Source: Mycobacterium branderi (GTDB taxonomy: Bacteria; Actinomycetota; Actinomycetes; Mycobacteriales; Mycobacteriaceae). Taken from it: a stretch of 64,000 nt of DNA. Shown here piece by piece: positions 1-64,000 of the stretch (position 1 is the first letter of the stretch; the number at the start of each line of letters is the position of its first letter). The DNA lies in NCBI RefSeq assembly GCF_010728725.1, contig NZ_AP022606.1, positions 1,736,001 through 1,800,000 on the forward strand. The letters run 5' to 3'. The position numbers and the translations under genes are program-made. Under the pieces are notes generated by a model. That model searched no databases and was not told the DNA's origin. It saw only the letters and a list, made by a program, of their open reading frames with translations.

Positions 1-375
1 GCCCGCAAGGACGAGGGCGCGTGGTCCATCCCAAAAGGCGAGTACGTCGAGGGCGACGATCCGTGGGTTGCCGCACAACGCGAATTCGAAGAAGAACTCG
101 GGCTGCAGGTGCCGGCCGGGCCGCGCATCGACTTCGATCCGCTCAAACAGCCCAGCGGCAAAGTGATCACTGCGTTCGCGGTGGAAGGCGATCTCGACGT
201 CACCGACGCGCACAGCAACACCTTCGAACTGGAATGGCCCAAAGGTTCGGGGACCATCAAGGAGTTTCCCGAGATCGACCGGGTCGGCTGGTTTCCGGTT
301 GAGCAGGCCAGAGTCAAGCTGCTCAAGGGCCAGCGCCCATTCCTGGACCTGCTGATGTCGGCCCTGGCCGACTGA
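1..375 (+). CDS. NUDIX hydrolase, 3' part (start lies outside the window)
   Basis: The reading frame is open from the first base and ends at a TGA, giving 124 visible residues; the N-terminus is cut by the window edge. Residues about 13-35 form a NUDIX box: a Gly, Asp six residues on (the family usually has Glu), then REFEEELGL, which matches REUXEEXGU. NUDIX enzymes hydrolyse nucleoside diphosphates linked to another group, using a metal held by these glutamates. The ATG at 109 lies downstream of the box, so it cannot be the real start. The substrate cannot be told from sequence. The dehalogenase gene starts 21 bp downstream on the same strand, so co-transcription is possible. Confidence 0.9.
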   Translation, partial: ARKDEGAWSIPKGEYVEGDDPWVAAQREFEEELGLQVPAGPRIDFDPLKQPSGKVITAFAVEGDLDVTDAHSNTFELEWPKGSGTIKEFPEIDRVGWFPVEQARVKLLKGQRPFLDLLMSALAD

Positions 376-396
376 ACTAGCGGTAAGTTCACCGTC

Positions 397-1302
397 ATGC
401 AAACATTGCGGACACCCGACGAGCGGTTCGCGGATCTTCCTGAATTCCCTTACCCCCCAAACTATTCCGATATTCCCGACGGCGAGGGCGGCACGCTGCG
501 GATGGCCTGGGTGCAAGACGGCCCCGACGACGCCGACCCGATACTCATGCTGCACGGCGAACCGTCGTGGTCGTTTCTGTACCGCAAGATGATTCCGGTG
601 CTGGCCGGGGCCGGGCACCGGGTGGTCTGCCCGGACCTGGTCGGGTTCGGTCGTTCCGACAAACCGACCCGGCACGAGGACCACACCTATGCTCGCCACG
701 TCGAGTGGGTGCGCAGCCTGGTTTTCGACGTGCTGGATTTGCGACGGGTGACGCTGGTCGGTCAGGACTGGGGCGGGTTGATCGGGCTGCGGCTGGCCGC
801 CGAGCATCCGGACCGGTTCAGCCGGATCGTGGTCGCCAATACCGGCCTGCCGACCGGCGATATCCCGATGCCCGAAATCTGGTGGAAGTTCCGCGAGGCG
901 ATCCAGGGTCTGCCGACGCTGGACATCGGCCGGTTCGTCCAGTCCGGATGCCGCCAGGCGATGAGCGAGGCGGTGCGGGCGGCGTACGACGCGCCGTTTC
1001 CCGACGACTCGTATTGCGCCGCGCCGCGGGCGATGCCCGGGCTGGTGCCCACCTCACCCGACGACCCCGCCGCCCCGGCCAACCGATCGGCCTGGGCCAC
1101 GCTGTGCGAAAGCACGACGCCGATGCTGGTGGCCTTCAGCGACGGCGATCCGATCACCGGCGCGATGGCCCCCATCTTCCAGCGCCAGATGCGGGGCGCG
1201 CAGGGCATCGACCACCCAGTGGTGCACGATGCGGGGCACTTCTTGCAGGAGGATGCCGGCGAAGAGCTGGCCGGCTACATCGTCGACTTTCTGCGTAGGT
1301 AA
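397..1302 (+). CDS. Haloalkane dehalogenase (DmbB/Rv2296-like)
   Basis: A 301-residue alpha/beta-hydrolase, the usual length for this family. The oxyanion motif HGEPSW sits at residues 53-58, the nucleophile is D124 in GQDWGG, and the catalytic His is about H281 in DAGHFLQED, with an acid in the SDGDP segment near 250. This Asp nucleophile followed by Trp is the haloalkane dehalogenase pattern; in the family the enzyme cleaves carbon-halogen bonds of haloalkanes to give an alcohol and halide. Sequence blocks such as GFGRSDKPTR and LVPTSPDDPA recall mycobacterial DmbB. The true substrate is unknown, and an epoxide hydrolase is less likely because of the Trp after the Asp. No signal peptide is seen, so it is cytoplasmic. 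Confidence 0.85.
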   Translation: MQTLRTPDERFADLPEFPYPPNYSDIPDGEGGTLRMAWVQDGPDDADPILMLHGEPSWSFLYRKMIPVLAGAGHRVVCPDLVGFGRSDKPTRHEDHTYARHVEWVRSLVFDVLDLRRVTLVGQDWGGLIGLRLAAEHPDRFSRIVVANTGLPTGDIPMPEIWWKFREAIQGLPTLDIGRFVQSGCRQAMSEAVRAAYDAPFPDDSYCAAPRAMPGLVPTSPDDPAAPANRSAWATLCESTTPMLVAFSDGDPITGAMAPIFQRQMRGAQGIDHPVVHDAGHFLQEDAGEELAGYIVDFLRR

Positions 1303-1375
1303 TCGTCGCCGAATGGCCAGTTATTGCACGCTTTTCGCAAAATCGCGTGTCATAAGTGGCCGCTCGACGCTCGCG

Positions 1376-1744
1376 CTAATTGCGCTCCCACGGCGGGGTT
1401 TCGTCCATCTTCCTGTAGTACTTCGCCAGATGGCTCTTAACCCGATCGACGTCGGATTCGGGCAGATCGATGCCGCCGCGTGCGCCGTCCATGATCGCGC
1501 CCGCGATCATCACACCGCGCGGCACCACCTTGAGCTTGCCGCCGATCACGTCGGCGATCAGCAGCTTGTACGCGGTGAAGTTGTCCTTGTTGGCGCTGTC
1601 GTACCAGACGTGCGCGTCGCGGTACTTCTGATTCGGTTTGTCCTGCGCGTCGGCCCACTTACGGACGCGCTTCTCGGCGGCGCCGCCGTCCCATTTGCGG
1701 TCGCGGTCGGCCAACGGCAGGTCTTTGAACGCTGTCACTGACAT
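1376..1744 (-). CDS. Stand-alone protein resembling the N-terminal domain of phage prohead proteases
   Basis: 122 residues starting MSVTAFKDLPLADRDRKWDG. I chose this ATG because an upstream in-frame ATG would add 17 residues and overlap the divergent gene. The pattern (LADRDRKWDG, KYRDAHVWYD, FTAYKLLIADV, VPRGVM, GARGGIDLP, HLAKYYRKM) resembles, from memory, a region found in actinophage capsid maturation proteases and in small chromosomal mycobacterial proteins. No protease catalytic residues are evident and no capsid or portal genes lie nearby, so this is a domesticated domain or a cellular family that phages borrowed. Function unknown. The start codon lies inside a 14-bp palindrome. Confidence 0.6.
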   Translation of the reverse strand: MSVTAFKDLPLADRDRKWDGGAAEKRVRKWADAQDKPNQKYRDAHVWYDSANKDNFTAYKLLIADVIGGKLKVVPRGVMIAGAIMDGARGGIDLPESDVDRVKSHLAKYYRKMDETPPWERN

Positions 1745-1750
1745 GTCAGT
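1737..1750. promoter_or_regulatory. 14-bp perfect palindrome over a start codon, possible operator
   Basis: ACTGACATGTCAGT is a perfect palindrome. It covers the ATG (1744-1742) of the minus-strand small gene and lies 33 bp upstream of the GTG of the nitronate monooxygenase gene. A dimeric regulator bound here could repress one or both divergent genes. No regulator is encoded next to it. This is inferred from symmetry alone. Confidence 0.3.
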
Positions 1751-1782
1751 CGCGTGCCCGATTGCGGTGCAGGATAAACACT

Positions 1783-2742
1783 GTGGCGATAGCAACCTCG
1801 TTGACCCAAATGTTCGGCATCGAGCATCCGATCGTGTCCGCGCCGATGGATGTGGTCGCCGGTGGTGAGCTGGCCGCCGCCGTCAGCGGCGCGGGAGGGC
1901 TCGGTCTGATCGGCGGCGGGTACGGCGATCAGGATTGGTTGGCTCGTCAGTTCGACCTCGCCGCTCGGTCGCGGATCGGCTGCGGATTCATCACCTGGTC
2001 GTTAGCGCAGCAACCGCACCTGCTCGGTCTCGCTCTGGACCGTGACCCGGTGGCGGTCATGCTGTCGTTCGGTGATCCCGCTCCGTTTGCCGACACGATC
2101 AAGTCGGCCGGGGCGCGGCTGATCTGCCAAATTCAAAACCGCGCCCATGCTGAACGGGCTCTGCAGGTCGGTGCCGACGTGCTGGTGGCCCAGGGCAGCG
2201 AGGCCGGCGGACACGGCTACGGGCCGCGCTCCACTCTGACCCTGGTGCCCGAGATCGTGGACCTCGTCGCCGCTCAAGGTGCTGATACCCCGGTGCTCGC
2301 CGCGGGAGGAATCGCCGATGGTCGCGGTCTGGCCGCCGCCTTGATGCTCGGCGCGGCCGGGGTATTGGTCGGCACGCGCTTCTATGCCACCCGCGAAGCG
2401 CTGTCCACGCCACAAGCTCGAGATCGACTTGTCGCGGCGACCGGCGATGACATCTGCCGCACCACGATCTACGACCAGCTGCGGCGCTACCCCTGGCCGC
2501 AAGGGCACACCCTGAGCGTGCTCCGCAACAGGCTGACCGACCGGTTCGAGGCCGGCGAAGTCGACATGCCTCGCATCGAGGAGTATCAGCGAGCCATCGC
2601 CGCGCACGACTACACGATCGCCAACGTCACCGTCGGTCAAGCCGTCGGCTTGGTCAACGCCGCCGCATCGGCCGCGGACGTCGTTACCGGCATGGCGCAG
2701 GAGGCTGTCACCGCGCTGACCCGCGCATCAGGCGTGACCTAG
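1783..2742 (+). CDS. Nitronate monooxygenase / 2-nitropropane dioxygenase family flavoprotein
   Basis: 319 residues from GTG 1783; the upstream ATG at 1762 adds only seven atypical residues, and an internal ATG gives the familiar MFGIEHPIV beginning. The fold is an FMN TIM barrel: AQGSEAGGHGYG near residues 135-147 is the conserved loop carrying the family His, and AAGGIADGRGL followed by GAAGVLVGTRF (about 172-198) is the FMN phosphate site. Members oxidise alkyl nitronates or act on unknown enoyl or nitro substrates using FMN and oxygen. The physiological substrate is unclear in mycobacteria. Its last 15 bases overlap the convergent ligase gene. Confidence 0.85.
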   Translation: MAIATSLTQMFGIEHPIVSAPMDVVAGGELAAAVSGAGGLGLIGGGYGDQDWLARQFDLAARSRIGCGFITWSLAQQPHLLGLALDRDPVAVMLSFGDPAPFADTIKSAGARLICQIQNRAHAERALQVGADVLVAQGSEAGGHGYGPRSTLTLVPEIVDLVAAQGADTPVLAAGGIADGRGLAAALMLGAAGVLVGTRFYATREALSTPQARDRLVAATGDDICRTTIYDQLRRYPWPQGHTLSVLRNRLTDRFEAGEVDMPRIEEYQRAIAAHDYTIANVTVGQAVGLVNAAASAADVVTGMAQEAVTALTRASGVT

Positions 2743-3798
2743 CCCGGGCACGATGTCGCCCAGGCTGAAGGTGAGCGGACGCTCCAGTTGGGCGTAGGTG
2801 CACGAACGCGGGTCGCGATCCGGGCGCCAGCGTTTGAATTGTGCTGTGTGGCGGAATCTTTCGCCTTCCATGTAGTCGTAGCGGACCTCGACCACACGCT
2901 CGGGCCGTAGCGGTACGAAGGAGAGGTCCTTGCCGGCGTTCCAGCGAGAGAATTCGTTCTTACGTGGGGTGCGTTGGCCTGCTTCGTGAGCGGCCCAGTT
3001 CCACGGGTGACCGTCGAATGTGGTGACGAGCGGCTGCAATTCGCTGAACAGGCGGCGCCGCTCGGCCATCGGGAAGGCGCCGATCACCCCGACCGAGGCG
3101 AGGGTGCCGTCGTCCTTGTAGAGGCCGAGCAGCAGCGAGCCGATCGCATTCTCACCGGACTTGTGCACTCGGTAGCCGGCTACCACGCAGTCGGCGGTGC
3201 GTTCGTGTTTGACCTTGAACATCACGCGCTTGTCCGGCTGATAGGTGATGCTCAGCGGCTTGGCGATGAGCCCGTCGAGGCCGGCACCCTCGAATTCGTC
3301 GAACCAGCGTTGGGCCGTCGTCAGGTCGGTGGTCGCCGGGGTGAGGTGGATCGACGGGCCGGAGTCGGCCAACGCGTCGACCAGCGCGGTGCGACGCTCG
3401 TGAAATGGCCGGCCGGTGTAGTCGTCGTCGCCGAGAGCGAGCAAATCGAAGGCGATGAACGACGCCGGCGTCTTCTCGGCGAGCATGCGCACCCGCGAAT
3501 CGGCCGGGTGGATGCGCTGTTGCAGCGCCTCGAAATCCAAGCCGTGGTCGGTGGCGATGATGATCTCCCCGTCGATCACGCACTGCTCGGGCAACTCGGC
3601 TTTGATCGCTGCGACGAGTTCGGGGAAGTAGCGGGTCATCGGCCGCTCGTTGCGGCTGCCGAGCTCGACGTGGTCGCCGTCGCGGAAGCATATCGACCTG
3701 AACCCGTCCCACTTGGGCTCATAAGAGGCGTCGGGCGGGATCGATGCGACCGGTTTGGCAAGCATCGGCGAAACCGGCGGCATGACAGGCAGGTCCAT
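2728..3798 (-). CDS. ligC: ATP-dependent DNA ligase LigC
   Basis: 356 residues, matching mycobacterial LigC (Rv3731). Motif I is KWDGFR with adenylated Lys29; further nucleotidyltransferase motifs are DGEII (about 95-100), FIAFDLLAL, DGLIAKP and VMFKVK, followed by an OB-fold domain to the C-terminus. The enzyme seals nicks using ATP through an enzyme-AMP intermediate. Work on mycobacteria links LigC and the neighbouring Prim-PolC to base excision repair and to backup end joining. The gene diverges from the polymerase gene with 24 bp between the chosen start codons, so both probably fire from one shared control region. No nuclease or Ku gene is adjacent. Confidence 0.92.
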   Translation of the reverse strand: MDLPVMPPVSPMLAKPVASIPPDASYEPKWDGFRSICFRDGDHVELGSRNERPMTRYFPELVAAIKAELPEQCVIDGEIIIATDHGLDFEALQQRIHPADSRVRMLAEKTPASFIAFDLLALGDDDYTGRPFHERRTALVDALADSGPSIHLTPATTDLTTAQRWFDEFEGAGLDGLIAKPLSITYQPDKRVMFKVKHERTADCVVAGYRVHKSGENAIGSLLLGLYKDDGTLASVGVIGAFPMAERRRLFSELQPLVTTFDGHPWNWAAHEAGQRTPRKNEFSRWNAGKDLSFVPLRPERVVEVRYDYMEGERFRHTAQFKRWRPDRDPRSCTYAQLERPLTFSLGDIVPGLGHA

Positions 3799-3822
3799 GG
3801 ACTCATTGTGCTGGAATCAGGT

Positions 3823-4845
3823 ATGGCTGCGGCAGCAGAAGAACTCGACGTCGACGGGGTCACGGTCCGGCTGACCAATCCGGACAAGGTGTACTACCCG
3901 AGGCTGGGCTCGTCCGGTACCAAACGCAAACTCGTCGAGTACTACCTGGCGGTGTCGCGGGGACCGATGCTCTCCGCACTGCGCGACCGGCCCACGCATC
4001 TACAACGATTTCCCGACGGCATCGACGGCGAGGAGATCTACCAGAAGCGGATTCCGCAACATCATCCCGACTACCTGCAGACCTGCCGCGTCACTTTTCC
4101 GTCAGGACGGACCGCCGACGCGCTGAAGGTGACGCATCCGTCGTCGATCGTGTGGGCCGCTCAGATGGGCACCGTCACACTGCACCCGTGGCAGGTGCGC
4201 TGCCCCGACACCGAACACCCCGACGAGCTGCGCATCGACCTGGATCCGCAGCCGGGCACCGGGTTCAAGGAGGCCAGCGCGATCGCGGTCGACGTGCTCA
4301 AGCCGCTGCTAGACGAACTCGGCCTCATCGGGTATCCGAAGACCTCGGGCGGTCGCGGCGTGCATGTGTTTCTGCGGATCGCGACGGACTGGGACTTCAT
4401 TGCGGTGCGCCGGGCGGGGATCGCGCTGGCGCGGGAGGTGGAGCGGCGTGCGCCCGATGCGGTGACGACGTCGTGGTGGAAGGAAGAACGCGGCACGCGG
4501 GTCTTCATCGACTTCAATCAGAACGCACGTGACCGCACGTTCGCCTCGGCGTACTCGGCGCGCAAGACGCCGATCGCGACGGTGTCGACACCGCTGACGT
4601 GGGACGAGCTGGCCGGCGCGGATCCGGACGACTACACGATTGCGACGGTGCCGAAATTCGTTGCGGGACGCGATGATCCGTGGGCGGACATCGATTCGGT
4701 CAAGCAGTCGATTGCGCCGCTGCTGGACATGGTCGCCGCCGACGAGCAACGCGGCCTCGGCGATCTGCCCTACCCGCCGAACTATCCGAAGATGCCGGGC
4801 GAGCCGAAAAGGGTTCAGCCGAGCAAGGACACGGATCGAAAGTGA
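3823..4845 (+). CDS. LigD-type primase-polymerase (Prim-PolC / PolD1)
   Basis: 340 residues from ATG 3823; a GTG at 3808 in the same frame would add five residues. It is a stand-alone LigD polymerase (AEP/Prim-Pol) domain: the metal-binding DxD lies in RIDLDPQPG, followed by SGGRGVHVF and a third acidic segment VFIDFNQN. Family members add ribonucleotides and fill short gaps in DNA repair. The closest M. tuberculosis counterpart is Rv3730c, beside LigC as here. The divergent pairing with ligC suggests the two act in the same gap-filling and sealing pathway. Confidence 0.9.
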   Translation: MAAAAEELDVDGVTVRLTNPDKVYYPRLGSSGTKRKLVEYYLAVSRGPMLSALRDRPTHLQRFPDGIDGEEIYQKRIPQHHPDYLQTCRVTFPSGRTADALKVTHPSSIVWAAQMGTVTLHPWQVRCPDTEHPDELRIDLDPQPGTGFKEASAIAVDVLKPLLDELGLIGYPKTSGGRGVHVFLRIATDWDFIAVRRAGIALAREVERRAPDAVTTSWWKEERGTRVFIDFNQNARDRTFASAYSARKTPIATVSTPLTWDELAGADPDDYTIATVPKFVAGRDDPWADIDSVKQSIAPLLDMVAADEQRGLGDLPYPPNYPKMPGEPKRVQPSKDTDRK

Positions 4846-4918
4846 TAGTTGTCGGAGGGTCAACGCATACTTCCGGGAGCCGTCATCAAACTATGACGGC
4901 CGCGCAAGGAGTAGTGGT

Positions 4919-5293
4919 ATGGCCGCAGACGAGCCTTGGTGGGCCAACGATCCTGAGCTGGCCGAGATCCGCCGCCGGTCGCTAGCGGAGTTCGAGCGCG
5001 AGCTCAACCAGCGGGAGCCGTTGCCGCCTACTGCGCCTGATGCCGTGGTCGCGGACATTCTCAGCGGTGACAGCGTGCGTGAACTCGCCGATGCCCGCGA
5101 CGCCCTGAAACGTGCGCGGGCCCGCTACGAGCAAGCGGTCCTGGCCGGCCGTGCCGTCGGACTGTCCTGGGGCGAGATAGGCAGAATACTCGGGGTGCCC
5201 AAGCAACTGCTGCACCGTCGTTACCGCTCGTCTAATACCCGCAACGGGTGCAGGCCGTCGACCGCGCCGATGAACGGCGGGTGGATGCTGTAG
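4919..5293 (+). CDS. Small helix-turn-helix protein of unknown role
   Basis: 124 residues. AAGGAG at 4906-4911 is well placed before ATG 4919 and fixes the start. The N-terminal half is acidic and helical (PWWANDPELAEIRRRSLAEF). Residues about 75-105 carry a long helix followed by GLSWGEIGRILGVPKQLLHR, which looks like a sigma region 4 or MerR-like helix-turn-helix, so DNA binding is likely. The last about 20 residues are atypical, and the 3' end overlaps the convergent dioxygenase gene by 73 bp, so a slightly shorter ancestral end is possible. I do not recognise the family. Confidence 0.65.
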   Translation: MAADEPWWANDPELAEIRRRSLAEFERELNQREPLPPTAPDAVVADILSGDSVRELADARDALKRARARYEQAVLAGRAVGLSWGEIGRILGVPKQLLHRRYRSSNTRNGCRPSTAPMNGGWML

Positions 5294-6075
5294 CCGAGCA
5301 TGCGGCGAATGTCGTCGGAGACCGTTCGGGCGATCTCGCGCGGGACCGAGAGCAGGTAGGCCTCCATCGGGCGCAGCCACGGCTGGCAGTACTGGGCGGT
5401 GACGGCAAGGCGGTCGCGGCTGCTGGTGTTGGCGCCGCCGCCGTGCCACAGCGTGCCGACGAAGAAGACGCACGAGCCGGCGGGCATGACGACAGCCATC
5501 GCGGGGTCGTCGCGGCCGGGCCGGCGCTTGCCCCAGCGATGGCTGCCGGGGATCAGCACGGTAGCGCCGTTGTCGGCGGTGAAATCGTCGATCGCCCAGA
5601 TCGTCGCGGCGGCCAACGGTGCCCGTGGCCGCGGAACGGGATAGAACCCGTCGTCGTGGTGGAGCAGCTGCGCGGACTCGCCGGGCTGAATATTGATGGC
5701 CTGCAACGCCGAGAGCAGGTAGTTGGGCATCAGCAACCGGTCGAGCACCGCCAGCACCCGCGGATGGTCGACAAGCCGGTCGCACACCCGCGTCCTGCTC
5801 AGCAGGCTGTAGATGCGCTGGGTGCGACGGCCCTCGAATGAATTGCGCCCGGTGTGGCCCAGCCACGGGCGGACCACCTCGCGGATCTGTTCGCACTCCT
5901 CGGTGCTGAGCAGGTTTTCCCACACGAGGTAGCCGTCGCGGTCGAGGGCCGCCCAGTCGGCGTCGACGATCGCCGGGTCGACCGAACTCCCACCGGTGGG
6001 TGTCCACTTGTAGCGCTGCGCCAGATCGCCCCGCAGGTCCTCCAGCGTTGTGGCGGACGGGTCGTCGTCGGTCAT
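5221..6075 (-). CDS. Phytanoyl-CoA dioxygenase (PhyH) family protein
   Basis: 284 residues with a double-stranded beta-helix. The non-haem iron triad is visible: an HxD at residues 139-142 (HHDDGF) and the distal His211 (GTLWHGGG), with Arg222 placed to hold 2-oxoglutarate. The family hydroxylates lipids or small molecules with Fe(II), O2 and 2-oxoglutarate; the substrate is not predictable. It starts four bases after the cutinase stop on the same strand, with a short overlap of their codons, so both are probably on one transcript. No signal peptide is present, in contrast to the cutinase. Confidence 0.82.
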   Translation of the reverse strand: MTDDDPSATTLEDLRGDLAQRYKWTPTGGSSVDPAIVDADWAALDRDGYLVWENLLSTEECEQIREVVRPWLGHTGRNSFEGRRTQRIYSLLSRTRVCDRLVDHPRVLAVLDRLLMPNYLLSALQAINIQPGESAQLLHHDDGFYPVPRPRAPLAAATIWAIDDFTADNGATVLIPGSHRWGKRRPGRDDPAMAVVMPAGSCVFFVGTLWHGGGANTSSRDRLAVTAQYCQPWLRPMEAYLLSVPREIARTVSDDIRRMLGYSIHPPFIGAVDGLHPLRVLDER

Positions 6076-6698
6076 AGTCTCTCCGCAGCAAATACCGCGG
6101 CCTGATCGATCAGGTCCGATCCCACGTAGGATACGTGCGCGATCGGGTTGTTGCCCTCGGAGCAGATGGAATCGTCGGGAACGCAGAAGTCCATCGTTTT
6201 CGGCTGGTAGGCCGGGCTGATCACCGGCAGCGGGCCGCCCCACGAGTTGCTTGCGTAGGTGCTGGCCGGCCGCCCGAACAGGACCACCGCGGCCACGTGG
6301 CCGGCCGCCGCCGGCGGCAGCATCCCGGTGGTTGCAGTGGCGACTCCGGCGCCCTGCGAATACCCGCCGAGCACCGTCTTGGTGGTCGGGCAGGTGGCAA
6401 CCATGTCGCGGACATGGGCACTCGCGTCGTCGGCACCCACCGACGCGCTCTCCGCGTAGTTGGGGGTCGCCGGATAGTTGACCGGATACACCGCGACCGA
6501 TCGCCCGGGAAGGTGCGAGCTGAGCGAGTCGACGAACGCTTGACCGACCCCGCCGGGCCCGGGTGGTTCGCCCGTACCGCGAGCGAACACCACCTCGACG
6601 TCGGGGCACGGCGGGTCGGCGGAAGCGAATGGAATGTCGACGACGGCGGCCCACCCCGCCATCGCCACTATGGCTCCAAGGATGCGAGTGACTCTCAT
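6072..6698 (-). CDS. Secreted cutinase-family esterase (Cut5-like)
   Basis: 208 residues with a signal peptide (about 1-27, hydrophobic core AIVAMAGWAAVV, ending ASA-DPPC). The nucleophile is S114 in GYSQG; the acid is D175 or D176 between two cysteines (C172, C179), and the His is H188, which is the cutinase arrangement. Four more cysteines allow disulfides. Mycobacterial cutinase-like proteins hydrolyse esters of medium to long fatty acids at the cell surface. Position near lucA suggests the Cut5 locus, which I recall as split into Rv3724A and Rv3724B in M. tuberculosis H37Rv; here the frame is intact. The 3' end overlaps the start codon of the dioxygenase gene. Confidence 0.88.
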   Translation of the reverse strand: MRVTRILGAIVAMAGWAAVVDIPFASADPPCPDVEVVFARGTGEPPGPGGVGQAFVDSLSSHLPGRSVAVYPVNYPATPNYAESASVGADDASAHVRDMVATCPTTKTVLGGYSQGAGVATATTGMLPPAAAGHVAAVVLFGRPASTYASNSWGGPLPVISPAYQPKTMDFCVPDDSICSEGNNPIAHVSYVGSDLIDQAAVFAAERL

Positions 6699-6782
6699 TG
6701 CCAAATGCTCACATATCGTCGGGTACGGCCGGGAGCCGATATCAATCGTAAGAACAACTAACCATGGCCGTGACAAGAGCGT

Positions 6783-6788
6783 TATAGT
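6783..6788 (+). promoter_or_regulatory. -10 box TATAGT of a predicted leaderless transcript
   Basis: TATAGT fits the mycobacterial TANNNT -10 consensus and is followed by six bases and then ATG 6795. Transcription starting at the A of the ATG would give an mRNA with no 5' leader. No Shine-Dalgarno sequence precedes the gene, which agrees. No clear -35 box is seen. Confidence 0.55.
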
Positions 6789-6794
6789 AGCCGC

Positions 6795-7250
6795 ATGCGT
6801 CTGTCTCGCCTTAGCCCTGGTGTCCGCGCCGGTGTTGCAGCCCTCGCCCTGGGCGCCGCGGCAACAGCGTTCGCCGGCACCGCCCGCGCCGACTCCACCG
6901 AGGATTACCCGATCCCACGGCGGATGATCAACACCACCTGCACCGCCGAGCAAATACTCGCGGCCGCAAGGGATTACGCGCCCGTGTACTACGAGCGCTA
7001 CATGAACGACTACCACAATCACCAGAATTTCCACCAGACCGTCCAAGACAAGGCGCACTGGTTCTTCTCGTTGTCGCCCGCGGAGCGCCGGGACTACTCG
7101 GAGCACTTGTACGACGACCAGAGAGACCCGATGACGCTGTCGTGGGTCAACAACTTCAAGATCTTCTTCAACAACAAGGGCGTCGTCGCCAAGGAAACCG
7201 ACCACTGCGCGGAGTACCCGCCCGGTGACATGTCGGTGTGGGACTGGTAA
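6795..7250 (+). CDS. Small secreted protein, DUF5078-like
   Basis: 151 residues. A clear signal peptide ([20 protein letters not shown], cleavage after ARA-DS near 33) marks it as exported. The mature part begins with [10 protein letters not shown], has two cysteines (NTTCTAEQI and DHCAEYPPG) that can form one disulfide, and is rich in Tyr, His and Asn. From memory the pattern fits the mycobacterial DUF5078 family; no function is known. It diverges from the cutinase gene with 96 bp between starts and is read from a predicted leaderless promoter. Confidence 0.75.
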
Positions 7251-7260
7251 GCCTGCGCCC

Positions 7261-7944
7261 CTAGTCCGATTGGGCGATGAGTCCCAGACACGTCGCGGTG
7301 AGCAACCGGGTCAGCGAAGACGCGAAGTCGATGTTCCAGTCGGGCGGCACATCCACTTCTTCGGCGTAGGCCTCCCGCAGCCCGTCCGGTGGGTGGGCGA
7401 TCTGCCACAACGGCGCCGCCAGCGAGTACGCGGCGAGCAGCACGTCGAAGGCGCCGGAGCGTCCCAGCGTGGGCAACGCCTGCTCTATCGCATCCGCGAG
7501 CGAGATCACCGCGGAGTTACTGGCCTTCCTGACCTCGATCACCCGGTCCAGGTCCACTTCATGCTCGAGATGAAGGTGCAGGTTGGCCAGCAGATCGCAA
7601 AACAGCGGGTCGGCCGCCAGCCCAGTGGCCAACGTTTCGGCGACTCGCGATGGCGACATCGGACCGGGCTGCTGCAGCCCGTCGCACACACTGTCCGACC
7701 ATCGAACCCAGCCTTCGGCGGCGAGGTGCAGCAGCACCTCCTTGTGTGAGGTGAAGTAGCGGCGCACCGCCGAATAGTGGATCCCGGCGCGGCTGGCTAT
7801 TTCGGTCAGCGTCACGGACGCGACGCCGACCTCCAGCGCCAGCGAGCGAGCGGCTTCGACGAGCGCTGCCGCACGCTGGCGTTTCTTCTCTTCCGTCCGG
7901 GCGCGCTGGAACGTCAGTTGCGCCACTGGCGGAGAATAACGCAC
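7261..7944 (-). CDS. TetR-family transcriptional regulator
   Basis: 227 residues; GTG at 7926 is an alternative start six codons later. Residues about 20-65 hold the TetR DNA-binding domain (AARSLALEVGVASVTLTEIA, SRAGIHYSAVRRYFTSKE-like helix-turn-helix), followed by an all-helical ligand domain. It lies 12 bp after mmpL on the same strand, so it is probably the last gene of an mmpS-mmpL-tetR operon and may autoregulate the pump in response to a lipid or drug ligand. This differs from M. tuberculosis mmpS5-mmpL5, which is controlled by a MarR protein. Confidence 0.9.
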   Translation of the reverse strand: MRYSPPVAQLTFQRARTEEKKRQRAAALVEAARSLALEVGVASVTLTEIASRAGIHYSAVRRYFTSHKEVLLHLAAEGWVRWSDSVCDGLQQPGPMSPSRVAETLATGLAADPLFCDLLANLHLHLEHEVDLDRVIEVRKASNSAVISLADAIEQALPTLGRSGAFDVLLAAYSLAAPLWQIAHPPDGLREAYAEEVDVPPDWNIDFASSLTRLLTATCLGLIAQSD

Positions 7945-7956
7945 ATCGCGTGATTT

Positions 7957-10869
7957 TCAGCGCGAATCGGTCGTCAGCAACTCACGCACCACAGGTCGCG
8001 GGGGATACGGCCGCAGCAAAGCGCTGGCCGGCCTCGGACGCACCTTCTGCGGCCACCAGAACCACCGGCCGAGCAGCGCGGCGATCGCCGGCGTCATGAA
8101 CGAGCGCACGATCAGCGTGTCGAACAGCAGACCCAACCCGATCGTGGTCCCGACCTGCCCGATGACCCTCAGATCACTGACCACCATGGCCATCATCGTG
8201 AATGCGAACACCAGACCCGCCGAGGTGACAACGGATCCGCTGCCGCCCATCGACCGGATGATGCCGGTCTTCAGCCCGGCGTGGATCTCCTCCTTGAACC
8301 GAGCCACCAACAGCAGGTTGTAGTCCGACCCCACGGCCAGCAGGATGATCACCGACATCGCCAGCACCATCCAGTGCACGTCGAGCCCGACGATGTGCTG
8401 CCAGATCAACACCGACAGCCCGAAGGCGCTGCCCAGCGAGAGCAACACTGTGCCGACGATGACCGCGGCGCCGATGATGCTTCGCGTAATCACCAGCATC
8501 ACAATGAAAATCAGGCACAGCGAAGCTATTCCGGCGATCAGCAGGTCATACATCGAGCCCGTGGACATGTCTTTATAGATGGCCGCGGTGCCACCCAGGT
8601 AGACCTTGGAGCCCTCCAACGGCGTGCCCTTGATGGCCTCGTGCACGGCGTGCTTGATCGGCTCGACGTGCGAAATGCCTTCGGGCGACGCGGGATCGCC
8701 CTCGTGCGAAATGATCATCCGGACCGCGTGACCGTCCGGTGATAAGAACATCTTCAAGCCGCGCTTGAAGTCAGGGTTGTCGAAGGCCTCAGGCGGCAGA
8801 TAGAACGAGTCGTCGTTCTTGGCGTCGTCGAACGCGTGACCCATCGCCGACTGGTTGTCCATCATCGCCTGCATCTGATGCTGCAGCCCGCCCATGGTCT
8901 GCTGCATCGTCAGCATCATGGTCTTCATGACCTGCATCGTTTCGATCATGGGCGGCATGATCGTCAGCATCTGCGGCATCAGGGTGTCCAGCCGGTCCAT
9001 GTCGGGCATCAGATTCTGGATGTCGTCGGTCATGATGTCGACGCCGTCGAGCGCGTCGAAAACCGAGCGCAGTGACCAGCAGATTGGGATGTCGAAGCAG
9101 TGCTTCTCCCAGTAGAAGTAGCTGCGGATCGGCCGCCACATGTCTTCGAAATCCGCCATGTGCTGGCGCAAATCCTGGATGTGGCCCTCCATTTCGTGCA
9201 TCTTGCCGACCATGCTGTGTGTGGTGTCCGCCATCTGCCTGGTGATGTCGAGCATCTTTTCCATGTTTTCGATGGTCTTTTGCATTTCGGCGGCCTGCAC
9301 CAGCATGTCGTCCATCCGGTCCAGCATGTATTTCATGTTCAGTTGCTGGGTGGTGCCCTGCATGCTGATCATGAACGGGATCGTCGTGTGATTGATCGGG
9401 GTGCCCTGCGGCCGGGTAATGGCCTGCACACGCCCGATGCCCGACGTCCGGAAAACCGCCTTGGCTACTTTGTCGATCACCAGGAAATCAGCGGGATTGC
9501 GCATATCGTGGTCGGTTTCGATGAGCAGCAATTCCGGGTTCATCCGGGCCTGTGAAAAATGCCGGTCCGCGGCGGCATATCCCACGTTTGCCGGGATGTC
9601 GGACGGCATGTAATTGCGGTTGTCGTAGCCGGGTCGGTAACTGGGCAGAGTGATCAGGCCGATGAGCGCGATCGCAACCGTGGCGGCCAGGACTGGCCCC
9701 GGCCAGCGCACGACCGCTGCGCCGATCTTCCGCCATCCGCGGATCCGCATCGCTCGTCTGGGCTCCAGCAAGCCGAAGTGACTTGCGACTGCGACGACGC
9801 CAGCGCCCAGCGTCAGCGCGGCAAAGACCACGACGAGCATGCCGATCGCCAAGGGGATTCCGAGCGACTGGAAGTAGGGCAGCCGGGTGAAGCGCAGGCA
9901 GAAGGTCGCGCCGGCGATGGTCAGACCAGAGCCGAGGATCACGTGGCCTGTCCCGCGGTACATCGTGTAGAACGCGGATTCGCGATCCTCGCCGTTGGTG
10001 CGGGCCTCCTGATAGCGGCCGAACAAGAAGATCGCATAGTCCGTCGCGGCGGCAATGGCCAGCATCACCAACAGGTTCACCGCGAACGTCGAGAGCCCAA
10101 TGATGTTGTGGTAGCCCAAAAATGCCACCACGCCGCGGGCCGCGGCCAACTCCAGGAAGACCATCGTCATCACCAGCAGCACCGTGACGACGGACCGGTA
10201 GACGAACAGCAGCATCACGATGATCACCAGGAAGGTCAGCCCGGTGATGAGTTTCAGGCTGCGGTCGCCGGCGAGGTGCTGATCGGCCAGAAGCGGGGCC
10301 GCCCCAGTCGCGTAGACGTGTATGCCGGGCGGTGGCGGGTTGTGCTTGAGGATGTCCTGGACCGCCTCGACGGACTCGTTGGCCAGACTCTCGCCCTGGT
10401 TACCGGCGAGGTAGACCTGGACGTAGGCGGCTTTGCCGTCGGGGCTTTGCGATCCGGCCGCGGTCAGCGGGTCGCTCCAGAAGTCCTGGACGTTTTCGAC
10501 GTGCTTGGTGTCCGCCCGGAACTTCTTGATCAGGTCGTTGTAGTAGTTGTGTGCCGCGTCTCCGAGCGGCTGGTCACCTTCCAGCACGACCATCGCCGAG
10601 CTGTCGGACTTGAACTCGTGGAATACCTGACCTACGCGCTTCATCGCGATCATCGACGGCGCGTCTTTGGGGCTCATCGACACCGTGCGCATCTGGCCGA
10701 CCACATCCAGTTGCGGCACAACGACATTCAGGATGACCGTGACCGCCACCCAAGCGATGATGATCGGCACTGCCAGTCGGCGAATCCAGCGCGGCAGCCG
10801 CTCGCGGACCGCCTGGACGGGGACCGGCATGGCGTCGGTGGGTGCGTCGGTCGGGGGGTAGATGCTCAT
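7957..10869 (-). CDS. MmpL family RND transporter
   Basis: 970 residues from ATG 10869, typical for MmpL4/MmpL5. TM1 is near residue 30, followed by a periplasmic loop and TM2-6, then a second, very long periplasmic loop (about residues 420-760), rich in Met and Gln, that forms coiled-coil helices, then TM7-12. Each TM bundle has the Asp-Tyr proton-relay pair (ATDYAIFL and GSDYNLLL). MmpL proteins use the proton gradient to export lipids, siderophores or drugs. The start overlaps the mmpS stop (ATGA), so translation is coupled. The methionine-rich coiled-coil loop is the type reported for MmpL4/5-like siderophore exporters. Exact cargo is unknown. Confidence 0.93.
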
Positions 10870-11294
10870 CCGGATTTCACCAAGCAGAAGGTCTGGGCGT
10901 TCACGCCGTTGGAGATCCTTTCGTCTTTGACGACGCCGTCGACGCTGATGCGGCAGCCGATCGTGTCGCCGTCGCCCTGAGCCACGATGTTGGGGCTCAC
11001 CGCGGGGTCGGTGGTCGACAACTTCAGCGACCACGGCAACGACGCACCGTCCACGCGCTGCGGTGTGGCGTTGAGGTCCAGGTAGTTGATGTCGGCCATT
11101 GCGCCGTTCTGGCCCCAGATCTCGTAGATCACCACTTTGGGGTTAAACGGCTTGGTGTCTTCGTACTTGATCGAATTGCCTCCCGCGTTGCCCGCGCCGA
11201 AGTACCCGTGAACCCGGTACACCGCGAACACACCGACGGCGACGACCACCACGACAACGAGCGGCAACCAGGTGCGTTTGAGAAGCGCATACAT
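10866..11294 (-). CDS. MmpS family membrane protein
   Basis: 142 residues from ATG 11294, chosen because the protein then starts MYALLKRTW and runs straight into a TM helix ([16 protein letters not shown], residues 9-26). The rest is an extracytoplasmic beta-sandwich with two cysteines (IGCRISVDG and FCLVKSG) and the MmpS pattern KVVIYEIWG. MmpS proteins assist their partner MmpL in export. The stop overlaps the mmpL start by four bases. A weak GAGG ribosome site precedes the ATG. Confidence 0.9.
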
Positions 11295-11530
11295 CGATAA
11301 CCTCGTTACCCTCTGATGCGCAACGGCTCGGACAGTGTCATGCCTGCTTCCATCCTTAACGGGGGCGAAGAAGCTCAACTAATTAGCTTATGTGTAACCT
11401 TAGCTACTCTAATCGGAAGTTGCGATTCACGGAAACCGGGTAGGGAGGCGACTCGATGCGCTGGTCGAACAGTCGAATTGGTGGCGCGGATGGGAAACGC
11501 GGTGAGCTGATGAGCGGTAGCATCCTGCCC
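11295..11530. promoter_or_regulatory. Divergent intergenic region between mmpS and a DUF732 gene
   Basis: A 236-bp region with no gene. Its AT-rich part (about 11378-11415) holds the palindrome CTAATTAG (11380-11387) and an imperfect dyad, TTAGCTTA (11383-11390) facing TAACCTTA (11395-11402). The dyad loosely resembles an IdeR iron box but has several mismatches and one extra base. It is a plausible site for the TetR regulator or an iron regulator. No clear promoter boxes were assigned. Confidence 0.35.
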
Positions 11531-11863
11531 ATGAAGGTAGCGAGGCTCGCCCCAGTCGCCGCCATTGCCGTTGCGATCGGCCTGGCCGCGCCGGCACATG
11601 CCGACCCCGACACGGACTTCAATTACCAGATCAACGGCTACGGCATTTACGGTCCGCACGACTACAACCCTTATATCGCCAAGATCGCTTGCCGGCGGCT
11701 CGGCGACGGTGTCGACCCCGACGCTGCCGCGTCTGCCCGATTCCTGTCCCACAACTTGCCGCGGGGCACCACTCAGGTGCAGACCTACCAATTCCTGGGC
11801 TCCGCCATCAGCTTCTACTGCCCCGACCTCGCACCCAAGCTGCAGAACATTCCCGGAACCTAG
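11531..11863 (+). CDS. Small secreted DUF732 protein
   Basis: 110 residues from ATG 11531; an ATG at 11510 in frame would add seven residues. The signal peptide ends at AHA-DPDTDF near residue 25. The mature part has two cysteines (KIACRRLGDG and SFYCPDLAP) about 45 residues apart and the layout FLSHNLPRGTTQVQTYQFL, typical of DUF732 proteins, which are short exported helical proteins common in mycobacteria. Function unknown. Transcribed away from mmpS. Confidence 0.8.
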   Translation: MKVARLAPVAAIAVAIGLAAPAHADPDTDFNYQINGYGIYGPHDYNPYIAKIACRRLGDGVDPDAAASARFLSHNLPRGTTQVQTYQFLGSAISFYCPDLAPKLQNIPGT

Positions 11864-11937
11864 GTACGGCTGTCGCTGGCACGACGCCGTGTTGGGCACC
11901 TGCTCAGCATATGGAAGGGCGGTCGAGTTTGATAGCC

Positions 11938-12687
11938 CTACTTATCGTCGACGGCGACCCCGCCGCGCGAGCGCCGGCGCCGACGCGAGGACTTACCGCT
12001 CGGGCGGCGGTTGCGCAGCCCACCCCGGGGTTCCTCGGCGACGACGGTGTCGTCGGCGGCAGGTAACTCGTCGGCCTCGGACTCGGGTTCCTCGGCCGTC
12101 GACTCAGGTTCGCCGGCTTCTGTGCTGGCCTCGGCCGAAACCTCCTCGGTCTCCTCGGCCGTCTCGGTCTCGGCTTCTTCCTTATCTTCCTTGCGCTTGC
12201 GGCGCAGACGTCGCCGCTCCTTCTTGGGTTTGATCGGTTTCGGCGGTGGCGGCGGCAACTCGGCGACGAACGACAGGGAGAACGCGGCAATGCCCAACAC
12301 AGCAATCGCCGCCGCGGCGCCGTAGATCCCGAACAACCACTGCCCGACGGCATCGAGGCTCAACCAGATCTCACTGATCGCGGTGCCGACAATCAGCACA
12401 CCCGCCAGCACGTGTGCCGCGATCGACCAGGTACGCAGATTCAAGGCCAGCTGCGGAGTGCCGTACTCGGGCTTGCGGGTCCGCAACAGCGTGAACACCA
12501 CCGGCAATGCGGCCAGGGCGATCACGACGCCGGTGACGATGCGCAGCGTCGTGCCCAACGCGTGCGAGGTGTCACCCATCAGCTCAGGCCAGCGCGGCAA
12601 CACGAAGAAGAAGTAGAGGACACCCGCGGCAATCGAGAACGACGCGTGCCACAGCGTGGCGGCCGTGCGCCCCATACCCCTCCTCAA
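11938..12687 (-). CDS. lucA: LucA-like membrane protein (lipid uptake coordinator, Rv3723)
   Basis: 249 residues; ATG at 12675 (MGRTAATLW) is an alternative start. Four TM helices occupy residues about 10-150 (for example SIAAGVLYFFFVLP and AAAAIAVLGIAAFSLSF). The C-terminal 100 residues are disordered and charged in blocks: a proline stretch, a Lys/Arg block, a Glu-rich block, and a final Arg-rich end. In M. tuberculosis LucA stabilises the Mce1 and Mce4 importers and is needed for fatty acid and cholesterol uptake. The assignment rests on topology and on position next to the tRNA-Ser, SRP RNA and Rv3722c-like aminotransferase. Confidence 0.75.
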   Translation of the reverse strand: MRRGMGRTAATLWHASFSIAAGVLYFFFVLPRWPELMGDTSHALGTTLRIVTGVVIALAALPVVFTLLRTRKPEYGTPQLALNLRTWSIAAHVLAGVLIVGTAISEIWLSLDAVGQWLFGIYGAAAAIAVLGIAAFSLSFVAELPPPPPKPIKPKKERRRLRRKRKEDKEEAETETAEETEEVSAEASTEAGEPESTAEEPESEADELPAADDTVVAEEPRGGLRNRRPSGKSSRRRRRSRGGVAVDDK

Positions 12688-12747
12688 GCTGTGGCCCGGG
12701 GCGACCAGACTGCGAACATCGTGCCTGGCCGCGCCGCGGACCGAGTG

Positions 12748-12833
12748 CGGAGGATGCGGGATTTGAACCCGCGAGGGCTATTAACCCAACCCGCGTTCCA
12801 GGCGAGCGCCATAGGCCACTAGGCGAATCCTCC
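12748..12833 (-). tRNA. tRNA-Ser (anticodon GGA)
   Basis: An 86-nt cloverleaf without encoded CCA. The acceptor arms GGAGGAT (12833-12827) and ATCCTCC (12755-12749) pair fully, with discriminator G at 12748. The anticodon stem CTCGC/GCGGG encloses the loop CTGGAAC, so the anticodon is GGA. The long variable arm (about 16 nt) is the class II hallmark of tRNA-Ser. The T arm contains GGTTCAAATC. Confidence 0.95.
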
Positions 12834-12943
12834 GTCGGCCATGTTAGCCCGGTGACGATGCGGGTCGGCCGCGACCCGAGGAGAAGCCGGGCAATCAACA
12901 CCGCCGAGGCAGGTTCGCGTAACCCAGGTACTAGACTCGCCGT

Positions 12944-14362
<1,419 letters not shown>

Positions 14363-14372
14363 CCTGCTGACC

Positions 14373-16052
14373 GTGGCCCTCTACCGCAAGTACCGACCGG
14401 CAACCTTCGCCGAGGTGGTGGGGCAAGAGCACGTCACCGAACCGCTGTCCACCGCGCTGGCGGCGGGCCGGATCAACCACGCGTATCTGTTCTCCGGCCC
14501 GCGCGGCTGCGGCAAGACCTCGTCGGCGCGCATCCTGGCCCGGTCGCTGAACTGCGCGGAAGGGCCGACGGCCACGCCGTGCGGCGTGTGTGAGTCCTGC
14601 GTCGCGCTGGCACCCAACGGGCCCGGCAGCATCGACGTCGTCGAACTCGACGCCGCAAGCCACGGCGGTGTGGACGACACCCGCGAGCTGCGGGACCGAG
14701 CGTTCTACGCGCCGGCCCAGTCGCGCTACCGGGTGTTCATCGTCGACGAGGCGCACATGGTGACCACCGCGGGATTCAACGCGCTGCTCAAGATCGTCGA
14801 AGAGCCGCCCGAGCATCTGATCTTCGTGTTCGCCACCACGGAGCCGGAGAAGGTGTTGCCGACCATCCGCTCGCGCACCCATCACTATCCGTTCCGGCTG
14901 CTGCCGCCGCGCACCATGCGGTCGCTGATCGAGCGGATCTGCGAGCAAGAAGGTGTCGTCGTCGACGAGGCGGTGTATCCGTTGGTGATTCGCGCCGGCG
15001 GCGGCTCACCGCGCGACACGCTGTCGGTGCTAGACCAGCTGCTGGCCGGCGCCGACGGGAATCATGTGGGCTACCAGCGGGCGCTGGGGTTGCTCGGCGC
15101 CACCGACGTCGCGCTGATCGACGACGCCGTCGACGCGCTGGCCGCCGGCGACGCCGCGGCGTTGTTCGGGGCGGTGGAATCGGTGATCGACGCCGGACAC
15201 GATCCCCGCCGATTCGCGACGGACCTGTTGGAGCGCTTCCGCGATCTACTTGTGCTGCAAGCGGTTCCGGACGCCGCAGCGCGCGGTGTGGTGGATGCGC
15301 CGGAAGACGTGCTCGATCGGATGCGTGACCAGTCCGCCAGGCTTGGCGCCGCGACGCTGACCCGCTACGCCGAAGTGGTGCAGGCCGGCCTGGGCGAGAT
15401 GCGCGGCGCGACGGCGCCGCGGCTGCTGCTGGAAGTGATCTGCGCGCGCTTGCTGCTGCCGTCGGCCAGCGACACCGAATCGGCTCTGCTGCAACGCGTC
15501 GAGCGGATCGAGACCAGGCTGGACATGTCGATCCCGGCGCAGCCCGCGCGGCCGGCTCCCAGGCCGAAACCTTCTGAGCCGCAGCGTGATCCGGCGCCGG
15601 AGCCGGCTCCACAGCCCGCACCGCCGCCCAGCGCGGGCGAGCCGAGTGCGGCCGCGGTGCGGACCCTGTGGCCGACGGTGCGCGACAAGGTTCGTCAGCG
15701 AAGCCGCACCACCGAGGTGATGCTGGCCGGGGCGACGGTACGCGCGGTCGAGGGCAACACGTTGGTGCTGACGCACGAGTCCGCGCCGCTGGCCAGGCGA
15801 CTGTGCGAACAGCGCAACGCCGACGTTATTGCCGAAGCGCTCAAAGACGCACTGGGTGTCGACTGGCGGGTGCGTTGCGAACCGGGTACCCCCACGCTGA
15901 GCGATCCGCCGGACGCGGCGCCCAGCGAAGAAGACAGCATGATGGCCGAGGCGGGGCGAGACGACTTGTCGGCGCCGCGGCGCGACCCGGAAGAGGCCGC
16001 GCTCGAGTTGCTGCAGAACGAATTGGGCGCCCGCCGAATCGAGAAGGCCTAA
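14373..16052 (+). CDS. dnaX: DNA polymerase III subunit gamma/tau
   Basis: 559 residues from GTG 14373. The N-terminus ALYRKYRPATFAEVVGQEHV is diagnostic. Walker A is GPRGCGKT (42-49), a zinc-binding cluster follows (CAEGPTATPCGVCESC), then Walker B VFIVDEAHM and the sensor motif SRTHHYPFRL. The C-terminal third is proline- and alanine-rich (about 395-430) before a tau-like domain. DnaX is the motor of the clamp loader and tethers polymerase cores. I saw no slippery run with a strong hairpin that would make a separate gamma form. The gene sits 10 bp after the aminotransferase. Confidence 0.95.
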   Translation: MALYRKYRPATFAEVVGQEHVTEPLSTALAAGRINHAYLFSGPRGCGKTSSARILARSLNCAEGPTATPCGVCESCVALAPNGPGSIDVVELDAASHGGVDDTRELRDRAFYAPAQSRYRVFIVDEAHMVTTAGFNALLKIVEEPPEHLIFVFATTEPEKVLPTIRSRTHHYPFRLLPPRTMRSLIERICEQEGVVVDEAVYPLVIRAGGGSPRDTLSVLDQLLAGADGNHVGYQRALGLLGATDVALIDDAVDALAAGDAAALFGAVESVIDAGHDPRRFATDLLERFRDLLVLQAVPDAAARGVVDAPEDVLDRMRDQSARLGAATLTRYAEVVQAGLGEMRGATAPRLLLEVICARLLLPSASDTESALLQRVERIETRLDMSIPAQPARPAPRPKPSEPQRDPAPEPAPQPAPPPSAGEPSAAAVRTLWPTVRDKVRQRSRTTEVMLAGATVRAVEGNTLVLTHESAPLARRLCEQRNADVIAEALKDALGVDWRVRCEPGTPTLSDPPDAAPSEEDSMMAEAGRDDLSAPRRDPEEAALELLQNELGARRIEKA

Positions 16053-16054
16053 GG

Positions 16055-17371
16055 CTACGGCTTCCACCAAGGCCGCAACGGCAGCTCGTCGTTGCCGCGC
16101 GCGTCGACTTTGCTGGCCAGCACATGGTGCAGCTGAATCTTGTTGTACTCGAAGCCAACTCGCGAAGCAGCCATGTACAGGCCCCAAATCTTGGCGGTCG
16201 CCAACCCCACCTCGTCGACGGCTTCGTCCCAGTGCGCCACCAGGTTTGCGCACCAGTCGCGCAGCGTCATCGCGTAGTGGTGCCGGAAGTTCTCCTCGTG
16301 CAGCACCTCGAAACCGATGTCTTGGATTTCGGTGATGATGCGGCCCGAACCAGTCAGCTCGCCGTCCGGGAACACGTAGCGGTCGGTGAACCCGCCGGCC
16401 CGGAACATCGAGCGGTTGTCGTGGCGGGTGATGCAGTGATTGAGCAACAGGCCACCGGTGCGCAGCTTCGACTTCAGGAAGCCGAAGTACGCCGGGTAGT
16501 TCTTGACGCCGATGTGCTCGGTCAGCCCGATCGACGACACCGCGTCGAAGCCGGTTTCGCGGACGTCGCGGTAGTCGGAGTGGCGCACCTCGGCCAGATC
16601 GGAAAGTCCCTCTTCGGCGATCTTGTCTTGCGCCCACTTGGCCTGCTCGGCGGACAGCGTGGCGCCGATGGCGCGGACACCGCGGCGGGCGGCGTAGCGA
16701 ACCATGCCGCCCCAGCCGCAGCCGACGTCGAGCAACCGGTCGCCCGACTGCAGGCGCAGCTTGTCGAAGACCAGCCGATACTTGTTGTCCTGCGCTTCCT
16801 CCAGCGTGGCGTCGGCGTCGGGGTAGACCGCGCAGGTGTAGGTCATCGACGGACCGAGCACCCACTCGTAGAACGTGTTGGAGACGTCGTAGTGGTGATG
16901 AATGGCCTCGGCGTCGCGAGTCTTGCTGTGCCGCAAGCCTTCTGCGAGCCGACGCCAGCGCGGCAGCGCCTCCTGCGGCGGCGGCGGGATGGGCACCAGC
17001 CGCTCCAACCCGATCGAGCGGACGATGTTGGCCAAGACCAGCGGGGAGGGCCGCTTGAACTCGAGCTTGTCGGCCAGCGTCTTCAGTAGCGGGTAGGGGT
17101 CGCCGGGGTGCACGCCGCGCGCCTCCAGATCACCCGATATGTAGGCGCGGGCCAACCCGAGCTCACCCGGCGCGGTGGCCAGATACGTCGTGCCGCGCGG
17201 CGTCAACAGGTCCAAGCCCAGTACGGCGTCGTCCGGACCGGCGCTGCTGCCGTCGTAGGCAGTGAACTTCAGCGGCTGCTGGCCGCCTTCGGTGAAAATC
17301 GCCAAGATCTCGGCCAGGCTCAACTTGCCGGTGACCGAAGAATGTGCCCTAGCCTCTTTGATCGTCGTCAT
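16055..17371 (-). CDS. Cyclopropane-fatty-acid-synthase-like SAM methyltransferase (Rv3720-like)
   Basis: 438 residues. The N-terminal about 120 residues are the CFA-synthase helper domain; the SAM site is LDVGCGWGGMVRYAARRG, followed by GATLSAEQAKWAQ and, later, YVFPDGELTGSGRI, all typical of fatty-acyl-phospholipid methyltransferases. The start overlaps the stop of the upstream FAD oxidoreductase gene by four bases (ATGA). In M. tuberculosis a paralogous pair, Rv0447c and Rv0449c, makes tuberculostearic acid by methylating oleate and reducing the methylene product, so this pair may also build a methyl-branched fatty acid. The exact product is an inference. Confidence 0.85.
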   Translation of the reverse strand: MTTIKEARAHSSVTGKLSLAEILAIFTEGGQQPLKFTAYDGSSAGPDDAVLGLDLLTPRGTTYLATAPGELGLARAYISGDLEARGVHPGDPYPLLKTLADKLEFKRPSPLVLANIVRSIGLERLVPIPPPPQEALPRWRRLAEGLRHSKTRDAEAIHHHYDVSNTFYEWVLGPSMTYTCAVYPDADATLEEAQDNKYRLVFDKLRLQSGDRLLDVGCGWGGMVRYAARRGVRAIGATLSAEQAKWAQDKIAEEGLSDLAEVRHSDYRDVRETGFDAVSSIGLTEHIGVKNYPAYFGFLKSKLRTGGLLLNHCITRHDNRSMFRAGGFTDRYVFPDGELTGSGRIITEIQDIGFEVLHEENFRHHYAMTLRDWCANLVAHWDEAVDEVGLATAKIWGLYMAASRVGFEYNKIQLHHVLASKVDARGNDELPLRPWWKP

Positions 17372-18747
17372 CGCCGTTGCACCGCCTTTGCGTAGAGGTC
17401 GAGAAGACGCGAATCCGGGTCATAGGTTTTCTTTACCGTTTTGTAGGCCTCTCCGCCGTAGAGTTCGTCGAACTTCTCGCGGGTGTAATACGAGTCCGAG
17501 TACAGCGACTTGTGGCCGTCGAGTTCGCCCACCTTGGCCTCGATCAACCGGTTCGTCGCGCCCTCGGTGGCACCGACCGGAACCGACGACCAGAAGCCGA
17601 CATTGACGTAGGTCCGGCCCGGGCGGATCGGATACAGCGGCCAGCCGTCCTGGTCGCGTAAGCGTAAGGGGCACAGCCAGACCGGTGAGATGGGCACGTT
17701 GTCGAGGAACCACTCGAGGAACTCTTCGGTCCGTTCGATGGGCACCTCGATGTCTTGCACCACCCGTTCCCGCGGCGGGCGGCCGTTGCGTTTCTCGATC
17801 CGGTCGGCGATGTTGAACCGCTGGTCGAGCGCCACCAGCTTCCAGTAGACGCTGCTGCGCCGGTAGCGCCTCGGCCAGAAGCGCCTGATCCGCGGATTCT
17901 GGGCGCCGAACGACCGCGAGCACCAGAACCAGTCGGTGTCCCAGCGCCAGAAGTAGTCGTGAATGGTCAACCGGTCTTCTTTGACGCCGCTGTCGTGCTG
18001 GATCGACCGGTAGTAGATGTCCTGGCCGGTGTAGTCGCTGACCGGCCCGGGCGTGCTGGTCCGCACTCCGACGCACAGGTAGCTCTCGTCGGCACCGAAC
18101 ACCACGCCGTCGAGGTAGTCGACCGGCACGCCGTCGAACCCGCCGGTGTCGATGATGCGGTCCATGGCCGCCACCATGTCACCGAGCGTGTGGAAACGGA
18201 TGTGCCGCAACGCCACGAACGGCTTGACCGGCTCGAGCTCGATCCGCAACCGCGTCGAGTAGCCAAGCGTGCCATAGGAGTTGGGAAACGCGCGATACAA
18301 GTCGGGATGCTGGTTGGCCGATACGGTGAGCAATTCGCCTGCACCGGTGAGGATGTCCATCTCCAGCACCGACTCGTGGGGCAAACCGTTGCGGAACGAC
18401 GCCGACTCGATACCCAGGCCGGTGACCGCGCCACCGAGCGTGATGGTCTTCAGCTGCGGGACCACCAGCGGCGACAGCCCGTACGGCAGCGTGGCGGCGA
18501 CCAGATCTTCGTAGGTGCACATGCCGGCCACGTCGGCGGTGCGCGCGTCGGGATCGACCGAGATGACGTTCGTCAGACCTGACGTATCCAGCCCGGGCGC
18601 ACTGCGTTTGGCCCGCGCCCGAAACAAATTCGAGGTGGGCTTGGCAAGTCGGACGGACGCCGTCGCGGGGATGGAGCGATAGCTCCCCAACAACCGCTCG
18701 ACGCCCGCCCGGTGAACCTCCAGTGCGGCTTCGGGGACAGGCACCAC
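17368..18747 (-). CDS. FAD-binding oxidoreductase (DHCR24-like, Rv3719-like)
   Basis: 459 residues from GTG 18747 (GTG 18744 is equally possible). Residues about 45-200 are a PCMH-type FAD domain: MCTYEDLVAATLPYGLSP, then TLGGAVTGLGIES, then NSYGTLGYSTRLRIELEPV. The C-terminal half resembles plant and animal delta-24 sterol reductases (RYRRSSVYWKLVALDQRF; PIWLCP-like PVWLCPLRLRD). It is translationally coupled to the CFA-synthase-like gene. By analogy with the tuberculostearate pair it may reduce a methylene-fatty acid on phospholipid, using FAD. No signal peptide. Confidence 0.82.
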   Translation of the reverse strand: MVPVPEAALEVHRAGVERLLGSYRSIPATASVRLAKPTSNLFRARAKRSAPGLDTSGLTNVISVDPDARTADVAGMCTYEDLVAATLPYGLSPLVVPQLKTITLGGAVTGLGIESASFRNGLPHESVLEMDILTGAGELLTVSANQHPDLYRAFPNSYGTLGYSTRLRIELEPVKPFVALRHIRFHTLGDMVAAMDRIIDTGGFDGVPVDYLDGVVFGADESYLCVGVRTSTPGPVSDYTGQDIYYRSIQHDSGVKEDRLTIHDYFWRWDTDWFWCSRSFGAQNPRIRRFWPRRYRRSSVYWKLVALDQRFNIADRIEKRNGRPPRERVVQDIEVPIERTEEFLEWFLDNVPISPVWLCPLRLRDQDGWPLYPIRPGRTYVNVGFWSSVPVGATEGATNRLIEAKVGELDGHKSLYSDSYYTREKFDELYGGEAYKTVKKTYDPDSRLLDLYAKAVQRR

Positions 18748-18828
18748 ATATACCCTAGTCCCCGAAAGCGGCGGTCGCAGCGTGCGGCGCGCGGTGTCAG
18801 TACATCCACAGCAAAGGAGTCTTGCCTG

Positions 18829-19266
18829 ATGGGACAGGTCAGCGCGGCCAGTACGATCTTGATCAACGCGGCACCCGACGCCGTGTTGAATGCGGTGGCC
18901 GATTACCAGAACGTGCGCCCCAAAATCCTGTCCTCGCACTACAGCGACTACCAGGTGCTGCAGGGTGGTCAGGGGCAGGGCACGGTCGCCAAGTGGAAGC
19001 TGCAGGCCACCAAATCCCGTGTCCGCGACGTACAGGCCAGCGTCGACGTCGCCGGCCACGCCGTCATCGAGAAGGACGCCAACTCGACGATGGTCACCAA
19101 CTGGACGGTGGCTCCGGCCGGGCCGGGGTCCAGCGTCACCGTCAAGACCACCTGGACGGGTGCCGGCGGTGTGAAGGGCTTCTTCGAGAAAACGTTCGCG
19201 CCGCTGGGGCTGAAGAAGATTCAGTCCGAGGTGCTGGCGAATCTCAAGAAGCAGCTGGAGAGCTAG
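18829..19266 (+). CDS. SRPBCC (START-like) family protein (Rv3718c-like)
   Basis: 145 residues; AAGGAG at 18814-18819 fixes ATG 18829. The pattern SAASTILINAAPDAVLNAVADY, a long antiparallel sheet and a closing helix ([15 protein letters not shown]) match the polyketide cyclase/SRPBCC fold, a hydrophobic cavity that binds lipids or other small molecules. Ligand unknown. It diverges from the FAD oxidoreductase gene and its last 23 bases overlap the convergent amidase gene. Confidence 0.8.
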   Translation: MGQVSAASTILINAAPDAVLNAVADYQNVRPKILSSHYSDYQVLQGGQGQGTVAKWKLQATKSRVRDVQASVDVAGHAVIEKDANSTMVTNWTVAPAGPGSSVTVKTTWTGAGGVKGFFEKTFAPLGLKKIQSEVLANLKKQLES

Positions 19267-20005
19267 CCAAAAAGCCCGCGATGCCTTTGACGACGGCGTC
19301 GGCGTACTTTTGCCGGCCGGCTTCGGTTTGCATCAGCGCCGAGTCGGCGGGGTTCTTCATGTTGCCGCATTCGACGAGAACAGCCGGATACTGGGCGAGA
19401 TTCAGCCCGGCCAGGTCGGAGCGCCCGTAGAGGCCGTTCTGGCCGATGTAGTTGGCGGGCGGGATGCCCGAGGCCTGCAGTTGGTCGCGCATGATGCGGG
19501 CAAACTGCACCGACGGTCCGGCCTGGGCCTGGTTGAGCGGCGGGGCGGAGTAGTTGACGTGGAATCCCCGGCCCGTCGGGGGGCCGCCGTCGGCGTGGAT
19601 CGACACGATGGCGTTGGGGTGCAACGCATTGGCCATCTCGGCGCGCTGGTCGACGCAGGGGCCCAGCGCGTTGTCGTTGCCGCGGGACAGGGCGGTGCGG
19701 GCGCCCAGCGCGTTGAGCGCGGCGCGGATCCGCAGCGTGGTGTCCCAGGTGAAGGTGTGCTCCGGATAGCCGTCGTTGGTGCTGGTGCCGCTGGCCTGAC
19801 AGTCCTTGGTGCCGCCGCGGCCGGTCGGCACCTGCCGGCTGATCGAGGCGTCGTTGGCGCCGTTGTGGCCGGGGTCGAGGAACACGATCATGCCGGCGAT
19901 GCTGGTGGGAGCCGCCTTGGCAGTCGGCACAGCGGGCGCCGGGCCGACGGTCAGTACGCCTAGGACCATCGCGATGCCGACACGCAAGCAAACTGGTACG
20001 CGCAC
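19244..20005 (-). CDS. ami1: N-acetylmuramoyl-L-alanine amidase Ami1 (Rv3717-like)
   Basis: 253 residues with a signal peptide (about 1-32, core [18 protein letters not shown]). The Amidase_3 zinc ligands are visible: His in FLDPGHNG (about 47), Glu in GYPEHTF (about 81), and His in SIHADGG (about 137), with the catalytic Glu in [10 protein letters not shown] disulfide is possible between KDCQASG and GPCVDQR. It removes stem peptides from peptidoglycan in the periplasm. In mycobacteria Ami1 works in daughter-cell separation. The lack of an LysM or SH3 domain matches Rv3717. Convergent overlap with the SRPBCC gene. Confidence 0.92.
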
Positions 20006-20103
20006 TGCGCCACGGTAGCCCGGCGCCGTCTACGCTTGGTGTTTCGCACCGCCGGATGGCTGTGGATGAAACCAACTCGAGACCAAGACGCAAGGGGACT
20101 GTC

Positions 20104-20439
20104 ATGCAACCCGGAGGCCAGCCCGACATGTCGGCGTTGCTCGCGCAGGCGCAGCAGATGCAGCAGCAGCTGATGGCCGCTCAGCAGCGGCTCGCCAACT
20201 CCGAGGTGCATGGCAAAGCCGGCGGAGGGCTGGTCGAGGTCACCGTCAAAGGCAGCGGCGAGGTGGTCGCGGTCAAGATCGACCCCAAGGTCGTCGACCC
20301 CGACGACGTCGAGACCCTGCAGGACCTGATCGTCGGCGCGTTGGCCGACGCCTCGGCGCAGGTCACCACGATGGCGCAGGAGCAACTCGGCCCGCTGGCC
20401 GGCGGGATGGGCAGCGCGTTGGGTATGCCGGGGTCCTGA
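20104..20439 (+). CDS. YbaB/EbfC nucleoid-associated protein (Rv3716c-like)
   Basis: 111 residues from ATG 20104. After [20 protein letters not shown] comes the EbfC core: [20 protein letters not shown] then [15 protein letters not shown]. These small dimeric proteins bind DNA and almost always sit directly before recR and after or near dnaX, as here. The recR start codon follows one base after this stop. Glycine- and methionine-rich tail. Confidence 0.92.
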
Positions 20440-20440
20440 C

Positions 20441-21052
20441 TTGTTTGAAGGGCCGGTCCAGGATCTGATCGACGAGCTCGGCAAGCTGCCGGGGATCGGG
20501 CCGAAGAGCGCGCAGCGCATCGCCTTTCACCTGTTGTCCGTCGAACCGTCCGACATCGACCGGCTGACCGCGGTGCTGGGCAGGGTCCGCGACGGCGTGC
20601 GGTTCTGCGCTGTGTGCGGCAACGTCTCCGACGACGAGCGGTGCCGAATTTGTTCTGATACCCGTCGAGATGCATCTCTGGTGTGCGTCGTCGAGGAGCC
20701 CAAAGACGTCCAGGCCATCGAGCGCACCCGCGAATTCCGCGGCCGCTACCACGTGCTGGGCGGGGCGTTGGACCCGCTGTCCGGGGTCGGTCCTGAGCAG
20801 CTGCGGATCCGCGAGCTGCTGAACCGGATCGGTGAGCAGGTCGACGGCGTCGACATTACCGAAGTCATCATCGCCACCGACCCCAACACCGAGGGCGAGG
20901 CGACGGCCACCTACCTGGTGCGGATGCTGCGCGATATCCCGGGCCTGACCGTGACGCGGATTGCGTCCGGTCTGCCGATGGGCGGGGATCTGGAGTTCGC
21001 CGACGAGCTGACTCTGGGCCGCGCGCTGACGGGGCGCCGCGCGATGGCTTGA
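20441..21052 (+). CDS. recR: Recombination mediator RecR
   Basis: 203 residues from a TTG start at 20441, one base after the ybaB stop; the sequence [20 protein letters not shown] is the normal RecR N-terminus, so the rare TTG is well supported. Features in order are the helix-hairpin-helix [15 protein letters not shown], the Cys4 zinc finger [16 protein letters not shown], the Toprim domain starting [14 protein letters not shown], and the C-terminal [16 protein letters not shown]. RecR works with RecF and RecO to load RecA on gapped DNA. An imperfect palindrome starts 10 bp after the stop and may end the transcript. Confidence 0.96.
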
Positions 21053-21062
21053 CTTTTTGCCG

Positions 21063-21119
21063 CGACACTTAAACCTCTGCGACGACACGCCGGGGCGCTT
21101 CGCAGTTGTTTAAGTCTCG
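21063..21119. repeat. Left 57-bp arm of an inverted repeat framing a nuclease-fold gene
   Basis: This arm matches the reverse complement of 21994-22050 at 54 of 57 positions, and the match stops sharply at both ends. The arm is itself a near palindrome: CGACACTTAAAC at one end and GTTTAAGTCTCG at the other, around a GC-rich centre. It can form a hairpin after recR and may act as its terminator. Confidence 0.9.
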
Positions 21120-21154
21120 GTGGACGTGTCGGTGGGGTGTGACAACGTCCAGCC

Positions 21155-22003
21155 ATGGACGACGTGTTCGTGGGCAGCGAGGCTGTACAGCAGGGGAGGC
21201 TGAGCCCCTATCAATTGCGGACTGAGTGCCGCTCGATCTATCCCAACGTCTATGTGGCCGATTACGCGGTTCAGTCGCTTCGAACGCGTTCGGCTGCGGC
21301 ATGGCTGTGGTCAGGTAGGCGCGGGGTGCTGGCCGGACTCGCCGCCGCGGCACTGCATGGCGCGAGGTGGATCGACGACGACGAGCCCGTTGAGTTGATC
21401 TGGCGCAACCCAAATCCGCCGGCAGGCTTGATAACCCGCAATCAACGTTTGGCGGAGGACGAGATCACCCACGTGGCCCGGTTGCCGGTTACCACTGTCG
21501 CGCGTACTGCCTATGATCTGAGTCGACAACTACCGCGCGATCAGGCGGTCGCCCGCCTCGATGCGCTCACGCGGGCCACACCGTTTTCAGCAGAGGACGT
21601 GTTGCTGCTGGCCAAGCGCTATCCGGGGGCTCGCGGTCTGCGGCGGTTGCGGGAGGCACTGCCCTTGGTGGACGGCGGCGCCGCCTCACCCAAAGAGACC
21701 TGGCTGCGGCTGCTGCTGATCGACGCGGGGTTTCCGACGCCGACCACGCAGATACCGGTCCATGAGAACTGGCATCTGGTTGCCGTACTGGACATGGGCT
21801 GGGAAAAGTACAAAGTCGCGACCGAGTACGACGGCGATCACCACCGCAGTGACCCCAAGCAGTGGCGGAAGGATCAGCGGCGGCTGCGCAAGCTCGAAGC
21901 GATGCGCTGGATCGTGATCCGGGTGATTGCCGGTGATACGCGCGAGGACATCATCGGGCGCGTTCGTGCCGCCCTAGTCGGTCGGGGTTACCGCGAGACT
22001 TAA
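21155..22003 (+). CDS. DUF559 (Vsr-like nuclease fold) protein with AbiEi-like N-terminal part
   Basis: 282 residues. The first about 170 residues resemble the winged-helix and linker of AbiEi-type antitoxin-like proteins (GRRGVLAGLAAAALHGARWI, RLPVTTVARTAYDLSRQLP). The C-terminal part (KYKVATEYDGDHHRSDPKQW, RKDQRRLRKLEAMRWIVIRV) is DUF559, a domain related to Vsr endonucleases; the Asp-Gly-Asp-His-His segment sits where metal-binding residues are expected. Function is unknown. The gene lies in the Rv3714c position between recR and gatD. Its last codons and TAA stop are part of the right inverted-repeat arm, so gene and repeat share a boundary. Confidence 0.75.
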   Translation: MDDVFVGSEAVQQGRLSPYQLRTECRSIYPNVYVADYAVQSLRTRSAAAWLWSGRRGVLAGLAAAALHGARWIDDDEPVELIWRNPNPPAGLITRNQRLAEDEITHVARLPVTTVARTAYDLSRQLPRDQAVARLDALTRATPFSAEDVLLLAKRYPGARGLRRLREALPLVDGGAASPKETWLRLLLIDAGFPTPTTQIPVHENWHLVAVLDMGWEKYKVATEYDGDHHRSDPKQWRKDQRRLRKLEAMRWIVIRVIAGDTREDIIGRVRAALVGRGYRET

Positions 22004-22050
22004 ACCATTGCGAAGCGCCCCGGCGTGTCGTCGCAGACGTTTAAGTGTCG
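21994..22050. repeat. Right 57-bp arm of the inverted repeat
   Basis: The reverse complement of the arm at 21063-21119, with three mismatches. It contains the stop codon TAA (22001-22003) of the DUF559 gene and lies between that gene and the convergent gatD, whose stop is 13 bp further on. The arm is near-palindromic and can fold in either RNA direction, so it may also terminate both genes. Confidence 0.9.
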
Positions 22051-22063
22051 CCGTCCTACGCTC

Positions 22064-22759
22064 TTAGGCGCGCAGGCGTTCGCGGCGCAGCAACTCCACT
22101 TCCGGCAACTTCAGCGGCGCCAATTCTCCGACGACCCTGCTGAGCAGGTAGTCGGCCAGCTCGGGATTGCGGGCCAGGCACGGGCCGTGCATGTAGGTCG
22201 CGACCACGCTGCCCTGCACCACGCCGTCGAAGCCGTCCCCGGCCCGGTTGCCGGCGCCCTTGACCACCGCGCCGAGCGGCCTCGCCGCCGGGCCCAGCAC
22301 CGTCCCACCCCGGTGGTTCTCGAAGCCGGTCAGCGGCTGCGTCAACCCGTCGAGCAGCGGCGTGCTGACCACCTCGCCGATCGTGCGCTTGGCCTGGGGC
22401 GAAGTGGTGGCGTCGAGCAGGCCGACGCCGTCGACCCGCTCACCTGCCGACGTCTCATACCAAAGGCCCAGCACCTGGATGGCCGCGCAGATCGCCAGCA
22501 CCGGCGCGCCGCGGGCCGCGGCGCGCTGCAGGCCCGGATGCTTGATCAAGTGCCTGGTCGCCAGCCGTTGCGCGTAGTCCTCGGCCCCGCCCAGCGTGTA
22601 CAGATCCAATGACTCCGGCACCGGGTCGGCCAGCGTGATCTCGACAATCTCGGCGGCGATGCCCCGCAACCGCAGGCGCTGCCGCAGCACCACGGCGTTG
22701 CCGCCGTCGCCGTAGGTGCCCATCACGTCGGGCAGCACCAGCCCGATGCGGACCGTCAC
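22064..22759 (-). CDS. gatD: Lipid II isoglutaminyl synthase, glutaminase subunit GatD
   Basis: 231 residues from GTG 22759, matching Rv3713. A class I CobB/CobQ-like glutamine amidotransferase: nucleophile Cys in VLAICAAIQVLG (about 95), oxyanion glycines in TLGGAEDYAQ, and the catalytic His in ATYMHGPCLARNP. GatD releases ammonia that MurT uses to amidate D-iso-glutamate of lipid II. The GTG start overlaps the murT stop (GTGA), so the two subunits are translationally coupled. Confidence 0.95.
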   Translation of the reverse strand: MTVRIGLVLPDVMGTYGDGGNAVVLRQRLRLRGIAAEIVEITLADPVPESLDLYTLGGAEDYAQRLATRHLIKHPGLQRAAARGAPVLAICAAIQVLGLWYETSAGERVDGVGLLDATTSPQAKRTIGEVVSTPLLDGLTQPLTGFENHRGGTVLGPAARPLGAVVKGAGNRAGDGFDGVVQGSVVATYMHGPCLARNPELADYLLSRVVGELAPLKLPEVELLRRERLRA

Positions 22760-23976
22760 CGTAACCGCCGCTGCAGCTGCAGAAACGCCGTGTAGTTGGC
22801 GACCACCTCGACGCGTCCCGGCGGGCACGACGCGATCGCGCGCACGGTGTCGTGCACCAGCGTGTGCTGCACGCCCGCATAGCCGAGCCGCACCGCCAGG
22901 TCGGTGCCCCGCTCACCGGCGGCGACCACCACCGTGTCCTCGAAGTGCTCGAAGCGCACGTCCCACAGCCAGGACAGGTCTTCGCCGTCGGGCACCTGTC
23001 CGTTGACCGAGATGACCACCCCGGCCGCGTGCTTGTCGACCATCGACAACGCCTCCTGCCAGCCGGCCGGGTTCTTGGCCAGCAGCATCCGCACGTCGTG
23101 GTCGCCAACGCGGACCGTGCGGTACCGGCCCGCGACCTCGTCGACCCCAGACACCGCTTCGACGGCTAAAGCCGGATCCGCACCTAAAGCGACCGCAGCC
23201 GCCACCGCCTGGGCGGCGTTGCCCCGGTTCACCGCGCCCGGCAACGCCAGCCGCATCGGCAGCGCCAAACCGTCCGGGCCGTAGAGCATCTCGTCGTCGA
23301 ACCACCACTGCGGGCTGGGGCGCTTGAAGTCGGCCCCGGTGGAATACCAGTGGGTCTTGTCGCGAACGATCACTTCGCCGCTGCGCGGGCAGCTCACCGA
23401 GTCGGACGCCCAGCCGCCACCCGCGGCCACCCACACCACGTGCGGGCTGTCGTAGGCCGCCGAGGTCATCAGCACGTCGTCGCAGTTGGCGACCACCACG
23501 GTCGACGGGTGGCGGGCCAGCCCGGCCCGCAGCGTGCGTTCGATCACGTTGATCTCGCCGACCCGGTCGAGCTGGTCGCGGGACAGGTTGAGCAGGACGA
23601 CGACGCTGGGGTCGACGGCGTCGGCCACATGTGGGACGTGCATCTCGTCGACCTCAAGCGCGGCCAACCCCGCGTCGCGGCGGGCGGCCAGCGCCGCCAC
23701 CAAGCCGGCGTCCATGTTGGCGCCCTCGGCGTTGGTGGCCACCGCGCCGAGCGTGCCGAGCGCCGCCGCGGCCATCCGTGTGGTCGTCGACTTGCCGTTG
23801 GTTCCGGTCACGATCACCGTGCGCCGGCCCGAGCCCAGCTGACGCAGGATCGAGCGGTCCAGCGTCATCGCCACCAGCCCGCCGATCATGGCCCCGGCAC
23901 CGCGACCGGTTGCCCGCGACGCCCACCGCGCGCTGGCTCCTGCGGCCAGGGCGAGGCGTCCACGGGCGGTAATCAC
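22756..23976 (-). CDS. murT: Lipid II isoglutaminyl synthase, ligase subunit MurT
   Basis: 406 residues from GTG 23976 (ITARGRLALAAGASARWASR). The Mur ligase P-loop is VTGTNGKSTTTRM; then NAEGANMDAG, LEVDEMHVP, LLNLSRDQLDRVGE and the DUF1727 C-terminal domain. It amidates the alpha-carboxylate of glutamate in lipid II with ATP and ammonia from GatD. The insert that in Firmicutes holds a four-cysteine zinc ribbon has only one cysteine here (SVSCPRSGE), so zinc binding at that point looks lost. The transcript diverges from the exonuclease gene. Confidence 0.94.
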   Translation of the reverse strand: MITARGRLALAAGASARWASRATGRGAGAMIGGLVAMTLDRSILRQLGSGRRTVIVTGTNGKSTTTRMAAAALGTLGAVATNAEGANMDAGLVAALAARRDAGLAALEVDEMHVPHVADAVDPSVVVLLNLSRDQLDRVGEINVIERTLRAGLARHPSTVVVANCDDVLMTSAAYDSPHVVWVAAGGGWASDSVSCPRSGEVIVRDKTHWYSTGADFKRPSPQWWFDDEMLYGPDGLALPMRLALPGAVNRGNAAQAVAAAVALGADPALAVEAVSGVDEVAGRYRTVRVGDHDVRMLLAKNPAGWQEALSMVDKHAAGVVISVNGQVPDGEDLSWLWDVRFEHFEDTVVVAAGERGTDLAVRLGYAGVQHTLVHDTVRAIASCPPGRVEVVANYTAFLQLQRRLR

Positions 23977-24049
23977 CCGCAGAAGTTTAAGTTGGCGACC
24001 CGTCGCGCAGCGAACCGGCGATGTCGGTCCGCCGTGCCATCCTCGCTTT

Positions 24050-25039
24050 ATGGGGACGATCTGGGGTCGGCCGGCCGATGAAGCCTGCACCGGCTGGGCC
24101 GTCATCGATGTCGAAACCTCGGGCTTCCGGCCGGGCCAGGCCCGCATCATCAGCCTGGCGGCGCTCGCCCTCGACGCCGACGGGCGCGTGGAGCAATCCG
24201 TCGTCAGCCTGCTCAATCCCGGTGTCGACCCGGGCCCCACCCACGTGCACGGGCTGACCGCCGCCATGCTCGAGGACCAGCCCCAGTTCGCCGACATCGT
24301 CGACGACGTGATCAAAGTGCTCGACGGCCGCACGCTGGTCGCGCACAACGTCGCGTTCGACTACTCCTTCCTGGCCGCCGAGGCCGAGATCGCCGACGCC
24401 GAACTGCCGATCGACACCGTCATGTGCACAGTCGAGCTGGCTCGACGGCTCGGGCTCGGCATCGACAACCTGCGCTTGGAGACGCTGGCCGCGCATTGGG
24501 GAGTCGCCCAGCAAAGGCCGCACGACGCGTTCGACGACGCCCTGGTGCTCACCCGGGTGCTGGGGGCCGCACTCGAGCGGGCACGTGAGCGCGACGTGTG
24601 GCTGCCGGTGCGGCCGGTCACCCGCCGGCGCTGGCCCAACGGCCGCGTCACGCACGAGGAGCTGCGGCCGCTGAAAATGCTGGCGTCACGGATGCCGTGC
24701 CCGTATCTCAACCCCGGCCCGTACGTCTCCGGCCGGCCGTTGGTGCAAGGCATGCGGGTGGCGCTGGCCGCCGAATGCACCCGCACCCACGAGGAACTCG
24801 TCGAGCGGATCCTGCACGCCGGGCTGGCCTACACCGACGCCGTCGACGTCGACACCTCGCTGGTGGTGTGCAACGAGCCGCGGCCGGAGCACGGCAAGGG
24901 CTACCTGGCCCGCGAGCTGGGCGTCCCGATGGTTACCGACACGCAGTTCATGGAGAGCGTCGGCGCCGTCGTGGGCGGCACCGGCGTCGAGGAGTTCACC
25001 GAACCCGAGGACGTCGGCGAACAGTTCGCACTTTTCTAA
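24050..25039 (+). CDS. dnaQ: DnaQ-like 3'-5' exonuclease with BRCT-like C-terminus (Rv3711c)
   Basis: 329 residues, the length of Rv3711c. DEDDh exonuclease motifs are DVETSG (ExoI, about 19-24), VAHNVAFDYSFL (ExoII), and HDAFDDA (ExoIII with the His). The last about 90 residues (GMRVALAAECTRTHEELVER, ILHAGLAYTDAV, LVVCNEP) look like a BRCT domain. Such proteins are annotated as polymerase III epsilon, but in mycobacteria replication proofreading is done by the PHP domain of DnaE1, so a repair role is more likely. The stop overlaps the convergent SHOCT gene by four bases. Confidence 0.88.
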   Translation: MGTIWGRPADEACTGWAVIDVETSGFRPGQARIISLAALALDADGRVEQSVVSLLNPGVDPGPTHVHGLTAAMLEDQPQFADIVDDVIKVLDGRTLVAHNVAFDYSFLAAEAEIADAELPIDTVMCTVELARRLGLGIDNLRLETLAAHWGVAQQRPHDAFDDALVLTRVLGAALERARERDVWLPVRPVTRRRWPNGRVTHEELRPLKMLASRMPCPYLNPGPYVSGRPLVQGMRVALAAECTRTHEELVERILHAGLAYTDAVDVDTSLVVCNEPRPEHGKGYLARELGVPMVTDTQFMESVGAVVGGTGVEEFTEPEDVGEQFALF

Positions 25040-25374
25040 CCGATCGCCTTGGCCTTGAGCGCGTCGAACTCGGCCGGGGTGATGGTTCCGGCGTCCAGCA
25101 GCTCCTTGGCGTGCGCGATCTCCTGTGCTGGTGACGGCCCGGCGGCCTGCCGCGCCCGCGCGGTCATGCTCTGGCCGCGGGTGATCAGGTAGATCAGCGC
25201 AGTCAGGTACGGGAACAGGATCAGGCACACCACCCAGAGCGCCTTGACGCCGCCCGAGGTTTGGTGGTCACGCCAGAACAGGTCGCCGATGATGTTGAAC
25301 AGGATCAGCAGGTACGCGATGAACGCGAACGCCACGATCGCCGACCACAGGAAGTCCCAGAATGTGTGCAACAT
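25036..25374 (-). CDS. Small membrane protein with PLDc_N and SHOCT domains
   Basis: 112 residues. Two TM helices (IVAFAFIAYLLILFNIIGD and ALWVVCLILFPYLTALIYLI) form a phospholipase D N-terminal-like hairpin without any catalytic domain. The C-terminal PAQEIAHAKELLDAGTITPA followed by EFDALKAKAIG is a SHOCT motif, usually an oligomerisation tag. Function unknown. It is followed nine bases later by leuA in the minus-strand order reversed, so it lies downstream of leuA and may be in its transcript. Confidence 0.8.
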   Translation of the reverse strand: MLHTFWDFLWSAIVAFAFIAYLLILFNIIGDLFWRDHQTSGGVKALWVVCLILFPYLTALIYLITRGQSMTARARQAAGPSPAQEIAHAKELLDAGTITPAEFDALKAKAIG

Positions 25375-25383
25375 CCTCGGCCC

Positions 25384-27222
<1,839 letters not shown>

Positions 27223-27223
27223 T

Positions 27224-27285
27224 CAGACCGGCGCATCGCGAACACCCGCGACGGGAAGCCGGTCTGTGATCAGACCCCGTCGCGG
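27224..27285 (-). promoter_or_regulatory. leuA transcription attenuator with mutually exclusive hairpins
   Basis: In the leader transcript (minus strand) segment 1 (27276-27271, GGTCTG) overlaps the leader-peptide stop. Segment 2 (27266-27259, CAGACCGG) can pair with segment 1 over six bases, or with segment 3 (27231-27224, CCGGTCTG) over eight. A further 10-bp perfect stem joins 27285-27276 with 27255-27246. A ribosome stalled on the Leu codons leaves segment 1 free, favouring 1:2; one that reaches the stop covers it, favouring 2:3. Leucine-responsive attenuators have been predicted upstream of leuA in actinobacteria. Confidence 0.75.
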
Positions 27286-27320
27286 CGTCCGAGAAGGAGC
27301 ACCCGCTGCACGTCGAACAC
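27270..27320 (-). CDS. leuA leader peptide (Leu-Leu-Leu)
   Basis: A 16-codon reading frame, [16 protein letters not shown], with three consecutive leucine codons (CTC CTT CTC at 27299-27291) and its stop inside the attenuator. If transcription starts at 27311 as the -10 box predicts, translation would begin leaderless at the second GTG, giving the 13-residue [13 protein letters not shown]. It would sense charged tRNA-Leu by ribosome stalling. Confidence 0.75.
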
Positions 27321-27347
27321 TTTACCGCGCCCGCAGCTGTCACCCAA
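27311..27347 (-). promoter_or_regulatory. leuA promoter, predicted leaderless start
   Basis: Reading the minus strand, TTGGGT (27347-27342) and TAAAGT (27324-27319) are separated by exactly 17 bases. Seven bases after the -10 box comes the second GTG of the leader peptide (27311), so the transcript probably begins at that codon. Confidence 0.6.
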
Positions 27348-27406
27348 AACAGTGCTCAGGGGCCCCACGTATTCTGTTCTGGACCAAAACCCCGGAAAGG
27401 ACGACA

Positions 27407-29704
<2,298 letters not shown>

Positions 29705-29711
29705 TCCGGGC

Positions 29712-30845
29712 GTGAGCTCGCCCGCCCGCCTCGCGCTTCTGGTTCTGTGTTTGCTTGTCCCGCTGAGTGTTTCGCGTGCCCATGCCGATCCGCCGGCGCC
29801 GATGCCCGAGCCGGTCCTGCATCCGCTGGCGGAGGGCGAGGTGATGAGGATCGGTCCGGCCGCCGGAACCGGTACGCCCACCCGCGATTACGGCATCGGC
29901 GCCACCGACTTGTGCGAGTTCATGGAATTCCCCAGCGAAGTGCTGCAAATCTGCGGGGACAGCTTTGCCGGCGAAGGTGTCGGCTTCGGTGGCTGGTATT
30001 CGCCGATCGCACTGCGGGTGGACACGGCATCCGTCGACGACCCGGGTGGAGTGCGCTATACCGGAGTGACCGGCGTCTGGCAGCCGCTTCTCGCCGATCC
30101 GACGCCGCCGGGCGCATCGCAACTGCCGGCCGGCGTCGTGCAGATCAACCGGCAGAACTACTTGTTGGTGACTACCACGAAAGAACTGATGCCGCAGTCG
30201 TCCAGACTGGTGAAAGCCAAACCCGCACAAGCACTTTGGCAAACCGTGCCGGGCTCGGTACGGGACGCGTCTTACCAGGACGGTGGCCAGTCGCAGATCA
30301 GCGGCTACTACGACCCGATCCCGTCGGCCGACTCGCCCAGCGGCTGGGTCTACATTGTCGCCGACAGCTTCCAGCGCAACCACCCGGTGACGTTGTACCG
30401 GGTGACACCGGAGAACTTCGGTGACCGGTCCCGCTGGCAGGGCTGGGCATCCGGCCCGGGCGGAGGTTGGGGCAAGCCGCCAACTCCGTTGTGGGAGGAC
30501 GAGGTTGGCGAGATGAGTTTCCAGCAGATCGACGGCAAGGCGGTGTTGTCGTATTTCAACTCCGCCAACGGAAACATGGAAGTACGGGTGGCCGACGACC
30601 CGACATCGCTGGGCACCGCGCCGGTGACCACGGTGGTCCAACACGACGAGTGGCCGGATCCCGCCGAAAGCCTGCCGCCGCCGTACGACAACCGGCTGGC
30701 CCAGCCGTACGGCGGCTACATCTCGCCGGGTTCGACGCTGGACGAGCTACGGGTCTTCATCAGCCAGTGGAACAACGCGGATCCTCGTGCCCGGGCGCCC
30801 TATCGGGTGATCCAGTTTGCGGTCAACCCGTTCAAGCCAGACTGA
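29712..30845 (+). CDS. Secreted DUF4185 protein (Rv3707c-like)
   Basis: 377 residues from GTG 29712, seven bases after asd. Signal peptide about 1-25 (ARLALLVLCLLVPLSVS, then AHA-DPP). The rest is a beta-propeller-like DUF4185 domain: GTGTPTRDYGIGATDLC, QICGDSFAGEGVGFGGWYSP, then repeated Asp-rich blades and the end YRVIQFAVNPF. Two cysteines in the first blade (DLCEF, QICGD) can pair. Related folds occur in glycosidases, but no activity is established. Exported. Confidence 0.8.
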   Translation: MSSPARLALLVLCLLVPLSVSRAHADPPAPMPEPVLHPLAEGEVMRIGPAAGTGTPTRDYGIGATDLCEFMEFPSEVLQICGDSFAGEGVGFGGWYSPIALRVDTASVDDPGGVRYTGVTGVWQPLLADPTPPGASQLPAGVVQINRQNYLLVTTTKELMPQSSRLVKAKPAQALWQTVPGSVRDASYQDGGQSQISGYYDPIPSADSPSGWVYIVADSFQRNHPVTLYRVTPENFGDRSRWQGWASGPGGGWGKPPTPLWEDEVGEMSFQQIDGKAVLSYFNSANGNMEVRVADDPTSLGTAPVTTVVQHDEWPDPAESLPPPYDNRLAQPYGGYISPGSTLDELRVFISQWNNADPRARAPYRVIQFAVNPFKPD

Positions 30846-30920
30846 GCGGGGTTCGACTCATAGCTGTTTCATAGCCGGCACCTAGCCCGTGCTAGCCGTT
30901 GCCCGCGCATCATTTGAGGC

Positions 30921-31253
30921 ATGAGTGAACCATTTGACACCCCAACCAAGCCGGCCGCGGCTACCGCGCCGCCGGCGTCCCCTGAGAAACCGTACTGGCT
31001 CTACCGCTTCGCGGCCTGGGTCGTGATCGTGGCCGGCATCCTGTTCATCGTCACGACGATCTTCTTCGCCGGCTTCCGGATCGCCGCCCACCAGGGTCAT
31101 CACGGCCACCACCACGGGCATCACCACCCGGCGATGTTCCACCACCGCGGGCCCGGGGGTCCGCAGGGCGGCGGTGGCGCCGGGGCTGGCGTCCCCGGAC
31201 CCGGGCAGCCGCCGCAGTCCATCGCTCCGTCCACCACTCCCGTCCACCCGTAG
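30921..31253 (+). CDS. His-rich, Pro/Gly-rich single-pass membrane protein (copy 1, Rv3706c-like)
   Basis: 110 residues. A short proline- and alanine-rich head is followed by one TM helix (AWVVIVAGILFIVTTIFFAG, about 32-51), then a histidine cluster (HQGHHGHHHGHHHPAMFHH) and a disordered Pro/Gly tail ending in TTPVHP. The His cluster suggests metal binding just outside the membrane, which is an inference. It is a tandem paralogue of the next gene: the TM segment and the following His block align clearly. A hairpin separates the two. Function unknown. Confidence 0.75.
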   Translation: MSEPFDTPTKPAAATAPPASPEKPYWLYRFAAWVVIVAGILFIVTTIFFAGFRIAAHQGHHGHHHGHHHPAMFHHRGPGGPQGGGGAGAGVPGPGQPPQSIAPSTTPVHP

Positions 31254-31265
31254 CGGCATAACCAC

Positions 31266-31298
31266 GAGCCCGGCGTCCCATCGTGGGGCGCCGGGCTC
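31266..31298. terminator. Strong hairpin between two tandem paralogues
   Basis: Fifteen bases (31266-31280) pair with 31284-31298 around a TCG loop, with one G-U pair in RNA. No T-run follows, as is usual in mycobacteria. It sits 12 bases after the stop of the first paralogue and 45 bases before the ATG of the second, so it may end or dampen transcription between them. Confidence 0.6.
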
Positions 31299-31342
31299 CC
31301 GACCGTCTGGCTCGTGCCCACGGTCAGGCGCATGATCGAGGC

Positions 31343-31771
31343 ATGACCGAAACACCTGAACCCCCGAAGCCTCCGCCACCTCCACCGCCGCCACCACCGC
31401 CTTATGCGGCTCCGCCGAGCAGGCTCTACCAAGCCGCTGCGTGGGTGGTGATCGTCGCCGGCATCGTCTTCATCGTCGCGACGATCTTCTTCACCGGCGC
31501 TGCGGTATCCGGGCACCAGCACTACCGCCATCACCACCACCACGGCATGTTCGGGCCCGGCGGGCCGCCCCCGCCCGGGACCGGCCAGTGGCTGTTCGTC
31601 GTTCCGGGCGCACCCGGTGGCCCCGGCATGGGCCCGGGTGGCCCCGGCGGCCCGCCGATGATGCCCGGCGGCCCGGGCATGGGTCCCGGTATGAGCCCCG
31701 GCCCGTCGCCGTCGACCACTGCGCCGGCGCCTCCGCCGCCGCCCGCACCACCGCCGCCACCGCGCCCGTAG
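31343..31771 (+). CDS. His-rich, Pro/Gly-rich single-pass membrane protein (copy 2)
   Basis: 142 residues from ATG 31343. Layout repeats copy 1: a polyproline head (PPPPPPPPPPPY), one TM helix (AWVVIVAGIVFIVATIFFTG) nearly identical to that of copy 1, a His cluster (HQHYRHHHHHGMF), and a longer Gly/Pro/Met tail. The upstream bases before both starts (GCGCAT, then GAGGCATGA) are also alike, so the duplication included the ribosome site. Likely a small envelope protein; metal binding is possible. Function unknown. Confidence 0.75.
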   Translation: MTETPEPPKPPPPPPPPPPPYAAPPSRLYQAAAWVVIVAGIVFIVATIFFTGAAVSGHQHYRHHHHHGMFGPGGPPPPGTGQWLFVVPGAPGGPGMGPGGPGGPPMMPGGPGMGPGMSPGPSPSTTAPAPPPPPAPPPPPRP

Positions 31772-31837
31772 CGGGCCCGCCGCGAAAGTCGCAGCCCTAG
31801 GTTCTGTTTCGTGCCCCGGGTTGGCATGATCGAGTCC

Positions 31838-32266
31838 ATGAGCATCGAACTCGTTTTCACCACGGAGTCCACGGCAACCGGCGGCGGCCGCGACGGTCAT
31901 GTGAAGTCATCGGATGGTCGCATCGACCTCGACACCCGGCCGCCGAAGGAGATGGGCGGCAGTGGCGACGGCACCAACCCCGAGCAGCTGTTCTCGGCCG
32001 GGTATGCCGCCTGCTTCCTCGGTGCGCTGCGGCTGGTCGCCGGCAAGTCCAACGTCAAGCTGGACGACGCCACCGACGTCACCGTCCAAATCGGCTTCGG
32101 CAAGGATCCCGCGGGTGGTTTCGGGTTGACCGGCAAGATCATCGGCTACCTGCCGGGGCTGGAGCAGAAGGCCGCCGACGACCTGATGCACCAGGCGCAT
32201 CAGGTGTGCCCGTACTCCAAGGCCACCTGGGGAAATGTCGACATCGACGTGTCGGCCAAGGTCTAA
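31838..32266 (+). CDS. Organic hydroperoxide resistance protein (Ohr/OsmC family)
   Basis: 142 residues. The two redox cysteines are in GYAACFLGAL (about 54) and HQVCPYSKATWG (about 119); other Ohr features are GRDGHVKSSDG, GTNPEQLFSAGYAACF and the terminal IDVSAKV. Ohr proteins reduce organic hydroperoxides with thiols such as lipoamide, and probably mycothiol-linked systems in actinobacteria. No OhrR regulator lies nearby. It is followed three bases later by a secreted protein gene, so the two may share an mRNA. Confidence 0.9.
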   Translation: MSIELVFTTESTATGGGRDGHVKSSDGRIDLDTRPPKEMGGSGDGTNPEQLFSAGYAACFLGALRLVAGKSNVKLDDATDVTVQIGFGKDPAGGFGLTGKIIGYLPGLEQKAADDLMHQAHQVCPYSKATWGNVDIDVSAKV

Positions 32267-32269
32267 CCC

Positions 32270-32911
32270 ATGCGGCGCACCGCTGCCGCAGCGGTGGGCA
32301 TCGGCCTTGCCCTAGCAGCGGCCCCGACCGCGGCCGCCCGCCCCTCGGATCCCGGCGTGGTCAACTACGCGGTGATGGGCAAGGGTTCGGTGGGCAACAT
32401 CGTCGGCGGTCCGATGCGATGGGAGTCCGTGTCCACCGAGCCGTACCAGGGGTTTTGGGTCGACGACCCGGTGTGCAACAACTGGGCCGACATCGGGTTG
32501 CCCGAGGTCTACAACGATCCCGACCTGGCGTCGTTCAACAGCGCCGTCACCCAGACGTCGGCCACCGACCAGGCGCACTTCGTCAAGCAGGCCGTCGGCG
32601 TCTTCGCCACCGGCGACGCCGCCGGCCGCGCCTTCCACCGCGTCGTCGACCGGACCGCCGGCTGCTCCGGCCAGACCACAGCGATGCACCTGGACAACGG
32701 CAGCACCGAGGTGTGGTCGTTCGACGGCGGCCCACCTGGCGCCGCCGATGCGGCGTGGACCAAACAGGAAGGCGGCACCGACCGCCGGTGTTTCAACCAG
32801 ACCCGGTTGCGGGAGAACGTTTTGTTGCAGGCCAAAGTCTGCCAGTCCGGCAACGGCGGTCCGGCGGTAAACGTGCTGGCCGGAGCCATGGAAAACGCGC
32901 TCGGGCAATAG
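32270..32911 (+). CDS. Secreted PknH-sensor-like protein (Rv3705c-like)
   Basis: 213 residues; signal peptide about 1-23 (AAAAVGIGLALAAAPTAAA). Four cysteines (VCNNW, GCSGQ, RCFNQ, VCQSG) are spaced like the extracellular sensor domain of the kinase PknH, which has two disulfides, and the size fits. There is no kinase domain, so this is a free sensor-like or ligand-binding protein outside the membrane. It lies 97 bp before egtA in the same direction, the same place as Rv3705c. Confidence 0.7.
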   Translation: MRRTAAAAVGIGLALAAAPTAAARPSDPGVVNYAVMGKGSVGNIVGGPMRWESVSTEPYQGFWVDDPVCNNWADIGLPEVYNDPDLASFNSAVTQTSATDQAHFVKQAVGVFATGDAAGRAFHRVVDRTAGCSGQTTAMHLDNGSTEVWSFDGGPPGAADAAWTKQEGGTDRRCFNQTRLRENVLLQAKVCQSGNGGPAVNVLAGAMENALGQ

Positions 32912-33008
32912 CGTCGCCAGCCGACGGGAGGATGTCGGTGCCCTCTGGTAGACGGAACGTACGGCTATCGTGGCGGTAGCCGCGGTCGTCCCGGAGGGAT
33001 TGAAGAAT

Positions 33009-34286
33009 ATGGCGTTCGCCGTCGCGTCGCAGCTGGATCACACGCGCCTCGCCGACGGCGCGCTGACCAATGCGGCAGACGCTGCGCAGTACATCACTGA
33101 CACCTGCCTGTCCGATGCGCCGCTTGGCCGGGTCGGCCTGGAGGTCGAGGCGCACTGCTACGACCCGGTCGAGCCGTACCGCAGACCCGGCTGGGAGGAA
33201 ATCAGCGACGTCCTCGAGTCGCTTCCGCCAATGCCGGGCGGAAGCGCCGTCACGGTGGAACCCGGTGGCGCCGTGGAACTTTCCGGTCCACCCACCGACG
33301 GCGTGGCGCCCGCAATCGAGGCGATGACCAACGACCAGGCCGTGCTGCGCAAGGCGTTCGCCGGCGCGGGCCTGGGTTTGGTGCAGCTGGGAACCGACCC
33401 GCTGCGGCCGGCCAAGCGGATCAACCCCGGCGCACGCTATGCCGCCATGGAGCAGTTCTTCGCTGCCACCGACACCGGGGTGGCGGGGGCGGCGATGATG
33501 ACGTCGACGGCGTCGATTCAGGTCAACCTGGACGCCGGGCCGCAAGCGGGATGGGGTGCGCGCGTCCGGCTGGCGCACGCGCTGGGCCCCACGATGATCG
33601 CGATCGCCGCCAATTCCCCGCTGTTGGGCGGGAAATTCTCGGGTTGGCTGTCCACCCGGCAGCGGGTGTGGGGTCAGCTGGATTCGGCGCGCTGCGGACC
33701 CATTCTGACCGCCAGCGGCGACGATCCCGGCACCGACTGGGCGCGCTACGCGCTGAAAGCGCCGGTGATGCTGGTGCATGCCCCGGAAGCCGTACCGGTG
33801 ACGCAGTACGTGCCGTTCGCCGACTGGGCCGACGGGCGGGCGCTGCTCGGCGGGCGCCGCCCCACCACCGCCGATCTGGATTACCACCTCACCACGCTGT
33901 TCCCGCCGGTGCGGCCGCGGCAATGGCTCGAAATCCGTTACCTGGACAGCATTCCCGACTCGATGTGGCCCGCCGTGGTGTTCACCTTGGTGGCCTTGCT
34001 CGACGACCCGGATGCCGCCGACATCGCGGCCGAAGCCGTCGAACCGGTGGCCGGCGCCTGGGACACCGCGGCCCGGGTGGGGCTGGCCGACCGGCGGCTG
34101 TACGCCGCGGCCAACCGGTGTGTGGCCGCCGCCGCGGCGCGGGCACCCGGCCAGCTCGACCGGGAAATGGGCCGTCTGGTCCAGGCAGTCGAGCAGGGCC
34201 GCTGTCCCGCCGACGATTTTTCCGACCGCGTGATCGACGACGGCATCGCGCCGACGGTTACCCGGCTCGCGCAGGCAGACCCGTGA
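33009..34286 (+). CDS. egtA: Glutamate-cysteine ligase of ergothioneine synthesis
   Basis: 425 residues from ATG 33009, with GGAGG at 32993-32997; an upstream in-frame GTG (32970) is not supported by a ribosome site. It is a GCS2-type ATP-grasp-like ligase: [25 protein letters not shown], and [20 protein letters not shown] are family blocks for glutamate, ATP and Mg binding. It joins glutamate and cysteine to give gamma-glutamylcysteine, the sulfur donor used by EgtB. First gene of egtABCDE; its stop overlaps egtB by four bases. Confidence 0.94.
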
Positions 34287-35560
34287 CGTCACGTGAAACG
34301 CTGGCCCGCGATCTGGCGCGGGCACGCGAGCGCACCCTGCGGCTGGTCGACTTCGACGACGCCGAGCTGTGCCGCCAGTACGACCCGCTGATGAGCCCGC
34401 TGGTGTGGGACCTCGCCCACCTCGGCCAGCAAGAGGAACTCTGGCTGCTGCGCGGCGGAGACCCGGAGCGGCCCGGGCTGTTGCCGCCCGCGGTCGACGG
34501 GCTCTACGACGCCTTCGTGCACTCCCGGGCCAGCCGCGCCGACCTGCCGCTGCTTTCACCAACCGAGGCCCGAAAGTATTGCCGCACAGTGCGATCGGCC
34601 GCACTGGATGCGCTCGACGGGCTGCCCGACGAACCGGATGCGGATTTCGTCTACGCGATGGTCGTCAGCCACGAAAACCAGCACGACGAAACCATGTTGC
34701 AGGCGCTGAACTTGCGCTCCGGTCCGCCGCTGCTGAGTTCGGGCGTCCAGCTGCCGCCGGGCCGGCCCGGCGTGGCCGGGACGTCGGTGCTGGTGCCCGG
34801 CGGACCGTTCGTGCTGGGCGTCGACGCCGCGAACGAACCGTATTCGCTGGACAACGAACGCCCGGCCCATATCGTGGACGTCCCGGCGTTCCGGATCGGC
34901 CGGGTCCCGGTCACCAACGGCGAATGGCGACAGTTCATCGACGACGGCGGCTACACCGATAAGCGGTGGTGGTCGGCGCGGGGTTGGGAGCATCGGCAAC
35001 GCACCGGGCTGGCCGCACCGCAATTCTGGAACCCGGACGGGACCCGCACCCGCTTCGGGCACGTCGAAGACATTCCGATGGACGAACCGGTCCAGCACGT
35101 CACGTATTTCGAGGCCGAGGCCTACGCCGCATGGGCCGGCGCCCGGCTGCCCACCGAAATCGAGTGGGAGAAGGCCTGCGCCTGGGATCCGGTGGCGGGT
35201 GCCCGGCGCCGCTACCCCTGGGGGTCCGAGGAGCTGTCGGCCGCGTATGCCAACCTCGGCGGAACGGCGCTGCGGCCCGCGCCAGTGGGCGCCTACCCGG
35301 CGGGGGCGTCGGCGTACGGGGTCGAGCAGTTGCTCGGCGACGTGTGGGAATGGACCACCTCGCCGCTGCAGCCGTGGCCGGGATTCACGCCGATGATCTA
35401 CCAGCGCTACTCGCAGCCGTTCTTCGGCGGGGATTACCGGGTGCTGCGCGGCGGGTCGTGGGCGGTGGAGCCGGCCATCCTGCGGCCGAGCTTCCGTAAC
35501 TGGGATCACCCTGTCCGGCGCCAGATCTTCTCCGGCGTCCGATTGGCCTGGGACGTCTGA
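34283..35560 (+). CDS. egtB: Ergothioneine sulfoxide synthase EgtB
   Basis: 425 residues from GTG 34283. The N-terminal DinB-like domain supplies the iron ligands His46 (DLAHLGQ), His130 and His134 (SHENQHDE). From about 165 follows a formylglycine-generating-enzyme (FGE-sulfatase) domain: [50 protein letters not shown]. With O2 it links gamma-glutamylcysteine to hercynine. Overlaps egtA by four bases and egtC by one. Confidence 0.97.
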
Positions 35561-36252
35561 TGTGCCGTCACCTGGGTTGGCTCGGACGTGAGATTGCCGT
35601 CTCCTCGCTGGTGCTGGACCCGCCGCACGGTCTGCGGACGCAGTCCTACGCGCCGCGCCGGCAAAAGCACGGGCTGCTCAATGCCGACGGTTGGGGCGTG
35701 GGCTTTTTCGACGGCACCACGCCGCGGCGGTGGCGCAGCGCGATGCCGCTGTGGGGCGATGTGTCGTTCGAATCCGTTGCGCCCGCGCTGCGCAGCCATT
35801 GCATCGTGGCGGCGGTGCGCTCCGCGACCGTCGGCATGCCGATCGAGGTCAGCGCCACCGCGCCGTTCACCGATGGCCGCTGGCTGCTGTCACACAACGG
35901 CATCATCGACCGCCGAGTCCTGCCTGCGACCTCAAACGCCGAATCAGTCTGCGACAGTGCAGTCTTAGCGGCACTGGTCTTCGCCCGCGGCGTGGATTCG
36001 CTGGGTGAGGTGGTCGCGGAGCTCGGTGCCGCGGACCCGCGTGCCCGACTGAACATCTTGGCGGGCAACGGTTCTCAACTGCTGGCCACCACCTGGGGCG
36101 AAGCTCTGTGGCTGCTGCGCCGCGACGACGGCGTGGTGTTGGCCAGCGAACCCTACGACGACGATCCCGGCTGGGAGGACGTGCCGGACCGCCATCTGGT
36201 CCAGGTCACCCCGGACGGTATCACTATGACCGCACTGAAGGGACCCCGATGA
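35560..36252 (+). CDS. egtC: Gamma-glutamyl-hercynylcysteine sulfoxide hydrolase EgtC
   Basis: 230 residues. An Ntn-type class II glutamine amidotransferase fold with nucleophile Cys2 (MCRHLGWLG), exposed by Met removal; further motifs are [24 protein letters not shown] and LLSHNGIID. It removes the glutamate from the EgtB product. The ATG shares its first base with the egtB stop and the 3' end overlaps egtD by four bases, so the operon is tightly coupled. Confidence 0.96.
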
Positions 36253-37214
36253 CGCTGTCGCTGTCCAACCATCTGGCCGAGGACTCCGCATATCACGCGC
36301 TGCGGCGCGACGTGCTCGACGGTCTGCGCAGCTCTCCGAAATCCTTGCCCCCCAAGTGGTTCTATGATGCGGTCGGCAGCGACCTCTTCGACCAGATCAC
36401 CCGGTTGCCGGAGTACTACCCGACGCGCGCCGAGGCGGAGATTCTGCGGGCGCACTCGGCAGAGGTCGCGTCCGCCACTGGTGCCGACACCCTGGTGGAA
36501 CTGGGCAGCGGCACGTCGGAGAAAACCCGGATGCTGCTGGATGCGCTGCGTGCCGGTGGCACGCTGCGCCGGTTCGTCCCGTTCGACGTCGACGCGAACA
36601 TGCTGTCCTCGGCGGCGGCCGCCATCCAGCGTGAATATCCCGGTATCGAAATCGCCGCCGTCTGCGGCGATTTCGAGGAGCATCTGGCCGAGATACCGGG
36701 CGGCGGGCGGCGGCTCTTCGTGTTTTTAGGCTCGACAATCGGCAACCTCACCACCGGCCCCCGTGCGCAGTTTCTGGCGTCGCTGGCCGCGGTGTTACGG
36801 CCCGGCGACAGTCTGCTGCTGGGCACCGACCTGGTCAAGGACACCGGCCGACTGGTGCGCGCCTACGACGACTCTGCAGGTGTCACCGCCCGGTTCAACC
36901 GCAATGTGCTCGCGGTGATCAATCGAGAACTCGACGCCGATTTCGACGCCGAGGCCTACGCGCATGTCGCGCGCTGGAACGCCGACGAAGAGCGGATGGA
37001 AATGTGGCTGCGGGCCGACAGCCCGCAACGGGTGCGCATCGGCGCGCTCGAGCTGACCGTCGAATTCGCCGCCGGGGAAGAGATGCTGACCGAAGTGTCG
37101 TGCAAGTTCCGGCCCGAGGCGGTGGCCGCCGAGCTGGCGCAGGCGGGGCTGCGCCGGACCCGGTGGTGGACCGACGGTGCCGGCGATTTCGGTCTGTCGC
37201 TCGCGGTCAAGTGA
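36249..37214 (+). CDS. egtD: Histidine N-alpha-methyltransferase EgtD
   Basis: 321 residues, exactly the usual length. SAM motif [38 protein letters not shown], and the histidine-binding Asn/Tyr region in [19 protein letters not shown]. It trimethylates histidine to hercynine, the committed step of ergothioneine synthesis. Translationally coupled on both sides. Confidence 0.97.
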
Positions 37215-38338
37215 GCTTGGCGGACGCCTGGCGGGCAGCCCGGCCACCCGTGGCCGGGCTGCACCTGGACAACGCGGCATGCTCGCGGCAGAGTTTCGCC
37301 GCGCTCGATGCCGCCGCACGGCACGCCCGCCACGAGGCCGAGGTCGGCGGGTATGTCGCGGCCGCCGCAGCCGCGCCCGCGCTGGACGCCGGGCGTTCCG
37401 CCGTCGCGGCGCTGGCCGGCATGCCCGATGCCGAGGTGGTGTTCACCACCGGTTCGCTGGATGCACTGGATCTGCTGCTGGGTAGTTGGCCCAGCGGGGC
37501 ACGCACGCTGGCCTGCGTGCCCGGTGAGTACGGCCCCAACCTCGCGGTGATGGCCGCACACGGATTCGCCCGCCGCCCACTGCCTGTCGACGGCGACGGC
37601 AGGGTCTCGGTCGACGAGGCCGCCGCCCGCCTGGCCGCCGACCCGCCCGACCTGGTCCACCTCACCGCGGTGGCCAGCCACCGCGGTGTCGTGCAGCCAC
37701 TTCGCGAGATGGCGTGGCTGTGCGGCGAATTGGGGCTGCCGCTGGTGGTCGACGCGGCTCAGGCGCTCGGCCAGGTGGACTGTGCGGTGGGCGCCGACGT
37801 GACGTACACGTCGTCGCGCAAATGGCTGGCCGGCCCGCGTGGGGTCGGGGCTCTCGCGGTGCAAACGGAGTTGATGCAGCGGCTGCGGCCGCGACTGCCG
37901 CCGCCGGATTGGGTGTCGTCGCTGCCGGTAGCCCAGCGACTCGAGCTCGGCGAATCCAATATTGCTGCGCGAGTGGGGTTTTCGGTGGCACTGGAGGAAC
38001 ACCTGGCGGCCGGGCCCGCGCAGGTACGGGAGCGCTTGACCGAAGTCGGTGCTGCAACGCGCACAGCGCTGGCCGAGGTGCCCGGCTGGCGGGTGGTCGA
38101 AGCCGTCGACGAGCCCAGCGCGATCACTACGCTGGCCCCACGCGACGGCGCTGAACCGGAAGCAGTGCGGGACTGGTTGATTCGTGAGAGGCAGATCATC
38201 ACCACCGCCGCGGGAGTGGAGCGCGCGCCGCTGGAATTGACCGCACCGGTGCTGCGGGTCTCGCCGCACGTCGACATCACTGCTGACGATCTGGCGACCT
38301 TCGCCGGAGTGCTGGCTGAAGCGACTGCGGCTACGTGA
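37211..38338 (+). CDS. egtE: Hercynylcysteine sulfoxide lyase EgtE
   Basis: 375 residues from GTG 37211. A fold type I PLP enzyme of the class V aminotransferase family, with [11 protein letters not shown] at the N-terminus, [12 protein letters not shown] (Asp binding the pyridine nitrogen) and Schiff-base Lys204 in [12 protein letters not shown]. It cleaves the C-S bond of hercynylcysteine sulfoxide to ergothioneine. Last gene of the operon; the 3' end overlaps a convergent coiled-coil gene by eight bases. Confidence 0.95.
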
Positions 38339-38633
38339 CCGGGTCGCTACGGCCCTGGTCGGCAATCAACGCCTGGATGAGGTCAACTATGTGCTGCTGA
38401 CCGGCCGCTGTGGCATCGAATTTGCCGCGCATCTCGGTGAAGCCTTGATCGACGTGCGTACGAAGGTCGACGAAGTCTTCGCGGAGGGCGTTGAAGCTGG
38501 CAGCAGTCGCCTGCCGAAAGTCGCGGAGCTCGTCGTGGAATGCGGTCACGTCGCGGTCGGCGGCTCCGGCGAGGACGCGAGCGGCAGCTGCATCTTGCTC
38601 ACTTGCTCGTACCCGCCCCGACAGCTCGTGCAC
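38331..38633 (-). CDS. Small coiled-coil protein of unknown function
   Basis: 100 residues, almost all helical with heptad spacing ([20 protein letters not shown], then [20 protein letters not shown] and [20 protein letters not shown]). Similar short coiled-coil proteins recur in mycobacteria, usually unlinked to defined pathways. No TM segment or signal peptide. It lies directly downstream of a decayed methyltransferase gene on the same strand and overlaps the egtE end. Confidence 0.6.
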
Positions 38634-38699
38634 CTGACGAGAGCCTAGCGTTGGTCACCGCCGCTGTCGGTCCGTCACTAACAGGGTTCCGTGCTGGAC

Positions 38700-39008
38700 A
38701 GTAGCTCGCACCGGGAGCCGCGGCTTGCTGCACCGAGCGCAGGTAGCCGTCGCGGCCCTCGACCGGCAGCGAGTGAAACAGGGTGGAATCGATCACCGTG
38801 TTGAAGCGGCCGTCGTAGCCGCGCAGCGAGGTGATGTCGGCCTGCACGAAAGTGGCGTTGCTCAGCCCGCGCTCCTCGGCGGCCTTGGTAGCGACCGCAA
38901 TCCAGTCGGCGTGAGGTCGACGCCCACCACGGTGTAACCCTCCGCGGCCAACGCCGGTTGCGGCTCACCGCGGTATGCGCTGTCCCAGTCCATGACTTCG
39001 TCGGCCAT
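38700..39008 (-). pseudogene. Decayed SAM-dependent methyltransferase (Rv3699-like remnant)
   Basis: Pieces of a class I methyltransferase lie in two frames. The first (start 39008) reads MADEVMDWDSAYRGEPQPAL and then jumps to AAEGYTVVGVDLTPT, so the SAM-motif segment between has been deleted. Near 38902-38905 a one-base loss shifts the frame; restoring it gives IAVATKAAEERGLSNATFVQ, joined to ADITSLRGYDGRFNTVIDST and HSLPVEGRDGYLRSV. The C-terminal half after APGASY is missing. Without the SAM loop and the C-terminus it cannot be an active enzyme. The intact gene sits at this place in M. tuberculosis. Confidence 0.8.
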
Positions 39009-39222
39009 GGACCCAACGCTACCGTCAGAGTCGATCCATCTCGCGGGACATTCGGGCCGCTTGGAAATAGCCGCCCTCGCGTCGCGGATAGCGCGGTCCG
39101 GGCAGGTATGCGGCAGCCCGTCGCGCGGAGGCCGGCGTCGCCACGGATCGCGGGAGTATGTGCGCCATGACGACATCGTTGCCTGCGGCGGGTGACGTGT
39201 ATTGCGTAGCGGAGTACTCGAA
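39009..39222. other. Intergenic stretch with no supported gene
   Basis: 214 bases between the LuxR-type regulator and the methyltransferase remnant. Only short open frames are present. I found no hairpin, repeat or promoter worth naming; it may be eroded sequence belonging to the decayed gene. Confidence 0.4.
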
Positions 39223-41820
39223 TCAGCGCGTCGGGCCGGGCTGCAGTATCGCGGCGAGGTCTTCCCGTGACTTGGCCCCCACCCGCTGACACGCCCGGTA
39301 CACATGCCCCTCGACGGTGCGCACCGACATGACCAGCCGATCGGCGATCTCCCGATTGGACAAGCCGGTGGCCACCAATTCGATGACTTCGCGTTCGCGA
39401 CCCGTCAGCGGAACCCCCACCGGGGTACGCAGCGCGGGCGTGCACAGCCCGCCGCACGTGTCGGACAGTTCCCTGGCCAGTGCCGAGGCGTACAGAGCCC
39501 GCTTGCGGTGCTGCGTGCGGTTGAAGCAGACGGCCGCTTGGGCGGCGACGTCGGCCGCGGTGGCGCGGTCGCCGATGGCCCGGTAGGCGGCCGATGCCGC
39601 CAGCAGCCCTTCGCCGTCACCGGCGCGCAGCGATTCGGCATGCCGCGCAACGGCATCGGCCAATGGCAAGGACAAAGCGTCGGCGAGCTGACGCGCACGC
39701 TCGCTGTCGGAGGCATCGCCCCACAGAGCTGCGGCCTGCAGGCAGGCGAGTTCGTGAGTCGGTTGGACGCGCTCGCGGGCCTCGACGGCGGCGGCTCGTA
39801 CGGTCGCCACAGCGTCGCTCAGCGAACCGCCGGCGGCAAGCGCCCAGCCGGTCGCCACCGACAGCGCGGTCTGCATGAACAAGTAGTCAGGAGGGACGCA
39901 CTCTCGCGCTTCCCGCGACGCGTCACTCGCTTCGGCCGGCTGGCCGAGCTTGGCGTGCGCCTCGGCCAGCGCAAAACAGCATGCCGGCCGCAAACCCGTT
40001 GTCACACCATGCTTTTGGACGCCAGCCAACGCTTCGTGCAGAAGCTTCACCGCGCTGGTAACGGCGCCGCGCGCCAACTCCGCATGGCCCATCAGGAACG
40101 CGAGGTTGGCATAGGCGAGCCCCGGAATGTCGCTGGCCGAGTCGGCGATTCGTTGCGCAGATCGCACGCAGTCGTCGATGCGGCCGGTCAGTCGGCAGGC
40201 ACGGGCGTAGACGCTCCCGAACCAGAACCGCATGTGCGACGCCTGGAACGACGTCACAGCGCGCTGCAGAGCCACATCAGCGACTTCGGTGATGTCGTCC
40301 ACGTCGCCCAGTGCGCCCGTCGCCATGATCAACGCGACCGACGCCATCATGGCATGGAAATCCGACACTGCTCCGGAATCCAATGCGGCTCTGGCTTTTT
40401 CGACGGCGACTTCACAGCGCGCCAGCACCGCGTCCAGGCAGGCTTCGACCGCGGCACGCTCGGCCGCCTCGGCCGCCGACTCGGACGTGGCGGCAAGCCG
40501 CTCGAGGATGGTTGCCGCGTCGCGAGGCCGGCCGAGCATCCAGATCAGGTTGGCGGCCCGCACGGTTACCCAGCGATGGCCCTCCATCTCCCGCAACACG
40601 TCTTCGGCTTCCGCGCCACGCCCGGCGAGCACCAGGTTCATCGCGCGCAGACCGGCGGCCTCGGGCGCCCCGGCTTCGGCTGCGGCGGTGGCGAATCGGT
40701 CGGCCAGGTCCAGGTCGAGCAGCGTCATGGCGTGCCGCGCGGACACCAGGAAAAGGTCGGAATCCGGAGCAGCGTCGGATTCGAGCGTGAGCAATGCCCG
40801 CCGCACCGTGGCATGCATGTCGGGGTCGGCGTCCTTGGCCAGCCGCTGCGCCAGCCGGCCGCGGATGCGCGAAAGATGCAGCTCACCGGCGGTCGCGCGG
40901 CGAAGTTCACCGAATAGCGGATGGGCCAGCCGGGCCATCAGCGTCTTGCCCGTGCGCTCGACGGTGACCAGGTGCATCCGCTCGGCGACCTCGAGATCGC
41001 GGCGGCGCACCAGGTCGGTAAGGACGTCGACGGCGAGCGGTTCGCACTGCGACAGGGTGTCGACCACCAGCGCCAGGCCCGGGGTCAGGCGGCTCAACTG
41101 CCGGCCCACCATGTCTCCGATGCTGGGCGACACCGCGACGTCTTCGTCCCAGATCCACACCCCCGCCACCTCGCGGATCCGGCCGGCCGCGATCTGATCG
41201 CTCAGCATTTGCCGCAGGAACAGCGCGTTGCCTCCGGTCAGCTTCCAGAAGCGTTGGGCGCTGCGGGCGTCCACCGGCCCTCCGATGGTCGTCTCGATGA
41301 TGTGGCGGGTGGCCGCCGCGGACAGCGGTTGCAGGTCCATGCGGACCAGGCGACCGTCTTTCCACAGCGCCGTGACGGCGTCGGGCTCGCCGCCCCCGGA
41401 ACGCAGTGTGACGACCAGGCGGGCACCGTCGGACTGGGCGAGCTGGTGCACCACGTGGGCGGACAGCCCGTCGAGAAGGTGCGCGTCGTCGACGCCGAGC
41501 AGCACGCGTCCCTGACGCTGTTGGGTGACGAAGGAGTCGACCAGTCGTCGCACGCTCGACAGCGGATCGGACATCCCGTCGCCGAGCGACGCGGTGAACG
41601 CGCCAAGGGGAAGCCGGCGCGCGGATTCGGTCCCGACGATCCAATTGGTGCGCTCGCCGGAGCGTTGCGCCCGGGTCAGCACCTCACGCGCGAGCCGGGT
41701 CTTGCCCACGCCCGCGGTCCCGACAATCACCACACCGGAGTGATTGCCAGCGCCGCCGAGCACGCGGCGAATAGTGGCGAGTTCGTCCTCGCGCCCGGTC
41801 AGCGGATCGCCGCTGATCAC
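39223..41820 (-). CDS. Large ATPase-type LuxR transcriptional regulator
   Basis: 865 residues. Walker A is GTAGVGKT (34-41), Walker B VLLGVDDAHLL (about 103-113), forming a STAND/AAA ATPase head. A long helical, alanine-rich repeat region (about 330-780) resembles tetratricopeptide repeats that sense a ligand. The C-terminal about 60 residues are a LuxR/GerE helix-turn-helix: LTGREREVIELVATGLSNRE, IADRLVMSVRTVEGHVY. Such proteins act as signal-dependent activators. No obvious target; the ligase-like gene lies 54 bp upstream on the same strand. I know of no counterpart at this exact place in M. tuberculosis. Confidence 0.9.
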   Translation of the reverse strand: MISGDPLTGREDELATIRRVLGGAGNHSGVVIVGTAGVGKTRLAREVLTRAQRSGERTNWIVGTESARRLPLGAFTASLGDGMSDPLSSVRRLVDSFVTQQRQGRVLLGVDDAHLLDGLSAHVVHQLAQSDGARLVVTLRSGGGEPDAVTALWKDGRLVRMDLQPLSAAATRHIIETTIGGPVDARSAQRFWKLTGGNALFLRQMLSDQIAAGRIREVAGVWIWDEDVAVSPSIGDMVGRQLSRLTPGLALVVDTLSQCEPLAVDVLTDLVRRRDLEVAERMHLVTVERTGKTLMARLAHPLFGELRRATAGELHLSRIRGRLAQRLAKDADPDMHATVRRALLTLESDAAPDSDLFLVSARHAMTLLDLDLADRFATAAAEAGAPEAAGLRAMNLVLAGRGAEAEDVLREMEGHRWVTVRAANLIWMLGRPRDAATILERLAATSESAAEAAERAAVEACLDAVLARCEVAVEKARAALDSGAVSDFHAMMASVALIMATGALGDVDDITEVADVALQRAVTSFQASHMRFWFGSVYARACRLTGRIDDCVRSAQRIADSASDIPGLAYANLAFLMGHAELARGAVTSAVKLLHEALAGVQKHGVTTGLRPACCFALAEAHAKLGQPAEASDASREARECVPPDYLFMQTALSVATGWALAAGGSLSDAVATVRAAAVEARERVQPTHELACLQAAALWGDASDSERARQLADALSLPLADAVARHAESLRAGDGEGLLAASAAYRAIGDRATAADVAAQAAVCFNRTQHRKRALYASALARELSDTCGGLCTPALRTPVGVPLTGREREVIELVATGLSNREIADRLVMSVRTVEGHVYRACQRVGAKSREDLAAILQPGPTR

Positions 41821-41874
41821 GGGGCGACTATAACGCGCGTGGCGAACTACCGGTCGAATTCGTCAACAGTTTGC

Positions 41875-43344
41875 TCAGTCCCAGGTATGCACCGGCTCGT
41901 TGGCGTGCATGTGATCGCAGTAGCGCCGCAGCATTTCAGCTAGCGCTGCCGGTCTGGTCATCCCGCCCTCTTGCAGAGCCTGCACCGTCGATACCTGCCA
42001 GGCCGCGCCGTTGCGACCGGTTTTCGCGCGGCCCTCGATGACGCCGAGGAACTGGTCGCGAACTTCGGCGGCGACGCCCCAGGCCCGCAGGCCTTCATCG
42101 GCCATCGGCAACAGCTGGCGCAGCACGAGTTCGTCGGCGCTCACCTCGCCAAGGCCCGGCCAATACACGTGGGCGTCCATGCCATGTCGCGCGGCTTCGA
42201 GGAAATTGTGTTCTGCCACAGCGAAACTCATCTTGGTCCACAGCGGGCGGTCTTCCTCGGAGAGGGTGCGCAGCATCCCGTAGTAGAACACCGCATTGGC
42301 CACCATGTCGACGACGGTCGGGCCGGCGGGCAGGACCCGGTTCTCCACCCGCAGGTGGGGCCGGCCGTCGACGACGTCATACACCGGCCGGTTCCAGCGA
42401 TACACCGTGCCGTTGTGCAAACGCAGCTCCGAGAGTTGCGGCGTGTGCCCGGCGGCCAATTCCGCCACCGGGTCTTCGTCGGACACCTGCGGCAGCAACG
42501 ACGGGAAATAGCGGACGTTCTCTTCGAACAGGTCGAAGATCGAGGTGATCCAGCGCTCGCCGAACCACACGCGTGGCCGCACCCCCTGCGTTTTCAACTC
42601 GTCCGGCCGGGTGTCGGTGGCTTGGGTGAACAACTCGATGCGGGTCTCTGCCCACAGCTGATGACCGAAGAAGTACGGCGAGTTGGCGCCGAGCGCCACC
42701 TGCGGCCCGGCCAGCACTTGCGCTGCGTTCCAGTTGCTGGCGAAATCGGCCGGAGACACCTGCAGGTGCAATTGCATACTGGTACAAGCGGATTCGGGCG
42801 CGATCGTCGGCGAATACAGGCTGAGCGGCTCGGGACCGCTGATGTCGATCTGGATGTCCTCGCCGCGAGCCCGGAAAATCGAGTCGTTGAGAGCTTGATA
42901 TCGCGTCGACTCGCTCATCCACCCGCCGTCCAGGTGCTCGGGCATCAGTGTCGGCAGGATCCCGATCATCACGATGTGAGCGCCGTCGGCATTGGCCTTG
43001 GTTTCGGCGACATTCAAGCTTTCCCGGACCTCGGCTTCCAGCTCGATGCCGGTGCGGCCCGGCAACGCCCGGGGAGGCACATTGAATTCGATGTTGTAGG
43101 CGCCTAATTCGGTCTGGTAGGCGGGGTCGGCGATCTCGGCCAGCACGTTTTGGTTCGCCATCGCCGGCTGGTAATTACCGTCCACGAGGTTGCACTCGAT
43201 TTCCATCCCGGTCAGCGGGCGGTCGAACTCGAAACTGGACTGCGACAGCATGGTCTCGAAGACGTCGAGACACAGCTGCACCTTGCGCCGGTATTCCTGA
43301 CGGTGCGCGTGGTTGTATTCGGTCCGCTCGACCTCTTCACCCAC
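41875..43344 (-). CDS. Glutamate-cysteine-ligase-like protein (Rv3698-like)
   Basis: 489 residues. The GCS2-type fold shows in TGMEIECNLVDG (metal-binding Glu), YNIEFNVPPRALPG, SACTSMQLHLQVSP and GANSPYFFGHQLWAETR. It is much longer than the YbdK-type ligases and differs from EgtA. Rv3698, an uncharacterised protein beside the egt genes in M. tuberculosis, is the likely counterpart. Whether it makes a gamma-glutamyl amide and with which amine is unknown. Its neighbourhood next to ergothioneine genes may be chance. Confidence 0.75.
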   Translation of the reverse strand: MGEEVERTEYNHAHRQEYRRKVQLCLDVFETMLSQSSFEFDRPLTGMEIECNLVDGNYQPAMANQNVLAEIADPAYQTELGAYNIEFNVPPRALPGRTGIELEAEVRESLNVAETKANADGAHIVMIGILPTLMPEHLDGGWMSESTRYQALNDSIFRARGEDIQIDISGPEPLSLYSPTIAPESACTSMQLHLQVSPADFASNWNAAQVLAGPQVALGANSPYFFGHQLWAETRIELFTQATDTRPDELKTQGVRPRVWFGERWITSIFDLFEENVRYFPSLLPQVSDEDPVAELAAGHTPQLSELRLHNGTVYRWNRPVYDVVDGRPHLRVENRVLPAGPTVVDMVANAVFYYGMLRTLSEEDRPLWTKMSFAVAEHNFLEAARHGMDAHVYWPGLGEVSADELVLRQLLPMADEGLRAWGVAAEVRDQFLGVIEGRAKTGRNGAAWQVSTVQALQEGGMTRPAALAEMLRRYCDHMHANEPVHTWD

Positions 43345-43402
43345 AACGCCGATGCAACCGGTTCAGTGCCGCCCGCGCAACCAGATCGGCATGAGGCCCG
43401 AT

Positions 43403-43540
43403 TCACACCAGGCCGGGATCTGCGTCATGTCCGAATGACGAGATGGCGTCGATGAACGCCTGATCATCCTGCTCATACGGGCTGGCCGCTGCCAGGGCCG
43501 ACTGGCGATGAGCCTCGGCGGCGAACTCAGCATGGCGCAT
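43403..43540 (-). CDS. 45-residue protein divergent from vapB, possibly an antitoxin fragment
   Basis: ATG 43540 opens 45 codons (MRHAEFAAEAHRQSALAAAS, PYEQDDQAFIDAISSF...). The start codon is part of the inverted repeat in front of vapB. The acidic, hydrophobic tail is like the toxin-binding tails of small antitoxins, but there is no DNA-binding part, so it may be a remnant. A longer frame upstream looks non-coding. Low confidence that it is expressed. Confidence 0.35.
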   Translation of the reverse strand: MRHAEFAAEAHRQSALAAASPYEQDDQAFIDAISSFGHDADPGLV

Positions 43541-43568
43541 CAGATGTATATCCGTGTAGCATCTGATG
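43538..43568. promoter_or_regulatory. vapBC promoter and operator
   Basis: CATCAGATG (43538-43546) and CATCTGATG (43560-43568) are perfect inverted repeats 13 bases apart, a fitting operator for autorepression by a VapB-VapC complex. The -10 box TAGCAT (43557-43562) overlaps the right arm and ends seven bases before ATG 43570, so the mRNA is probably leaderless. Confidence 0.6.
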
Positions 43569-43569
43569 T

Positions 43570-43791
43570 ATGCGGACCACGATCGACATCGATGACGATG
43601 TGCTGCGCGCATTGAAGCGACGTCAGCGCGATGAGCGCAAAACGTTAGGGCAGCTGGTGTCGGAACTACTGGCGCAGGCGCTTGCAACCAGTCCGCGTCC
43701 GACGGTGGACATCAGTTGGACGACCGCGGACCTGCGGCCACGCGTTGACCTTGACGACAAGGATGCCGTCTGGGCCGTGCTGGATCGTTAA
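43570..43791 (+). CDS. vapB: Antitoxin VapB (VapB48-like)
   Basis: 73 residues. The N-terminus MRTTIDIDDDVLRALKRRQR followed by KTLGQLVSELLAQAL is a ribbon-helix-helix DNA-binding domain; the tail (DISWTTADLRPRVDLDDKDA) is the extended segment that wraps a toxin. The stop shares one base with the vapC start, so they are coupled. Position before glpK corresponds to Rv3697A/Rv3697c in M. tuberculosis. Confidence 0.9.
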   Translation: MRTTIDIDDDVLRALKRRQRDERKTLGQLVSELLAQALATSPRPTVDISWTTADLRPRVDLDDKDAVWAVLDR

Positions 43792-44228
43792 TGAGCGAGA
43801 CTTTCGACGTCAACGTCCTGGTGTATGCGACGCATCGCGCCAGCCCATTTCACGACCGCGCCAAGGCGCTCGTCGAGCAGTTCCTGGCAGGACCGGGCCT
43901 GGTCTATCTGCTGTGGCCGGTTGCACTGAGCTACCTGCGGATTGTCACGCATCCCACCTTGCTGGACGCGCCCCTCACGCCGACCGCCGCGGCAGCCAAC
44001 ATCGAACAGTTCGTCTCCCAACCGCACGTGCGACTGGTCGGCGAGATCGACGGATTTTGGCCTGCGTATCGACGGGTCGCAGACGTCATCAACCCGCGAG
44101 GCAACCTGGTTCCGGATGCGCATCTGGTGGCGCTGATGCGCCAACACGGCATTTCAACGATATGGACCCACGACCGCGACTTCCGCAAGTTCGAAGGGAT
44201 CACTGTGCGCGACCCCTTCGCCGGTTAA
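43791..44228 (+). CDS. vapC: Toxin VapC, PIN-domain ribonuclease (VapC48-like)
   Basis: 145 residues, the length of VapC48. PIN-domain acidic residues are in FDVNVLVYA (Asp6), a central Glu, and NLVPDAHLVALM and TIWTHDRDF (Asp residues near 107 and 125). VapC toxins cut specific RNAs, often tRNAs or the sarcin-ricin loop of 23S rRNA, when the antitoxin is degraded. The target of this one is unknown. Its 3' end overlaps a convergent methyltransferase gene by four bases. Confidence 0.9.
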   Translation: MSETFDVNVLVYATHRASPFHDRAKALVEQFLAGPGLVYLLWPVALSYLRIVTHPTLLDAPLTPTAAAANIEQFVSQPHVRLVGEIDGFWPAYRRVADVINPRGNLVPDAHLVALMRQHGISTIWTHDRDFRKFEGITVRDPFAG

Positions 44229-45004
44229 CGACGCGACGCCACCACGATCTGCGGACGCGGACGCACCGGAAGGTTGAACAGCCCACCGCCGCGCAGTTCG
44301 ACGTGGATCGCCGGGTCCGCGTGGCGGGCCAGCGCCCGCAGCGCCGACGGGCTGTAGGCGCGCAGCGAGCTGATGAACCCGTCGTGCGCAAACGGCAACA
44401 CGATGGTCAACGGCAGCATCGACGCCAGGTGCAGGATGTGCAGCGGTGACGGCGGCCGCGGCAGGTCGATGATCAGCAACTTGTCGGCCGCGCGAGTGCC
44501 TTCGGCGAACACCCGGGACGCCTGCGGCGGCGGCAGGTGGTGAAACGACATCACGAACACCGCGAGGTCGTAGTAGCCGTCCGGCGCGTCGATCGCGGTG
44601 GCGTCCATCTCGCGCACGGTGGCCCGCGGATGACTGCCCAGGTCGCCGGTCGCGATCGCGGCCACCGACGCCGGTTCGACGTCGGTCACCGTGACCTGCG
44701 CGGTCGGATGCTGCTCGAGCAGCGCACGCGCCAGCCCGCCGTGGCCGGAGCCCAGTTCGAGGATCTTCGGATCGGGCACGTCGGCGATCTCGTCGAGGGC
44801 GATGCGGGCGAACATCTCGTGATGGCCGAACAGGCGTCCGAAGCGGTCCAGGGATCGCACCACGGCGCGCTTGCGGTCGTCGACGTCGTCGCGGTCCAGA
44901 TATTCCGGACGCTGCGTTTCCAGCCGCCGGTCCAGACACGAGGCGTTCGGGCCGCCGCGCGGCATGCTCGCAATGTCGAATGTTCCAGTGCCCACGTAAG
45001 CCAT
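44225..45004 (-). CDS. Class I SAM-dependent methyltransferase
   Basis: 259 residues from ATG 45004; ATG 45007 and ATG 44965 are alternatives. The SAM site is [19 protein letters not shown] (about 88-106), followed by [11 protein letters not shown] and the motif [16 protein letters not shown]. Later [20 protein letters not shown] introduces a hydrophobic stretch that may touch the membrane. Substrate unknown. Head-to-head with glpK, and with the longest starts the two start codons overlap. Confidence 0.75.
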
Positions 45005-45005
45005 C

Positions 45006-46523
45006 ATGGACGACGTGGCCCAGTCGCCTGAATTCGTCGCCTCGATCGACCAGGGCACCACCAGCACCCGCTGCATGATTTTCGACCACGACGGCGCCGA
45101 GGTAGGCCGCCACCAGCTCGAGCACGAGCAGATCCTGCCGCGCTCCGGCTGGGTGGAGCACGATCCGGTCGAGATCTGGGAACGCACCTCCTCGGTGCTG
45201 ACGTCGGTGCTCAACAGAACCAACCTCGGCCCGAATGACATTGCGGCGCTAGGTATTACGAATCAGCGGGAGACCACGCTGGTGTGGAATCGGCGCACGG
45301 GCAGGCCGTACTACAACGCAATCGTCTGGCAGGACACCCGCACCGACCGCATCGCCTCGGCGCTGGACCGCGACGGCCGCGGCGAGGTGATCCGGCGCAA
45401 GGCGGGCCTGCCTCCGGCGACGTATTTCTCCGGCGGCAAACTGCAGTGGATTCTGGAGAACGTCGACGGCGTGCGCGAGGCCGCCGAACGCGGCGACGCC
45501 GTGTTCGGCACGGCCGACACCTGGCTGTTGTGGAACCTGACCGGCGGCCCGCGCGGCGGGGTTCATGTCACCGACGTCACCAACGCCAGCCGCACGATGC
45601 TGATGAACCTCGAGACCCTGGACTGGGACGACGAGCTGCTGTCGTTTTTCGGCATACCCCGCGCAATGCTGCCGTCGATCGCGCCGTCGTCGCCGCGGGA
45701 GCCGTACGGTGTCACCGCGGACGACGTGCCGATCACCGGAATCCTGGGCGACCAGCACGCGGCAATGGTGGGCCAGGTGTGCCTGGCGCCGGGGGAAGCC
45801 AAAAACACTTATGGCACAGGCAATTTCCTGCTGCTCAACACCGGCGAGGAGATCGTCCGGTCGGCCAACGGCTTGCTGACCACCGTCTGCTACCAGTTCG
45901 GCGACGCCGAACCTGTTTACGCCCTTGAGGGTTCGATCGCGGTCACCGGCTCGGCAGTGCAGTGGCTGCGTGACCAGCTGGGCATCATCAGCGGTGCCGC
46001 GCAGAGCGAGGCGCTGGCCCGTCAGGTCGATGACAACGGCGGGGTGTACTTCGTTCCGGCGTTTTCGGGGTTGTTCGCCCCGTACTGGCGATCCGATGCC
46101 CGCGGCGCCATCGTGGGGCTGTCGCGGTACAACACCAACGCGCATCTGGCCCGCGCCACCTTGGAGGCGATCTGTTACCAGAGCCGCGACGTGGTCGACG
46201 CGATGGCGGCGGATTCCGGTGTGCGCCTTGAGGTTTTGAAGGTCGACGGTGGGATCACCGCCAACGACCTGTGCATGCAGATCCAGGCCGACGTGCTCGG
46301 TGTCGACGTGGTGCGCCCAGTGGTCGCCGAGACGACGGCACTCGGGGCGGCCTATGCCGCAGGACTGGCGGTCGGCTTCTGGGCCGGGCCCGACGAGTTG
46401 CGCGCCAACTGGCGCGAGGACAAGCGGTGGTCGCCGACCTGGAGCGACGAGCAACGCGAGACCGCGTACGCGGGCTGGCGGAAAGCTGTCGAGCGCACGC
46501 TGGGCTGGGTCGACGTGTCGTGA
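45006..46523 (+). CDS. glpK: Glycerol kinase
   Basis: 505 residues; GTG 45015 is an alternative start. FGGY-kinase features are [16 protein letters not shown] (phosphate loop), [33 protein letters not shown] and the ATP-site [13 protein letters not shown]. It phosphorylates glycerol to glycerol 3-phosphate. In M. tuberculosis a run of seven identical bases in glpK causes reversible frameshifts and drug tolerance; the matching stretch here (about 45553-45562) is broken up, with a longest run of four. A long hairpin spans the stop codon. Confidence 0.95.
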
Positions 46524-46539
46524 CATGTCGACCCAGCCC
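46502..46539. terminator. Bidirectional hairpin terminator between glpK and padR
   Basis: 46502-46519 pairs with 46522-46539 over 18 positions (one G-U pair) with a two-base tip. The hairpin includes the glpK stop codon and ends 10 bases before the convergent padR stop. There is no T-run. Its length and position make a terminator for both genes likely. Confidence 0.75.
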
Positions 46540-46549
46540 GGCTAGTTAG

Positions 46550-47260
46550 CTACTCGTCTTCGCTCAAGACGGTGTAGATCTCGCGGCGCGCATTGTTGAC
46601 GATCTCGATGATGCGCTGCTGCTGCTCGGGTGTTGCCGCGTGCGCGGATTGCGCCACCGCGCCGAACAACTGGCCCACCGCGGCCCGCAGGTTGAGGTGC
46701 GAGGGGTCGACGCCGTCGGCGATCTCGTCCCACGGCGGGGTCTCGATCTTCTCGGCGGCGGCCCGGCCCTCCTCGGTCAGCTGGAAAAGCCGTTTGCTGC
46801 CTTCGGTTTCGGAGCCGACGAGCAGGCCCTCGTCGACCAGCAACTGCAGGGTCGGGTACACCGAGCCCGGGCTGGGCCGCCACAGGTCCTGGCTGCGTTC
46901 GGCGATCTCCTGGATCATTTCGTAGCCGTGCATCGGCCGCTCGGCCAGCAGGACCAGGATGGCGGCGCGGACGTCGCCACGGCGCCCACGCCGGCCCGGA
47001 CCGCCGCGGCGTCCACCGCGAGGTCCGAACCCGAAGCCGGGACCGAACCCACCGGGACCAAAGCCCGGACCGAAACCCCGGCCGAATCCGGGCCCGAACG
47101 GCCCGTCGTGCCCGGCGTCGTGGCCGCGCACGAAATCGCGGAACTGCCGTCGGGCTTGCCGGCGCTGCTCGTGCAGGGCGCGGCGGTCCTGCGGGCCGAA
47201 GCCGAAACCAGTGGGGCCGCCGACGAACGGCGCCCCGAACGGGGGAAATGGTGCATTCAT
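46550..47260 (-). CDS. PadR-family regulator with a Gly/Phe/Pro-rich N-terminal extension
   Basis: 236 residues. The first about 95 are low-complexity, with repeats of GFGPGF type and a central charged helix. From about 96 comes the PadR winged helix: VRAAILVLLAERPMHGYEMI, SPGSVYPTLQLLVDEGLLVG and KRLFQLTEEG, then a helical C-terminal domain. PadR proteins repress genes for efflux or stress and are inactivated by a ligand. The DNA upstream carries two palindromes. The unusual N-terminal extension may mediate self-association. Confidence 0.88.
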   Translation of the reverse strand: MNAPFPPFGAPFVGGPTGFGFGPQDRRALHEQRRQARRQFRDFVRGHDAGHDGPFGPGFGRGFGPGFGPGGFGPGFGFGPRGGRRGGPGRRGRRGDVRAAILVLLAERPMHGYEMIQEIAERSQDLWRPSPGSVYPTLQLLVDEGLLVGSETEGSKRLFQLTEEGRAAAEKIETPPWDEIADGVDPSHLNLRAAVGQLFGAVAQSAHAATPEQQQRIIEIVNNARREIYTVLSEDE

Positions 47261-47312
47261 GTGGTGTCTCGTTTCTGGCAGGGCAACGCGGGATGCGATG
47301 CCGATGCATTGA

Positions 47313-47336
47313 CGATATATCGAAAACTATCGCGAT
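47313..47336. promoter_or_regulatory. Paired palindromes in the padR divergent region
   Basis: CGATATATCG (47313-47322) and ATCGCGAT (47329-47336) are perfect palindromes, six bases apart and in an AT-rich patch between padR and a divergent membrane protein gene. On the padR strand TTGCAT (47340-47335) and TATCGT (47317-47312) are 17 bases apart and could be its promoter, so a repressor here would block padR itself. Confidence 0.45.
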
Positions 47337-47390
47337 GCAACGGCCAGGTCGAAGGTTTCCCGTCCTGAGCGCCGGGGTAGCACTCGTCAG

Positions 47391-47738
47391 ATGAACGAAA
47401 CGGTCGCCACGAGCGATACCCGCCGCGAAAGCCGGCTGCGGCTGTGGGTGAACTGGGTGCTGGCGCTGTTGACGATTCCCGCCGCGGCCGTGGTCCTGGT
47501 CTTCACACTTGGCGCGGTGATGAGCACCGCCGCCTGCAGCGACAAGGAGTGCCCCAACCTCGGCCCCCACGGAATCGGCTTTGGGGTGTTGTTCTACGGC
47601 GCGCCGGTGCTGTCCGCCGTGACCATCGTCGTGTCGTTCTTCACTGCGCGGCAGCGGTGGGGTTTCGTCGTTCCGTTGTGCGCGTTGGCGCTCTTAGTGG
47701 CCGACATCGTCCTTGTCGCCGTGACGGTGGCGCAGTAA
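47391..47738 (+). CDS. Small integral membrane protein
   Basis: 115 residues with three TM helices (LLTIPAAAVVLVFTLGAVM, FYGAPVLSAVTIVVSFF and VVPLCALALLVADIVLVAV). Two cysteines in the first loop (AACSDKECPN) could pair outside the membrane. Family not recognised. It diverges from padR with 130 bp between starts, so it may be a PadR target. Its stop is one base from the convergent RDD gene stop. Confidence 0.65.
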   Translation: MNETVATSDTRRESRLRLWVNWVLALLTIPAAAVVLVFTLGAVMSTAACSDKECPNLGPHGIGFGVLFYGAPVLSAVTIVVSFFTARQRWGFVVPLCALALLVADIVLVAVTVAQ

Positions 47739-47739
47739 G

Positions 47740-48558
47740 TCACCGTGGCGGCGCGAAGCCGTCCCCTGGTGGAGGCCACGGCGACGGGGGCGGGGGCCAG
47801 GACGGCGGTGGTGCCGGCGTGAGTCGCAGCCGGGCGAGCTCGCGGCGGTGCCGCTCGGCCAGCACCGCGGCCAGGGCCAGGTGCGGGGGAGTTCCCGGCG
47901 GGGGCGGGGGAGCGACCCGGGCCAGCACGTCGCCGGCAATCCGGCAAGCCATCTGGTAACGCAGGCCCGGCTCGAGTTGCGGTGCGCGGGAAAGGAATTG
48001 GCGTGCCAATTCGGCTTGGCCGGCGCTGAGACCGGACAGCTGAAGCGACGCGGCCCACCACGCCAGCGACGGCGGCATCGCCGGCGGCGGACCGAGTTTC
48101 GGGCCGCGTTCGCTGATGACGACGGTGCCGGCGAAGATGTCGCCGATCCGCTTGGCTTTCGGCGAGAGCAGACTGCACATCACCGCCGGGCTGCCGAACA
48201 AGATCCAGATCTCCACCACCGACGCCAGTGCCCGAAAGAGCGCTTGGCGGAACCGTTCCGGGCTGCCGTCGTCGGACACCACGCGCAGGCCCATCACGAT
48301 CTTGCCCACCGAGCGGCCCCGGGTGGCCGTCTCCAGGATGAGCGGGTAACCGACCAAGACCAGCACCGTGAAGATGACCAGGATGGCGGCGGTCGTGGCG
48401 TCGTCGAACTGCGTCAGCGTGGCCGCCCACAACATCAGGCCCAGCAGGTAGCCGACGAAGATCACCGCGATGTCGATCAGCGCGCCGACCGCACGCACCG
48501 GCAACTGCGCGATCTGCACATCGAGCACCACCGCGTCCCCGGTCACCACCTCCGACAT
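47740..48558 (-). CDS. RDD-family membrane protein (Rv3695-like)
   Basis: 272 residues. The RDD pattern is present: PVRAVGALIDIAVIF (Arg and Asp in the first TM), VGYPLILETATRGRSVGKIV, then GLRVVSDDG and KAKRIGDIFAGTVVI. After four TM helices a cytoplasmic tail ends in a proline-rich segment. RDD proteins are of unclear function; some act in sodium-proton exchange. It diverges from the SpoIIM gene with 23 bp between starts, an arrangement conserved in many actinobacteria next to MoxR-DUF58 operons. Confidence 0.82.
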   Translation of the reverse strand: MSEVVTGDAVVLDVQIAQLPVRAVGALIDIAVIFVGYLLGLMLWAATLTQFDDATTAAILVIFTVLVLVGYPLILETATRGRSVGKIVMGLRVVSDDGSPERFRQALFRALASVVEIWILFGSPAVMCSLLSPKAKRIGDIFAGTVVISERGPKLGPPPAMPPSLAWWAASLQLSGLSAGQAELARQFLSRAPQLEPGLRYQMACRIAGDVLARVAPPPPPGTPPHLALAAVLAERHRRELARLRLTPAPPPSWPPPPSPWPPPGDGFAPPR

Positions 48559-48581
48559 ACTTCAGAAGCTACCCTGGCGGC

Positions 48582-49574
48582 GTGGACGTCGACGCGTTCG
48601 TGCTCGCGCACCGCAACACCTGGGCTCGGCTCGAACAGTTGGTGAAGCAACGACGGCGACTCACGGGCACCGAGATCGACGAACTCGTCGAGCTCTACCA
48701 GCGGGTGTCGACGCATCTGTCGATGTTGCGCTCGGCGTCATCGGATTCGGTGCTGATCGGGCGGCTTTCGACGCTGGTGGCGCGTGCCCGCGCCGCGGTC
48801 ACCGGTGCGCACGCACCGCTGTCCGGCGAGTTCGCCCGGTTCTGGACGGTCGGGTTTCCGGTGGTGGCGTACCGGACCTGGCGCTGGTGGCTGGCGACGG
48901 CAGTGTTGTTCTTCGCCGCAACGGCCGCCGTCGCGATCTGGGTGTCGGGTAGCGCGGAGGTTCAAGCCACCATCGGAACACCAAGTGACATAGACGAATT
49001 GGTCAACCACGACTTTGCCTCCTACTACAGTGAGCATCCGGCCGCGGCGTTCGGGCTCCAAGTGTGGGTGAACAACGCCTGGGTGGCCGCGAAATGTATT
49101 GCCTTCGCGGTGGTGTTGGGATTGCCCATCCCGTTCGTGCTGTTCCAAAACGCGGCCAACCTCGGTGTGGCCGCCGGACTGATGTTTGCGGCCGGCAAAG
49201 CAAACATCTTGTTGGGGCTGCTGATACCGCACGGCCTGCTGGAGTTGACGGCGGTGTTCCTGGCCGCCGCCGCGGGGATGCGGCTCGGCTGGTTGGTGAT
49301 CTCGCCCGGCAATCGCCCGCGTGGGCAGGTGCTTGCCGAGCAGGGCCGCGCAATCGTCACGATAGCCGTCGGACTGGTAGCGGTGCTCTTCGTCTCGGGT
49401 GTGCTCGAAGCGGTGGTGACCCCGTCGCCGTTGCCGACCTTTCTACGGGTCGGTATCGGAATCGCCGTCGAGGCCACGTTTCTGGCGTACATCGTGTACT
49501 TCGGCCGACGCGCCGCCCGGGCGGGGGAGACCGGCGACATCGCCAATGCTCCTGATGTGGTGCCGACTGCCTGA
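48582..49574 (+). CDS. Stage II sporulation protein M (SpoIIM)-like membrane protein (Rv3694c-like)
   Basis: 330 residues from GTG 48582. Soluble helical start (LAHRNTWARLEQLVKQRRRL; TELVELYQRVSTHLS-like), then five or six TM helices including AKCIAFAVVLGLPIPFVLF and LIPHGLLELTAVFLAAAAG, the typical SpoIIM core. In non-sporulating actinobacteria its role is unknown, but it is regularly linked to RDD, DUF58 and MoxR genes and may help MoxR-dependent protein assembly in the membrane. A perfect hairpin follows the stop. Confidence 0.85.
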   Translation: MDVDAFVLAHRNTWARLEQLVKQRRRLTGTEIDELVELYQRVSTHLSMLRSASSDSVLIGRLSTLVARARAAVTGAHAPLSGEFARFWTVGFPVVAYRTWRWWLATAVLFFAATAAVAIWVSGSAEVQATIGTPSDIDELVNHDFASYYSEHPAAAFGLQVWVNNAWVAAKCIAFAVVLGLPIPFVLFQNAANLGVAAGLMFAAGKANILLGLLIPHGLLELTAVFLAAAAGMRLGWLVISPGNRPRGQVLAEQGRAIVTIAVGLVAVLFVSGVLEAVVTPSPLPTFLRVGIGIAVEATFLAYIVYFGRRAARAGETGDIANAPDVVPTA

Positions 49575-49582
49575 TCTTGCGT

Positions 49583-49639
49583 CGAATGTGGGCTTAAGAC
49601 ACGCGGATTCGTGAAACGCGTGTCTTAAGCCCACATTCG
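49583..49639. terminator. 23-bp perfect palindromic hairpin between convergent genes
   Basis: 49583-49605 is the exact reverse complement of 49617-49639, with an 11-base loop. Each arm contains GGCTTAAGACACGCG or its complement. It lies 8 bases after the SpoIIM stop and 9 before the convergent DUF58 stop, so a bidirectional terminator is the simplest reading. There is no T-run. The arm motif recalls the CTTAAA-containing repeats near 21 kb. Confidence 0.8.
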
Positions 49640-49648
49640 GCGATGGGT

Positions 49649-50971
49649 TTACAGCCGTCCGGTGGCTTTCATCGCCAAATACCGATCGGCCAGAGCCGGT
49701 GCCAGTTCGGCGGGCGGCGCGTCGACCACTTCCACCCCGGCTCGGCGCAGCCGCGACGCGATCGCCCGGCGGTCGTTGCGGGCTCGCTCGGCGGCCGCCG
49801 CGTCATACACCGCCGGCGCATCGACACGCCCGATGGCCAGCTGATCGACCCGCGGATCGGCGACGGCGGCCAGGATCACCTTGTGTCGGGCAGACAGCTG
49901 AGGCAAGACCGGTAGCAGCCCCTCCTCGAGCGCGGTCGGGTTGAGGTCGGTCAGCAGAACCACCAACGCGCGACGCCTGGCACGCCGTAGTACAGCTGAA
50001 ACCATTGCGGCGGAGTCTGATTCGACGAGGGCAGGTTGCAGCGGCGCCATCACGTCGACGAGCTTGGCCAGTAGTTCCGTCCGCGAGGCACCGAATAGCG
50101 CCGCCCGGCTCACCCGGTCGTGCGCCAGAAAGTCGACATGGTCGCCGGCGCGTGCCGCGAGCGCCGCCAGCAGCAGCGCCGCATCCATCGACCAGTCCAG
50201 TCGCGGCCACCCGCCCGGATCGCCGGCCGTCGGGTCGACGCCGACGCGCCCGGCTGCGGTGCGCCCGGTGTCAAGCACGACGATGACGCGGCGGTCCCGC
50301 TCGGGCCGCCAGGTCCGCACGACGACGTCAGCGCGCCGGGCGGTGGCTCGCCAGTCGATCGACCGGACGTCGTCGCCCACCACATACTCGCGCAGCGAGT
50401 CGAATTCGGTGCCCTGACCGCGGGTCAGCGTCGGCGACAGCCCGTCGATCTCACGCAGCCTGGCCAGTCGTGACGGCAGATGCTTGCGGGACAGGAACGG
50501 CGGCAACACCCGCAGCCGCCCGGGCACCCGCTGCGAGCTCTGCCGCCCGGCCAGGCCCAGCGGCCCGACCGACCGCGCGGTCACCATCGCCGAGCGCTGA
50601 TCACCGCGCCGCACCGGGTGCAGCCGGGTATCCACGAGCTGACCACGCCCGACGGCGATGTCGACGGTGTGGACGCGCGGCTCGCCGCGGGTACTGGGCG
50701 GCCACGCGTCGCGAACCTGGCCGCGGAAGTGACGCCGGCCACTGTTGTGAATCAGCAGACCAGCGTTCACTTCTTCGCCAAGCCGCGCCGAATTGATCGG
50801 CTCCCGTGTGAAATGCAGCGCGCGCGGGCTGGCGGCGCACAACACGTCGATGACCACCGCCGCTGTCAGTAGCACCAGCAGCACGACGAAAGACCTTGCC
50901 GGCCAAGGCGACAGCGTGATCGGCACAACGCAGATCAGCGCAATCAGTCCGGTGCGGCCGGTCAGAACCAC
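49649..50971 (-). CDS. DUF58 protein with von Willebrand A-like domain (Rv3693-like)
   Basis: 440 residues from GTG 50971, equal to Rv3693. Two TM helices lie at the start (TGLIALICVVPITLS, ARSFVVLLVLLTAAVVIDVL). The DUF58 signature is FDSLREYVVGDDVRSIDWRA, and the C-terminal half has a vWA-like fold (RRVIVVLDTGRT with a MIDAS-like Asp). DUF58 proteins partner MoxR ATPases in maturing metal-dependent or membrane complexes. The start overlaps the moxR stop by one base (TAGTG). Confidence 0.88.
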   Translation of the reverse strand: MVLTGRTGLIALICVVPITLSPWPARSFVVLLVLLTAAVVIDVLCAASPRALHFTREPINSARLGEEVNAGLLIHNSGRRHFRGQVRDAWPPSTRGEPRVHTVDIAVGRGQLVDTRLHPVRRGDQRSAMVTARSVGPLGLAGRQSSQRVPGRLRVLPPFLSRKHLPSRLARLREIDGLSPTLTRGQGTEFDSLREYVVGDDVRSIDWRATARRADVVVRTWRPERDRRVIVVLDTGRTAAGRVGVDPTAGDPGGWPRLDWSMDAALLLAALAARAGDHVDFLAHDRVSRAALFGASRTELLAKLVDVMAPLQPALVESDSAAMVSAVLRRARRRALVVLLTDLNPTALEEGLLPVLPQLSARHKVILAAVADPRVDQLAIGRVDAPAVYDAAAAERARNDRRAIASRLRRAGVEVVDAPPAELAPALADRYLAMKATGRL

Positions 50972-51918
50972 TAGCGGGGCACCGGAACGGAAGCCAGTAT
51001 TCCGTCGAGAACGCCGTCGGCGGTGACGCCTTCCAATTCGGCCTCGGGGCGCAGCATCACCCGGTGCCGCAACGTCGCGCGGGCCATCGCCTTCACGTCG
51101 TCGGGTGTGACGTAGTTGCGGCCGGACAGCCATGCCCACGAACGAGCGGTGGCCAGCAGTGCCGTCGCGCCACGAGGTGATACCCCGAGCTGCAGCGCCG
51201 GCGACTGGCGGGTCGCGCTGACGATGTCGACGATGTAGCCGAGAACCTCGTCGGCGACGAGCACCTCGCGGACGGCATCACGGCCGGCCGTCAACTCGGC
51301 CGGACCGGCCACCGGCTGGATCGCGGAAAGATCGCGCGGGTCGAAGCCGTGCGCGTGCCGGCCGAGGATGGCGATTTCCGAATCACGCGGCGGCAGCGGC
51401 ACAGTCAGCTTGAGCAGGAACCGGTCGAGCTGCGCCTCCGGCAACTGGTAGGTGCCCTCGTATTCGATCGGGTTCTGTGTCGCGGCGACGATGAACGGGT
51501 CCGGCAGGAAACGAGGTTCGCCGTCGACGCTGACCTGACGCTCTTCCATGGCCTCCAGCAGGGCGGCCTGGGTTTTCGGAGGCGTGCGGTTGATTTCGTC
51601 GGCCAGCATGAGATTGGTGAACACCGGGCCGTCGCGGAACACGAACGCGGCGGTGCGGGCGTCGTAGACCAGTGAGCCGGTGACATCGCCGGGCATCAGG
51701 TCGGGGGTGAACTGGACCCGCTTGAATTCCAGCTGCAGCGCCGCCGCCAAGGCACGCACCAGCAGCGTCTTCGCCACGCCCGGAACGCCTTCGAGCAACA
51801 CATGGCCGCGGCACAACAACGCGATCACCAGGCCGCTGACGACGGCTTCCTGGCCTACGACGGCCTTGGCGATCTCGGTGCGCAGCGCCAGCAACGCCTG
51901 ACGCGCGTGTTCGGTCAT
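50971..51918 (-). CDS. moxR: MoxR-family AAA+ ATPase
   Basis: 315 residues. Walker A is EGVPGVAKTLLVRALA (about 38-53), Walker B MLADEINRTPP (about 102), sensor AATQNPIEYEGTYQLPEAQLD-type segment, and Arg finger region. MoxR ATPases act as chaperones that assemble complexes, often working with vWA proteins such as the DUF58 partner next to it. It corresponds to moxR2 (Rv3692). It overlaps the upstream DUF4350 gene by four bases and the DUF58 gene by one. Confidence 0.92.
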   Translation of the reverse strand: MTEHARQALLALRTEIAKAVVGQEAVVSGLVIALLCRGHVLLEGVPGVAKTLLVRALAAALQLEFKRVQFTPDLMPGDVTGSLVYDARTAAFVFRDGPVFTNLMLADEINRTPPKTQAALLEAMEERQVSVDGEPRFLPDPFIVAATQNPIEYEGTYQLPEAQLDRFLLKLTVPLPPRDSEIAILGRHAHGFDPRDLSAIQPVAGPAELTAGRDAVREVLVADEVLGYIVDIVSATRQSPALQLGVSPRGATALLATARSWAWLSGRNYVTPDDVKAMARATLRHRVMLRPEAELEGVTADGVLDGILASVPVPR

Positions 51919-53024
51919 ATGCTTGCGACCTGCCTTTCGATGTCGTCGAGCGCTCGGGCCAGCGCTACCAGATCGGCGTCGGTGGCTGGTGGAGACCCGA
52001 ACAGCCTATGCCGCACCATGTCCGGGTCGGCTCCGCTGCGCGCCGCGACGGCGTTCACCACGTTTTGCGGTGGGCTGGTCGCGGTCAGCCCGAGCCGCGG
52101 CAACAGTCGCTGTAATGTCGCGGTGCGCAATGCCTGCGCGGCAACGTCTCGGGCCCGCCGCGAGCGGTACAGCCGGCCACGGCCCTCGACGGTTTCCGAG
52201 GCACGCACCACCACAGGCAGTTCCTCGGCGACCAGCGGGCCCAGCCGGCGGCCCTTCCATAGCGCGACAAGGATGACGACCAGCCATAGCTGCAAGACCA
52301 TCCAGTTGACGTTGTCCGGGATCAGGTCGAATAGTGTTGCCGATCCTGACGTTTCACCCTCGGCCCGCTGCGGCGCATACCAGACCAGACGACTGCGGTC
52401 ACCGGCAAGGTTCATCGCCAGCGCGGCGTTGCCGGCCCGGGGCAGGCCGCTGTTGGTCATGAAGTCGGTACTGCCGACCAGGGTGACGGTGCGTTCGCCG
52501 TCGCGGTAGCGGACCAGCGCTCCGCCGTAGCAGCTGACGATCACGCGGTCAGCGGCGCCACGAAAAGTGTTCGTGGGTCCGAACTGCACCGATCCGGCCT
52601 GACTCGCTTCGCGCAATGGGCAATCCGGTTTGCTGTCCAGCGGGCTGGCGCCGGCGCTGCGGATGTCGGGGGCCAGCACGGCGCGGACGCGTGATGTCGG
52701 CTCGACCAGCAGTAGGTCTGCGTGAGTGTCGGCAAGCCGGTGCAACAGTGTGTCGTCGGTGAGGTGCTGGGCCTGGGCGATCAGCAGCAATGCGCCTGGG
52801 CGAGTGGCGTTTTCGGCATCCTCGACGCTGTTGGCGACGACCACGTCGACACCATGGTCGCGCAGCAGCGCGACCAGTGCGTGCGCACCTTCCGGGCCGG
52901 TGGACGCCGGGTCCATCCGGCCGCCAGGGCGCGGCGCGGTCAGGTAGGTCGTGACGGCGGCGACGGCGCAGATCGCGGCGAGCGTCAACAGCGCCCAGCG
53001 CCAGGATCGCAAGCGTGTCGTCAC
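51915..53024 (-). CDS. DUF4350 membrane protein (Rv3691-like)
   Basis: 369 residues. A TM helix at the start (WALLTLAAICAVAAVTTYL) is followed by an extracytoplasmic domain of DUF4350 type (GPEGAHALVALLRDHGVDVV, LLLIAQAQHLTDDTLLHRLA), resembling a GATase/ThuA fold, then a second TM (WMVLQLWLVVILVALW) and a cytoplasmic tail. Two cysteines are in the loop domain. Part of the MoxR operon; partner of an unknown envelope complex. Confidence 0.82.
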   Translation of the reverse strand: MTTRLRSWRWALLTLAAICAVAAVTTYLTAPRPGGRMDPASTGPEGAHALVALLRDHGVDVVVANSVEDAENATRPGALLLIAQAQHLTDDTLLHRLADTHADLLLVEPTSRVRAVLAPDIRSAGASPLDSKPDCPLREASQAGSVQFGPTNTFRGAADRVIVSCYGGALVRYRDGERTVTLVGSTDFMTNSGLPRAGNAALAMNLAGDRSRLVWYAPQRAEGETSGSATLFDLIPDNVNWMVLQLWLVVILVALWKGRRLGPLVAEELPVVVRASETVEGRGRLYRSRRARDVAAQALRTATLQRLLPRLGLTATSPPQNVVNAVAARSGADPDMVRHRLFGSPPATDADLVALARALDDIERQVASI

Positions 53025-53629
53025 CGGTGTGCCGCCGAACCCGATCGCAGGAGGTGGTCGTCGAGGTCGGCGATCAGCCGGTACGCGTCAGGCGTCCCCG
53101 GCCGTTCACCGTAGGTGACGTCGTTGAAAGCCGTTGCGGCCCAGCTGAACTCGGTGGACAGCTGTGGTATCCGGCTGCCCGCATCGCGGGCCAACTCGTT
53201 GGCGGTGCGGCCGGGCGCGGGGTTGAGCAGCCCGGTCTCTTCGAGTCCGCGGGCGATTGCACGCAACCGGTGCCGGATCGCCAGTGTCCAATCTCCTTCG
53301 GCTGCATAACGTTCCGCGGCGTCGCGATGCGCTGCGGCGGTGAGCTGACCGGTCTCGAACAAGGGATAGTCACCGCCGCGGCGGGTTCGCATCGTGCGTC
53401 GCGCGATGCGAACAGCGACGATCACCGCGATCACCAGCAAGGTGAGCAGCAGTGCGACCGTGAACCAGCCCCCGGGAATGGTGGATCCCTTCTCGACCAC
53501 GCGGTAGAGCAGTTCGTTGACCCACTCGTGAAAGCGTTGTGTCAGCGAGGGCTTCGGATAGATCGGCTTGGCGAGTTCGCGCTGCGCGGCCTGATGCGCG
53601 GCATCGCGGTCGATGTCGATAGCGGGCAT
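53021..53629 (-). CDS. DUF4129 membrane protein (Rv3690-like)
   Basis: 202 residues: a soluble helix start with the DUF4129-associated AAHQAAQRELAKPIYPKPS, one TM (WFTVALLLTLLVIAVIVAV), then a cytoplasmic helical domain (ERYAAEGDWTLAIRHRLRAI, RGLEETGLLNPAPGRTANEL). DUF4129 is found next to transglutaminase, MoxR and DUF58 genes. Overlaps the DUF4350 gene by four bases (ATGA). Confidence 0.82.
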   Translation of the reverse strand: MPAIDIDRDAAHQAAQRELAKPIYPKPSLTQRFHEWVNELLYRVVEKGSTIPGGWFTVALLLTLLVIAVIVAVRIARRTMRTRRGGDYPLFETGQLTAAAHRDAAERYAAEGDWTLAIRHRLRAIARGLEETGLLNPAPGRTANELARDAGSRIPQLSTEFSWAATAFNDVTYGERPGTPDAYRLIADLDDHLLRSGSAAHR

Positions 53630-53639
53630 CAGCGTGTCC

Positions 53640-54881
53640 TCACACCGGCCGGGTCAGCCACAAATAGTCGGTGGACGCCGCCGCTGCCGGCCCGCCCGCC
53701 GCGCCTGTCTGCAGGATCAGATCGAACGCCTCGGCACGCATGCGCCGGTCTGTGTAGAGCAGGACGATGACGCCCGCGTTGAACGGAGCGGTGATGACGC
53801 GCCCGATCGCCGATCCGATGGCGCTCACGGTCAGGCTGACCAACGCCGGACCGGTGGCCGGGTCGGCCAGCAACTGGCCGATGAAATTGAACGGCGCCGC
53901 GACCGCACCGGCGACGAGAAAGACCACGACGCCGGTCAGCAGCCGAATGCCGAGCACTCGCCAGAAGCTGTTGCGCACCAACGTAAACGACCTGCCGATG
54001 GCGTCGAAAACGCTGAGTTGCTCCAGCACGATCAGCACCGGCGCGAACGACAGCACGGTGTAGGCGTAGCCCACCGCGGCGAGCGCGGCCAATATCAGCG
54101 GGAAGCCGATAAGGAATGCCGCCGCACCGTTGCCGACGGCGCCGACCGCGGCGATGATCAGCACCACCACGGCGACGAGCAGTATCGCTGCGGCGCCTTC
54201 CAGCGCCGCCAGGCCGATCAATGCCGGCAGCCGCCCGCGAATCTTGGTCCAGGTCTCGCCGATCGTGATCGTCGACCCGAACACCGCCCGGCCGACGACA
54301 ACGGTGAGCATGCCGGCGAGAAGGATTCCGGCCAGCCAGCTGACCAGTGCGCTGGCGCCCACCGACGTCACCCAGGTGGCCATGTCACCGGTGGTGAGTT
54401 CGTCGCTCGGTGTGGTCCGCACCCGGGTCGCGGCCGCAAGCGGTCCCGCCGACACGATCAACACCACGATCTGGACGATCACCACGATGATCGCGGTCAA
54501 TCCCAGCGTGGCCTTGGGATTGGCGCGGACGTAGCCGACCGCACCGTTGTAGATGTCGCTGAGGGTCAGCGGTCGCAGCGGGATGATGCCCGGCCTGGGT
54601 GCTCCCGGGACGAACTGAGGTGGCCCGTAAGCCGGGGGCGGGGGGTAGCCCGGCGGCGGCCCGTAGCCCGGCGGCGGCGGGCCGTAACCGGGGGGCGGAC
54701 CATAACCGGGGGGAGGTCCGTAACCTGGCGGCGGGCCGTAACCCGGAGGCGGCGAGTATCCCGGCGGCGGGCCGTAGCCCGGCGGCGGATAACCGAATGG
54801 CGGATAGCCCGGGGGACCATAACCAGGCGGCGGATACCCCGGCTCCGGATAGTCCGGGTAGTCGTACGGCGGCGTGCTCAC
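53640..54881 (-). CDS. Membrane protein with a PPGYGPP-repeat N-terminus (Rv3689-like)
   Basis: 413 residues. The first about 85 are tandem Pro-Pro-Gly-Tyr-Gly repeats, a flexible cytoplasmic segment. From about 105 come six TM helices in a GlpQ-like membrane domain arrangement (TLSDIYNGAVGYVRANPKAT; LTAIIVVIVQIVVLIVSAG; later RSFTLVRNSFWRVLGIRLL). First gene of the MoxR operon, 10 bases before the DUF4129 gene. Role unknown; the Tyr-rich repeats could mediate phase separation or protein binding. Confidence 0.85.
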   Translation of the reverse strand: MSTPPYDYPDYPEPGYPPPGYGPPGYPPFGYPPPGYGPPPGYSPPPGYGPPPGYGPPPGYGPPPGYGPPPPGYGPPPGYPPPPAYGPPQFVPGAPRPGIIPLRPLTLSDIYNGAVGYVRANPKATLGLTAIIVVIVQIVVLIVSAGPLAAATRVRTTPSDELTTGDMATWVTSVGASALVSWLAGILLAGMLTVVVGRAVFGSTITIGETWTKIRGRLPALIGLAALEGAAAILLVAVVVLIIAAVGAVGNGAAAFLIGFPLILAALAAVGYAYTVLSFAPVLIVLEQLSVFDAIGRSFTLVRNSFWRVLGIRLLTGVVVFLVAGAVAAPFNFIGQLLADPATGPALVSLTVSAIGSAIGRVITAPFNAGVIVLLYTDRRMRAEAFDLILQTGAAGGPAAAASTDYLWLTRPV

Positions 54882-54975
54882 AACGTGATCATGCAGGAAC
54901 CGTCGTCGTGATCATGGCTCCCATCCTGTCGGCCGTTCGGGCAATTCTCAACGATCCCCGCGTACCGTCTGGGCT

Positions 54976-55440
54976 ATGGCGGAACTGAAATCACGGCTGC
55001 GGTCAGATTTGACCGAGGCGATGAAGTCGCAGGACAAGCTGCGCACCGCGACGCTGCGCATGCTGCTGGCCGCAATCCAGACCGAAGAAGTCTCCGGCAA
55101 GGCGTCGCGGGAGCTCTCCGACGACGAGGTCATCAAGGTCCTGGCCCGCGAATCGCGCAAGCGGGGCGAAGCGGCCGAGATCTACACCCAGAACGGCCGC
55201 GGTGAGCTAGCGGCCAACGAGCACGCCGAAGCGCGGGTGATCGACGAATACCTGCCGCCGCCGCTGACCGAGGGCGAGCTTGCCGACGTCGTCGACACCG
55301 CCATTGCCCAGGTTGCCGAGCAGCTGGGGGAGCGGCCCGGCATGAAACAGATGGGCTTGGTGATGAAGGCCGCCACCGCGATCGCGGCCGGGAAGGCCGA
55401 CGGGGCACGCCTGTCCGCGGCCGTGAAGGACCGGCTCTAG
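54976..55440 (+). CDS. GatB/YqeY domain protein (Rv3688c-like)
   Basis: 154 residues, ATG 54976. YqeY pattern: LKSRLRSDLTEAMKSQDKLR, ATLRMLLAAIQTEEV, EVIKVLAREsRKRGEAAEIY-type helix, and VIDEYLPPPLTEGELADVVD. The fold is like the tail domain of the GatB amidotransferase subunit and may bind tRNA. No catalytic site. Divergent from the MoxR operon with 94 bp between starts. Confidence 0.9.
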   Translation: MAELKSRLRSDLTEAMKSQDKLRTATLRMLLAAIQTEEVSGKASRELSDDEVIKVLARESRKRGEAAEIYTQNGRGELAANEHAEARVIDEYLPPPLTEGELADVVDTAIAQVAEQLGERPGMKQMGLVMKAATAIAAGKADGARLSAAVKDRL

Positions 55441-55536
55441 GAATTCGCGGCGACCCGCGGCGCCCGGCTCCGCCGCGCTTGCGATCGCCGCAAGGCCAAA
55501 CCGTTTGCCGTCGCCAGCCTGGGGTACCCGTGTGCT

Positions 55537-56523
55537 ATGACGCGGTTTGGCTACACCCTGATGACCGAGCAGAACGGCCCCAAAGACCTTGTCCGAAACG
55601 CCGTTTCGGCCGAGCGACGGGGCTTTGACTTCGAGGTCTGCAGTGACCACTACTCGCCCTGGCTGGCGTCGCAAGGTCACGCACCCAATGCCTGGGCCGT
55701 GCTGGGCGCGGTGGCGCACGCCACCGAACGGGTAGATCTGTATTCGTATGTGACCTGCCCGACGATGCGCTATCACCCGGCGGTCGTCGCGCAGCAGGCG
55801 GCGACGGTGCAGATCCTCGCCGACGGCCGGTTCACGCTGGGGCTGGGCAGCGGTGAAAACCTCAACGAGCACGTCGTCGGCCAAGGCTGGCCGGCCATCA
55901 GCCAGCGATTGGACATGCTGCGCGAAGCCATCGAGATCATTCGTGCCCTGTTCGGCGGTGGATTGGTGGACTGGCGCGGTGACTACTACCAGGCCGACTC
56001 GGCCCGGCTCTGGGACCTGCCGGACGTGCCGGTGGGCATCGCGGTGTCGATGACCGGCCCCAAGTCGATCGCCAAGTTCGCCACGCTGGCCGACCACCTG
56101 GCCGCGGTGGAGCCCAACGGCGACCTCGTCCACGAATGGCACTCCGCGCGTCAGGCCAGCGGCATGGCGGGCGGTGGGCGGGTGATCGGCCAGGTGCCGG
56201 TCTGCTGGGACCCCGACCGCGACGCCGCCGTCCAGCGCGCCCACGACCAATTCCGCTGGTTCGGCGGCGGCTGGCACGTCAACGCCAACCTGCCGACCAC
56301 GGCCGGATTCGCTGCCGCCACGCAGTTCGTCCGCCCGGAGGACGTCGCCGACAGCATTCCGTGCGGCCCGGATCTTGACGCGATCGCCGACGCGGTCCGG
56401 CCGTACTGGGAAGCCGGGTTCACCGACATCGCGCTGATCCAGATTGGCGGCGACGAACAGGACCTGTTCTTCAAGGAGGCGGCCGAACCGCTGCTCGACG
56501 CGCTGCGGTCCGCGGCCGGATGA
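55537..56523 (+). CDS. F420-dependent LLM-class oxidoreductase
   Basis: 328 residues. A luciferase-like barrel: GFDFEVCSDHYSPWLASQG holds the active-site His and Trp, then AVLGAVAHATERVDLYSYVT, TMRYHPAVVAQQAATVQILA, and GLGSGENLNEHVVG for F420 phosphate binding. The layout is that of the subgroup annotated as F420-dependent glucose-6-phosphate dehydrogenase relatives. Hydride is exchanged with F420; the substrate is unknown. Its stop overlaps by four bases a short in-frame ATG of the next gene, but the better start there lies 20 bases further. Confidence 0.85.
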   Translation: MTRFGYTLMTEQNGPKDLVRNAVSAERRGFDFEVCSDHYSPWLASQGHAPNAWAVLGAVAHATERVDLYSYVTCPTMRYHPAVVAQQAATVQILADGRFTLGLGSGENLNEHVVGQGWPAISQRLDMLREAIEIIRALFGGGLVDWRGDYYQADSARLWDLPDVPVGIAVSMTGPKSIAKFATLADHLAAVEPNGDLVHEWHSARQASGMAGGGRVIGQVPVCWDPDRDAAVQRAHDQFRWFGGGWHVNANLPTTAGFAAATQFVRPEDVADSIPCGPDLDAIADAVRPYWEAGFTDIALIQIGGDEQDLFFKEAAEPLLDALRSAAG

Positions 56524-56540
56524 AACCGGAGGAGACAGTA

Positions 56541-57101
56541 ATGTCGCATCACCAAATGCACGGCAAGAGAGTCGCTTTCCTGGCCGCCGACGGCGTGGAG
56601 AAGGTCGAACTCGAACAACCCCGGGCCGCCCTGGAAGAGGCGGGCGCGCAGACCGAGCTGGTGTCACTGAAAACCGGCGAAATCCAGGCCCGCAACCACG
56701 ATTTGGAGCCGGCCGGGACCTTCCCGGTCGACCGTGCGGTGTCCGACGTGTCGGTCGGCGACTTCGACGCGCTGGTTCTGCCCGGCGGGACGGTGAACCC
56801 GGACAAGCTGCGGCTGAATGATTCGGCGATCGCGTTCGTCCGTGACTTCGTCGAGTCCGGAAAGCCCGTCGCTGCGATCTGTCACGGTCCGTGGAGCCTG
56901 GTCGAGGCCGGTGTGGTTTCCGGGCGAACGGTGACCTCGTATCCGAGTATTCGCACCGATTTGCGCAACGCTGGCGCCAACGTCGTCGACGAGGAAGTGG
57001 CCATCGACGGGAATTTGATCTCCAGTCGCTCACCGTCGGATCTGCCGGCGTTTTGCTCGACAATCGTGGAGAAATTCGCGCACGCCCCGACGGGCGCCTA
57101 G
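56541..57101 (+). CDS. DJ-1/PfpI family protein
   Basis: 186 residues; GGAGGAG at 56528-56534 selects ATG 56541 rather than ATG 56520. The nucleophile Cys is in PVAAICHGPWSLVEAG (about 112), with the Glu of GVEKVELEQP (about 22) and the following His completing the PfpI-type site. Family members act as deglycases, glyoxalases or proteases. Same strand as the F420 enzyme and 17 bases after it, so probably co-transcribed. Confidence 0.88.
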   Translation: MSHHQMHGKRVAFLAADGVEKVELEQPRAALEEAGAQTELVSLKTGEIQARNHDLEPAGTFPVDRAVSDVSVGDFDALVLPGGTVNPDKLRLNDSAIAFVRDFVESGKPVAAICHGPWSLVEAGVVSGRTVTSYPSIRTDLRNAGANVVDEEVAIDGNLISSRSPSDLPAFCSTIVEKFAHAPTGA

Positions 57102-57185
57102 CGGCCCGGGTTTCAACGCGGCGGTTTGCGGGCATAGGACCGCAAGGCGCCGCGACCGTCGCGGCGACGTGTCGGAAAGGCCCAC

Positions 57186-57884
57186 GTGACCGCTTCGTAC
57201 CTGGCGCCGCCCGTGACGGATTGTTTGGCCGCCGATGGGGTATACCCGCCGCAAGAGGACTCCCAACTGCTCGTCGACACCATGGAACGCACCGGGCTGG
57301 TGCCCGGACGGCGGGTTTTGGACCTGTGTACCGGCAGCGGTTACATCGCGATCGCCGCCGCCGAACTGGGTGCGGCCAGCGTGACCGCCTTCGACATCTG
57401 TCCCCGCGCCGTGCGGTGTTCGCAAGGCAATGCTTTCCACGCCGGCGTCGACGTCGACGTGCGGGAGGGGTCGTGGACCGGTGCGCTCGAATGCGGGCCG
57501 TTCGAAGTCATCATGGCCAATCCGCCTTACGTGCCCACCCCGCCGGCGGGAGACACCGAGGTGATCCCGCAGGCCGCCGGGCCGGCGTGGGCATGGAACG
57601 CCGGAGTCGACGGCAGGCTGGTATTGGATCCGATGTGCGAGTCGGCGTCCAGTCTGCTGTGCGACGGCGGCTCCATGTTGCTTGTGCAGTCCCGCTTCTC
57701 GGGCGTCGAACAGTCGATCGACACGCTGCGTTCAACCGGTCTCGATGCCGAAGTCGTTGCCACCCAATGGATCCCGTTTGGTCCGGTGATGTCTGCGCGG
57801 GCTCGATGGCTGGAGGGCACCGGCCGCATCCCGGCCGGTGCTCGGCAAGAGCAGCTGGTGGTGATCAGGGCGGACAAGCCGTGA
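57186..57884 (+). CDS. HemK2/MTQ2-type protein methyltransferase
   Basis: 232 residues from GTG 57186. The entry loop GVYPPQEDSQLLVDTM and the SAM motif VLDLCTGSGYIAIAAAELGA precede the catalytic NPPY (MANPPYVPTPP), which methylates a planar amide or amine nitrogen. This subgroup methylates release-factor glutamine in archaea and eukaryotes; the bacterial members have unknown substrates. RF modification is normally done by PrmC encoded elsewhere. It overlaps the CDGSH gene by four bases. Confidence 0.82.
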   Translation: MTASYLAPPVTDCLAADGVYPPQEDSQLLVDTMERTGLVPGRRVLDLCTGSGYIAIAAAELGAASVTAFDICPRAVRCSQGNAFHAGVDVDVREGSWTGALECGPFEVIMANPPYVPTPPAGDTEVIPQAAGPAWAWNAGVDGRLVLDPMCESASSLLCDGGSMLLVQSRFSGVEQSIDTLRSTGLDAEVVATQWIPFGPVMSARARWLEGTGRIPAGARQEQLVVIRADKP

Positions 57885-58072
57885 CACGAGTCAAGGTGAT
57901 TCCCAACGGCCCGATCCTGATCGACGGACCGGTGCGCATCGAGATGCCAGACGGCAGCGTCGTCGAATCCGATCGGTTCATGGTGGCTGTGTGTACTTGC
58001 CGGCGCAGCAAGAACTATCCGCTGTGCGACACCAGCCATCGTCGCTGCCGAGGCTTACAGCGGGCGTCGTAG
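57881..58072 (+). CDS. CDGSH iron-sulfur domain protein
   Basis: 63 residues from GTG 57881, too short to have been picked by length alone. The [2Fe-2S] ligands are Cys38, Cys40, Cys49 and His53 in CTCRRSKNYPLCDTSH, the three-Cys one-His pattern of CDGSH proteins (here CDTSH). Such clusters are redox active and can be transferred. Translationally coupled to the methyltransferase; its last 18 bases overlap the convergent haem-oxygenase-fold gene. Confidence 0.88.
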   Translation: MTRVKVIPNGPILIDGPVRIEMPDGSVVESDRFMVAVCTCRRSKNYPLCDTSHRRCRGLQRAS

Positions 58073-59071
58073 CGAGGACCCACCGGCCTTCCACGCCGCC
58101 ACCATCGCGTCGCCGAGGCGGTCTTCGATCATCACGTGGGCGCGGATCCCGAACACCACGTCGTGCTCCAGCTGTGGTTCGCGCGCAACCAGATCGCCCA
58201 CCACGTCGTGGCGCACCACCTGCTCGTGCACCGCGTCGGCCTCGACGTGCTCGCTGTAGAAGGCCACGCACTCCGCGGGCGCACCCAGCCGCTGCAGCGC
58301 CTCGACCAGCCGGCGCGAACCCGGTGGCGAGGTGATCTCCGTCGACGCGAAATGCCCGATCGCCGCGCCGCGCAACCAGCGGTGCAGACCGAACATCGAC
58401 ATCAGGTTCACCACCGCGAGCGATTCGGCCGGAACCGCGTCGAGATAACCCAGATACGTCGCATCCAATCCGGCAGCGGTCAACAAGTCGGCGAACAGCT
58501 GCTGGTGTACGCGTGCGCCACGCCCGGCGCCGTACTCGTCGTATTCGACTGCGACGAACGACGCCTTGGCCTGCCCGGAGAGCCGCGGAATCGCCCAGGC
58601 GTGCGGATCGCCCTCCTTGAGGTGATACAGCGACCGGTGCACGAAGTACTCGCGCATCTGCTCCCAGGTTCCGTTGTCGCGCAGCCAGAATGACGGTCCG
58701 GTCCCGTCGACGGATTCCATTGAGAGCGCGTCCATTTCGTCCGCCGCGGTGCGATCCGGCTCGATCGGGCCGACGTCGCGGCGGACCCCGGCCAAAAAGG
58801 CCCGCTCCAGCTGCCCGCGCAGGTGCAGCAGCCCGGGATTCCATTCCCAGGCCGGGTCGACACCGGCGAAGCCGCGGTAGTGCAGCTCATAGCACATGTA
58901 CAGCGCAAGCTGCAGATCCAGCCCGTAGGGATCCGACTCGCGCACCGACGACCCGATGCGCGTGGGCTGATCGTGCGGTGCCGGTTCGGTGAGGCTGCGC
59001 CGGACGGCCATCGACAACGGTCCGTGCGCCGCCGGCAGCCGGGGTTCAAGCGCGGTCGGTGTGTGGGTCAC
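58055..59071 (-). CDS. Iron-containing redox enzyme, haem-oxygenase-like fold
   Basis: 338 residues from GTG 59071; the frame is open 26 codons further upstream, but that part overlaps a LexA-controlled start. The helical fold shows blocks of PF14518 type: QMREYFVHRSLYHLKEGDPH, AVEYDEYGAGRGARVHQQLF, GHFASTEITSP and YSEHVEADAVHEQ. The Glu/His/Asp spacing suits a two-iron site as in haem-oxygenase-like diiron oxidases. Substrate unknown. Converges with the CDGSH gene, an adjacency I recall as common in mycobacteria. Confidence 0.75.
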   Translation of the reverse strand: MTHTPTALEPRLPAAHGPLSMAVRRSLTEPAPHDQPTRIGSSVRESDPYGLDLQLALYMCYELHYRGFAGVDPAWEWNPGLLHLRGQLERAFLAGVRRDVGPIEPDRTAADEMDALSMESVDGTGPSFWLRDNGTWEQMREYFVHRSLYHLKEGDPHAWAIPRLSGQAKASFVAVEYDEYGAGRGARVHQQLFADLLTAAGLDATYLGYLDAVPAESLAVVNLMSMFGLHRWLRGAAIGHFASTEITSPPGSRRLVEALQRLGAPAECVAFYSEHVEADAVHEQVVRHDVVGDLVAREPQLEHDVVFGIRAHVMIEDRLGDAMVAAWKAGGSSLRRPL

Positions 59072-59136
59072 GCACGGGTGTACCCGCGATGAGCCATCGG
59101 TCAAACGGGCGAGAAGGCCGTGTCGTAGGGGGCATG

Positions 59137-59157
59137 TACTATCGAACATATGTTCGA
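59137..59157 (+). promoter_or_regulatory. LexA (SOS) box over the -10 region and start codon of the 13E12 gene
   Basis: TCGAACATATGTTCGA (59142-59157) is a perfect palindrome that fits the mycobacterial SOS box TCGAAC-N4-GTTCGA. The -10 box TACTAT (59137-59142) ends seven bases before ATG 59150, so transcription should be leaderless and LexA would cover both promoter and start codon. Confidence 0.85.
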
Positions 59158-60616
59158 GTTCGATGCATCAGCTCAGGCTGCCGGCCCTTTTGCGGGTCTG
59201 GACGATGCTGGTGTGGTCGATGTCCTCACGACGGCGGCGCGCAACCAGAACGCGATGTGTGCGCGCGAGTTGGCGGCAATCGGTGAGCTGTATGCGCGGC
59301 GGGCGCCCGATGACGATGCCGACCGGATCAACTGGGCCATCGACGGGTACGAGAACGTGGCTGCCGAGGTGGCCGCGGCGTTGGGCATCAGCCGCGGACG
59401 AGCCCGCGGGCGGCTGCGCTACGCGATCGACCTGCGGGAGCGGCTGCCCCGGGTCGCCGAAACGTTTGCGCGGGGAGACGTCGACTTTCGGTTGATGGCC
59501 GCGGTGGTACGCCGCACGGAGTTGGTCGACGATCCCGAGCTGGTCGCCAAGCTGGATGCCGCGATCGCCCGGCACGGGCACAAGTGGATGCGGCTGTCCG
59601 AGCCCAAACTCATCGAGCGGATCGACATGTGGGTGGCCCGGTTCGACCCGGCGGGCCAGAAGATGCCGGGCCAGCGCAATGAGGATCGCTATGTCGAGGT
59701 CGGGCCGCTGGAGTCCGGCCTGGCCGGGGTGTGGGCTCAGCTGCACGCGCAGGACGGCGCCGCTTTGGACCAGAAGCTCGACTCGCTGGCAGCCACCGTT
59801 TGCGCCGCGGATCCGCGGACCAAGGCGCAGCGTCGCGCCGACGCGCTCGGTGCATTGGTGGCCGGCCTGGAGACCATGCGTTGTGAGTGCGGCTCACCGG
59901 AATGCCCAGCGGCACAACGGCGGCCGGCCACCGACGTGGTCATTCATGTGCTGGCAGAGCAGGCCACCATCGGTGGCGACTCGGAGGCGCCGGGCTATCT
60001 GCCAGGATTCGGGCCGCTGCCGGCAACCGCGTTGCGGGACCTCGCCGGGACGGCGAAGCTCAAGCCGCTCGCGACACCCTCGGCCGATGCACAGCCCGGG
60101 TATCGGCCGTCGGCGGCGCTGGCGGAATTCGTGCGGCTGCGCGATTTGACTTGCCGGTTTCCCGGGTGCGACCAGCCGGCCGAGGTGTGTGAGATCGACC
60201 ACACCGTCCCGTTTCCGTTCGGTCCTACGCACCCGTCGAATCTCAAGCTCCTGTGCGGTTACCACCATCTTTTGAAGACCTTCTACACCGGCATCGGCGG
60301 TTGGGCCGACCGCCAGCTGGCCGATGGCACAGTCGAATGGACAGCGCCAACCGGCCATACATACACCACGAAACCCGGTGGTGCCGTGCTCTTCCCGGCT
60401 CTGGCCTTACCTACGGGCGAATTGGCGTTGCCTACCTGGGTGCCACCGGCATCCGAGAATCGTGGGCTGATGATGCCGTCCCGACGACGAACTCGGACCC
60501 AGGACCGTGCAGCGCGCATCGCCTACGAGCGCGCCATCAACGAGGCCCGTATCGCCGCCGAAGCGGTCCGCCAGGCCGAGCGCGTCGCGGCCTGCAACGA
60601 CCCACCACCGTTCTAG
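59150..60616 (+). CDS. 13E12-family HNH endonuclease (DUF222) under SOS control
   Basis: 488 residues. DUF222 region about 15-330 (AARNQNAMCARELAAIGELY; VAAALGISRGRARGRLRYAI), then an HNH domain at about 340-375: CRFPGCDQPAEVCEIDHTVP, NLKLLCGYHH, with paired Cys for zinc. The basic C-terminal helix is Arg-rich. REP13E12 genes in M. tuberculosis also have LexA boxes and serve as phage and prophage attachment targets, although their cellular role is unknown. The stop abuts the convergent TPP-enzyme stop. Confidence 0.9.
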   Translation: MFEFDASAQAAGPFAGLDDAGVVDVLTTAARNQNAMCARELAAIGELYARRAPDDDADRINWAIDGYENVAAEVAAALGISRGRARGRLRYAIDLRERLPRVAETFARGDVDFRLMAAVVRRTELVDDPELVAKLDAAIARHGHKWMRLSEPKLIERIDMWVARFDPAGQKMPGQRNEDRYVEVGPLESGLAGVWAQLHAQDGAALDQKLDSLAATVCAADPRTKAQRRADALGALVAGLETMRCECGSPECPAAQRRPATDVVIHVLAEQATIGGDSEAPGYLPGFGPLPATALRDLAGTAKLKPLATPSADAQPGYRPSAALAEFVRLRDLTCRFPGCDQPAEVCEIDHTVPFPFGPTHPSNLKLLCGYHHLLKTFYTGIGGWADRQLADGTVEWTAPTGHTYTTKPGGAVLFPALALPTGELALPTWVPPASENRGLMMPSRRRTRTQDRAARIAYERAINEARIAAEAVRQAERVAACNDPPPF

Positions 60617-62410
60617 CTACTTACGGCGGCGCGGAATGAACTCCTGCGCCTTGACTTTGATGCCCTCCCGCAGGATGCCGAACGCGTCCTCGTCACCTTT
60701 GAGCACCGATGTCGCGGCGGCCTTCATCTGGTCGAAGGTCGCGTGCGGCGGAACCGGCGGGATGTCGGGGTCGCAGTGCACGTCGAGCACTGTCGGGCGA
60801 TCGGCGGCCAGCGCCTGATCCCACGCCGAGCCGATTTGGTCCGGATCGGTGAGCGTCGCCGAGCCCAAGCCCAAGCCAGCTGCGAAACCTGCATAGTCCA
60901 CACTCGGAAGTGTTTGCGACTCGGGGAATTTCGGTGCTCCGGCCATCGCTCGCATCTCCCACGTCACCTGGTTGAGGTCGTTGTTGTGCAGAACCGTGAC
61001 GATCAGCCGCGGATCGGCCCATTCCTTCCAGTAGTGCGCGATCGTGATCAGCTCGGCCATCCCGTTCATCTGCATCGCGCCGTCACCGGCGAACACGATC
61101 ACCGGGCGGTTCGGGTTGGCGAACTTGCCGCCGATGCCATACGGCACGCCGGGACCCATCGTGGCCAGATTGCCCGACAGCGACCCCCGCATGTCGCCGC
61201 GGAATTTCAGTTGGCGCGCATACCAATTCGCCGCCGACCCGGAGTCGGCAGTGATGATCGCGTTGTCCGGCAGCTTGGGAGACAACTCCGCGAACAGCCG
61301 CATCGGGTTGATCGGATCGGCGGACACGTTGGCTTCCATTTCCATGGTTTCCCACCAGCGCTGCACGTTCTTCTCGATCTTCTCCCGCCAGGACCGGTCG
61401 GACTTGCGCTGAATCAACGGAATCAGCTCCCGCAGCGTCGCCGCGGCATCACCCACCAGGTTGACCTCGTTGGGGTAGCGCATGCCGATCAAGGCCGGGT
61501 CGATGTCGATCTGCACGCCTCGGGCGTCGCCGAATCCGGGCAGGAACTGTGTGTAGGGAAAACTCGAGCCGACGGTGAGCAGCGTGTCGCAGTCACGCAT
61601 CAGCTCATAGCTGGGCCGCGTGCCGAGCAACCCGATCGAACCTGTCACCCAGGGCAGTTCGTCGGAGAGCACGTCCTTGCCCAGCAGCGGCTTGGCGACG
61701 CCCGCCCCGAGGAGATCCGCGATCTCGGTGACCTCCTTGACAGCTCCCTTCGCCCCACAGCCGACCAGCATGGCGACGCGCTCGCCGGCGTTGAGCACCT
61801 CGGCCGCCTTCTGCACGCCCTCCTTGGAGGCCGCGACCTCGGGCCACTCGAAGCCCAGACTCGACGGCACCATCTTGAATTCGTGGCTCGGCGGCGAATA
61901 TTCGAGCTCCTGCACGTCGGCCGGGATGATGACGGCGGTCACCGTGCGCCGGGTCAGCGCAGTGCGGATGGCGCGGTCGAGCACGTTGGGCAGCTGCTCG
62001 GGCACGGTCACCATCTGGATGTACTCGCTGGCCACGTCCTTGAAGAGGCTCATCAGATCGACTTCTTGCTGGTAAGAGCCGCCCATCGCGCTGCGGTTGG
62101 TCTGCCCGACGATCGCCAGCACCGGTACCCGGTCGAGTTTGGCGTCGTAGAGGCCGTTGAGCAGGTGGATCGCCCCCGGGCCCGACGTCGCCGCGCACAC
62201 CCCGAGACGGCCGGAGAACTTCGCGTAGCCGACTGCCTCGAACGCGGCCATCTCTTCGTGGCGGGCCTGCACGAACTTCGGCTTGTTGTCTGCGCGCCCC
62301 CAGGCTGCCAGCAGTCCGTTGATGCCGTCACCGGCGTAGGCGAAAACCTTCTCGATCTCCCAATCGCGCAGCCGTTCCAACACGAAGTCGGCAACCAGAG
62401 CGCTTCCCAT
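60617..62410 (-). CDS. TPP-dependent enzyme (pyruvate oxidase / acetolactate synthase family)
   Basis: 597 residues from ATG 62410. The TPP Glu is in QARHEEMAAFEAVGYAKFSG (about 50), the FAD/central domain follows (VLVGCGAKGAV-like segment), and the TPP-Mg motif is FAGDGAMQMNGMAELI...LHNNDL. Closest in type to pyruvate oxidase or oxidase-like decarboxylases rather than IlvB, since the C-terminal end (IKVKAQEFIPRRRK) differs and no IlvN-like subunit is nearby. The reaction is likely decarboxylation of a 2-oxo acid. Confidence 0.82.
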   Translation of the reverse strand: MGSALVADFVLERLRDWEIEKVFAYAGDGINGLLAAWGRADNKPKFVQARHEEMAAFEAVGYAKFSGRLGVCAATSGPGAIHLLNGLYDAKLDRVPVLAIVGQTNRSAMGGSYQQEVDLMSLFKDVASEYIQMVTVPEQLPNVLDRAIRTALTRRTVTAVIIPADVQELEYSPPSHEFKMVPSSLGFEWPEVAASKEGVQKAAEVLNAGERVAMLVGCGAKGAVKEVTEIADLLGAGVAKPLLGKDVLSDELPWVTGSIGLLGTRPSYELMRDCDTLLTVGSSFPYTQFLPGFGDARGVQIDIDPALIGMRYPNEVNLVGDAAATLRELIPLIQRKSDRSWREKIEKNVQRWWETMEMEANVSADPINPMRLFAELSPKLPDNAIITADSGSAANWYARQLKFRGDMRGSLSGNLATMGPGVPYGIGGKFANPNRPVIVFAGDGAMQMNGMAELITIAHYWKEWADPRLIVTVLHNNDLNQVTWEMRAMAGAPKFPESQTLPSVDYAGFAAGLGLGSATLTDPDQIGSAWDQALAADRPTVLDVHCDPDIPPVPPHATFDQMKAAATSVLKGDEDAFGILREGIKVKAQEFIPRRRK

Positions 62411-62487
62411 TGCACACCTCTTCCTGTTCTGGGAGCAGATATCAGGAAGGTGGTTACCCACGCGGCGACGGCCTTAGACCACTTGAG

Positions 62488-62561
<74 letters not shown>

Positions 62562-62735
62562 CATAAAGCCACGACAGCGTATCGCACCGCCCCGTCTGCT
62601 CGCCAAAGCGGACTGCGCTGCTGCGTGGATCACACCGCGACGCGCGGCGCGATTTCGCCCACAGTGTGCACCGGAATAGCGCCCAAGGTCAGTAACGTTA
62701 AGCAACCTAATTGGTCCAGTGGAAGCGAGAGAATC
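62562..62735. other. Intergenic stretch between tRNA-Pro and a small membrane gene
   Basis: 174 bases without a gene. It contains AACGTT near 62696, but no convincing promoter, hairpin or repeat. Confidence 0.3.
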
Positions 62736-62933
62736 ATGACGGTCCTGGGTGCCGTGGTGTTCGGCGGGCTCCTGGTCGTCGGCGTGCTGTGGCTACTGGT
62801 GACCGCTCCGGCCAACGAAGCGCAGGAAGCCTGGGATCACGCCCAGCTGCACGAGCGTTCGAATTCGGCCAACGCCGCAGCCGACGGGGCTGGATTCAGC
62901 CCGTGGGCTTTGACCCACTCGTCGCAGAAGTAG
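62736..62933 (+). CDS. Small single-pass membrane protein
   Basis: 65 residues. One TM helix ([20 protein letters not shown]) at the start, then [20 protein letters not shown] and a short polar end. A GAGAG sequence just before ATG 62736 could be the ribosome site. The 3' half overlaps the convergent cds1 gene by 97 bases, so the coding status of the tail is uncertain. Family not recognised. Confidence 0.45.
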
Positions 62934-63934
62934 GTGTCGGCGTAGCGGTCACCGCTGTCGGCAAGCAGCGTGACCACCGACCCGCTGCGGCCTGCGGCAA
63001 CCATCTCGGCGATCAAGCCGAACGCTCCCCATAGATTGGTGCCCGTCGACGCGCCGACCCGGCGCCCCAGCACCGCGCTGGCGTGACGGGCGGCAGCGAT
63101 TGACGCGGCGTCGGGAACCGAGACCATCCGGTCGACCACATCGGGCAGAAACGACGGCTCCACTCGCGGCCGGCCGATTCCTTCGATGCGCGACGACGCG
63201 TTGACGACGACGTCGGAGCGGCGCTCAGCGTAGGCGGCGAAAAACGCGGAGTTCTCCGGGTCGACCACGCACAACCGGGTGGCGTGCCGGCGATAGCGGA
63301 TGTAGCGGCCGATCGTCGCGCTGGTGCCGCCGGTGCCCGCCCCGACGACGATCCAGTCAGGGATCGGGTGCTTCTCGTCGCGCATCTGCACGTAGATCGA
63401 CTCGGCGATGTTGTTGTTGCCCCGCCAGTCGGTGGCCCGCTCGGCGTTGGTGAACTGATCCAGGTAATGCCCGCCGGTCTCGCGGGCCACCCGCTCCGCC
63501 TCGGCGTACACGTCACCCGAATGCTGCACGAAATGGCAACGCCCACCCTGTGATTCGATCAATGCGACCTTGGCTGCGCTGGTCGACGCGGGCATCACCG
63601 CGACGAACGGCAGGCCCAGTAGCGCAGCGAAATACGCTTCCGAGACCGCCGTCGAGCCCGACGACGCCTCGACCACCGTGGTGTCCTCTCCGATCCAGCC
63701 GTTGCACAGCGCGTAGAGGAACAGCGAGCGGGCCAATCGGTGTTTGAGACTGCCGGTGATGTGCGTCGTCTCGTCCTTGAGGTACAGCTCGACGCCGGCG
63801 TCGGCGCTCCACGCCGACGGCAGCGGGTAGCGCAGCAGATGAGTGTCGGCGCTGCGGCGGGCGTCCGCCTCGATCAATCGGATCGCGTTGTCCGTCCAGC
63901 CGCGTGGCCGGCAGCGAGCCGCAACGCGCGTCAA
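62837..63934 (-). CDS. cds1: PLP-dependent cysteine desulfhydrase Cds1 (Rv3684-like), N-terminus may run past the window
   Basis: 365 residues from TTG 63934; the same frame stays open to base 64000, so the true start may lie outside. A cysteine-synthase-fold enzyme: Schiff-base Lys64 in [12 protein letters not shown], substrate loop [15 protein letters not shown], phosphate loop [14 protein letters not shown]. Rv3684 (Cds1) converts cysteine to H2S, ammonia and pyruvate in M. tuberculosis and supports respiration and redox balance. The position relative to tRNA-Pro agrees. A cystathionine or cysteine synthase activity cannot be excluded from sequence. Confidence 0.88.
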
Positions 63935-64000
63935 TGCACCGAATACGTTGGCTGCGAACGCCCCCGGTCGCGGTGCGAGTCGCGCCCGCCGGTCGGTGCG

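Follow-up and report, generated by a model that had tools for sequence, protein, structure and literature searches.

The window, the whole 64,000-nt stretch of Mycobacterium branderi DNA that was analyzed, carries a single gene framed by two palindromic repeats, hereafter called arms. The gene lies between recR and a gene that we take to be gatD, a name based on the recR-gatD-murT gene order. The features of the locus, in window coordinates, are as follows.

20441..21052, plus strand: recR, the left neighbor, with RecR domains
21058..21124 (core 21062-21119), minus strand: upstream arm, a palindrome of the R1 family
21155..22003, plus strand: DUF559/MTES_1575-type gene, 282 aa
21155..21673, plus strand: coding part for the AbiEi-like N-terminal region, residues 1-173
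21686..21991, plus strand: coding part for the predicted EDxHD/Vsr-like nuclease domain, residues 178-279
21989..22055 (core 21994-22051), plus strand: downstream arm
22001..22003, plus strand: TAA stop codon contributed by the downstream arm
22064..22828, minus strand: presumed gatD, the right neighbor, with a GATase_3 domain

The initial annotation had described inverted 57-bp arms with 54 of 57 bases identical, each a near palindrome, around a single gene that takes its TAA from the right arm, and this description was borne out. A repeat search of the window returned two arms of 58 nt each, 95% complementary and separated by 874 nt. Both are imperfect palindromes, with best self-complementarities of 70% and 68%; the protein ends in ...RGYRET, and its last codons and the TAA lie within the right arm. 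The match between the upstream and downstream arms scored 91.7 bits and is among the most alike pairs, while 300 random place pairs of equal spacing gave none at 30 bits or more and one at 25 bits. Folded as plus-strand RNA, the arms reached about −24 and −23 kcal/mol, and no RNA family of Rfam was found at the gathering score in window positions 20900-22200. In M. kyorinense, the gene is retained at 93% identity and the right arm is mostly lost; the comparison of the two genes gave a dN of 0.035 and a dS of 0.364, and the window gene is, as judged from these sequences, under purifying selection. Two paralogs in the M. branderi genome, at G000:C1:1953368-1954212 and 2509205-2510035, look broken, one being split and the other having an internal stop. 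In M. tuberculosis, Rv3714c adjoins Rv3713 (gatD) (PMC8210147), a position from which Rv3714c would be the counterpart of the window gene.

To classify the protein, we used profile, sequence, and structure searches. Pfam matches of the window protein stayed under the curated cut-offs (MTES_1575, 26.5 versus 38.2 bits; DUF559, 16.1 versus 20.6 bits), and PF01797 (Y1) was absent from its Pfam matches at E values up to 1. An NCBIfam search returned none near the cut-offs, a PDB sequence search gave two weak matches, both unrelated, and Foldseek by itself found no match at an E value of 0.001. Among 35 relatives, MTES_1575 was found at E ≤ 0.001 in 33. In the AlphaFold model, the N-terminus is AbiEi-like and the C-terminus is nearest to the homing endonuclease I-Bth0305I, with a predicted catalytic-domain fold that matches the EDxHD homing endonucleases. 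We regard the protein as a probable nuclease because of the MTES_1575 matches across the family and the predicted structure. The candidate active-site residues E181, D213, H230, and D240 are retained in 128, 129, 126, and 128 of 131 genes, respectively, and would correspond to the EDxHD motif. A review states that I-Bth0305I forms a dimer at a recognition site of almost 60 bp (PMC3943268). The gene family is large, with 3 to 13 matches per genome in 25 genomes of the genus and 4,817 DUF559-type homologues (E value of 1e-10) among 8,000 candidates scored. A search of 72,556 plasmid records at an E value of 1e-15 yielded only one weak match (E value of 2e-22, 40% identity, in an 11.9-Mb Nonomuraea record), and 50,697 phage records gave no match for the protein at 1e-10; carriage of the unit by plasmids or phages was thus rejected.

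The arms belong to a dispersed family. A search of the M. branderi genome with the arm sequence found seven copies at an E value of 1e-6 or better, and a covariance model of the R1 family, made from 23 arm copies, gave 18 strand-wise matches (E value of 0.001) at 13 places, namely, the window arms and 11 others. The gene family has five other loci in this genome, and none of these 11 places adjoins any of them; the closest approach is at 1950956, some 2.3 kb from a split paralog. Across the genus, the R1 model found arms in 41 of 60 genomes (E value of 0.01), and a strict arm pattern occurred in 12 of 148 genomes, with 0 matches for the reversed control. The consensus is a block of about 60 nt, CCGCGA(G/A)ACTTAAAC...TCGGCGTGTCGTCGCA...GTTTAAGTGTCGCGG. 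Among 92 distinct arms (ungapped, >35 bits only), the information per column was 1.32 bits inside the block (model positions 6 to 64) and 0.11 and 0.06 bits in the 30 flanking columns on each side. The R1 arms are therefore a family with sharp edges, as had been claimed for the window pair. Covariation in the R1 stem was weak, as 50 of 500 shuffled alignments matched the paired percentage and 27 matched the covariation score; on these figures, we did not accept covariation as proof that the stem is conserved. At L185 and L204, short tandem duplications sit right at the arm edge and are possible traces of repair.

Dispersed REP-like palindromes are classically tied to Y1 transposases (PMC2817692, PMC6006769), and the M. 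branderi genome has four Y1_Tnp matches. Both points would suit a scheme in which another transposase, of the RAYT/IS200 type or of another IS, moves the arms and the nuclease gene is a passenger. Against this, Y1_Tnp (PF01797) was present in 3 of 12 genomes and absent from both of the arm-richest ones (G001 and G074, with 44 and 37 strand-wise matches), so that RAYT-driven mobility was rejected despite its presence in M. branderi. Judged on Y1_Tnp in these 12 genomes, we regard movement by another transposase as very improbable. Three of the M. branderi Y1 matches are on the second contig, at G000:C2:308349, 455975, and 232138; the fourth, on the first contig at G000:C1:4841469, is short and weak.

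To evaluate how arms and genes are associated, we assembled 131 distinct DUF559/AbiEi-type genes with their flanks, including 80 named loci and excluding duplicates, matches of <180 residues, and one of 132 genes without flanks. The upstream and downstream stretches of the same gene matched each other at ≥30 bits in 73 of the 131 genes, compared to 0 of 300 random places with equal spacing; such pairs were found at 27 of 39 genes with R1 arms and at 46 of 92 without R1. In the other 58 genes, the gene's own pair scored under 30 bits, and mismatched pairs reached 30 bits in 7.1% of cases. R1 arms stand on both sides of the gene in 36 of the 39 units. Merging by any flank link, the conservative clustering used throughout, resolved 27 sites; clustering on both flanks gave 37 and over-split near contig ends. 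The R1 units fall into five conservative sites: recR-gatD (6 units), methyltransferase-msrB (26 units), a site next to a cytochrome b gene that is presumably qcrB (4 units), a site with a variant arm (2 units), and L212 (1 unit). All R1 unit counts given here, including orientations and gaps, are counts of sequences and not of independent events, and msrB dominates them (26/39). The initial annotation had set its reading against two other outcomes, arms confined to the window locus and scattered arms unrelated to DUF559 genes; we found neither, and the 39 units at five sites support its proposal that gene and arms may form a mobile unit.

The units share a fixed plan. The R1 upstream arm has a single orientation relative to the gene (38/38), and its end lies 31 to 34 nt from the start codon in 36 of 38 units. 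In 33 of 37 units, the last base of the stop codon is 11 to 13 nt inside the downstream arm, and this holds in both arm orientations; each end of the palindrome reads CGCGA(A/G/C)ACTTAA, which supplies a stop codon either way round. The downstream arm itself is on the plus strand relative to the gene in 19 units and on the minus strand in 18 (n = 37). Thus, the inverted arrangement that was noted in the window holds there but is not essential to the unit. The best match of an upstream arm was the downstream arm of its own unit in only 6 of 36 units. Among the 92 units without R1, a CTCGCACTTT-like motif was found upstream on the plus strand in 40, on the minus strand in 2, and on both in 1 (random places, 31/910), and downstream on the plus strand in 20 and on the minus strand in 2, with none seen in 70. 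A constant upstream orientation therefore holds in other families too, and a variable downstream orientation is seen for R1 only.

Other gene groups carry other repeats, for example, with a TACTCGCACTTT centre, an exact pattern that was present in 22 of 60 genomes (control, 0). At L045, a repeat pair 97% alike over 60 nt flanks a gene that is only 34% identical and that, by elimination, appears to come from outside the genus; judging from this locus, the arrangement of gene and repeat pair may be wider than the mycobacteria. To determine whether arms follow proteins, we compared upstream arms (match at ≥30 bits) among 128 intact genes, using pairs from different conservative sites. The arms matched in 80 of 97 pairs at 75 to 90% protein identity, 104 of 187 at 70 to 75%, 96 of 621 at 65 to 70%, 41 of 1,333 at 60 to 65%, 57 of 2,881 at 50 to 60%, and 1 of 1,755 at 30 to 50%. 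Arm similarity and protein identity had a Spearman correlation of 0.396, compared to a maximum of 0.105 in 200 permutations and to 0.04 for a control stretch farther upstream (all 131 genes). These results indicate that the arm travels and changes with the gene. Each gene group has its own repeat family, and R1 is the one whose dispersal was followed closely. Duplication of a terminator, which the initial annotation had already thought insufficient, was rejected as a full account, because the arms are a sharp-edged sequence family and vary with the protein. Proteins from clearly different sites were at most 84% identical, from which movement appears to be slow.

We then compared the recR-gatD interval among relatives, as the initial annotation had suggested. 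From 144 genomes with a RecR match, 60 were sampled, the closest first plus a spread; 8 of the 60 regions were dropped (no gatD match), and the 59 parsed loci also include six from earlier work and the one in the window. A DUF559 match was present in 32 and absent from 27, and the relatives carried a unit, a lone palindrome, or neither. The gaps without a gene ranged from 11 to 1,480 nt. In the closest relative by RecR (G087, 98%), the gap is 85 nt and holds a lone palindrome of another family; in G010, it is 83 nt with a lone palindrome of the ACTCG type, and in G099 and G055, it is 11 and 15 nt. The interval (window 21053-22063) is a turnover hot spot where several DUF559 groups and palindromes, lone palindromes, other inserts, or nothing were seen. 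G091, a 3.27-Mb genome (L051, L159), has a partial arm and a DUF559 gene remnant there.

At msrB, an MsrB match was present in 144 genomes, and we took the 30 with the best match; 6 of them were without a methyltransferase match, and 24 were parsed. Full units were found at 10 loci, solo R1 arms at 3, a decayed gene with an arm at 1, and no R1 match at 10; inspection of these last 10 by eye revealed arm remnants in 2 and a palindrome of another family in 1. Of the 26 R1 units at this site, 14 have the gene in the same direction as the methyltransferase and 12 in the opposite direction, yet the 3′-end arm of the gene has one orientation in the locus in all 26. This constancy argues against recombination between inverted arms, and two insertions of a cassette beside one resident arm would fit it; simple inversion was rejected, since it would not yield the observed arm orientations. 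In a tree of the neighboring genes, the outgroups are arm-free, and the solo, empty, and turned states are nested among units. The site probably had one old gain, after which units were lost and the orientation changed more than once. At L186 and L194, in two genomes, the msrB site also holds a longer palindrome whose ends resemble TGCCCGCCT..AGGCGGGCA, possibly another repeat family.

Solo arms also differ among relatives. Four relatives, M. kyorinense, M. shimoidei, G087, and G110, have no arm where their sequences align with the M. branderi arm at 4739638, and G087 also lacks the one at 3108707. The R1 arm of M. branderi at 2346986 is replaced by a different palindrome in M. kyorinense and G087, and three other relatives have none. 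Solo places at 1165287 (common to M. branderi, G087, and M. kyorinense) and 439302 (common with M. fragae) are shared, which indicates that many solo arms are old. In the aligned empty sites, the flanks were too diverged for a target duplication to be readable. We saw neither a target duplication nor an excision product, and we saw no jump that was recent.

Some solo arms and remnants (G119, G149, G096, and G052) resemble deletion products. Together with the slow spread, they would be expected if homologous recombination between old repeats carried the gene passively, with the nuclease inactive in the process. Such passive spread does not account for solo arms where relatives have none, nor for the kept candidate active-site residues and the purifying selection, and we consider it quite unlikely.

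The setting of 53 loci was inspected, with genes guessed by third-position GC and places common to relatives counted separately. Of 43 solo arms, 18 have convergent genes on their two sides, 20 have tandem genes, and none has divergent genes; 3 lie within a predicted gene, and 2 were ambiguous. The distance to the nearest stop codon was −15 to 22 nt in 29 of 38 measured. The same kind of placement is described for REPs (PMC3733652). A regulator or defense gene might leave a similar picture, with the upstream arm as an AbiEi-like operator, the downstream arm as a terminator, and the scattered arms as terminators. The solo arms are hairpin-capable, follow stops, and are never divergent; the distance and orientation of the upstream arm are fixed, and there is a precedent in a Streptococcus AbiEi that represses its own promoter by binding inverted repeats (PMC3985639). 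An operator and terminators would leave unexplained why a sharp sequence family occurs at unrelated sites and tracks protein relatedness and why relatives have palindromes of other families at the same site. We therefore hold this account to be unlikely.

Several known systems invite comparison. As described for REPtrons (RAYT/TnpA-REP), one nuclease gene stands between palindromic repeats, gene groups have their own repeat family, and solo repeats are intergenic near 3′ ends (PMC2817692, PMC3733652, PMC6006769). In contrast to REPtrons, a Y1/HUH domain match is absent here and the predicted fold is AbiEi-like plus EDxHD-like; the arms measure about 60 nt, have CCGCGA/TCGCGG at their ends, and lack a GT(A/G)G tag, whereas REPs are 20 to 40 nt with the tag. 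Moreover, the mycobacterial unit occurs at several sites; for REPtrons, by contrast, transposition of the whole unit is reported not to be apparent (PMC6006769). For the Actinobacteridae, the same source reports only subclass 1.1 Y1 transposases (PMC6006769). The RAYT comparison made at the outset thus survives as an analogy: the likeness is one of lifestyle, with no protein homology found, and an AbiEi plus I-Bth0305I-like model takes the place of the Y1 domain. Unlike I-Bth0305I and other EDxHD homing endonucleases, the protein is fused to an AbiEi-like region, and its gene does not lie within an intron or another gene but has a copy of the presumed site on either side. Unlike the AbiE type IV toxin-antitoxin systems, the window locus has recR and gatD as neighbors and no toxin gene, and the AbiEi-like part has an added nuclease domain, with palindromes flanking the gene and elsewhere in the genome. 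Myt-1 and Myt-8 of M. tuberculosis are likewise short, structured, dispersed repeats in a mycobacterium, Myt-1 being 72 nt with 75 members (PMC2267715). They are described there with no link to a nuclease gene, and Myt-1 could be one of these palindrome families. In the literature searched, which covered few subscription journals, no description of an association of DUF559 genes with palindromes was found.

Altogether, the association of arms with genes and their spread are well supported, and our data are best read as a REPtron-like system in which an unrelated nuclease of the homing type is at work. We estimate at roughly 0.6 the probability that the locus contains a copy of a compact chromosomal element whose protein recognizes and cuts its own palindrome, with repair copying the arm or the cassette. 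Such an element would consist of a palindromic arm and one gene, joined to a second arm. The AbiEi-like half would bind DNA and the homing-endonuclease-like half would cut it; the protein, probably in dimeric form, would recognize the ~60-bp palindrome of its own family and nick or cut it. Repair would then copy the arm or, less often, the arm and gene beside a resident arm, to new places, and new arms would mostly land just behind stop codons, where harm is small. We infer that the cassette is the upstream arm plus the gene, because the upstream arm is constant and because of the orientations at msrB; the downstream arm would be the resident target that also gives the stop codon. Movement of the element looks old and slow.

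A broader proposal, to which we would give even odds, is that these loci represent a new class of self-spreading element in which an AbiEi-EDxHD dimer cuts a ~60-bp palindrome, the cassette homes to solo arms, and lone arms are seeded behind stops, an independent, non-HUH version of the REP/RAYT lifestyle with many co-diversifying families in mycobacteria. If true, this would give a role to a large group of DUF559 genes and explain the dispersed palindrome families of mycobacteria, and it would mean that a REP-like lifestyle also arose with an enzyme unrelated to the HUH transposases.
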